A stretch of 32,628 bases of DNA from Ruminiclostridium sp. (GTDB lineage Bacteria; Bacillota; Clostridia; Oscillospirales; Ruminococcaceae): assembly GCA_017941355.1 (NCBI GenBank), contig JAGAWN010000079.1, positions 1-32,628 on the forward strand, in the 5' to 3' direction. Both the position numbers and the translations under genes were made by a program. The notes beneath the pieces are model-generated. The model worked only from the letters and a program-made list of their open reading frames with translations. It searched no databases and was not told the origin of the DNA. Position 1 is the stretch's first letter. The number at the start of each line of letters is the position of its first letter. Shown here one piece after another: positions 1 through 32,628 of the stretch.

Positions 1-140
1 GGAGGCGTTTCAGGGCGTTACTCCTTCATTCCACCTCTCGGATTATCAGTTCTATGAAACTGATGTATAAACTCCTTTCATAATTCATACATTTATTTTC
101 AGCTTCACGCCTGACCTTTTCAGTCAGGAACGTGTCGCAC
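1..140 (-). mobile_element. 5' end of a group II intron (partial)
   Basis: On the minus strand the sequence from base 140 begins GTGCGACACG, matching the GUGYG 5' end of bacterial group II introns, and continues into small stems (CCTGAC/GTCAGG; TCAGTT/AACTGA) that fit the start of domain I. The upstream Res reading frame is intact up to base 141 and meets a stop inside this sequence, as expected of an intervening sequence. Domains II-VI and any reverse transcriptase lie beyond the window, so the assignment rests on the 5' end and the gene break only. Confidence 0.6.
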
Positions 141-783
141 TTCCCGTCTCGTCCAGGAAGTGGAACTTGATATTTGAATCAAGCACACGGGCATACTCCG
201 GCGGCACGACCTTCGTCTTATCAAAGGTCATGATTTCGCGGAGCGACTGAAGGACGGTCTTGTCCGGCGCAAATACGAGGGCATTGTGGCAGAACCGCTT
301 ATCCCTCGGATACTTCTTCGCAAGCAGGAATTCATAGAAGATACAGGTAGCCATGAGTATGGTCTTACCAAGTCCCATCGTGAGGGCATAGATGTAGTTC
401 GGATAGTCCTCACGATACTTCTTCATCTGCTTGAAGAGCGTGTCGGTCTGATTCTCGGTCAGGTCTGTGCCGATCCTAAGCTGTCCGCCTTTGTCGATGG
501 CATAGTAGGACGCATCGGAGAAACGGTCTCTCTTATGACGCCAGTCATCGAACATCTCGTAGACCTGCTTATTATTCATGAATTCCTTCACGAAGATATA
601 CATCTCCAAGGCCTCGAACTGTGGCTTACGCAAGAAGGCATGAGGATTCTCCTCGCTGTCGTTATAAGCGAGGAACTTCCTCGTGAGGTCGTTGTAACGG
701 GAACGAATCTTTCCACGGTTCGTGGTGTAGTAGTACCACAGCTGTTGATTGAAGGAAAAATTCGGATCAAATTCTACAGCCAT
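124..783 (-). CDS. res: Type III restriction Res-like helicase subunit, 5' exon only
   Basis: N-terminal 214 residues of a DEAD/DEAH-type ATPase resembling the Res subunit of type III restriction-modification enzymes, which translocates on DNA and cuts with Mod. A Walker A motif (TMGLGKT) sits at residues 135-141. The frame follows the family up to FLDETG, then picks up five foreign residues (SATRS) and a stop within the probable group II intron starting at base 140, so true exon sequence ends at 141. The start is set by GGAGG about 8 bases upstream, inside the end of mod, and the ATG directly follows the mod TAA, implying translational coupling. The rest of the helicase and the nuclease domain must lie left of the window. 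Splicing could restore the gene; otherwise it is a truncation. Confidence 0.75.
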   Translation of the reverse strand: MAVEFDPNFSFNQQLWYYYTTNRGKIRSRYNDLTRKFLAYNDSEENPHAFLRKPQFEALEMYIFVKEFMNNKQVYEMFDDWRHKRDRFSDASYYAIDKGGQLRIGTDLTENQTDTLFKQMKKYREDYPNYIYALTMGLGKTILMATCIFYEFLLAKKYPRDKRFCHNALVFAPDKTVLQSLREIMTFDKTKVVPPEYARVLDSNIKFHFLDETGSATRS

Positions 784-2697
784 TTAACGCACCTCCACTT
801 CCAGCGACTCGGAGAGCAGGTCGGTGATCTTGACTTTAATAGTGCCGCAGCCTTCCGGGATGTCGTAGATGCCCTTGACCATCTCGTTCTTGCCGGGAAC
901 ATCGGTCACGGTGGGCTGCATGACTACGCCATCGTAGTTCCAGTCAATCATGATGGAATCAACAAGCTGACGCCAATCCTCCACATACTCTTTCTGGAGG
1001 GAGAGTTTCTGCATCAGGTTCATCGGGTAGAAAGCACGGATGACGAGTTTACCACCTTCGCGGACAATCTCTGCCTCGGAATCTCTCTTTAACTGGAGGT
1101 CTGCCTTATCGCGGAGGATGTCCATGATCTGGATGTCTACCTTGTACTCGATCAGTTCCTGCTCCAAGGCACCTTTCAGGTCAGGCTCATGTCCCATGCA
1201 GACGATGGTTATACGCTCCACGGGCTGATTAGGATTCTCCTCTTTGCGTTTCTCGTAGGTCTTGTAGGGCAGATTGGCGAGAAGTTCCTTCAAATCCGCC
1301 TTGGTAGCGATGCGGTTGACGGGCATGATCTTTACCATCCTGCCGTCAAGCTCACCGTCCCAGACATCGCTCTGCGGGAACGGCTGGATTTCCAGGGCGG
1401 CAATCAGGAGGTCACGGGCTTCTACGGGGTTGCGGAAGAAGTCGTAGTTGTTTACGTTGTAGACCTCAAAACCTGTGTACTTCACATCCTCTTTGAGGGC
1501 AGAGGTATCTAAGCCCTTTGCCTTAAAGAAGTCGATGACCTTGCCGCGTTCCTCGGCACTCAGTTCGGTATCTCCGCCTGCGCTTGCAGCGGCAAGGTAA
1601 GGAGCAGGCTCTTCGGCTACCATCGAAAGCTGTGGTTTTATCATGTCGTAGGTCACAGGCTTACGGGCAGGCTTCAATTCGGCTGCTATGGAGAGCAGTC
1701 GCTTGGTAGTAGTCTGAATCGCACCGAGGTTTATGTCGGCACCGATAAAGCGTCTGCCGAGTTTCATAGCGACAGCCTGTGTAGTTCCGCTGCCCATAAA
1801 ACAGTCAAATACCAAATCGCCTTTTACAGTTGCCGATTTTATAAGGCGTTCAAGAAGTGCTTCTGGTTTTTGTGTAGGGTAATCCAATCTATTTTTAGAC
1901 ATAGAGTTTTCGTATGGTATATCCCAGACATCATTTGGAATCATCCCGCTGTCGGGGTAATAAGTTCTCCATTTTCCAGCATCGAATCGTTTTCTGCATT
2001 GACGTCCTTCGTCATCAACATCACGAAAATGTGACCGAATGTATTCTTCGGTATAAGGAACCTTTGCCTCCTCCACATTAAAGAAAGTCTGCTCCGTTTT
2101 GCCATACGCAAATATTGTATCGTGCTTCTGCGCAAATCTATCATTCGGTCTGCCGAGAGTGGAATAAGACCAAATAATCTCATTTCTGAAATGATTTACA
2201 CCGAAAACTTCGTCCATAATGAGCTTCAACTGATGACTTCTGTGCCAATCACAGTGAAGATAGATCGTTCCTTTGTCGGAGAGCAAATCGCGCATGATAA
2301 TCAGACGCTCGAACATGAACTGGAGATATTCATCATTTGTCCAAATATCACCGTACTGCTTTTCCTCAAAAGATGTAGCATCAGAAGTGGCTTTCCCAAC
2401 ACCCCGTACATCAATTTTTTTCTTATAGTCTGCTTTGCTGTCGAACGGAGGATCAATGTAGATTAAATCAATCTTTCCCCGAAATTCCTTCAGAAGATGG
2501 CTCATGACCTGGAGATTGTCTCCCCAGAAAATCTTGTTTATCCATCCGCTCTGCTCCTCGCCGTAAGACTCCCGCAGCTGTGCGGGATAATACTGCGAAG
2601 AGCGGTAGGGACGCTTGCCCGTCCAGCGAAGTTCAGGAAACCCCTTTATAGTTGGTCTCTGTTCAAATTCAAAAGTAAGCTGCTCACCGTTTTCCAT
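784..2697 (-). CDS. mod: Type III R-M-like DNA methyltransferase (Mod)
   Basis: Site-specific adenine (or N4-cytosine) methyltransferase of the beta order: DPPF catalytic motif at residues 82-85 comes before the SAM-binding DCFMGSGTT at 298-306, with the conserved YPTQKPEALLERLI between. Residues from about 330 on would carry target recognition and Res contacts (inferred). I start it at the ATG at 2697, giving 637 residues, because GGAGG lies 9 bases upstream and the previous gene ends 4 bases before it. An upstream in-frame ATG at 2733 lacks a ribosome binding site and would overlap the preceding gene. It sits directly before the Res-like gene, as expected for a type III pair. The methylated sequence cannot be read from the DNA. 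Confidence 0.88.
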   Translation of the reverse strand: MENGEQLTFEFEQRPTIKGFPELRWTGKRPYRSSQYYPAQLRESYGEEQSGWINKIFWGDNLQVMSHLLKEFRGKIDLIYIDPPFDSKADYKKKIDVRGVGKATSDATSFEEKQYGDIWTNDEYLQFMFERLIIMRDLLSDKGTIYLHCDWHRSHQLKLIMDEVFGVNHFRNEIIWSYSTLGRPNDRFAQKHDTIFAYGKTEQTFFNVEEAKVPYTEEYIRSHFRDVDDEGRQCRKRFDAGKWRTYYPDSGMIPNDVWDIPYENSMSKNRLDYPTQKPEALLERLIKSATVKGDLVFDCFMGSGTTQAVAMKLGRRFIGADINLGAIQTTTKRLLSIAAELKPARKPVTYDMIKPQLSMVAEEPAPYLAAASAGGDTELSAEERGKVIDFFKAKGLDTSALKEDVKYTGFEVYNVNNYDFFRNPVEARDLLIAALEIQPFPQSDVWDGELDGRMVKIMPVNRIATKADLKELLANLPYKTYEKRKEENPNQPVERITIVCMGHEPDLKGALEQELIEYKVDIQIMDILRDKADLQLKRDSEAEIVREGGKLVIRAFYPMNLMQKLSLQKEYVEDWRQLVDSIMIDWNYDGVVMQPTVTDVPGKNEMVKGIYDIPEGCGTIKVKITDLLSESLEVEVR

Positions 2698-2701
2698 TTC
2701 G

Positions 2702-3490
2702 TTAATCCTCCGTTTTATCGTTTCTTGCCTCATATCCGTATGATTCGGCTATTGTTGTTATTTCTGCTGCTCTGATAGGAATAAGCTGCCGTTCCTTATA
2801 TAAATCCCTTCCAAGCAGACCATGGAGTACGATGTACTTATCCGTTTCGAGCAGGTTTGGATTTTCGCTCAAAAGGGCATTTACCCGCTCTAACATTGCA
2901 GGCTCTGTCAACTGTACCAAGGTTGAATCAATGTTGTCGATTTCACCGGCATCATAAAGTTTCTTTAGACTGCTCAACATCCCAAGCCAGTGATACAGGA
3001 CTTTTCGCTTTTCGGCATCAGCCTCTTTCTGTGTCATCTTAGTTGTGGCTTTCGGCTGCCTTACGACAACGTCCGTACTTGCCTTTGATTTCGAGATGAC
3101 TGCATCTGCCCTCAGTTCCTTCGTTGTAAGAGCCTCTTTTGTGCGGTTGAAAAACGGGACGATATGTTCATGCCACAGATAAGGAATGCCGACATCAAAA
3201 GCCCAGTCAACTCCTCTGTGGATAGAATCATATGCTGCATCAGCTACGGCCTGCTTTGCGGCATCTCGAATCGGATGCTCTTCAGGCGGTTGTACCACAA
3301 CAACCTTCCTTTGAACAACAGGTCTCCGATTACCTTTGGGTTCCAATTCCTTGATGACCTTCTTGGACTTCGAGTCTATAAGTCTCCCGTATTTGTCTAT
3401 AAAGGCTTCACCATTTTCGTATTTTCGGTACAGCTCATCGTTGGGAATGATATAAATGATGTCGTTATGAAGAACACTATGTTCAGACAA
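2702..3490 (-). CDS. Unrecognised protein in defence operon
   Basis: I do not recognise this 262-residue protein. It opens with a short segment containing NDELYRKYENGEAFIDKYG, then a basic linker, then an alanine-rich helix followed by an aromatic stretch (VDWAFDVGIPYLWHEHIVPFF) that could be an amphipathic or membrane-touching helix. The C-terminal half is predicted helical and charged. No nuclease or ATPase motif is visible. The start is a TTG at 3490, preceded by AAGGGAG at good spacing and placed just after the helicase stop; longer in-frame starts would overlap the helicase gene. It lies between the helicase-nuclease and mod genes with almost no gaps, so it is probably a part of the same system. 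Confidence 0.7.
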   Translation of the reverse strand: MSEHSVLHNDIIYIIPNDELYRKYENGEAFIDKYGRLIDSKSKKVIKELEPKGNRRPVVQRKVVVVQPPEEHPIRDAAKQAVADAAYDSIHRGVDWAFDVGIPYLWHEHIVPFFNRTKEALTTKELRADAVISKSKASTDVVVRQPKATTKMTQKEADAEKRKVLYHWLGMLSSLKKLYDAGEIDNIDSTLVQLTEPAMLERVNALLSENPNLLETDKYIVLHGLLGRDLYKERQLIPIRAAEITTIAESYGYEARNDKTED

Positions 3491-3506
3491 ATGATCACTC
3501 CCTTCC

Positions 3507-6392
3507 TCATTTATTCTTGCAGTAGAATCGGAAGTCACACGCATTGCAGACCTTCGGGTCCTCGGCACAGCGGTGGAAATCCTTCTTCATTATTTTCTTG
3601 ACCGTATCATCGAATACCGCCATCGTTCCTTCCACAGCGGACTTCGTGTATGGGTATGTGATAGTCGGCACTCCTTCATCCTCGCCGGTATAGTAGAGGT
3701 GCATCTTGCTGACCTTCTGCCCGGTGCGCTCCTCTACGAGGTGAGCGTAGATATGGAGCTGCCGTCTGTACTGTTCAAGCCTTGCCCGCATCTTCTCCAT
3801 GTCGGGCTTACGTTCTGCTTTGAAGTCCACGATCTCGACCGTGTCTCCTTCGCCGCGAATGAGGTCAATCTTGCCTTCGATGATGTAGTCGGGCTTTACC
3901 AGGGAAACATCGACTTCGGCTTGTTGAATCTGCGACCAGTCACCGTGCTGCCTCTCCATGTAGCGCAGCACTTGTTTCAGAGCCGCCTCACGCTGGGGAC
4001 TGGCGAGGTAAGTGTGCTCGGTTTTCGTCAGCGATACATAGTTGGAGTCAAACCAACGGCTGACATTCTCCTCGGTGATTGTCTGCTCCTCGTGCCGGAG
4101 AGCCGCACGGTGTATATCTTCGATAGTCTCATGGACGAGCGTACCAAAGAGCATAGCGTTCGCACGGACAGGCTGGAATTCCAGCTCTTTGTAGAACTTG
4201 TACTGCAGGGCGCAGGTCTCGTAAACCGTGATATGAGATGTGAACGAGTAGGTATTCTTGATGTTCACATCCTTTATCGGCTTGAAATCAAATTCTCTTA
4301 TATCAAATCCGGGGCTGTCCACGGATTGCAGTTCTCCGTAGATGTCTTTGAAATAGTTACTGGGCGTCCGCTTGTCCTCACAGCAGGTCAGGATAAGTAA
4401 GTCCTGCGCACGTGAGAAAGCCGTGTAGTAGAGACGCCAGAAGTCAAAGTACTTCGTCACCTCATACGGCTCGAAGGCGGGACGCTTGAAGTAGCGATCC
4501 TCTATCTGCATCATCAGGTCGTTCGTGTTCTTCTTCGGCACATTTGAGAGCGAATCCACAAAGACAATCGGGAATTCCATACCCTTGGACTGATGGATGG
4601 TCAGGAAGGAAACACATCCGCTCGGTGCATACTCAGAATCGTCCTCGTATTCAGTGATGCCGCCGTCAAGGAGTAGACGGAGATACAGATTAAAGAGCAT
4701 CTCGGTGTTCTGATCAATACGACGCTTGCCACGATATTCTCCTGCATCCAAGACATCCACTCGATGAAGGTACTCAAACTTGCCGATTATCTGCGTCAGC
4801 TTTGCGATGTTACGTGCCGGGCGAATATCCACCACGCCGACATCCATCTCTGTATCGAGAATTCCCGCGAACGGTTGGAATTCAAACAGTTGATACATGA
4901 GTCCGCAGTAGGCATAGTCCGTTGCTCCCGTCAAGCCAACATGGACTTTGCCGCGGCGGCGTATCCACTTAAGAAGCTCTGCGTTCTCCGGCTTGGTGAG
5001 ATACTCGTTTGCCGTCATGATGCAGTTTCGGTAGTAGGTCAGATGTTCCGGCTGGAGGAAGGTGTAGTCGCCGTTCTCCAAGCCTTGTATGTAACGAGGA
5101 AACATCAACATGATGCAACCGAGGGCAAGCCGTATCTCGTCACGCTGGAAGAACATATCCGAACGCGGCGAGTAAACATTTATATGGTTCTCCTCCAAGA
5201 AACTGGCAAGAGCCGTTACTCTCGGATGTTTTACAGAGCTGAAGAGGAAAGCAATCTGGTTATAGTCCGTGAGCTTGCCGGACGCTTTCAGGCCATTTAT
5301 GATCCGTAGGATTTTCTCGTGCCACTCATCCATATCATCCACACCTGCGAGTTTTACGACTGCCGGGCTGTGGAGCGTGGTTTTCTCGTGCGGCTCGATC
5401 CTCTTGTCATAGCGGAAGTTCTCCCAGCGGAATTTGAACTTTGCTCCGTCCGTAGTAGCCATCCATTCGTTGTAGAAATCAACGATGTCACTGTTGGAGC
5501 GGTAGTTAATGACCAACGGAATGATGCGGCACTCACCGTCTGCAAACTTCTGCGGAAACTCCAAGATATTACGAATGGTAGCTCCTCTGAAGCGGTACAA
5601 GCCCTGGTCATCATCGCCAACCACGCAGATGTTTTTGTGGTCGCCCGCGAGGAGGAACACAAGCTGCTCCTGGATGAAGTTCGTATCCTGGTACTCGTCA
5701 ACCATTATATGAGTGACCTTGGTGCAGAGCTCCTCCAAAACCTCTGTGTTATCCTGCAGGAGGTGGAAGGCCTCAATCTGGATAGACGAGAAGTCCATCA
5801 GATTGGATTCCGTCAAGAGGTCACGGTATTCTTTCAGCATCCGTCCGAGGGCAGCAATGGACGAGTCGGAGTCAGACATAAGTTCCTCCGGCGTCACCAA
5901 TTCCTCGGAGAGGTTATTTACATAGTTGCAGATAGCCTCTGCCTGTTTCCATGAGCCGCCATTCGGCAGAGCGAGTTCAATCTCCGGGATATTCCGAAAG
6001 CGATAGATGTTCTGGAACACCATGTACTGCTGGTCAAAGGCATCGAGGAGACGGTAGTTCCTTCGGAGCCTTGTAAACTCCAGATGTTCCTTGAGGATAC
6101 GGAGACACAACGAATGAAACGTGCCAATATACATCTCGTTGATGTTCGCCACGATCCCACGATCGGAGAGTTCATTCGTAATTCTCGTAATCAGTTCCTT
6201 GGCGGCTTTTTCCGTGAAGGTAGCAATGAAGATGCTCTCAGGCTTCACGCCGCATTCTTCTATGAGATAAATCGCACGTTGGACGAGCGTATAGGTCTTG
6301 CCTGTTCCCGGTCCTGCCGTGATGAGAACGGGACCTTCTGCAGCGGATATCGCCTTTCGCTGTCCTTCGTTCGCATTTCCAAAATCAAACAT
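3507..6392 (-). CDS. UvrD/AddA-like helicase fused to Fe-S PD-(D/E)XK nuclease
   Basis: A 961-residue superfamily 1 helicase with a C-terminal RecB/Cas4-type nuclease. Helicase motifs: Walker A AGPGTGKT (26-33), VDEYQDTN (231-238), GDDDQGLYRFRGA (259-271), QSKGMEFPIVFVDSL (601-615), YTAFSRAQDLLIL (656-668). Nuclease: EGKIDLI with Asp843, VDFKAER with Asp856/Lys858, and a QxxxY motif (Gln878, Tyr882). Cys727 with Cys949, Cys952 and Cys958 at the extreme C-terminus match the four-cysteine Fe-S cage of AddB/Cas4 nucleases. Expected role: ATP-driven DNA unwinding and end-processing. It follows the XRE gene by 23 bases and precedes the unknown gene by 16, so it is in one leftward operon. Stand-alone fusions of this kind are common in defence islands; whether it works with Mod/Res is inference. 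Confidence 0.88.
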   Translation of the reverse strand: MFDFGNANEGQRKAISAAEGPVLITAGPGTGKTYTLVQRAIYLIEECGVKPESIFIATFTEKAAKELITRITNELSDRGIVANINEMYIGTFHSLCLRILKEHLEFTRLRRNYRLLDAFDQQYMVFQNIYRFRNIPEIELALPNGGSWKQAEAICNYVNNLSEELVTPEELMSDSDSSIAALGRMLKEYRDLLTESNLMDFSSIQIEAFHLLQDNTEVLEELCTKVTHIMVDEYQDTNFIQEQLVFLLAGDHKNICVVGDDDQGLYRFRGATIRNILEFPQKFADGECRIIPLVINYRSNSDIVDFYNEWMATTDGAKFKFRWENFRYDKRIEPHEKTTLHSPAVVKLAGVDDMDEWHEKILRIINGLKASGKLTDYNQIAFLFSSVKHPRVTALASFLEENHINVYSPRSDMFFQRDEIRLALGCIMLMFPRYIQGLENGDYTFLQPEHLTYYRNCIMTANEYLTKPENAELLKWIRRRGKVHVGLTGATDYAYCGLMYQLFEFQPFAGILDTEMDVGVVDIRPARNIAKLTQIIGKFEYLHRVDVLDAGEYRGKRRIDQNTEMLFNLYLRLLLDGGITEYEDDSEYAPSGCVSFLTIHQSKGMEFPIVFVDSLSNVPKKNTNDLMMQIEDRYFKRPAFEPYEVTKYFDFWRLYYTAFSRAQDLLILTCCEDKRTPSNYFKDIYGELQSVDSPGFDIREFDFKPIKDVNIKNTYSFTSHITVYETCALQYKFYKELEFQPVRANAMLFGTLVHETIEDIHRAALRHEEQTITEENVSRWFDSNYVSLTKTEHTYLASPQREAALKQVLRYMERQHGDWSQIQQAEVDVSLVKPDYIIEGKIDLIRGEGDTVEIVDFKAERKPDMEKMRARLEQYRRQLHIYAHLVEERTGQKVSKMHLYYTGEDEGVPTITYPYTKSAVEGTMAVFDDTVKKIMKKDFHRCAEDPKVCNACDFRFYCKNK

Positions 6393-6415
6393 ATCTGTGC
6401 CTTACATCCTTTCGA

Positions 6416-6640
6416 TCATTCATCAGATGCGGGACTCCCGTCCGGCACGACTTCCATGATATCAGCTATGTCGCACTGAAGGGCAGAACATATTTTAAGG
6501 GGAACCGCCGTGCTGACGTTCTCCCCGTGCGTGAGCTTTGCCACGGTGGAGGAACTAAGCTGCGCCGCCTCCCTTAAATCATGCTTCTTCATGTCCTTAT
6601 CTATAAGTAACTTCCATAATTTTTTATAGCTGATAACCAT
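6416..6640 (-). CDS. XRE-family transcriptional regulator
   Basis: A 74-residue Cro/C1-type helix-turn-helix protein, essentially a single DNA-binding domain: YKKLWKLLIDKDMKKHDLR, then the recognition helix around SSSTVAKLTHGENV and the typical CSALQCDIADIMEV ending. The ATG at 6640 follows GAGGAGC at good spacing; an upstream TTG would overlap that ribosome binding site. It is the first gene of the leftward defence operon, directly behind a strong promoter with palindromes across it, so autoregulation of the operon is likely. Proteins of this size usually act as dimeric repressors or R-M controller-type regulators; which one cannot be told here. Confidence 0.88.
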   Translation of the reverse strand: MVISYKKLWKLLIDKDMKKHDLREAAQLSSSTVAKLTHGENVSTAVPLKICSALQCDIADIMEVVPDGSPASDE

Positions 6641-6663
6641 GCATACGCTCCTCAATCTGTAAC

Positions 6664-6746
6664 CCTTTGTTTACAACAAAGGTCTGTCTATTTCAAGTAA
6701 CTCAACAGTTACTCATAATTATAGCACATTCCGTTTCCGGAATCAA
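6664..6746 (-). promoter_or_regulatory. Promoter and palindromic operators of the leftward defence operon
   Basis: On the minus strand a TTGATT box (6741-6746) is followed after exactly 17 bases by TATAAT (6718-6723). Three inverted repeats surround it: ATTCCG/CGGAAT (6728-6743) between the two boxes, AGTAACT/AGTTACT (6696-6713) at the predicted start of transcription, and CCTTTGT/ACAAAGG (6664-6682) in the leader. They are good candidate sites for the XRE protein encoded immediately downstream. Confidence 0.75.
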
Positions 6747-6814
6747 GAGTTGAGTGCGAGAACGCAAATTTTAATTTTCTGTTCAAAGGTGTTCAAAGAT
6801 TTTTTTGATTTCTG

Positions 6815-6843
6815 TTGACATGTGAGCCAAAATAGTGTAAACT
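6815..6843 (+). promoter_or_regulatory. Promoter of the AAA ATPase-protease operon
   Basis: TTGACA (6815-6820), 17-base spacer, TAAACT (6838-6843), about 50 bases before the ATPase start. Just upstream is a 10-bp direct repeat (GTTCAAAGGT/GTTCAAAGAT, 6781-6800) that could bind a regulator. Confidence 0.65.
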
Positions 6844-6891
6844 AAAGGTTACAGTCCACCACTATGACTGAGAAAGAGGAATCGATAGACT

Positions 6892-8055
6892 ATGAAAGCC
6901 GAATTGATCGCAAGTATTATTGCTGCACACTGCTCCGGGGACGAGATGTCCTTCAAGACCGCTGTGGAGGCTCTGGCAGCTGACGAGGACAAGAAAGGAA
7001 ACAGCCGTGTCTCCAGTATGATCCTTGATGCATATAAAGGCAAGAACATTACACTTATGAAGAAGCCCGATGTCGGGCAGCCTGCAGGCGGCAGCTTTGC
7101 CGCCCAGTCAGCCGGAGGCGGAGGCTCATTTGCTCCGAGGGATAAGGACAGTCTCTTGGAACTGTACGACATCGTCCACTCCGACATATCGCTTTCCGAT
7201 GTCGTACTGCCGGAGAATCAGCGAAAACTCCTCCTTCAGATTTTGGAGGAACGCCAAAACGATACCAAGCTGGCAAAGCACAATCTCCCTCCCGCAAACC
7301 GTCTGCTCCTCTGCGGACCTCCGGGATGCGGAAAGACGATGACGGCGCACGCCATCGCACACGAACTGAATCTGCCGATGGCTTATGTGAGGATAGACGG
7401 TCTTGTATCCTCTTACCTCGGTCAGACCAGCGTGAACTTACGGAAAATATTCTCAAGCGTGGACAATCAGAATATCGTCCTTTTCCTAGACGAGTTCGAT
7501 GCCATCGCCAAGAAGCGTGATGACGGGCACGAGATGGGAGAACTGAAGCGTGTTGTTACAGCTCTTCTCCAGAACTTCGACAATATGCCGTCAAATGTGT
7601 TCTTGATTGCGGCCACCAACCACGAGCATCTTCTTGATCCCGCAATCTTCAGACGGTTTAACTACACCATCAATATCGGATACCCGGATACAGACCAGCG
7701 GAGCGAATTAATACGGCGGTGGTTCAAAGACTATACCGTGGAAACCGAGGTAGACATACAGAAACTGGCCGACCTTACCGCAGACCGCAGCGTAGCGCAG
7801 ATAAAGGAACTGGTTATCTCCGCAGCTAAACGCTACATCACCACGGATAGGCCGGTAACAATGGAGGACATGATAGAACTGCTGATTCAGCAAATGACCA
7901 ATAATTCGAACGGGGCGGGCGTGGTGGACGCCGCAGCCAATCTGAAGACGAAGGGAGTGAGCGTCCGTACCCTTGCGAAGGCAATCGGGATGCCGCACAA
8001 CACTCTCAGCTATCAGATAAACAAGCTAACGAAGTGCAAAGAGGTGGATGAATAG
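6892..8055 (+). CDS. ietA: IetA-like AAA+ ATPase
   Basis: A 387-residue AAA+ ATPase of the FtsH/ClpX-like fold used with a protease partner. Walker A GPPGCGKT (142-149), Walker B LFLDEFDA (197-204), sensor-1 Asn243 in ATNHEHLLDP, arginine finger pair Arg254/Arg255 in IFRRF. The N-terminus (1-90) is helical and ends in a glycine-rich linker; the last 40 residues look like a helix-turn-helix (SVRTLAKAIGMPHNTLSYQINKL). The next gene, 2 bases later, is a subtilisin-like protease. AAA ATPase plus S8 protease is the composition of the IetAS system, first described as a plasmid-incompatibility/toxin-antitoxin locus in Agrobacterium and later reported as an anti-phage defence. The ribosome binding site (AGAGGAA) is rather distant. 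Assignment to IetA is by architecture and context. Confidence 0.82.
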   Translation: MKAELIASIIAAHCSGDEMSFKTAVEALAADEDKKGNSRVSSMILDAYKGKNITLMKKPDVGQPAGGSFAAQSAGGGGSFAPRDKDSLLELYDIVHSDISLSDVVLPENQRKLLLQILEERQNDTKLAKHNLPPANRLLLCGPPGCGKTMTAHAIAHELNLPMAYVRIDGLVSSYLGQTSVNLRKIFSSVDNQNIVLFLDEFDAIAKKRDDGHEMGELKRVVTALLQNFDNMPSNVFLIAATNHEHLLDPAIFRRFNYTINIGYPDTDQRSELIRRWFKDYTVETEVDIQKLADLTADRSVAQIKELVISAAKRYITTDRPVTMEDMIELLIQQMTNNSNGAGVVDAAANLKTKGVSVRTLAKAIGMPHNTLSYQINKLTKCKEVDE

Positions 8056-8057
8056 GT

Positions 8058-10334
8058 ATGGCAGATGATTTCAGACCACATCTCCTCATCACAGAGGATG
8101 ATGTAGAGACTATCGAAAATATAAAACAGGCTCGGAGTAAAGACCTGGGATTGAACCAAATGGAACACGGAACGAAACTATCCACAGGTCTTCAGGAAAT
8201 CATGTCTGCCTATACCCGTGTGCAAGGTACGGATTCTCTCCGTGACGAGGATATCCGTCTTTTTGAAGTTGTCCTGCAGGAGGGCGAGAAATTCTCAAAC
8301 AAAACGCTCCGTGAATTTCTGGAACAGGAAGGAATGACCATTGCCAAGGTAAAAGACTCCCGCCATGCCATCGTATCCTCAACGAAGTCCAAGTTTGACT
8401 CCCTCCAACAGAGAGTCGGTGCTTACCGTGATAATAAGCGCAGCAACAAGAAGTTTCAGTACATAGATGACTTTCAATTCCCAGACGGAATAGGAAAACA
8501 GGCTCCTTCAATAAAGGAGCTACTTGAGCGAGAGGCTACCTTCCCACTTGACGTTGAAATTATGGAACAGCTACTTCCGAAGGGAACCGATCCGCAGGTA
8601 CAGACTCGTGCAGAGGAGCGGCTGATTGCTCTTATCGAACAGAACCAAGGCAAAATCCAGTCACAGCCCTATAAACTTTCTGATGGGACACCTATTGTCC
8701 GTGCTGAAATACCGCTCGGAAAGCTTGAAGAGATATCCGGGGATACCATTGTAAGTCATGTTGCACCGACAGGTTTCTACGCCACTTCACCGATGTACAC
8801 CGTACAAGCGGGCAAACCTATGACACTGAATCCCAATGTATCTATTGACGAGCTTCCTATCGTGGCGGTGCTTGATACCGGCGTGGATTTTCCGCCGGAG
8901 CTTGAACCGCTTGTAGTGGAGCATTGGGTACCTACGGGAGCCGCTCCCGGCGACAAAAAGCACGGAACTAATGTGGCGGGTAAGGTGGCGTTTGAAAATC
9001 TCGGCGAGCAGCTCGCGTCCGGCGTTCTGACTCCGAGGGCAAGGATAATAGATTGCAATATCCGTGGGCTTGATCCGGATTCCAATAAGCCGGATCGTCC
9101 CGACCTTATCTGTAACAGCACCATGATTGCGAGAATCAAGGAGGCTGTTCTGCGCTATAAGGACATAACTAAGATCTTCAACTTCTCATCGAGCGAGGAA
9201 ACTCCTATTCAAGGTGACGAAATCAGCATCCTTGGATATGAGTTGGATGTCCTGGCTATCCAGTACGGTGTGAAGTTTACCATTTCTGCTGGCAATCACT
9301 ATCTGTATCGTAGCCAGGACTCACTCCAGGATATTTTAGACGATGATGACAACCGCATAGCAGCACCGGCTGATTCTATGCTGAATATAGCTGTCGGTGC
9401 AATTGTCGGTGCCGAGCATAAAGAAGGCTTGAGCCGACAGTATGATGTGGCACCTTATTCGAGAATAGGTCCGGGCTTCAGAGGTTTCCGCAAACCGGAT
9501 ATTGTATCTCTTGCAGGAACAATGACCAAGTTTGACTTTGTACCTCCTGATGAATATGCCATGATGATTGCAAGCGGTGGTCAATGGACGTTTGAGGCAG
9601 GCACAAGTTTTACAGCGCCTACTGTGGCTGGAGACCTTGCGGAAATTTCACAATTTGTACCGAATCAGGACATTCTTATGTCAGAGGCTCTTCTTTACCA
9701 TGGTGCTGAGATGCCTATTAGTGAGGTTACGAAGAAGAAAATCACAAGGGATGAGAATGCCTTCTACGGAAATCTTTATGGCAGAGGCATAGCAAATCCT
9801 CTTGCGAGTATGTTCTCCACGGCTCATCGTGTAACCTTTCTCCACAGGGGTACGATGAATAAGAAATTCAAGCAGCACGCCAAGTTCCTTATGCCGAGTG
9901 TTTGCGATACGCAGATGGATATGAGTAAGAGAAACAAAAAGATACGGGTGACCGTGACCTGTATAACACAACCGCCTATTGATAAAACCAAAGGCGCTGA
10001 GTACCTCGGTGCATATGTAAATGCATCTCTTCACTCAAGGAACAGCAAGGATAAGCTGGTTACTAATAATCCATCCGAATCAGACGGTCGCAAGGATTGG
10101 GATACCTGTTTCCATTTTGAGCAGGAATTCTCAAGTTTCCACGGTGGAGACTGGGAGGTATGGCTTGAACTTCATACTCGTTATGATGTGGAGGATGATC
10201 AGGAGATTGACTATGCTTTGGCTATAACGATAGAAGACTTAACCGAGTCGCTCCAGCTGTATGATGCGGTCGTTAATGAAGCACAGAACCGATTTCCCGC
10301 GGTTCAGTTTGTACGACTTCCTGTTCGTACGTGA
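8058..10334 (+). CDS. ietS: IetS-like subtilisin (S8) serine protease
   Basis: A 758-residue S8 family peptidase with the full subtilisin triad: Asp273 (AVLDTGVD), His302 (KHGTNVAG), Ser517 (GTSFTAPTVAG), and oxyanion-hole Asn413 (SAGNH). No signal peptide or membrane segment is visible, so it should act in the cytoplasm. Residues 1-265 form a long non-catalytic N-terminal region and residues after about 560 a C-terminal part that looks beta-rich. It starts 2 bases after the ATPase stop and is followed by a terminator, so the two genes form a closed operon. In known IetAS pairs the protease is the presumed effector and the ATPase its controller or unfoldase; that division of labour is inferred here. 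Confidence 0.85.
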   Translation: MADDFRPHLLITEDDVETIENIKQARSKDLGLNQMEHGTKLSTGLQEIMSAYTRVQGTDSLRDEDIRLFEVVLQEGEKFSNKTLREFLEQEGMTIAKVKDSRHAIVSSTKSKFDSLQQRVGAYRDNKRSNKKFQYIDDFQFPDGIGKQAPSIKELLEREATFPLDVEIMEQLLPKGTDPQVQTRAEERLIALIEQNQGKIQSQPYKLSDGTPIVRAEIPLGKLEEISGDTIVSHVAPTGFYATSPMYTVQAGKPMTLNPNVSIDELPIVAVLDTGVDFPPELEPLVVEHWVPTGAAPGDKKHGTNVAGKVAFENLGEQLASGVLTPRARIIDCNIRGLDPDSNKPDRPDLICNSTMIARIKEAVLRYKDITKIFNFSSSEETPIQGDEISILGYELDVLAIQYGVKFTISAGNHYLYRSQDSLQDILDDDDNRIAAPADSMLNIAVGAIVGAEHKEGLSRQYDVAPYSRIGPGFRGFRKPDIVSLAGTMTKFDFVPPDEYAMMIASGGQWTFEAGTSFTAPTVAGDLAEISQFVPNQDILMSEALLYHGAEMPISEVTKKKITRDENAFYGNLYGRGIANPLASMFSTAHRVTFLHRGTMNKKFKQHAKFLMPSVCDTQMDMSKRNKKIRVTVTCITQPPIDKTKGAEYLGAYVNASLHSRNSKDKLVTNNPSESDGRKDWDTCFHFEQEFSSFHGGDWEVWLELHTRYDVEDDQEIDYALAITIEDLTESLQLYDAVVNEAQNRFPAVQFVRLPVRT

Positions 10335-10337
10335 GAA

Positions 10338-10384
10338 GAGAGCGAGGCATTCTCTTTTCATTGAGATTCGTCTCGCTCCTTTTT
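10338..10384 (+). terminator. Terminator after the ietAS-like operon
   Basis: GAGCGAG (10340-10346) pairs with CTCGCTC (10372-10378) across a 25-base loop with further partial pairing, followed by TTTTT. It begins within six bases of the protease stop codon. Confidence 0.7.
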
Positions 10385-10423
10385 ACTTTGTTTTTTCAAA
10401 AAATGCGATATGATGTTTGACAT
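10358..10423 (-). CDS. Possible 21-residue peptide
   Basis: Minus-strand reading frame MSNIISHFLKKQSKKERDESQ... (21 residues, lysine-rich) with a very good ribosome binding site, GAGAGGAG, 7 bases before its ATG. It follows another short frame by 13 bases. Against it, its 3' half is shared with the terminator stem of the protease operon on the other strand. I do not recognise it. Confidence 0.25.
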   Translation of the reverse strand: MSNIISHFLKKQSKKERDESQ

Positions 10424-10436
10424 GGTCTTTCTCCTC

Positions 10437-10574
10437 TCAACTCAAATCTTCCGTGTCCTTGATTCGGACAGCGACAGTGCATCCTTCTGTTTCTGTAACA
10501 GATTCGTCGATATATCCGGCAGTTGTCGTCAAATCCCCATAGGACTCACTCAAATTATTATAATTATAAATCAT
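10437..10574 (-). CDS. Possible small protein (45 residues), unrecognised
   Basis: Minus-strand frame of 45 residues beginning MIYNYNNLSESYGDL and ending GCTVAVRIKDTEDLS. Codon choice in its second half is gene-like and it is followed by a second small frame with a strong ribosome binding site, but its own ribosome binding site is weak. It could be a real small gene or the relic of a larger one. No homologue is recognised. Confidence 0.35.
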   Translation of the reverse strand: MIYNYNNLSESYGDLTTTAGYIDESVTETEGCTVAVRIKDTEDLS

Positions 10575-10676
10575 GAAACATCCATAAATGTACTAAAATC
10601 GGAGGATGTAAAAATGTACTTGTGCGATACGCCACTGAAAAATCAGTGATAATTGGATGAGACTTGCTCGAAATTG

Positions 10677-10707
10677 AAAACCCGCTCAACCTTGTTGGTT
10701 AAGCGGG
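10677..10707 (-). terminator. Terminator of tRNA-Thr
   Basis: On the minus strand CCCGCTTAACC pairs with GGTTGAGCGGG (11 bp, one G-T wobble) around a 5-base loop, followed by TTTT. It starts 9 bases after the tRNA CCA end. Confidence 0.85.
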
Positions 10708-10715
10708 CTTTCAAT

Positions 10716-10791
10716 TGGAGCTGGTGAACGGACTCGAACCCCCGACCTGCGCATTACGAATGCGCTGCTCTACCGACTGAGCTACACCAGC
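10716..10791 (-). tRNA. tRNA-Thr (anticodon CGU)
   Basis: Complete cloverleaf on the minus strand: acceptor GCTGGTG/CACCAGC, D-arm GCTC..GAGC, anticodon loop TTCGTAA giving CGU (reads ACG, threonine), T-loop TTCGAGT, discriminator U and an encoded CCA. A terminator follows directly. It is intact and is not the tRNA whose 3' half forms the att repeats at 11332 and 20539. Confidence 0.95.
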
Positions 10792-10847
10792 ATATTAAAT
10801 TGTGAAATTTTGTAAAGTCTATGTTTTGATCCGACCGATGCGTCGCT

Positions 10848-11168
10848 TTATAACCACTCCCCGACCTCATACTTGAAATCGCGAGTGTCAGTGGGGATAA
10901 GATTTCAGCCGAAAATGTCGGATTTTTCGTAGATAGTCACATCGTGCCCGCGCAACATTACGACATGCGCCGCTTCCATCCCCGCGACACCACCCCCGAC
11001 AATGACGATGTTTTTCTTCTTACCGAGCTGAATGAACATCTTGCAGTCGTATCCAGCAAGCCGCTTGTTCATTTCAAGTCCTGTGCTGATGAACTCGTCT
11101 GCGTGGTTCACAATAGTATCGACCTTGTTAACGATGCTGTCAACCGAGGTTCCACCGCTATAATGCAC
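10848..11168 (-). pseudogene. Remnant of an NADH:flavin oxidoreductase
   Basis: The frame contains EMNKRLAGYDCKMFIQLG, resembling the N-terminal barrel of old-yellow-enzyme-type oxidoreductases, joined directly to IVIVGGGVAGMEAAHVVMLRGHDVTIYEK, the FAD/NAD-binding GxGxxG segment normally several hundred residues later. A TGA then interrupts the frame where the family has a second glycine of a GG pair, and homologous-looking sequence (NLIPTDTRDFKYEVGEWL) continues to a TAA at 10848. So the gene has lost its middle and its C-terminus and carries a nonsense change. There is no convincing ribosome binding site or proper start. It is probably ancestral chromosomal DNA beside the insertion site. 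Confidence 0.7.
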
Positions 11169-11267
11169 AATTGAACTTATAGTGATATAAATTATGGTTC
11201 AAATCCCTCCACCCGATAAATCCCTGTCGAAAATATACACTGGTCGGAATTTTCAAAAACAAAAGTA

Positions 11268-11319
11268 ATACAGCCCACAATCGGCTTACTTATGCCGGTT
11301 GTGGGCTGTATATACTTTT
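11268..11319. terminator. Bidirectional hairpin terminator beside att copy 1
   Basis: ATACAGCCCACAA pairs with TTGTGGGCTGTAT, extended inward by CGGC/GCCG across one mismatch. T-runs follow on the plus strand (11316-11320), and T-rich sequence follows on the minus strand. In the minus direction it lies where the terminator of the tRNA whose 3' half remains at 11332-11377 would be. Confidence 0.75.
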
Positions 11320-11331
11320 TGTCTTGTAAAG

Positions 11332-11377
11332 ATGGTGGACCCGGGGAGGATCGAACTCCTGACCTCCGCGTTGCGAA
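11332..11377 (-). repeat. att core copy 1: 3' half of a tRNA gene
   Basis: Minus-strand sequence from an anticodon loop (TTCGCAA) through the T-arm (TTCGATC loop) to GGGTCCACCA. An identical 46-bp copy is at 20539-20584. No 5' half of a tRNA lies next to it, so it is an attachment-site remnant and not a tRNA. A CGC anticodon and U70 in the acceptor strand suggest tRNA-Ala (inferred). Confidence 0.85.
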
Positions 11378-12228
11378 CGTGAACCTTATATTTTTGTGTG
11401 TTTTCGCAATTGTTTGTAAATCGTTATATAATGCGGATTTGCGGCACTTTCCTTGCTGCGTCGGTAGGTCTGTTTTTGCAGGTTTTTGTAACTTTTTGCG
11501 ACAAATATGCGACAAAAATGCGACAAGTCAAACGACAGAAAACCCGCTTTTCATGTGACGCTGAAAAAATCGGCGTGAGCGCTTTGCGCCTAAAAACAAT
11601 GGAATTACCGTGCAGGTCATGAATTGAGCGAAAAGAGCCGTTTCCGTTAAAATTACGGGGGAATATATAGGCACATTGACTTCTCGGTTGTGGCTGAACT
11701 AAAGCAAAGGTACTTTTGACAGTTCGTAAGCTCCTATCAAAAGCACTTTGCGCCCTGCGGGGCATTGCCGCTTGAAAGTGGCGTATATTGATCATGTTTG
11801 GCGCTCCGGTCTGATAGCGGCACTTTTGCACCGGTCTTTCTCTTGAAATTTCATATTTCGTGCATAGATCCTAAGGAATACGTATTCTTTCTCTGCTTGC
11901 TAATATTTGAGAATATCGCTCATCTGCATTTATGGTCATCGTCCAATTGCAAAAGAAAGACAGTGCCGGCAGCGAGACTTTTGCAGGCGCGTGCAAGAGC
12001 CAATATAAAAAGCGGCACTTGTTCCGGGAGATCGGAGAGTGCCGCTTTTGATTATATATTATACTTCATATTCGTCGGAAGTATTCGACAACTTTCCAGC
12101 CGAAAGCTCAAAAGACGCGTACAGAGAGCGCACACGGCACTTTTTAGGCGCAGGTAGGGAATTTATGCCTTTGAGGGAAAAAGCCCCGCAAATCGCGTGT
12201 TAGGGCACTTGTACGCGGAATCACAAAA
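11378..12228. other. Non-coding left end of the integrated element
   Basis: About 850 bases with no convincing gene. It holds the arm-type repeats, four of the element's AGCGGCACTT-type motifs (11440, 11816, 12011, 12037) and a strong hairpin, AAAAGCGGCACT/AGTGCCGCTTTT (about 12009-12049), which could be a bidirectional terminator. It could also contain a replication or transfer origin, but no nick site can be recognised. Confidence 0.5.
11497..11526. repeat. Integrase arm-type direct repeats, left end of element
   Basis: TGCGACAAA occurs at 11497 and 11508, with TGCGACAAG at 11519: three copies every 11 bases. Two TGCGACAAA copies with the same 11-base spacing lie at 20441 and 20452 near the other end. 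The pattern and positions fit arm-type binding sites of the element's tyrosine integrase. Confidence 0.6.
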
Positions 12229-12272
12229 AGCGGCACTTTGCGGGGTTGTCCCCGTAAGTGCCGCTTGTTTTT
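12229..12272. terminator. Bidirectional terminator made of two AGCGGCACTT motifs
   Basis: AGCGGCACTT (12229-12238) plus CGGGG pairs with CCCCG plus AAGTGCCGCT (12256-12265) around a TTGT loop, with T-runs on both sides. It ends the leftward toxin-antitoxin operon. Confidence 0.75.
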
Positions 12273-12660
12273 ATGTGGTGCTTTCTTCATCGGTGCGCTT
12301 CATGAAGTTGTTAAGCTTCTTGTCAAAGGTCAAGACGGTTTCGCCCTTCTCGGAATGGAACGCGGCAAGCAGGCAATCAACATAATCAAGCTTTGTGTCT
12401 GCGTAATTCCGTAAGCCTTTGATCGTGACCGCCTTGCTGTCAAGTGTTATGTTCCTCAAGCTTACAAATGTGGTCAAGGCTTTTGTTATGGTCGGCCTGT
12501 CCTGTTTATATACATTCTCCAAGACGTGTACAGCTTCGGCAAGGACTTCATCACGGACATACACCGCGCCTTGCTTTATTGCAGTTGCTACTGTTTGCGC
12601 CTGTTCCTCGATATCCCGGAGAATGAAGCGCAGTACATAGTTGGTATCAAGCATTACCAT
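12271..12660 (-). CDS. PIN-domain (VapC-like) ribonuclease toxin
   Basis: About 129 residues of PIN fold: MLDTNYVLRFILRD at the N-terminus supplies the first acidic residue, AEAVHVLENVY the conserved Glu, LDYVDCLLAAF and VLTFDKKL the C-terminal aspartates. These coordinate metal in PIN ribonucleases, which as toxins cleave RNA. I start at the ATG at 12660, where the protein matches the family's usual N-terminus; a longer version beginning at 12699 would add 13 residues unlike the family. It overlaps the end of the upstream antitoxin gene by 14 bases, the usual coupling in VapBC-type pairs. It probably stabilises the integrated element. Confidence 0.85.
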   Translation of the reverse strand: MVMLDTNYVLRFILRDIEEQAQTVATAIKQGAVYVRDEVLAEAVHVLENVYKQDRPTITKALTTFVSLRNITLDSKAVTIKGLRNYADTKLDYVDCLLAAFHSEKGETVLTFDKKLNNFMKRTDEESTT

Positions 12661-12868
12661 ATCTTTCAGCCACCGCCCTTCCCCACGCTCCTTCTTCAAG
12701 TGGTATCAGATCAGGATTTGCAGCATCATGCAATATGCCCATGACCGCATCAACATCATTATCGTCATTGTCCGAGTTGTCCACACTTCCGAGAATTACA
12801 AGCAGTGCGTTGAGCTGTTCTTCCGTGAGTCTGTCAACAATCGTGTGGACTTTTTCTTTTGTACTCAT
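12647..12868 (-). CDS. Antitoxin partner of the PIN toxin
   Basis: A 73-residue acidic protein with a helical N-terminus (VHTIVDRLTEEQLNALLVILGSV), a short Asp/Asn-rich linker and a C-terminal tail (ANPDLIPLEEGAWGRAVAERYGN) of the kind that wraps around a PIN toxin. AAAGGGG precedes its ATG. It is assigned as antitoxin chiefly because it is small, acidic, lies directly upstream of the PIN gene and overlaps it. No classic AbrB or RHH DNA-binding domain is obvious, so autoregulation is uncertain. Confidence 0.75.
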   Translation of the reverse strand: MSTKEKVHTIVDRLTEEQLNALLVILGSVDNSDNDDNDVDAVMGILHDAANPDLIPLEEGAWGRAVAERYGNA

Positions 12869-12898
12869 ATAAATGCACCCCTTTCAAGTAGTATGCTG

Positions 12899-13114
12899 TC
12901 ATTGTGTGGAGTTATTCGCCGGTTCGTCGGCTTCATTCTCTCCAATAGAGGAAAGCACAAACCCTTTTAACAAGTTATTTGCGGTTGTTCCCTGCTTTGC
13001 CGCGTGTTGCTTGAAGCGTTCAGCCTGATCTTTTTTCACCTTGCAGCCGAGAACCGCCATATTTGCCGCGTCCCATTTATCACGGGATTTCTTTTGCGAT
13101 GCACTTACAGCCAT
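12899..13114 (-). CDS. Ribbon-helix-helix-like small protein
   Basis: A 71-residue protein with basic N-terminus and a core (VLGCKVKKDQAERFKQHAAKQGTTANNLLKGFVLSSI) that fits the beta-strand/helix/helix pattern of Arc/CopG proteins, followed by an acidic Asn-rich tail. AAAGGGGTG precedes the ATG. It probably represses its own promoter and the divergent one: three copies of TACGGTTAAC lie in the intergenic region. A role in plasmid-style copy control or as an accessory mobilisation protein is possible. Confidence 0.7.
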   Translation of the reverse strand: MAVSASQKKSRDKWDAANMAVLGCKVKKDQAERFKQHAAKQGTTANNLLKGFVLSSIGENEADEPANNSTQ

Positions 13115-13160
13115 AAAATCACCCCTTTCACTATCCCATTATATTATATCACAAATCCGT

Positions 13161-13248
13161 TACGGTTAACAGTAGTAAAATGTACAAACATATACGGTTA
13201 ACTTTGTTGAAAATGCCTATTGAAATATACGGTTAACAGTAGTATAAT
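13161..13248. promoter_or_regulatory. Divergent promoter region with three TACGGTTAAC repeats
   Basis: TACGGTTAAC occurs at 13161, 13193 and 13228; the first and third extend to TACGGTTAACAGTAGTA. On the plus strand TTGAAA (13220-13225) and TATAAT (13243-13248) are 17 bases apart and the third repeat fills the spacer. The first repeat overlaps the likely -35 region of the leftward gene, whose TATAAT is near 13145. These look like operators for the RHH-like protein. Confidence 0.7.
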
Positions 13249-13305
13249 AATATCAGAGGTTAAGGAAAGGAACCTCACGGCGGGAATACGAAAGGAAGTG
13301 AGGAT

Positions 13306-13419
13306 ATGGACGAGATGAAGGACACCGAATACATCTTGAAGCTGATATTGGAGCTTATCGACAAGTGCAACACACTTGAAGAACTCCGGGAAGCTGTCAA
13401 GAACGTTATCGACAAGTAA
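13306..13419 (+). CDS. Small conserved-looking protein (37 residues)
   Basis: Short gene encoding an amphipathic, leucine-rich helical protein (MDEMKDTEYILKLILELI, then DKCNTLEELREAVKNVIDK). It has AGGAAGTGAGG before its ATG and a consensus promoter 60 bases upstream, which makes it credible despite its size. No function is recognised. A hairpin (AATCGGTG/CACCGATT, 13429-13461) follows without a clear T-run. Confidence 0.6.
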   Translation: MDEMKDTEYILKLILELIDKCNTLEELREAVKNVIDK

Positions 13420-13546
13420 AACAAAAATCGGTGCTAACCTACCACAGCAACACCGATTTAACCGAAAGCATCAACAGGAGAGAACCCGCCGCTTGCTTCT
13501 CTCCTATGATACCACAAAAGGCGGCAGATGTCAAGGAGAAAATGCA

Positions 13547-13978
13547 ATGAAAAACAACATCAAATCAAAGGTCATGACGATAGCTAATTCACTGGTAAAG
13601 CAGGGTGTGAGCAGAAGTGCCGCTATGATCCGCGCCTGGATAACGGTGAAGCTCCGCGCGATCCGCACAAAGGCTGTAGGTGTTACCTATGGACGAAGAC
13701 AGGGCTTGCTTGACAGGCTGAGCCGCTACAGCCCCGATGATATCACGATAATGCTCCGGAGAGAGAACGGGAACGCTTACGACCCGAATGCGGTACAGAT
13801 CATAGCAGCCGTAAGGGACAGGGGCTCTGCGGTAATGGGTTACATCAATCGTGAACTGGCGGCGGCAGTTGCTCCGCTGCTGGACGCCGGAAAGAATGTT
13901 ACAGCGGCATTTGAAGCTGTAACAGGCGGTCACGAGTACGGACTCAACTACGGTCTGAATGTGGCTATCAGAGTATAA
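13547..13978 (+). CDS. HIRAN-domain protein
   Basis: A 143-residue protein with a basic helical N-terminus (1-45) followed by a HIRAN domain: GVTYGRRQGLL, ITIMLRRENGNAYDPNAVQI, VMGYINRELAAAVAPLLDAGKNVTAAF. In helicases such as HLTF this domain binds DNA 3' ends; stand-alone versions occur in phages and mobile elements. AAGGAG precedes the ATG at 13547; a longer open frame upstream lacks such a site and runs through a hairpin. A palindromic repeat follows the stop codon. Likely function is DNA-end or ssDNA binding during element replication (inferred). Confidence 0.8.
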   Translation: MKNNIKSKVMTIANSLVKQGVSRSAAMIRAWITVKLRAIRTKAVGVTYGRRQGLLDRLSRYSPDDITIMLRRENGNAYDPNAVQIIAAVRDRGSAVMGYINRELAAAVAPLLDAGKNVTAAFEAVTGGHEYGLNYGLNVAIRV

Positions 13979-13991
13979 GAACAGGCAAAAC

Positions 13992-14022
13992 AGCGGCAAT
14001 GCGGGGAAATTCCCCGCACCGC
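13992..14022. repeat. Palindromic repeat, copy 1
   Basis: AGCGGCAATGCGGGGAAA followed by the mirror TTCCCCGCACCGC; the hairpin GCGGGGAA/TTCCCCGC is perfect. Other copies are at 14291-14321 and 16054-16078. This copy lies between two genes and just before a ribosome binding site. Confidence 0.75.
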
Positions 14023-14044
14023 AGGACTTGAAAGGACAAACGCA

Positions 14045-14272
14045 ATGAGCAGAAACATCGAGCAGATGATCTCGGAGGGAAGGCAGATAATAGCCGCCAA
14101 CCGGAAGCATGAGATGAATACCGGAGAAGCCTTCGGGCTTTATGATCTCTATACTGAGGAAGAAAACACAGCGCGGTCACTCCGCATAATACATGCTGCT
14201 TTCTTGTTCGGTATTGCCGCCGGTCACAGGATAGGAAAGTCCGAACAGAACCGGGACACCATATCGAAGTAA
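14045..14272 (+). CDS. Small unknown protein (75 residues)
   Basis: Unrecognised 75-residue protein with an acidic N-terminal half (GEAFGLYDLYTEEENTARSL) and a hydrophobic stretch (IIHAAFLFGIAAGHRIG) that is too short and mixed to be called a membrane segment. GAAAGGACAAACGCA precedes its ATG. It lies in a run of four rightward small genes spaced by palindromic repeats, probably one transcript ending at the terminator at 14799. Function unknown. Confidence 0.65.
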   Translation: MSRNIEQMISEGRQIIAANRKHEMNTGEAFGLYDLYTEEENTARSLRIIHAAFLFGIAAGHRIGKSEQNRDTISK

Positions 14273-14290
14273 CAGTATAAGCATCAAAAC

Positions 14291-14321
14291 AGCGGCAATG
14301 CGGGGAATTTCTCCGCACCGC
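14291..14321. repeat. Palindromic repeat, copy 2
   Basis: Same AGCGGCAATGCGGGG...CCGCACCGC unit as at 13992, with one base change in the palindrome (CTCCGC). It again lies just upstream of a ribosome binding site. Confidence 0.7.
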
Positions 14322-14343
14322 GCAAAATGAAAGGAATAATACT

Positions 14344-14616
14344 ATGAGTGACAAGATAACACACACAAGCCTTATGAATGCACTTTTTGAGCATATAGAC
14401 GATGATACGGGCAGACTCAACCCGCCGGAGCTGGATAAACAGTGGAGCAAATTTGCCGATAAATGGATAGATCCGGTTTATCCAAAGGCACAGTACGACA
14501 ACTATGATCAGGTCAATCGTGAACTCTGGGAACTTCTCCAGGCTTATAAAAGAAACGCTTTTACAGTCGGCTTTGAAGCTGCAGCAGCACTTTTGCAGAA
14601 CGGGGGTGCGGCATGA
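14344..14616 (+). CDS. Small unknown protein (90 residues)
   Basis: Unrecognised acidic protein of 90 residues, aromatic-rich in the middle (DKQWSKFADKWIDPVYPKAQYDNYDQ), ending in an Ala-rich tail. GAAAGGAA lies upstream of the ATG. Its stop overlaps the start of the next gene (ATGA), so the two are translationally coupled. Function unknown. Confidence 0.65.
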   Translation: MSDKITHTSLMNALFEHIDDDTGRLNPPELDKQWSKFADKWIDPVYPKAQYDNYDQVNRELWELLQAYKRNAFTVGFEAAAALLQNGGAA

Positions 14617-14789
14617 ATATGAATGAGATGATAAACAAGCTGCTCGACAGCGCGGAAAACGGCGCGGAACTACATTTCGTGAACATTAAGATATCACCCG
14701 GAACAAGCGGCACTTGTCACAAGGGAAAGACGCAGTGTAAGCGGCGGCAGTCTGAGAAGAAAGCGCGGCGGCAGAAACGGAAGAAATAG
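14613..14789 (+). CDS. Small basic protein (58 residues)
   Basis: A 58-residue protein whose last 25 residues are almost all Lys/Arg/Gln, suggesting nucleic-acid binding; the N-terminus (MNMNEMINKLLDSAENGAEL) is helical. Start overlaps the previous stop as ATGA. It carries one AGCGGCACTT motif in its coding sequence (14706). A terminator follows 10 bases after the stop. No family recognised. Confidence 0.6.
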   Translation: MNMNEMINKLLDSAENGAELHFVNIKISPGTSGTCHKGKTQCKRRQSEKKARRQKRKK

Positions 14790-14798
14790 TCTATATAG

Positions 14799-14826
14799 GC
14801 GGCAGGCGCTATGTCTGCCGCTTTTT
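14799..14826 (+). terminator. Terminator of the small-gene operon
   Basis: GCGGCAG (14799-14805) pairs with CTGCCGC (14815-14821) around a 9-base loop, followed by TTTTT. Confidence 0.85.
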
Positions 14827-15220
14827 CAGTGAGAAAACCGCGTAATGTGAAAGGCTTTACGTCGTTTTTATGCGAAAACTCCCCGAAAACCTCCGGGAAA
14901 CCTCCCCGAAACCACCGCAAAACCCCTATGTACGTGCGCGCGCACGCGCGTGTATAATACGCGCACGCGCGCGCGAGGGATCCGTTTTGTCGGAGCCCCT
15001 CCGTCGGTCCCCTCCTCGTCCCGGAAGTCGTTTTTTTCGCACCGGGGGTGCGCCGCTTGTGGAACATTTGTTCCACGCGAATGAAACGCTTCACGCGGCT
15101 GAGGTACGGCACGATATACCACATTTGGCTGCCATTCCTCGCGTGTTTACTGCACTAAAGCGATGTTGCTGTGACGCGTGAACTATGCAAAGTGACTCCG
15201 CGCTGTTTCCGATGATAGTT
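14827..15220. other. Structured non-coding region, possible replication origin
   Basis: No gene is supported here. The stretch holds a C-rich repeat (CTCCCCGAAAACCTCCGGGAAACC-like units, 14880-14915), a long alternating purine-pyrimidine GC tract with TATAAT at its centre (about 14931-14985), and perfect hairpins CGCACC/GGTGCG (15038-15052) and GTGGAAC/GTTCCAC (15059-15076). An HUH Rep is encoded 0.8 kb away, so a double-strand origin here is possible but unproven. Confidence 0.4.
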
Positions 15221-15988
15221 TTACTGCATTCGCCTGCAAAGCCGCTCCCGGTTTTCCGCAGCCTGCTCCACAGCAGAACCTTGCTGTCTGAACTGCCGGA
15301 CACTCACACGACGGTAAGGCGCAGCATCGTACAGTTCCCTCAATCTGCTGCACCGACAGAGCTGCCGCAGAGTGTCACGCTTTATCTGCCGGACACGTTC
15401 AACAGATACACCGATAGCAGCGCTTACCGACACCAGAGTTTCCCCCTCATAATAAACGCGCTCGATAACGTCAAGGCTTCGCGGCTTATCTGACAATTCC
15501 GCCTGTACGGATTCTCTTACGGCACGGCAGTAATCAGCCTGTTCGACATTCCGGAAAGGTTCCTCGGCGGTCTCATCGGGAACAAGCTCCATGCGGGAAT
15601 TTTCCCCGTCTCCCTCGTCTGAACGTATTGGTTCATCGAGCGAAAACGCAGCATTGTTCAATGGTTCGCTGTAAGCTGTCCGTGTGCGCATACCGATAAG
15701 CGCCGCAGCATGGTTCCTGAATGGGAATCCGCAGAACGATATAAACAGCATAGCCGATTGTTCCGGCGGTCTGGAATTGTACGCCTGCACCGCATCGAGC
15801 ATTGCAAAATAGCTTTCCTGCATTATATCCTCGTATGTCACACCGCACCGCGCACACCTTTCCGCGTGTCCCGCCGCGTATTTCGTCGCTGCCATACGGT
15901 AATACCGCCGCATTTTCTCCCACAGGAGCGGGAGAAGCTCATCATTACCGCCCTCGCCGATAAGTGCCGCTATTTTCTCATTTGTCAT
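15221..15988 (-). CDS. Sigma-70-like factor
   Basis: A 255-residue protein with sigma-70 layout: region 2-like YEDIMQESYFAMLDAVQAYN (about 51-70), an acidic linker (about 115-150), and region 4 helix-turn-helix LVSVSAAIGVSVERVRQIKRDTLRQL (about 187-212). It should recruit RNA polymerase to alternative promoters, probably those of the element. The last 45 residues are Arg/Gln-rich and unlike sigma factors. AAGGAG lies 11 bases before the ATG. It is encoded just downstream of Rep on the same strand. Such sigma-like proteins are frequent in Bacillota mobile elements; some act as regulators of replication or transfer genes. Confidence 0.8.
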   Translation of the reverse strand: MTNEKIAALIGEGGNDELLPLLWEKMRRYYRMAATKYAAGHAERCARCGVTYEDIMQESYFAMLDAVQAYNSRPPEQSAMLFISFCGFPFRNHAAALIGMRTRTAYSEPLNNAAFSLDEPIRSDEGDGENSRMELVPDETAEEPFRNVEQADYCRAVRESVQAELSDKPRSLDVIERVYYEGETLVSVSAAIGVSVERVRQIKRDTLRQLCRCSRLRELYDAAPYRRVSVRQFRQQGSAVEQAAENRERLCRRMQ

Positions 15989-16020
15989 TGACAGACCGCT
16001 CCTTTTATGCTAAAATAATA

Positions 16021-16941
16021 TCATATCAGACGCCGGGAAATAATGTCTGTAGGAGCGGCAATGCGGGGAATTTCCCCGTGTTGTCGTTTTTTTGTATGTT
16101 TGTCAAGTTGTTTATCCGGTTTCGGTCTGAACCGCGCAGATATATACACCCTGCCGGTGACGGGGTTGACGGTGGGTATCATGTCGATCAGTTCCCTGCC
16201 GTACCTGTTTTCGAGGATCCGGCGGAGCTGTTCGTTCTGTTCATGTCTGACCGCCTGCTGTGCCTTTACGAGTTCCGACAGTTCGGCGGTGCGCTTCCGG
16301 CTGAATTTGTTGTCGATTATCGTTTCCGTGGGGCGTTTGATGTTCCGCGTTGCGTTCCAGCGGTGCAGCCCCTTGCCCTGCCCCTTTGTGCGGGACTTTG
16401 ACATGTACTCGGCGATACGCTCGCAGCCGCGTTCATCTTCTCCCGACTGGATCAGGGAGCAGTTGCAGTACCCGCGGTTTTCGCTCCCACGCCCCGCCTT
16501 CCAGCACTTCTCGATTTCCTCACGCGGGACGCCGCCGTTTATGACGATATGGTGATGCACGCGCGTGCAAGTGCCGCTTTCGTCCTTTATCCTGCCGCCC
16601 TCAGTAACATAGATCGCTTTCAGCTCGCTCCCGTTCTTTGCGTACAGCCGTTTCAGGCGGACTATAAAATTCCCGATCTGTCTCTGCGCTTCGTCGAGCG
16701 GAGGAGGATTACCCGTGTATGTCGATGTCAGGTAGTAGTCCCTTGCTCCGAAGTTGTGCATGATTAGCTGTCGGAGCTGATTCCGTGAGTGCCGGTCATT
16801 TGCTGCGATGATATGCGGCGGAGTTGCTTTTGACCGTTTTGCCCGCTTCGCCGGGGGAAAATAGCTGTCGTCCATTTCGTAAATGTCAACGTCGAGGAAG
16901 TCTGCACCGAACCGTGTTTTTTTCTCTCTTATGTATTTCAT
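16021..16941 (-). CDS. HUH-type rolling-circle replication initiator (Rep)
   Basis: A 306-residue protein with rolling-circle motifs in order: motif 1 YLTSTY (70-75), motif 2 VHHHIVIN with metal-binding histidines (128-135), and motif 3 AEYMSKSR with candidate catalytic Tyr179. It would nick one strand and start replication (or transfer) of the excised element. The ATG at 16941 lacks a clear ribosome binding site and overlaps a TATAAT-like sequence, so initiation may be unusual or the start may be at the ATG encoding MDDSYFPP (residue 23). The last 12 or so codons run through copy 3 of the element's palindromic repeat, so the C-terminus (EIPRIAAPTD) is repeat-derived. It carries one AGCGGCACTT motif next to the HUH codons. 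Confidence 0.8.
   Translation of the reverse strand: MKYIREKKTRFGADFLDVDIYEMDDSYFPPAKRAKRSKATPPHIIAANDRHSRNQLRQLIMHNFGARDYYLTSTYTGNPPPLDEAQRQIGNFIVRLKRLYAKNGSELKAIYVTEGGRIKDESGTCTRVHHHIVINGGVPREEIEKCWKAGRGSENRGYCNCSLIQSGEDERGCERIAEYMSKSRTKGQGKGLHRWNATRNIKRPTETIIDNKFSRKRTAELSELVKAQQAVRHEQNEQLRRILENRYGRELIDMIPTVNPVTGRVYISARFRPKPDKQLDKHTKKRQHGEIPRIAAPTDIISRRLI
16054..16078. repeat. Palindromic repeat, copy 3, inside the rep 3' end
   Basis: AGCGGCAATGCGGGGAA with TTTCCCCG, matching the copies at 13992 and 14291. Here it is within coding sequence near the end of rep and is followed on the plus strand by a T-run (16084-16092 region). Confidence 0.7.
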
Positions 16942-17021
16942 TATACCGTGTGTATATTGGCGAAAATGATGAAGAACATGAAGAACGGGGGAAAAGTTAA
17001 ACCCTATTACAAGCCCTCTAT

Positions 17022-17049
17022 ACGGCGAAAATTGCCGCTTTTCGCCGTT
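17022..17049. terminator. Hairpin between xis-like and rep genes
   Basis: ACGGCGAAAA (17022-17031) pairs perfectly with TTTTCGCCGT (17040-17049) around a 7-base loop. It lies after the xis-like gene in the leftward direction; TTTT follows in the plus direction. It is probably a transcription terminator, direction uncertain. Confidence 0.55.
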
Positions 17050-17073
17050 TTGTACTTCATCGGAAAAATTTTT

Positions 17074-17325
17074 TCAGCCGAGCCGACGAATCCCGTCTGT
17101 TACAGCGGGTAAAGTTGATTTATCGGCAATTTTGGCACGGCTCAGATACGCGGCGAGAGCGTCGCAGTTAACAAGTATTTTCCCGCGTGAGCCGTCAGCG
17201 CCGAGCCTGATCGCGGGAACCTTTCCGGAAATGACAAGGTTGCGAGTAGCATAATACGAGAGACCGAACATCTCCGCAGCGGCTTTGAGCGGTTCCATAC
17301 GGGGCGGTTTAAATTCTGTGATCAT
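17074..17325 (-). CDS. Excisionase-like HTH protein
   Basis: An 83-residue protein with the MerR-like winged HTH of excisionases: PLKAAAEMFGLSYYATRNLVISGKVPAIRLGADGSRGKILVNCDALAAYLSRA. Family members bind the att arms and steer the integrase toward excision. AAAGGAGAAAATGA gives a strong ribosome binding site. It shares an upstream region with a strong rightward promoter; a leftward TTGAAA-N18-TATTAT is the likely promoter for this gene. It could instead be a plain regulator, but its size, place in an integrase-bearing element and fold favour excisionase. Confidence 0.75.
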   Translation of the reverse strand: MITEFKPPRMEPLKAAAEMFGLSYYATRNLVISGKVPAIRLGADGSRGKILVNCDALAAYLSRAKIADKSTLPAVTDGIRRLG

Positions 17326-17343
17326 TCATTTTCTCCTTTTTTG

Positions 17344-17382
17344 TTGACACTGCCCCGCTAATATGATATAATAATAGCGGGG
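17344..17382 (+). promoter_or_regulatory. Perfect consensus promoter with flanking operator
   Basis: TTGACA (17344-17349), 17 bases, TATAAT (17367-17372). CCCCGCTA (17353-17360) and TAGCGGGG (17375-17382) form an 8-bp inverted repeat around the -10 box, so a dimeric repressor would block polymerase here. No protein-coding gene lies downstream on this strand. Confidence 0.85.
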
Positions 17383-17458
17383 ATAAAGTCATTTCAATGT
17401 GGTTTTAAACTCGTTTCCCGCCTGATATGCTGCAACATATCAGGCGGTTTTTGTTGTG
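17379..17458 (+). ncRNA. Candidate small RNA
   Basis: A consensus promoter and a strong terminator (CCGCCTGATATG/CATATCAGGCGG with TTTTT, 17428-17457) enclose about 75 bases with no gene. The predicted transcript begins near 17379 and is single-stranded for about 45 bases before the terminator hairpin. Its 3' end overlaps the 3' end of the opposite gene by about 18 bases. A role in copy or excision control by base-pairing is possible but is inference. Confidence 0.55.
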
Positions 17459-17784
17459 TCTGAAAGTTCACGCTCGATTCGCTCCAGTTCCGACCACTGC
17501 TCGCGCGTGGCTTCTCGCCGAATGAGTTCTTTTACAGGCCGTAGCGCGATATTGCCGCTGTGCAGACGACTGAGTTGAGAACGGTAATAGGCGAGAGCTT
17601 CATCAACCGACATCGGCATAAAGTAACCGTTGTTTGGTGTGGAGCATATCGGATATCCTTCTGCACGCGCCTGCAATACGGCGGCCTGCACATCTCGCTC
17701 GGAGCACCCCATTTTTTCGGCGAGCTTTCGGCATGAGATGGCGTTGTCCTTACCCAGCGGGATATAATTCTTGATGTCCTTCAT
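17440..17784 (-). CDS. Winged-helix-like small DNA-binding protein
   Basis: 114 residues. The N-terminal half (ISCRKLAEKMGCSERDVQAAVLQARAEGYPICSTPNNGYFMP) has the pattern of a winged helix-turn-helix ending in a beta-hairpin wing; the C-terminal half is helical and charged. The ATG at 17784 follows AAAGGGGTGAAACGAAT; longer frames have no such site and overlap the upstream gene. It is the second gene of a leftward pair from the promoter near 18074-18102. Proteins like this occur in phage and element early regions; exact role unknown. Confidence 0.7.
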   Translation of the reverse strand: MKDIKNYIPLGKDNAISCRKLAEKMGCSERDVQAAVLQARAEGYPICSTPNNGYFMPMSVDEALAYYRSQLSRLHSGNIALRPVKELIRREATREQWSELERIERELSDTTKTA

Positions 17785-17800
17785 ATTCGTTTCACCCCTT

Positions 17801-18004
17801 TCAAGTGCCGCTATTCGTGGCGGTTTCGTTATCAGTTCGGGTAGCGGCACTTTGAGCGGCACGTTTCTCCCAAAATCGCCGATTATGTTCGCGAACCTTG
17901 TCCTTGTTCGCTGCCCTCCACTCTTTCTGGTACTGGCGTCGAGCTTCAATAACGGCACGTTCATTTGCCGAAAGAGTTGTGACATCAATTTTTACATTTT
18001 TCAT
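17801..18004 (-). CDS. Small basic helical protein (67 residues)
   Basis: 67 residues, start at the ATG at 18004 behind AAGGAG. The core (NERAVIEARRQYQKEWRAANKDKVREHNRRFWEKRAA) is a long charged helix. Similar short proteins are common in Clostridia phages and elements, but I know no function. Its last codons contain two AGCGGCACTT motifs as an 11-bp inverted repeat (17803-17852), so the 3' end of the mRNA can fold into a hairpin. It is the first gene after the leftward switch promoter. Confidence 0.65.
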   Translation of the reverse strand: MKNVKIDVTTLSANERAVIEARRQYQKEWRAANKDKVREHNRRFWEKRAAQSAATRTDNETATNSGT

Positions 18005-18041
18005 TTGTATGCTCCTTATAAAGTTTTTCTTTCGCTTGCGC

Positions 18042-18116
18042 TTGACAAGGAAACAAGTTCTTGCTATAATGTGAGTATAACAGAAAGCAGAAATAAAGTC
18101 AAGCATAAATTTCTGC
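18042..18116. promoter_or_regulatory. Overlapping face-to-face promoters of the element's switch region
   Basis: Rightward: TTGACA (18042-18047), 17 bases, TATAAT (18065-18070). Leftward: TTGACT (18097-18102), 17 bases, TATACT (18074-18079). The -10 boxes are 3 bases apart and the promoters point at each other, so polymerase cannot use both at once. An inverted repeat GCAGAAAT/ATTTCTGC (18087-18116) spans the leftward -35 box and may be the repressor site. This is the layout of a lysogeny-type decision switch. Confidence 0.8.
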
Positions 18117-18166
18117 TGTAAACAAATGTAAAGCACAGCTTTATCAAGTGCGAGGTTATTGTGATT

Positions 18167-18973
18167 ATGGCAAGCAAAGCAACACGGTCAACATATACTC
18201 CGGAAAAAGAAAACGCGGTATTCGCCACAAGATTACGAAATTTGTTCAAAGAAAACAGTAAAACACATACTGATTTAGCAGATTATATTACAAAAGAAGC
18301 CGGCGAAAGTGTAACCCGTCAGGCTGTTGGTCAATGGTGCAACGGTACGACTTGCCCCAATATCAAAACTGTACCAATTATTGCGAAATATTTTAAGGTT
18401 TCAACGGATTATCTATTTGGTTTGTCTGATTATAAAACCAGCGATATAGAAAAAAGCTATATTGCAAAATACATGCACATTTCCCCTGATACAATAGATA
18501 AAATGCATGTGAATGTTATTAATGCTGTTGGTAATACTTTAGAAGATCAAAATGGTATATATTTTGTTTTTGATAAAATCATATCAAGTTATGCTTTTTG
18601 GGATATAGTATGTTCTTGTTGGAATATCGACATGTTAAGTCATTTAAAATATTCCCCTGGCAAGCAATACACCGAATTGAATGTGGAAGATATTTATAAA
18701 ATCGCCGATAAATTAGAAGTGCTTCCCGGTGACATTCACTCTTTTATTGCTAACAAATCAAAAAAAATCGTAGATGTTTTAAGCGGGGAACGAGAAATAG
18801 ATGCAAAATGTAATATGTTTAGATACGAGAATTTCAAAGACATAGAGCGAATATCTAATTTGTTTGACTTTAGAGAGCATTTTTCAGAATGCAGCATAGA
18901 CGAATTATGTGAAATTTTAGGTATTGACGAGTCTACATTGAACGATTTAAGAACAAAGAAAGCCGGTGATTAA
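18167..18973 (+). CDS. XRE-family repressor with long C-terminal domain
   Basis: About 268 residues. An N-terminal Cro/C1 helix-turn-helix (RLRNLFKENSKTHTDLADYI, then SVTRQAVGQWCNGTTCP and YFKVSTDYLFGLSD) is followed by about 185 residues I do not recognise. The C-terminal part is distinctly AT-rich compared with the genes around it, hinting at a different origin. The start could be the ATG at 18167 or a GTG at 18161; GAGG at 18152 is nearer to the GTG. It is transcribed from the rightward switch promoter and its stop abuts the integrase ATG (TAAATG), so both are made together. Probable role: repressor keeping the element integrated. Confidence 0.8.
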   Translation: MASKATRSTYTPEKENAVFATRLRNLFKENSKTHTDLADYITKEAGESVTRQAVGQWCNGTTCPNIKTVPIIAKYFKVSTDYLFGLSDYKTSDIEKSYIAKYMHISPDTIDKMHVNVINAVGNTLEDQNGIYFVFDKIISSYAFWDIVCSCWNIDMLSHLKYSPGKQYTELNVEDIYKIADKLEVLPGDIHSFIANKSKKIVDVLSGEREIDAKCNMFRYENFKDIERISNLFDFREHFSECSIDELCEILGIDESTLNDLRTKKAGD

Positions 18974-20368
18974 ATGCCAAACATAACAAAGCGCGGCGAC
19001 TCCTACCGGATCACCGTGTCTCTCGGAGCTGACGGAACCGGCAAGCAGCGCCGCAAATATCTGACCTTCAAGCCGCCGGCAGGGCTTACCCCTAAACAGG
19101 AAAAGAAAGCCGTAGATCAAGCGGCACTTGAATTTGAACATAAAGTCTTGAACGGTGATGTCCTCGACCAAAGCACCCGCTTTCACGACTTCATGAAGCG
19201 CTGGCTGACCGAATACGCGGAAAAGCAGTTGAAAGTCCGTACTTACACACGATATCGTGAGCTGCTTGTGCGCGCCGACATCGCTTTCGGCAACATGAAG
19301 CTGAAGGACATCAAGCCGCATCACCTGACCGAGTTTTACAACAATCTCGGTGAGCAAGGTGTCCGAAAGGATATAAAATACACTCCCACGGACTACGCCG
19401 CCGAGCTGATACGTAAAGCCGGCATGACACAAGCGGCAATTTCAGCAGGCGCGGGAGTCGGTAAGTCCTGCATTTACAGCTGTCTGCACGGGGAAAGAGT
19501 GTCAGCGGACACGGCGCGGAAGCTGTCGGACTACTTCAAGGAAGAACTTGACGAGATGTTCACAAAGGACGAGGACAAAGGGCTGTCCGGAAGAACGGTC
19601 AAGGATCATCACACTGTCCTGTCCTCTCTTTTCTCGACGGCGGTGCAATGGCAGGTCATACCGTCAAATCCCTGTGAACGTGTCAAGCCGCCGAAATACA
19701 AGAAGCCGGAAAGCCGGTATCTCGACGAAAACGGTGCAGCGGCACTCATTGCCGCTTTATCGGAAGAACCGTATCACTATCAGATAGCAGTCTATACGCT
19801 GCTGTACACCGGCCTGCGGCGCGGGGAGGTATGCGGGCTTGAATGGTGCGATATCGACGATATAAAGGGTCTGCTCACGGTGCGGAACAATCTGCTTTAT
19901 GTTCCGGAAAAGGGCTTGTATATCGACGAGCCGAAGTCCGAGAGCTCAAAGCGCGTTATAACGATGCCTGCCGACCTCGTGGAGCTGCTCAAAAATAACC
20001 GGAAATGGCAGAAAGAGCAGGAAGAACGTCTCGGGACGGCGTGGAACAGGAATAACAGCGTTATCCGCAACCCAGACGGGAGCCGTATGCGCCCCGATAC
20101 TCTGTCGAGCTGGTTCCACGATTTTGTGCAGCGGCACGGGCTTCCGGACATATCCCTGCACTCCTTGCGACACACAAACGCCACTTTGATGATTGCGAGC
20201 GGTATTCCCCTCAAGACGGTATCGGTGCGTCTCGGACATTCGAGCGTCGCGATAACCGGTGATTTGTACAGCCATGCGATTCAGTCGGTTGACGCGCTTG
20301 CAGCGGGAGCACTGAACGATATACTGTCTCCCTCGAAGAATGCCGAGAAGAATATAAAAGTCGGGTAA
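18974..20368 (+). CDS. int: Tyrosine integrase with an embedded HTH domain
   Basis: A 464-residue tyrosine recombinase. Catalytic residues: Arg282 (TGLRRGE), His396/Arg399 (HSLRHTNA), His422 (LGHSS) and nucleophile Tyr432 (DLYSHA). The N-terminal arm-binding domain (1-55) and core-binding domain (from about 70) are present. Residues about 138-197 are an extra XRE-like helix-turn-helix (IRKAGMTQAAISAGAGVGKSCIYSCLHGERVSADTARKLSDYF) inserted in the core-binding domain, which explains the unusual length. It should recombine the 46-bp tRNA-derived att core at 11332 and 20539. Coupled to the repressor gene by stop-start contact; a terminator follows. Confidence 0.92.
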   Translation: MPNITKRGDSYRITVSLGADGTGKQRRKYLTFKPPAGLTPKQEKKAVDQAALEFEHKVLNGDVLDQSTRFHDFMKRWLTEYAEKQLKVRTYTRYRELLVRADIAFGNMKLKDIKPHHLTEFYNNLGEQGVRKDIKYTPTDYAAELIRKAGMTQAAISAGAGVGKSCIYSCLHGERVSADTARKLSDYFKEELDEMFTKDEDKGLSGRTVKDHHTVLSSLFSTAVQWQVIPSNPCERVKPPKYKKPESRYLDENGAAALIAALSEEPYHYQIAVYTLLYTGLRRGEVCGLEWCDIDDIKGLLTVRNNLLYVPEKGLYIDEPKSESSKRVITMPADLVELLKNNRKWQKEQEERLGTAWNRNNSVIRNPDGSRMRPDTLSSWFHDFVQRHGLPDISLHSLRHTNATLMIASGIPLKTVSVRLGHSSVAITGDLYSHAIQSVDALAAGALNDILSPSKNAEKNIKVG

Positions 20369-20374
20369 TACAAC

Positions 20375-20410
20375 AAAAGACGGTAAGCTGCAATAGTTTA
20401 CCGTCTTTTA
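20375..20410 (+). terminator. Terminator of the integrase operon
   Basis: AAAAGACGGTAA pairs with TTACCGTCTTTT around a short loop, T-run included, 7 bases after the integrase stop. Confidence 0.85.
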
Positions 20411-20440
20411 CTTATCTTTTCGGCTCTTTTTCAATCGTTG

Positions 20441-20460
20441 TGCGACAAATATGCGACAAA
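20441..20460. repeat. Integrase arm-type direct repeats, right end of element
   Basis: TGCGACAAA at 20441 and 20452, 11 bases apart, matching the array at 11497-11526 at the opposite end. Confidence 0.6.
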
Positions 20461-20504
20461 TGCCCGAAATGATGTTAAAATATCGTTTAGCTGCACTAAA
20501 TCAA

Positions 20505-20534
20505 AAACCGCTCAAGCCTTTGCCTGAGCGGTTT
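20505..20534 (-). terminator. Terminator downstream of att copy 2
   Basis: On the minus strand AAACCGCTCA pairs with TGAGCGGTTT and is followed by TTTTT. It lies 4 bases from the CCA end of the tRNA-derived core, so the element supplies a new terminator to any tRNA gene it rebuilds. Confidence 0.75.
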
Positions 20535-20538
20535 CCCT

Positions 20539-20584
20539 ATGGTGGACCCGGGGAGGATCGAACTCCTGACCTCCGCGTTGCGAA
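20539..20584 (-). repeat. att core copy 2: 3' half of a tRNA gene
   Basis: Identical over 46 bases to 11332-11377. Sequence beyond the anticodon-loop end differs from copy 1 and contains no tRNA 5' half. It marks the right end of the 9.2-kb element and, from its other side, probably the left end of a second one. Confidence 0.85.
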
Positions 20585-20714
20585 GCCCTCTCCGATTTAT
20601 TTGTGATTTCGTGCAATTTGCCGCAATTGGCTTTATAATGCGGTTTATCGCCGTTAGCGTTTCAATTTATTTAGGGCGATCTGAGGTGATTTTTGACCCC
20701 TTTTTGAGGCTTGT

Positions 20715-20736
20715 GTCAACAAAAAGTCAACAAAAA
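20715..20736. repeat. Tandem 11-bp repeats beside att copy 2
   Basis: GTCAACAAAAA twice in tandem. The 11-base period and distance from the core mirror the TGCGACAAA arms beside copy 1, but the sequence is different, as expected of arm sites for a different integrase. Confidence 0.5.
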
Positions 20737-20835
20737 TCGAGCGGAAATGTATAGTTATTAAATCAACACATGTGACAGATCACAAGATATTTCAGATTAG
20801 CTAAAAATGCTTTAAATAAGCCAATTAATTTAATG

Positions 20836-20873
20836 ACCCGGCGTGGTCCGCATCAGTGAGAGGCGTGCCGGGT
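20836..20873. other. Hairpin
   Basis: ACCCGGC (20836-20842) pairs with GCCGGGT (20867-20873) over a 24-base loop. No T-run follows, so it is not an obvious terminator. Confidence 0.4.
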
Positions 20874-20966
20874 TCTGTTGAAGATATTATACATCATTTG
20901 CTCAAAAATGTCAAGATTTACTGCGGAGGTCAAGAGTACGAATACTCTTACTAATTTCAATGTAGT

Positions 20967-21002
20967 CTTACACTGACTTTTACACTGACTCTTACACTGA
21001 CT
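20967..21002. repeat. Three tandem 12-bp repeats (iteron-like)
   Basis: CTTACACTGACT, TTTACACTGACT, CTTACACTGACT in direct succession, with two degenerate relatives (GCGCTGACTTTTTT and CACTGACTTTTC, 21057-21080). They could be iterons, arm-type sites or an operator. The region from 20740 to 21230 otherwise holds no gene. Confidence 0.6.
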
Positions 21003-21111
21003 TTTTTGCTGAAAAATCCGTATTTCACGGGCTTTTATAAGAAAAATAGCGTTCTTGCGCTGACTTTTTTCACTGACTTTTCTACGTTTTTCGATTTTAA
21101 TCCATCTATAT

Positions 21112-21134
21112 AAAAAGGCTCCCGCAAGAGCCTT
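21112..21134 (-). terminator. Leftward terminator-like hairpin
   Basis: On the minus strand AAGGCTC pairs with GAGCCTT over a 6-base loop and is followed by TTTTA. No leftward gene is visible upstream of it, so it may be a relic or may end antisense transcription. Confidence 0.5.
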
Positions 21135-21234
21135 CAGGTTACAGGCTTCACAAGTTTCTGTAACACGATCACTATAAGAATAATAGCATATTTATCGCAA
21201 ACTGTCAATATCATTCGTTGAGTAATCGCATCAA

Positions 21235-21350
21235 TTAACGCACGCGTGCGTTAAGATTTATATTAAACACATCACAAACGCATCAAAAGTATTGACTTAA
21301 CGCACGAATGATGATATAATAATATAAAATCTAACGCACGCGTGCGTTAG
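21235..21350 (+). promoter_or_regulatory. Promoter with two perfect 20-bp palindromes
   Basis: TTGACT (21292-21297), 17 bases, TATAAT (21315-21320). Palindromes TTAACGCACGCGTGCGTTAA (21235-21254) and CTAACGCACGCGTGCGTTAG (21331-21350) flank it, and a half site TTAACGCACG (21297-21306) lies between the boxes. Occupation of the sites would shut the promoter, with looping possible. The binding protein may be the downstream gene product itself. Confidence 0.85.
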
Positions 21351-21375
21351 ATGATGTGTTAAATGAGGTGTTAAA

Positions 21376-23019
21376 ATGAATATCGGATTTAAAGAAGACC
21401 TTACAAACGAGTTCAAAAGCGATAAAAAGAAGCTTCCAGACTCAGATATAATTGATGCGGTCGTAGCCTTTGCTAACACCAACGGAGGTGACCTATATCT
21501 CGGCGTGGAGGACGACGGCGAGATCACGGGACTGCACAAGGAGCATACGGACGCAGTACAGCTTGCGGCGTTTATTGCAAACAAGACAGTGCCTCCTGTA
21601 ACGGTTGATGTCGAAAAACGTGATGATAACACATATATAAAAATCAGCGTTCCGAAGTGCAGGAGCATTGTTGCTTCGTCATCCGGAAAAATACTCCGCC
21701 GCAGGATAAAAGCCGACGGGACACCGGAGAACGTCCCGCTGTATCCGCATGAGATACATTCAAGGCTGTCCGATCTCAGGCTGCTGGACTTTTCTGCTCA
21801 GTGCGTTCCCGATTCGGAATACAGTGATCTTGACGATACCGAACGTGAACGACTCCGTAATGTTATTCGTTCATACAACGGCGAAAAAGCATTGCTGGAG
21901 CTTGACAACGAGGAACTTGACAAGGCGCTCAGACTTGTTGACGATATAGACGGAAAGTTGAAACCGACATACACCGGAATGCTGCTCATAGGGCGTCCCG
22001 ACAGACTCAGACTTCGCATACCGACTGCCGAAGCGTCGTTTCAGGTCATGAACGGCACCAATGTTGTTATGAATGAATCAGTCAATCTTCCTATCCTGGC
22101 GGCATTTGAAAAGATCAGTACCTTTATGGACGCGAGAAACTCCGAAGAAGAGATAGAAATGGGCTTTTTCAGGATCTCCGTATCAGATTACAACAAACGC
22201 GCATTCAGAGAAGCTCTGGTAAACGCATTCTGCCACAGGGATTACACAATGCTCGGCAGCGTTCGTGTGCTGCTGGACGACAACGGCTTGACGATAAGCA
22301 ATCCCGGCGGTTTTATCGAGGGTGTTACACTGGAAAACCTTCTTACAGTCGAACCATACGGACGCAACCTCGCGCTCGCAGACGCGCTGAAAAGAATAGG
22401 ACTTGCAGAGCGCACCGGACGCGGCATTGACCGTATCTTTGAAGGTTCCCTTTTATATGGTAAACCTCTGCCCGATTATTCGGAATCCAACGATGTCATG
22501 GTAAGACTGTTTATTCCAAAGAGCCTGCCCGATCGCGATTTTACAAGGCTTATCTCCGAAGAACAGAACAGGCTTGGTCATGAGCTTCCCATAAATTCGC
22601 TTCTTGTCATGAACGAGCTGAAACGGAACCGCCGTGCAAGCATTGCTGAACTTTCGGATTCTACACATATCAGCGAATCCAAACTCAGGATCACTGTGGA
22701 AAATCTTGTCGAATCCGGTTTAATCGACGCTATCGGCAGCGGACGCAGCAGATACTATACCCTTAGTGCCGATGTTTACAAGCAATCCGACAACCTGACG
22801 GGATATGTCCGCCAGACAGGTATAGACAAGATACGGTATCCGGAGATGATATTGAAATTTGCTGAGACAAATAACGGTATTATTACAAGAAAGGACGCTG
22901 CCGACCTGCTTAGGTTGAATGTCCAGCAGGCTTACAGGATATTGAAGAAAATGGCAGATGAGGGTAAGCTGATACCGGAGGGAACAGGTAAGGGCGCTTG
23001 TTACCGTATAAAACAGTAA
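21376..23019 (+). CDS. AlbA_2/Schlafen-type ATP-binding protein with winged HTH
   Basis: A 547-residue protein of the RecG-like AlbA_2 family: N-terminal AlbA_2 domain (EFKSDKKKLPD, then VVAFANTNGGDLYLGVEDDGEITG, residues about 12-50), a central GHKL-like ATP-binding region (REALVNAFCHRDY, about 275; ISNPGGFIEGVT, about 312; GRGIDRIF, about 350), and C-terminal winged helices (about 410 onward). Despite frequent annotation as RecG it has no helicase motifs. Such proteins are predicted nucleic-acid-binding regulators and are common in defence islands. GAGG lies 7 bases before its ATG. The elaborate operator upstream suggests autoregulation. Actual function here is unknown. Confidence 0.8.
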   Translation: MNIGFKEDLTNEFKSDKKKLPDSDIIDAVVAFANTNGGDLYLGVEDDGEITGLHKEHTDAVQLAAFIANKTVPPVTVDVEKRDDNTYIKISVPKCRSIVASSSGKILRRRIKADGTPENVPLYPHEIHSRLSDLRLLDFSAQCVPDSEYSDLDDTERERLRNVIRSYNGEKALLELDNEELDKALRLVDDIDGKLKPTYTGMLLIGRPDRLRLRIPTAEASFQVMNGTNVVMNESVNLPILAAFEKISTFMDARNSEEEIEMGFFRISVSDYNKRAFREALVNAFCHRDYTMLGSVRVLLDDNGLTISNPGGFIEGVTLENLLTVEPYGRNLALADALKRIGLAERTGRGIDRIFEGSLLYGKPLPDYSESNDVMVRLFIPKSLPDRDFTRLISEEQNRLGHELPINSLLVMNELKRNRRASIAELSDSTHISESKLRITVENLVESGLIDAIGSGRSRYYTLSADVYKQSDNLTGYVRQTGIDKIRYPEMILKFAETNNGIITRKDAADLLRLNVQQAYRILKKMADEGKLIPEGTGKGACYRIKQ

Positions 23020-23086
23020 TTGCTTAGGAATTGTTTCAATAGGTGCCTGTGATATATACCATTGAATTCGATTTATAAAACAACAC

Positions 23087-23118
23087 AAAACCGCAGTTTT
23101 ATTGAAAACTGCGGTTTT
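23087..23118. terminator. Bidirectional terminator
   Basis: AAAACCGCAGTTTT and AAAACTGCGGTTTT form a perfect 14-bp stem with a 4-base loop between two convergent genes. Confidence 0.9.
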
Positions 23119-23123
23119 TACTA

Positions 23124-23432
23124 TTAGTTCTTATATGATTTCAAGAATTGCAAGAACAATTCCGCCTTCTCCGGCGGAAGCTCACGGTAACTCTTTACAA
23201 CTTCCTGCTCATTAGGCGAGAGGTAGAAAGCATCGCCGTTTTCGTTAAAGAACTCAGCCAGCGATATATCAAAAGGCGCGAGCATTCTGTAAAGAGTCTC
23301 TACTGTTGGTATCTTCGCACCTCTTTCGATATCGCGTATGTGGGTAGTGGATATACCGGATTCCTTTGACACCCGATAGGCGCTGATGTTTTTCTGTTTG
23401 CGAAGCTCCTGAAATCTTTTTCCTAAATCCAT
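23124..23432 (-). CDS. XRE-family regulator
   Basis: 102 residues: Cro/C1 HTH (LGKRFQELRKQKNISAYRVSKESGISTTHIRDIERGAKIPTVETLYRMLAPFDISLAEFF) followed by a short tail ending FLQFLKSYKN. The ATG at 23432 lies 10 bases after GGAG; an upstream GTG would be too close to that site. It diverges from the SLOG-type gene and probably binds the CAGCTATAAC/GTTATAGCTG pair between them, controlling both. Confidence 0.85.
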   Translation of the reverse strand: MDLGKRFQELRKQKNISAYRVSKESGISTTHIRDIERGAKIPTVETLYRMLAPFDISLAEFFNENGDAFYLSPNEQEVVKSYRELPPEKAELFLQFLKSYKN

Positions 23433-23468
23433 AATATCCACACTCCTTTTACAGTATTATAACCTATT

Positions 23469-23528
23469 CAGCTATAACTAAATAAGACGTCTATAATAGT
23501 TGATAATAATAAGTTATAGCTGTATAAT
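23469..23528. promoter_or_regulatory. Divergent operator-promoter region
   Basis: Rightward promoter TTGATA (23500-23505), 17 bases, TATAAT (23523-23528). A perfect 10-bp inverted repeat, CAGCTATAAC (23469-23478) and GTTATAGCTG (23513-23522), has its right half in this spacer and its left half just upstream of the leftward TATAAT near 23460. One XRE dimer species could control both directions. Confidence 0.75.
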
Positions 23529-23561
23529 TGTAGAGCAATAATACTATAATTGGAGATAATT

Positions 23562-24026
23562 ATGAAAAATTGCTGTTTTACCGGTCATCGGATAATAAAA
23601 ATAACCCCTGAACTTGTTCAGAGGTTAAGAGATACTATTATTAATTTAATAAAGCAGGGCGTTACCGACTTCTATGACGGCGGTGCAATTGGGTTTGATA
23701 CGATTGCCGCGGAAACGGTCATAGGTCTTAAAGACGAATATCCCGATATTAAGCTGCACATGCTCTTGCCGTGTCCGTCAGACGAGCAGATAAAGGGGTG
23801 GAATAAGTCTCAGATCGCGCGATATGAGAGGATACTGAACGCCGCTGATAGAGTGACTATGGTTTCCAAGCATTATACCCGCGACTGCATGAAGCAGCGC
23901 AACGAGCGTTTGGTCGAGCTCGCGAATTGCTGTATATGTTACTGTAATAATTCTCGGAGCGGGACAGGGCAGACGGTGCGTATGGCGCTAGATAAAGGAA
24001 TAGATGTTATAAACTTATCCGGGTAG
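23562..24026 (+). CDS. SLOG/DUF1273-family protein
   Basis: 154 residues beginning MKNCCFTGHRIIKITPEL, the signature of the DUF1273 (YpsA-like) branch of the SLOG superfamily, a Rossmann-like fold thought to bind nucleotide-derived ligands. DFYDGGAIGFDTIAAETV and CNNSRSGTGQTVRMALDKGIDVINL supply the glycine-rich loops. ATG at 23562 follows GGAG by 6 bases. SLOG proteins often act as ligand sensors in conflict systems. Its 3' end lies just left of the invertible segment whose promoter now fires leftward, so it may be subject to antisense transcription. Confidence 0.85.
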   Translation: MKNCCFTGHRIIKITPELVQRLRDTIINLIKQGVTDFYDGGAIGFDTIAAETVIGLKDEYPDIKLHMLLPCPSDEQIKGWNKSQIARYERILNAADRVTMVSKHYTRDCMKQRNERLVELANCCICYCNNSRSGTGQTVRMALDKGIDVINLSG

Positions 24027-24029
24027 TTT

Positions 24030-24049
24030 TCGCAAAACAGATCATTTTA
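24030..24049. repeat. Left inverted repeat of invertible segment
   Basis: TCGCAAAACAGATCATTTTA, exact reverse complement of 25283-25302. The two repeats enclose 1,233 bases with a complete tyrosine recombinase gene. Confidence 0.9.
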
Positions 24050-24085
24050 AGAGCACGACAAAATATGTACAATAATACAGTTTAT

Positions 24086-24114
24086 ATTATATCACAAATT
24101 GTAGGAATTGTCAA
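24086..24114 (-). promoter_or_regulatory. Invertible promoter, now facing left
   Basis: On the minus strand TTGACA (24109-24114), 17 bases, TATAAT (24086-24091): a perfect consensus promoter inside the inverted-repeat segment, about 40 bases from the left repeat and transcribing out across it, away from the recombinase and the R-M operon. After inversion it would lie near 25218-25246 and read rightward into the methylase gene. Confidence 0.85.
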
Positions 24115-24129
24115 ATAATGGAGGATAAA

Positions 24130-25203
24130 ATGTTGTCAAATGTATATCTGCGTAAGGACGGTCGTTATGAGGCACGAATCGCATTAGGAAAGGATAATAC
24201 TGGTAAAAGGCAGTATCGGTCTGTTTACGGAAGAACGGCAGAGGAAACGGAGCAAAAGCTATTGGCAATAAGCACTCGTGAGTATGCATTAACGGAAATT
24301 ACCGTCAAAGAGATCACGCTTGAATATCTCACGGCATTGAAACCACAGATAAAGGAATCCACGCTTGCCAACTATCGTATGAAAGCCGAAAAGCACATCA
24401 TTCCGGCGTTTGGTAGGGAGAAATGCTACAGTATCACCACTAACGCGGTCACAATGTTTATCAACAAGAAGATACAGCAAGGGTTATCGGCACGATATGT
24501 TGCCGATATTGTTATTTTATTGAAAGGCGTATTTCGTTATGCAGCCCGGGTGCATAATATCAGGTATCCACTTGATGGCGTAAAAGCTCCAAAATGTAAT
24601 AAGCATGATGTTGCAGTCTTGTCAAAGAGCGAGCAGACGCGGCTGATCAATATTGCAACAAATGATAATGATCTTCGCTCTCTCGGTGTCGTGACAGCTA
24701 TGTACACCGGTATGCGTATCGGGGAGCTTTGCGCTTTGAAATGGAGTGATGTTGACCTCGATAACGGAATTATCCGTGTTCATCGTACTTTACAGCGTAT
24801 CCAGACTGCTGACGGCGACAAAAAGACAAAGATAGTGATAACAGAGCCCAAGAGTACAAGTTCTGTCCGTGACATACCAATCCCAGATTGTCTTATGCAG
24901 CTTTTGGTGCAACGACGTAAGGATAGCGATATATATGTTCTTTCCGGTAGCCGTAAACCCGTTGAGTGCAGAGCTATGCAATACTATTTCGCTCAAATAC
25001 TGAAAAACGCAAATTTGCCGTCAGTTCACTTTCACAGCCTTCGTCATGCCTTTGCCACAAATTGTATCGCGCTCGGCTTCGATATAAAGACATTATCGGA
25101 GATATTGGGTCACTCGCGCGTGGAAATAACGCTCAACCGCTATGTTCATTCATCGCTTGAACGCAAGCGGGCATGTATGTCGCTGCTCACATGGGTGGCG
25201 TAG
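24130..25203 (+). CDS. Tyrosine recombinase (probable DNA invertase)
   Basis: 357 residues with the full tyrosine recombinase active site: Arg196 (TGMRIGE), His302/Arg305 (HSLRHAFA), His328 (LGHSR), Tyr338 (LNRYVHS), plus an N-terminal AP2-like arm-binding domain and a core-binding domain from about 55. The ATG at 24130 follows GGAGG by 5 bases; the ATG at 24118 lies before that site. It is the only gene between the 20-bp inverted repeats at 24030 and 25283, which it probably recombines, flipping itself and the outward promoter. No good rightward promoter is visible ahead of it. A phage-type integrase role is the alternative, but no direct-repeat att sites flank it. Confidence 0.88.
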   Translation: MLSNVYLRKDGRYEARIALGKDNTGKRQYRSVYGRTAEETEQKLLAISTREYALTEITVKEITLEYLTALKPQIKESTLANYRMKAEKHIIPAFGREKCYSITTNAVTMFINKKIQQGLSARYVADIVILLKGVFRYAARVHNIRYPLDGVKAPKCNKHDVAVLSKSEQTRLINIATNDNDLRSLGVVTAMYTGMRIGELCALKWSDVDLDNGIIRVHRTLQRIQTADGDKKTKIVITEPKSTSSVRDIPIPDCLMQLLVQRRKDSDIYVLSGSRKPVECRAMQYYFAQILKNANLPSVHFHSLRHAFATNCIALGFDIKTLSEILGHSRVEITLNRYVHSSLERKRACMSLLTWVA

Positions 25204-25282
25204 TTCGTCAGATGTTCGTATATTTATGGTCATAGAAATATCTGCAAATACGGCATAGTGCGGTCTACTGCATAATTTATCG

Positions 25283-25302
25283 TAAAATGATCTGTTTTGC
25301 GA
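25283..25302. repeat. Right inverted repeat of invertible segment
   Basis: TAAAATGATCTGTTTTGCGA, exact reverse complement of 24030-24049. It lies 97 bases before the methylase start codon. Confidence 0.9.
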
Positions 25303-25368
25303 TAAAACATCTCACATCTCAAGCCTGCAACATATTATACCCTTTAATCGCAGAATTATCAATGAGAG

Positions 25369-25389
25369 CCTGACAGTTCAAGTCAGGAG
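25369..25389 (+). promoter_or_regulatory. Hairpin over the methylase ribosome binding site
   Basis: CCTGAC (25369-25374) pairs with GTCAGG (25382-25387), whose end is part of the AGGAG (25385-25389) serving the TTG start at 25399. The stem could limit translation. No clear fixed promoter is visible between the right inverted repeat and this site. Confidence 0.5.
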
Positions 25390-25398
25390 TGCTGTCGA

Positions 25399-27282
25399 TT
25401 GCTGATAAACATACAAGACGACATTATCCGCCTGCATGCGGCGGGACTGCTCACGCGGCTGCTTGCGGACAAGACCACAGGCAAAAACATCATGTGGGCA
25501 ACGGACGCTTACGCCGAACACGGCACAAAGTATGAGCGCAACGAGCAGATAATGCCAGAACTTATAACCGGATCGAACACCGGCATTATCAAGACCCGCG
25601 CCCGCAAAGTCTTTGAACAGCAGACAGAGCGTACCCGCCGCCGCGCCGAAGTATTCACGCCTTTGTGGATATGTAAGAATATGACCGAACACTATTATAC
25701 AGAGTGTGCGTCGGGGCAGGACACGGACAAACTGATTAACTCGCGGCAGCTGGAGATCACCTGCGGCGAAGCGCCGTTTCTTGTATCGCGTTACGATACG
25801 ACGACCGGAGAGCCGATACCGATAGCGGAGCGCATAGGGCTGCTTGACAGGAAATTGCAGCTTGCTGGAAAGATCGCGGAGGATGAAGCCGACTGGCTTA
25901 ACCTTGCACGCAGGGCGGTTGAAAGTACATACGGGTATGAGTTTCAAGGCGACAACCTGTTGATAGCGCGGGTGAACCTTATCGAAACATTTTCGGAATA
26001 TATGCAGGATTGTTGGCATCGCGAGCCGACACCCGCTAAGATGCGTCCGATAATAAATATCGTCACATGGAACGTGTGGCAAATGGACGGGCTTAACGGG
26101 CGAATACCGTATAAGACCGCTGACGAAGACAATGTTCAGTTGTCGTTCTTTGAAGAAGAGGCCGCCGCACCGGAACAGCCGCCGTGTAAGATATTCGACT
26201 GGCGGGCAAGGCGACCGCTTGAATACAACGTTATTGGGAAAGGAAACAAGACTATGAAATTTGATTTTGTGATGGGAAATCCGCCGTATCAGGAAGAAAA
26301 GAAATCAGACAGTCCGAGAGATTTACCTATTTATGATAAGTTCATGAGTGCAACTTATAAAATATCAGATAAAGTTTTGCTTATTACCCCCGCTAGATTT
26401 TTGTTTAATGCAGGGTTCACTTCTAAAGAGTGGAATAACACAATGTTGAGCGATGAACACTTAAAAGTCGTATTTTTCGAACCTAATAGTTCGGCTGTTT
26501 TTGCGAACACACAAATTCCAGGCGGTGTTGCTATCACATATCGAGATAGGAATAAAGTTTTTGGGAAAATTGGTGAGTTTATTCCTTATGCTGAACTAGT
26601 CAGCATCATGGCAAAGTGCAAATCTGATAAAATAATGTCTGATTTGATATCGTCAAGAGATTTATTTCATTATTCTGATTGTTTTTTTGAAAAGTATCCG
26701 GAGAAAAAAGCAATTAATAATTATAATAATGTTGTAAATTCAAATGCTTTTGATAAATTTGAGGATGTTTTTACTGAAAAACCAACAAGAAAGGATGATA
26801 TATGTTTCCTAGGTAGATATCATAGTAAAAGAGAAAATCGTTACATTTTAAAAGAATACATTGACTATAATCCATATATTTCTCAATGTAAGGTGGTTTT
26901 TGCACAGACAAATGGTGGCGCAGGAACTATAACTGATGAAAAAGCGGCTGCTGTTATGGGCGAACCAACCGTTTACTATGAAATGTCTGGATTTACAGAT
27001 TCTTTTATTTGCGTTGGCTTAGGAGATAATAAGAGCGCTGCGGATAATTGTGCAAAATATATACGAACAAAGTTTATGAGAGCATTATTGGCGACTTTAA
27101 AAAGAACTGGAAGTATTACAAAGGATAAATGGGCGAATATTCCACAGCAAGATTTTACAGATAAATCCGACATAGACTGGTCTAAATCTATTCCTGATAT
27201 AGATAAACAGCTTTATAAAAAGTACGGCTTGACCGATGACGAGATAACCTTTATCGAGACCCATGTAAAGGAGATGTCATAA
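25399..27282 (+). CDS. Eco57I-type N6-adenine DNA methylase
   Basis: 627 residues. EVFTPLWICKNM (84-95) is motif X, ITCGEAPFLVSRYD (120-133) stands where the SAM-binding motif is expected, and MGNPPYQ (292-298) is the catalytic NPPY of N6-adenine methylases. The remainder resembles the target-recognition half of Eco57I/TaqI-type enzymes. Start is a TTG at 25399, 9 bases after AGGAG. From about base 26250, just before NPPY, the DNA turns clearly more AT-rich, suggesting that the recognition half was exchanged; a second ATG with AAAGGA upstream sits at that junction (about 26254). The stop overlaps the next start (TAATG). It should methylate the sites the downstream protein attacks. Confidence 0.87.
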   Translation: MLINIQDDIIRLHAAGLLTRLLADKTTGKNIMWATDAYAEHGTKYERNEQIMPELITGSNTGIIKTRARKVFEQQTERTRRRAEVFTPLWICKNMTEHYYTECASGQDTDKLINSRQLEITCGEAPFLVSRYDTTTGEPIPIAERIGLLDRKLQLAGKIAEDEADWLNLARRAVESTYGYEFQGDNLLIARVNLIETFSEYMQDCWHREPTPAKMRPIINIVTWNVWQMDGLNGRIPYKTADEDNVQLSFFEEEAAAPEQPPCKIFDWRARRPLEYNVIGKGNKTMKFDFVMGNPPYQEEKKSDSPRDLPIYDKFMSATYKISDKVLLITPARFLFNAGFTSKEWNNTMLSDEHLKVVFFEPNSSAVFANTQIPGGVAITYRDRNKVFGKIGEFIPYAELVSIMAKCKSDKIMSDLISSRDLFHYSDCFFEKYPEKKAINNYNNVVNSNAFDKFEDVFTEKPTRKDDICFLGRYHSKRENRYILKEYIDYNPYISQCKVVFAQTNGGAGTITDEKAAAVMGEPTVYYEMSGFTDSFICVGLGDNKSAADNCAKYIRTKFMRALLATLKRTGSITKDKWANIPQQDFTDKSDIDWSKSIPDIDKQLYKKYGLTDDEITFIETHVKEMS

Positions 27283-30200
27283 TGCAGGCGAATATACCAA
27301 AAATAAACACCTTTGATAAGGTCGTACCGATGATATATGCGTATAACACGCCCGGTGTCACATATCACGACGGCTGGACAAAGATAGGATATACCGAAAA
27401 GCAATCCGTAGAAGACCGCATACGCCAGCAAACACATACCGCCGGAATACAGTGGGAGCTTGCGTGGCAGGACAATGCTATGTACAAGGACGGCTCCGGC
27501 GAGTATTTCACCGATCATGATTTCCACAGTTACCTTGAAATAAAACAGCAGATCGAGCGCGAGCCGAAAACCGAATGGTTCAAGATAAACGGTATGGATT
27601 CGCTGAAGCTGTTCCAGACCTTTGCGCGCGGTGCGGCAGAATCAAAGTCTGCCGGCAGCGAATACATACTCCGCGATGAACAGAGCCGTGCTGTAAAGAT
27701 GACAAGTGAATATTTTGCGGGCGGCGGTACGGAGTTCCTGTGGAACGCAAAGCCGCGTTTCGGAAAGACGCTTGCGGCTTATGATCTTGTGCGGACTATG
27801 GGATTGCAGAAAGTTCTGATTGTCACTAACCGCCCGAGCATTGCTAATTCTTGGGCAGATGACTTTATGAAGTTTATTGGTTGGCGCGGGGAACTTGCGT
27901 TTGTATCAGAAACCGACGCGCTGAAAGATCATGCCGGCGTTATGACAAGAAAAGAATACCTTGATGAGCGTATGTTCGGCAGCAAAGATAAGAAAAAGGG
28001 CATGATCGCGTTTGAGTCGCTGCAAGGTCTGAAAGGGTCTGTGTATTTCGGAGGCGAGTTCAAAAAGCTGCAATGGATAAAAGATAATGAGTTCGATCTG
28101 CTGATCGTTGACGAATCGCAAGAAGGTGTTGATACATTCCGTACAAGCCGCGCGTTCAAGAATATAAAGCGTAAGCATACTCTATATCTTTCCGGAACGC
28201 CGTTCAAGGCTCTTGCAAGTGAGCAGTTCCGTGAAGAGCAGATATTCAACTGGTCGTATGCGGATGAGCAGGCGGCAAAGGAAAACTGGAGCGGCGAGGA
28301 CTACAATCCGTATGAGCGTATGCCGCGGCTGAATATGTTTACATATCGGCTGTCGGATATGATCTACGATAAGATAAAGCGCGGTGTGGACATCTCCGAT
28401 GACGGCGAAACAAGCGATTATGCGTTCGACCTAAATGAGTTCTTTATTACTAACGAGAGCGGCAAGTTTGTTCACGAGGACGATGTGCGGAAGTTCCTGC
28501 ACTCTCTTACGACCTTTGAGAAATATCCGTTCTCTACGCCTGAGCTGCGCCGGGAACTGTCACATACCATGTGGATATTGAACCGTGTTGCGTCTGCGAA
28601 GGCGCTGGCGAAGCTGCTGAAAGATGATGAGTTCAGGGATATTTTCGGAGAATATGAGATCGTGCTTGCCGCCGGTGACGGTAAACTTGATGACGATGCC
28701 GCAGTTGACAGTGCGCTCGCCCGTGTCCGCAAGGCAATTGCCGAGCATGACAAGACGATAACGCTTACAGTCGGGCAGCTTACTGTCGGGATAACCGTTC
28801 CGGAGTGGAGCGGGGTGCTTATGCTCTGCAATATGCAAAGTCCGTCGTCGTATATGCAGGCGGCGTTCCGTCCGCAGAATCCTTGCACGTTTACACAAGG
28901 CGGACAGCGCTGGCGTAAGGAAAATGCGTATGTGTTCGACTTCGATCCCGCAAGAACGCTGATAATCTTTGACGAGTTCGCTAATAATCTGTCTCCTAAT
29001 ACCGCCTCCGGCAGGGGGACAAGCGAACAGCGTGAGGAGAATATCAAGCGGCTTCTGAACTTCTTTCCTGTTCTTGGCGAGGACGACGAGGGCAGAATGG
29101 TTCAGCTTGACGAAAAAGCCGTACTCTCGATACCGCGCCGCATAAAGTGTACGGAAGTGGTACGTCATGGCTTTATGAGCAATTTCCTGTTCCAGAATAT
29201 CGGTAATATATTCGGTGCTCCGAGCATTGTTAAGAATATTCTCGAAAAGTTCACGCCCGCACAGGAAGACCCTAAGCGAAATAAGCGTGACGGAATCGAC
29301 CGTATAGATGATGTTAATGTCGATGATGAAGGAAATGTTCAGATACCGAACGAGATCGTTATCGGTAAGACGCAGGATCTTTTCGGAGATAAGATATATG
29401 AAGTCATGAGCGAAAAGGTCGATAATGCGGTGAGCCGTGCTGCGGACGAAATTTCATCGGCTGCGGCTTTCAGTTCTCCGACCACGCTGAATACCGGAAA
29501 TGAGATCATCAAGGAGCAGACCAAGAGCGTTGCGGAAACGCTGAAAGAGGCTGTTGCCGCTCCGATTATTGAAAAGGTCGCGGAGGATTACGGTTTCAAG
29601 AAGTCTGAAAAGGAACGCATAACCAAGCAGGTTGAGAACGAGATAGAACGGACGGTCACGGAGCTGCGTGATGACTGCATACAGCAGACAAATATCGCAA
29701 AAGCTGAGTTTGAGCGCAAGCAGTCCGAAGCAGATACCGCCGAAGAACGCAAGCAAGCCGAACAGGAATATCAGGCACAGATCAACAGTGCGTTACAGGC
29801 TCTAAATGAGGGTATCCAAAAGGAGACCCAGCGCATTGTTGCCGAAAAGCCGCAGGAGCTTGTCGCACAGGCTGAAAAAAAGAAGGAAGAAAGCGAAAAG
29901 AAGGGTATCGAGGACGATATCAGAGCGCATCTGCGCGGATTTGCCCGGACGATACCGAGCTTTATCATGGCTTACGGCACGGATGAGCTAGTGCTGGCGA
30001 ATTTTGACACGGCCGTTGATAAAGACGTGTTCTACGAGGTCACAGGGATCACACTTGACGAGTTCCGGTTTCTGCGTGACGGAGGCGACTATACCGATGA
30101 AGCTACCGGAGAAACACAGCACTTTGACGGGCATCTCTTTGACGAGGTGGTATTTAACGATTCCCTACGGGAGTTCATGAGAAAACGCACGGAGCTTGCA

Positions 30201-30656
30201 AATTATTTCGATGAGAGCCACGAGGAAGATATTTTCGACTACATACCGCCACAGAAAACAAATCAGATATTTACACCGCGGTGGGTAGTTCAGAAAATGG
30301 TCGATGAACTGGAGATAAACAATCCGGGTTGCTTTGATGATTCCGATAAAACTTTTGCGGATTTATATATGAAGTCCGGTCTGTACATTACCGAGATCGT
30401 TAAGCGCCTTTACCGCAGCGAGAAGATGAAAGAACTGTTTCCCGATGATAAAGACCGTATCCGGCATATCATAAACAAGCAGGTCTATGGTATAGCGCCG
30501 ACGCAGATCATATATCTGATAGCGACCAATTATATCTTGGGATTTGATGATACTTTGAAGACCGAGACTTCGCACTTCGCTATGTATGATACTGCGGAGG
30601 CGGCGAAGAATGGTACGCTGCAAGCGGTTGTAGATGAATTGTTTGAGGGTAAGTGA
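27282..30656 (+). CDS. GIY-YIG-like nuclease/DEAD helicase restriction protein
   Basis: 1,124 residues. N-terminus (17-85) fits a T5orf172/MUG113-type GIY-YIG nuclease: MIYAYNTPG, WTKIGYT, DRIRQQT and catalytic-type Glu in GSGEYF. Then an SF2 helicase: Walker A KPRFGKT (157-163), VDESQE (276-281), SGTPF (304-308), QAAFRPQNP in the motif VI position. Residues about 740-875 are a long Glu/Lys/Gln-rich coiled coil. The C-terminus (about 990-1110) has IFTPRWVVQKM and ADLYMKSGLYITEIVKRLY, like motifs X and I of N6-adenine methylases, but no NPPY follows. Likely the translocating restriction subunit working with the preceding methylase, to which it is coupled by a TAATG overlap. Confidence 0.85.
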   Translation: MQANIPKINTFDKVVPMIYAYNTPGVTYHDGWTKIGYTEKQSVEDRIRQQTHTAGIQWELAWQDNAMYKDGSGEYFTDHDFHSYLEIKQQIEREPKTEWFKINGMDSLKLFQTFARGAAESKSAGSEYILRDEQSRAVKMTSEYFAGGGTEFLWNAKPRFGKTLAAYDLVRTMGLQKVLIVTNRPSIANSWADDFMKFIGWRGELAFVSETDALKDHAGVMTRKEYLDERMFGSKDKKKGMIAFESLQGLKGSVYFGGEFKKLQWIKDNEFDLLIVDESQEGVDTFRTSRAFKNIKRKHTLYLSGTPFKALASEQFREEQIFNWSYADEQAAKENWSGEDYNPYERMPRLNMFTYRLSDMIYDKIKRGVDISDDGETSDYAFDLNEFFITNESGKFVHEDDVRKFLHSLTTFEKYPFSTPELRRELSHTMWILNRVASAKALAKLLKDDEFRDIFGEYEIVLAAGDGKLDDDAAVDSALARVRKAIAEHDKTITLTVGQLTVGITVPEWSGVLMLCNMQSPSSYMQAAFRPQNPCTFTQGGQRWRKENAYVFDFDPARTLIIFDEFANNLSPNTASGRGTSEQREENIKRLLNFFPVLGEDDEGRMVQLDEKAVLSIPRRIKCTEVVRHGFMSNFLFQNIGNIFGAPSIVKNILEKFTPAQEDPKRNKRDGIDRIDDVNVDDEGNVQIPNEIVIGKTQDLFGDKIYEVMSEKVDNAVSRAADEISSAAAFSSPTTLNTGNEIIKEQTKSVAETLKEAVAAPIIEKVAEDYGFKKSEKERITKQVENEIERTVTELRDDCIQQTNIAKAEFERKQSEADTAEERKQAEQEYQAQINSALQALNEGIQKETQRIVAEKPQELVAQAEKKKEESEKKGIEDDIRAHLRGFARTIPSFIMAYGTDELVLANFDTAVDKDVFYEVTGITLDEFRFLRDGGDYTDEATGETQHFDGHLFDEVVFNDSLREFMRKRTELANYFDESHEEDIFDYIPPQKTNQIFTPRWVVQKMVDELEINNPGCFDDSDKTFADLYMKSGLYITEIVKRLYRSEKMKELFPDDKDRIRHIINKQVYGIAPTQIIYLIATNYILGFDDTLKTETSHFAMYDTAEAAKNGTLQAVVDELFEGK

Positions 30657-30679
30657 ATAGGTAATTAAATAATGATGTT

Positions 30680-30715
30680 AGCACCTGTAAGTTTTGATAC
30701 TTGCAGGTGCTTTTC
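30680..30715 (+). terminator. Terminator of the R-M operon
   Basis: AGCACCTGTAAG pairs with CTTGCAGGTGCT (one wobble) around an 8-base loop, followed by TTTT, 24 bases after the stop codon. Confidence 0.88.
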
Positions 30716-30850
30716 ATTTTGCCGTGCCAAACTTATTGCGATGTGATAAATCGCATAATCGCCAATCCTGCGTTTTATGCGAACTGACGAAATCACAGTA
30801 ATTCCTGATATTTTTTCATGAAATCTACCGCAATCCTGATTTTAAAATCT

Positions 30851-31461
30851 CCAATATAGTGAGGAGACTTTTTCATGTCCGGCAAAACCGACACCTGACT
30901 TACGGAAACTCGACCTCGTTATGTGCAGGATAGACGAATATGCAATAACAGAGCCATTTATTTTTAATTTACCCTTTAAAATCAGCGTAAATTTTTCCTT
31001 ATATATGAAAGGACTCGAAAGCTCCCAACAAGTTATTCGCAAAATGCACAACTCGCGAGCCCTGTTTTGTGCAAGCATACGAAAAATTGAGTGATTTTTT
31101 AAAAAGTCGAAAAAACAGCGAAAATATACCTTAACATTTCGTATAAAAAGTTCCCTTATTATGAGAGGACTAATTGCGGTTTAAAAAATGCACAATAGAA
31201 AGGGATAAATCCACGCCAAGTTATACAAATATAACGAACTTATCAAAAATGTTTCAGTTAGCCTTTGAAAACGACCACAAAAATCGGTATTTTTTATCCT
31301 TATATATGAGAGGACTTATTACATCATAAAATATTGCACAATCCAAGTTGCTAATTTTGGGTCAAACTATACAAATTTAACGAAATTCGCAAAAATGTTG
31401 CAGTTAGCGGTCTGCAACACCCGCTAAAATCGGCAAAAATTTTCCCTTATTATAGAGGGGC
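30851..31461 (+). repeat. Diverged tandem array of about 146-bp units with an 18-bp box
   Basis: An 18-bp box of the type CCTTATATATGAGAGGAC recurs at 30851 (diverged), 30997, 31153, 31298 and 31444, spaced 146, 156, 145 and 146 bases. The ends of each box are nearly self-complementary. Units starting at 31153 and 31298 also share GCACAAT, TATACAAAT-TAACGAA, and AAAATGTT-CAGTTAGC, and units end with AAAATCGG- or AAAATCAG-like sequence before the next box. The whole 30716-31450 stretch is AT-rich and has no gene; nature unknown. Confidence 0.65.
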
Positions 31462-31822
31462 AAATATTTCAAGCACATATCCGGCATCGTCAACGGACTG
31501 TTTTCCGAAGTCTGTGCCCCATATTCGGGCGCTCACAAATATGAATATCACAAATTCGGCGGTCTGAACTCGCCCGATCAGATTTGTCGGAGCACAGGAA
31601 AGGAGATGGTTCCAATGGTTTTATAATTCTGAGACGCGGGATTCCGTAGCCCGATAATAGATGTACAGGTTATCCAAGTACGGAACTGTCGCTCACGCCG
31701 GCAATTATGCACACATACGAAAATCGAAATAACGTAGATAAAAGGGGGCTCTGAAATCCCTATAATATTGGGAACAAAATTCAGAAAGCCGCGCAAACAA
31801 TGAAATTTAAGGAGGTCACAGA
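31462..31822. other. Intergenic leader of the HTH gene
   Basis: GC content rises abruptly after the last array box. No gene is supported. A TATAAT occurs at 31761-31766 within a small palindrome (TCCC/GGGA), but no matching -35 box is found, so any promoter for the following gene is weak or activated. Confidence 0.35.
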
Positions 31823-32137
31823 ATGACAGCAAGAGAAAAAGCAACGATAATCACGAAGATCACGGAATGGTTGGAGCACGAACTTCATACCGATGACGCA
31901 GTACCCACCCCGCCGCCTGTCACAGAGTCGGAACAGCCCACCGAGCTTCTCACGCTCAAAGAATGTACGGAACTCGTGAAGGGTTTGTCGGAACACACCG
32001 TCCGGCAGCTCGCCGTTCAAGGTATCATTCCGAGCATACGCACCGGAACGGGCAGAAGTAGCAAGATACTTATAAACAAGGCAGCCCTGCTGAACTATGT
32101 GTCGGGAACTGGCATCAATAATACGCCGAGTACATAA
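31823..32137 (+). CDS. Excisionase-like HTH protein
   Basis: 104 residues. The C-terminal 55 (LLTLKECTELVKGLSEHTVRQLAVQGIIPSIRTGTGRSSKILINKAALLNYV) form a MerR/excisionase-type winged HTH; the N-terminal 45 are a helix plus a Pro/Glu-rich linker. AAGGAGG precedes the ATG. It could be the first gene of another integrative element running past the window, or an isolated regulator left beside the IS3-type sequence. Confidence 0.75.
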   Translation: MTAREKATIITKITEWLEHELHTDDAVPTPPPVTESEQPTELLTLKECTELVKGLSEHTVRQLAVQGIIPSIRTGTGRSSKILINKAALLNYVSGTGINNTPST

Positions 32138-32533
32138 CTCTCGTATCAACCAACCGCTCACGATTTATCATCGGCTGACGTAATTATATCACTCCCGCCA
32201 GCGACTGTAAAGGGCATCCAAAACTTTTTTGCTTTGTTATCGTGGCAAAAAAACTTTCAGAGCCTGCCCTTGACAGCCGCAGTCGGAAAGTGATGTGTAG
32301 CAGATAGCCGAAGAAAGAATAAGAGCGTGTTTGCGGCGCAGAAATGCTTATCCGGCATCGGCATAATGCACAGGTCACATACCTGTTTCTTTGTAGGAAA
32401 GATAGAAAATTCGATTTTACCGTCAAAAGATGTCCCATTTTTGTCGTTTTTTGTAGGTATTATTGAGAGGACATTTTTTCAGCGCCCTGCTCCTCTGTCA
32501 AGAATCCGGCCAAGTTAAACAGACCAAATCGTA
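32138..32533. other. Intergenic region with one solitary array-type box
   Basis: No gene is supported. GGTATTATTGAGAGGAC (32456-32472) resembles the box of the 146-bp array 1 kb upstream. The right part should contain the end of the IS3-type element, but its terminal inverted repeat cannot be fixed from one end. Confidence 0.35.
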
Positions 32534-32628
32534 TCAACTGACAAGTCTGAGATCAGAAACAAGAGATTTGTTGTATAATTTTTCAAAGTCATCCGGAGAA
32601 AGATATCCGCAGTGACTATGAATTCTGA
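32534..32628 (-). mobile_element. IS3-family transposase (OrfB) C-terminus, cut by window edge
   Basis: The last 30 codons of a minus-strand gene read RIHSHCGYLSPDDFEKLYN and on to a TGA at 32534. RIHS-x-x-GYLSP-x-x-FE is the conserved C-terminal signature of IS3-family (IS150-like) DDE transposases, which catalyse copy-and-paste transposition. The rest of the element lies to the right of the window, so its integrity cannot be judged. Confidence 0.82.

Follow-up and report, generated by a model that had tools for sequence, protein, structure and literature searches.

A putative self-contained promoter-inversion cassette with its own tyrosine recombinase, next to a restriction-modification operon in Ruminiclostridium

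Promoter inversion is known from the Hin and fim switches, and from Clostridioides difficile and Bacteroides. In the Hin switch the promoter also lies inside the inverting segment, the recombinase being a serine enzyme and the sites being the hix sites. DNA inversion reportedly also acts on restriction-modification (R-M) genes in Mycoplasma pulmonis. In Salmonella the inverting Hin segment is 966 bp long and contains the recombinase, and a putative fimbrial switch of Providencia stuartii is described as an 844-bp invertible segment, near a fimbrial locus, that encloses a recombinase ORF (PMC5903667). RecV of C. difficile is a tyrosine recombinase that serves more than one switch and inverts upstream segments of 154-230 bp, which as described there have no recombinase inside (PMC5903667). 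One inverton group, number 139, has 33 members, 32 of them from Clostridia, and is linked to nearby tyrosine-type recombinases (invertase group 35) (PMC11892184). DNA inversion also acts on R-M genes at hsdS (PMC5903667, PMC3090145), and invertible promoters controlling methyltransferases have been suggested as a possible common mechanism in the Bacteroides fragilis group (PMC10333322).

The window analysed here is a stretch of 32,628 nucleotides, one whole contig (C247) of a 4.5-Mb, 300-contig Ruminiclostridium genome. It contains a cassette that, judged from its sequence, is very probably a self-contained phase-variation switch for an R-M operon, OFF as assembled. Like Hin, the cassette has its recombinase inside a putatively inverting segment of about 1 kb; unlike Hin, the enzyme is a tyrosine and not a serine recombinase, and comes from a multi-copy family with varied spacers. 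With the P. stuartii switch as described it shares the enclosed recombinase, the host group and target being different. With the RecV switches it shares the Clostridia, the tyrosine recombinase and, putatively, the upstream inversion, and it differs from them, as they are described, in having the recombinase inside the segment. The hsdS inversions in the accounts cited change specificity, unlike the promoter switch proposed here. Inverton group 139 and invertase group 35 may be the same family as our cassette, compared by description only. The literature searched yielded no account of the cassette family or of one of its cassettes ahead of a two-gene Eco57I-type R-M operon, which is no proof of absence. 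What is new here is the self-contained tyrosine-recombinase family and its R-M target; promoter inversion, the enclosed recombinase and inversion of a methylase promoter have precedents or had been suggested.

The cassette and the operon beside it

A preliminary description of this DNA reported that perfect 20-bp inverted repeats enclose a complete tyrosine recombinase gene, that a perfect promoter pointing outward to the left lies between the left repeat and the gene, and that inversion would bring this promoter to about 150 bases before a methylase gene. All three points hold. The repeats are at 24030-24049 and 25283-25302 of the window sequence (extended, 26 nt at 92%), and the segment from 24030 to 25302 is 1.27 kb long. 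Inside them is an intact ORF at 24118-25203 on the + strand. The ATG at 24130 is the likelier start of the recombinase (24130..25203), there being a GGAGG at 24120-24124, and the alignment of most relatives begins at that residue. The protein matches PF00589 (1.4e-28) and PF14659, and its profile matches the Int, XerA and XerD structures. R200, K245, H306, R309, H332 and Y342 are invariant in 18 recombinase sequences, and we take this R, K, H, R, H, Y series to be the catalytic set of tyrosine site-specific recombinases. By catalytic residues, PF00589 and structure-profile matches, the cassette enzyme is predicted to be such a recombinase.

The outward promoter, TTGACA-N17-TATAAT, occupies 24086..24114 on the - strand, matches the consensus at 12/12 positions with a TG before the -10, and points left, away from the R-M operon. 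Inverted repeats enclosing a promoter-bearing segment are the anatomy of an inverton. When the segment is inverted in silico, the promoter moves to 25218-25246 (+), with a leader of about 146 nt before the TTG at 25399. The window contains 12 promoter matches with at most one mismatch, four of them perfect (0.20 expected per window by shuffling), so consensus promoters are common there and that of the cassette is not unique.

The presumed target operon starts 96 bases beyond the right repeat with the gene for an Eco57I-type DNA methyltransferase (25399..27282, +; TTG start, AGGAG at 25385-25389). It matches the Eco57I family (PF07669, 2.4e-15), and the GNPPY motif is present in 8/8 family sequences; on its SAM-binding and NPPY motifs the protein is predicted to be the methylase of a Type II (IIG/ISP-like, split) R-M system. 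The start of the second gene (27282..30656, +) overlaps the methylase stop. Its product, the putative restriction subunit, has 1124 residues, with a T5orf172/GIY-YIG-like N terminus, a helicase (ResIII, 2.2e-9) and a methylase-like C terminus. T5orf172, which presumably belongs to the GIY-YIG clan, is matched in this protein at 6e-4 and 20.7 bits (cut-off 20), and in 8/8 N termini of the restriction family at E up to 1, the best being 1e-7. The gene had been described as GIY-YIG/helicase: the helicase stands, and the nuclease is better supported across the family, its match being weak for the window protein itself. The protein is therefore a candidate nuclease and helicase partner in which the nuclease part is modest. 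An intrinsic-terminator-like hairpin follows the operon at 30680..30711 (+). Further on, at 30970-31450, there are imperfect copies of CCTTATATATGAGAGGACT-like repeats, some of them about 145 nt apart.

The same two-gene pair occurs at seven loci outside the window, and methylase matches at 1e-20 are found in 12/394 genomes of the order, own genome included. Related R-M systems are found on plasmids, above all of lactic acid bacteria, and also as a single fused protein. PDB searches found no relative of the R-M proteins, and viral contigs gave no match to patterns from the methylase. In five of the seven relatives the upstream sequence exceeds 5 kb and contains no match to the cassette recombinase; in the other two, L270 (338 bases) and L272 (49 bases), it is too short to judge. 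In the 250 bases before the methylase, promoter-like sites score 11/12 in L271, 10/12 in L266, L267 and L270, 9/12 with a perfect -10 in L268 and 8/12 in L269, with 9/12 in the window, a comparison that is suggestive only.

The preliminary description saw no fixed promoter for the methylase. This is right insofar as no + strand match outside the cassette exceeds 9/12. There is one weak match of 9/12 (CTCACA-16-TATTAT, 25311-25338), the best on the + strand between 25303 and 25398, which could give leak expression of the methylase. A fixed promoter-like site, TTGATA-N17-TATAAT (25334..25362, -; 11/12), points into the cassette, and similar sites lie to the right of the cassettes in L055, L008, L061 and L062. 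Among the loci listed, 48 cassettes had a called ON/OFF state and 200-base flanks. In these, target-side outward promoters of at least 11/12 were found in 0/48 and of exactly 10/12 in 6/48 (shuffled, 0/96 and 13/96); this is the shuffled level, and shows only that none stands out. Inward promoters of at least 11/12 were found on the target side in 6/48 and on the back side in 3/48, so that reading of the recombinase from outside is not a family rule.

A family of cassettes and its core sites

The layout had been thought unusual. This view has to be given up, since the self-contained arrangement is the usual form of a Clostridia recombinase family, and it is the R-M target that stands out. The family set was pooled from a genome-contig scan (the best 80 of at least 564 confirmed stretches) and genus loci, giving 116 loci, of which 7 were duplicates and 109 distinct (window included); 9 lacked complete flanks, leaving 100. 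Among these loci, an enclosing inverted repeat scoring at least 14 is present in 84/100, window included, and absent in 16. The corresponding counts are 2/54 for other integrases and 26/1190 for mispaired flanks, and by these controls chance repeats were set aside. The integrase controls numbered 91, of which 37 had no flanks, and included some viral loci of 36-45% identity; both repeat-positive controls are 37-39% identical to the query and are perhaps family members. Of the repeat-bearing members among the loci listed, 80/84 have an outward promoter scoring at least 10/12 (perfect in 21), compared with 17/84 for inward promoters and 41/420 in shuffled sequence, and the position and direction of the outward promoter are kept in relatives. 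Segment lengths are 1187-1517 bases (85 cassettes among the loci listed, one with an incomplete flank). The family loci share ancestry, and these counts are not independent.

The genome of the window has eight family-profile matches at E up to 1e-60, including that of the window and one fragment at a contig end; the best full-length paralogs are 58-63% identical. At a loose 1e-3, relatives of the recombinase are found in 67/71 genus genomes and are mostly ordinary integrases; at 1e-60 they are found in 39/148 family genomes. The best 80 of the at least 564 stretches come from Ruminococcus, other Oscillospiraceae, Lachnospiraceae and others, and include cultured strains. Cultured hosts in the wider family include Ruminococcus albus 7, with a cassette on pRUMAL02, and R. 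flavefaciens FD-1 (L140). A related recombinase, 33% identical, is encoded on an Enterococcus raffinosus plasmid (L275, 4725-6264). It is enclosed by perfect 18-bp inverted repeats, with an HTH gene and a SecA2/SecY2 operon beyond them; the layout reaches the Bacilli. Three more E. raffinosus plasmid records cover 88% of this query and do not differ from it in orientation, and one more covers 13%. In the loci L069-L077, and in L067 with the direction reversed, the cassette is directly flanked by a second tyrosine recombinase of a different kind. This gene heads an operon, which in some of the loci contains polysaccharide genes; this is possibly a two-recombinase version of the cassette.

Many of the family repeats resemble the core sites of tyrosine recombinases. 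In the window, the left site (24029..24053) contains the left repeat and reads as a 9-bp arm, the 7-bp spacer CAGATCA and a 9-bp arm, with 6/9 arm positions complementary. The right site (25279..25303), in inverted orientation, contains the right repeat and has the same spacer, with 8/9 positions complementary. The arms of both are approximately TTCGCAAAA, and a frequent form in the family is TTCGCAAAA-7-TTTTGCGAA. Among the loci listed, 33/81 cassettes have at least 8/9 arm positions complementary around a spacer of 6-8 bases, as do 1.8% of shuffles, and 48/81 fall below this. This count omits four cassettes with repeats longer than 36 nt (L098, L101, L129 and L158), whose enclosing repeats of 53-135 nt are far longer than elsewhere and may be either real or assembly palindromes.

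Exchange by this class of enzyme needs matching spacers. Seven cassettes of the window's genome have six spacers between them: cagatca in the window, cacatca in L056, tagttca in both L055 and L008, ttaaata in L058, ccggata/tcggata in L057 (two copies, one base apart) and, with different arms, tacccaa in L060. In another genome (G063), identical repeats occur at several loci (L069, L071 and L072), which means that private spacers are frequent and not universal.

Orientation, proposed switching and other readings

Both orientations exist among members of the cassette family. Between L066 and L097 the cassettes can be aligned from repeat to repeat in plus-strand register, at 80%. The flanks are exchanged and lie on the minus strand: the right flank of one locus corresponds to the other's left flank at 74%, and its left flank to the other's right flank at 80%, the alignments ending in the repeats. 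Both flanks are likewise reversed between L068 and L097. L067 and L074 share the flank that carries the second recombinase at 93% identity but in opposite directions, and their cassettes, 85% identical, have the same direction. There are 42 opposite-orientation candidates, compared with 91 same-orientation pairs for the right flank and 54 for the left. One-flank cases such as L065/L099 are weaker. We limit the claim to L097 with L066/L068 and to L067 with L074, because weak pairs may be unrelated paralogs and because loci such as L101 have similar genes on both sides. The layout given in the preliminary description, an invertible promoter with the recombinase inside, OFF as assembled and with the R-M operon pointing away, is upheld: the architecture is shared by the 84 repeat-bearing members, and relatives are found in both orientations. 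When state was called from the direction of the first neighbours, a crude rule applied to related loci, the 85 cassettes among the loci listed comprised 43 OFF and 10 ON; in another 23 the genes on either side point away, and 9 are unclear.

We propose that the encoded tyrosine recombinase would recombine the two inverted core sites and flip the 1.27-kb segment. As assembled, the strong promoter would read left, antisense to a SLOG gene, leaving the R-M operon with the weak promoter-like match only (OFF). After inversion it would read right, through the leader, and transcribe both the methylase gene and that of the restriction-helicase protein (ON). In either state transcription from outside could reach the recombinase, coming from the SLOG side when OFF and from 25362-25334 when ON, and switching would thereby stay reversible. 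The expected outcome is bet-hedging, with some cells restricting and others permissive. A working switch would make restriction a coin-flip trait, most cells being open to DNA and free of the cost of restriction and a minority being armed, and any one clone would give a mixed signal in methylome or phage assays.

The left neighbour of the cassette is a YpsA-type SLOG gene (23562..24026, +), which ends 3 nt before the left repeat, is preceded by a promoter-like site TTGATA-N17-TATAAT (23500..23528, +; 11/12), and may share a transcript with the recombinase when the cassette is OFF. The gene recurs as back-side neighbour of several cassettes (L060, L061, L062 and L063, with a tail in L056), 3-27 nt from the repeat where measured. 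A terminator-like hairpin lies antisense within it (23602-23627, -), in the path of the predicted OFF-orientation transcript. This allows another reading, in which the cassette does invert but acts mainly through RNA made antisense to the SLOG gene, the R-M operon being constitutive from a weak promoter or incidental. The repeated SLOG neighbour, the recurrence of the hairpin in L061 and the methylase's own 9/12 match all fit such a role. We consider it unlikely, since the hairpin is missing from L063, the closest copy, the SLOG gene was noted beside the cassette at a handful of loci only, and, among the loci listed, the away-pointing neighbour is on the target side in 43/53 cassettes that have just one.

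Returning to the R-M switch, the window locus itself is seen in one orientation only, in one assembly. In L063, from a sister species, the sequence corresponding to 21174-24862 is 94.8% identical over 3.7 kb and in the same orientation. The match spans the left flank, the left junction (which is the same) and much of the recombinase, in which region the L063 contig breaks off. The right junction of the window was found in no other of the 71 genus genomes, and the inverted-junction pattern and the 20-bp repeat had no match in viral contigs. The restriction protein had no match in the L063 genome (0/3 genomes, without a positive control). The single orientation here and in L063, together with a left site that is only 6/9 symmetric, would suit a fossil switch, once invertible and now locked OFF. 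This is quite improbable given an intact recombinase with its catalytic residues and repeats that are perfect over 20 bp; moreover both R-M proteins are full length with the conserved motifs of their relatives intact, and an operon long locked off should decay.

Elsewhere the SLOG gene and cassette are followed by different genes: in L062 by one for a surface-type protein, and in L056, where homology to the window stops at the right repeat, by acyl-ligase genes. The R-M operon therefore looks like one cargo behind a reused switch. The same facts, and the many tyrosine recombinases that are integrases, could be read as a mobile element whose repeats are its ends, with an incidental promoter and no inversion, but this is very improbable, as homologous loci keep both flanks and are inverted relative to each other between the repeats, many repeats have core-site symmetry, and promoter position and direction are conserved; nor did an empty site come to light among the loci examined. 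A transposon was likewise set aside, homologous loci retaining both flanks and being inverted at the repeats.

Cargo of the wider family

It seems to us an evenly balanced proposal that the family is one of plug-in switches, each cassette combining its own tyrosine recombinase, an outward promoter and core sites with an often private spacer. Several could then flip in parallel with little cross-talk, and any operon could be placed behind one; here, with a complete R-M system as the cargo, one part of the population would restrict and the other be permissive. From the many recombinase-site pairs of the wider family one could learn how spacer identity separates tyrosine switches within one cell.

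Annotation of the targets was a sample, of 30 chosen proteins and of 70 scanned together (69 of these from a list of 134, and 6 scanned before). The 30 include flagellin, glycosyltransferases, UDP-galactopyranose mutase, leucine-rich-repeat and Ig-like proteins and a dockerin protein, as well as LytTR regulators, an AMP ligase with an acyltransferase, HerA-type and HA-domain helicases, FtsK and FHA proteins, and a few are without a Pfam match. Among the 70 there are 8 LytTR, 8 response-regulator domains, 7 GHKL kinases, 3 sugar transferases and 3 Wzz. The neighbours of the family thus include typical phase-variable functions. Some are similar to defence proteins in that they have helicase or kinase domains in common with them. 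In the stretches fetched for the other 108 family loci there was no relative of either R-M protein, making the window the only one of the 109 loci listed to have this R-M pair nearby. L141 has a GNPPY methylase motif in a frame of 1616 residues (about 3642), which lies about 4 kb from a family cassette and is not adjacent to it.

Within the window's own genome, the cassettes adjoin R-M, flagellin, AMP-ligase/acyltransferase, leucine-rich-repeat, LytTR/prepilin-peptidase and HerA loci. The window itself contains, between 1 and 23000, an integrase and a Rep protein, together with more defence-like genes, namely an N6 methylase, a UvrD helicase with a PDDEXK nuclease, an AAA ATPase with a subtilase, and a Schlafen-type AlbA protein.
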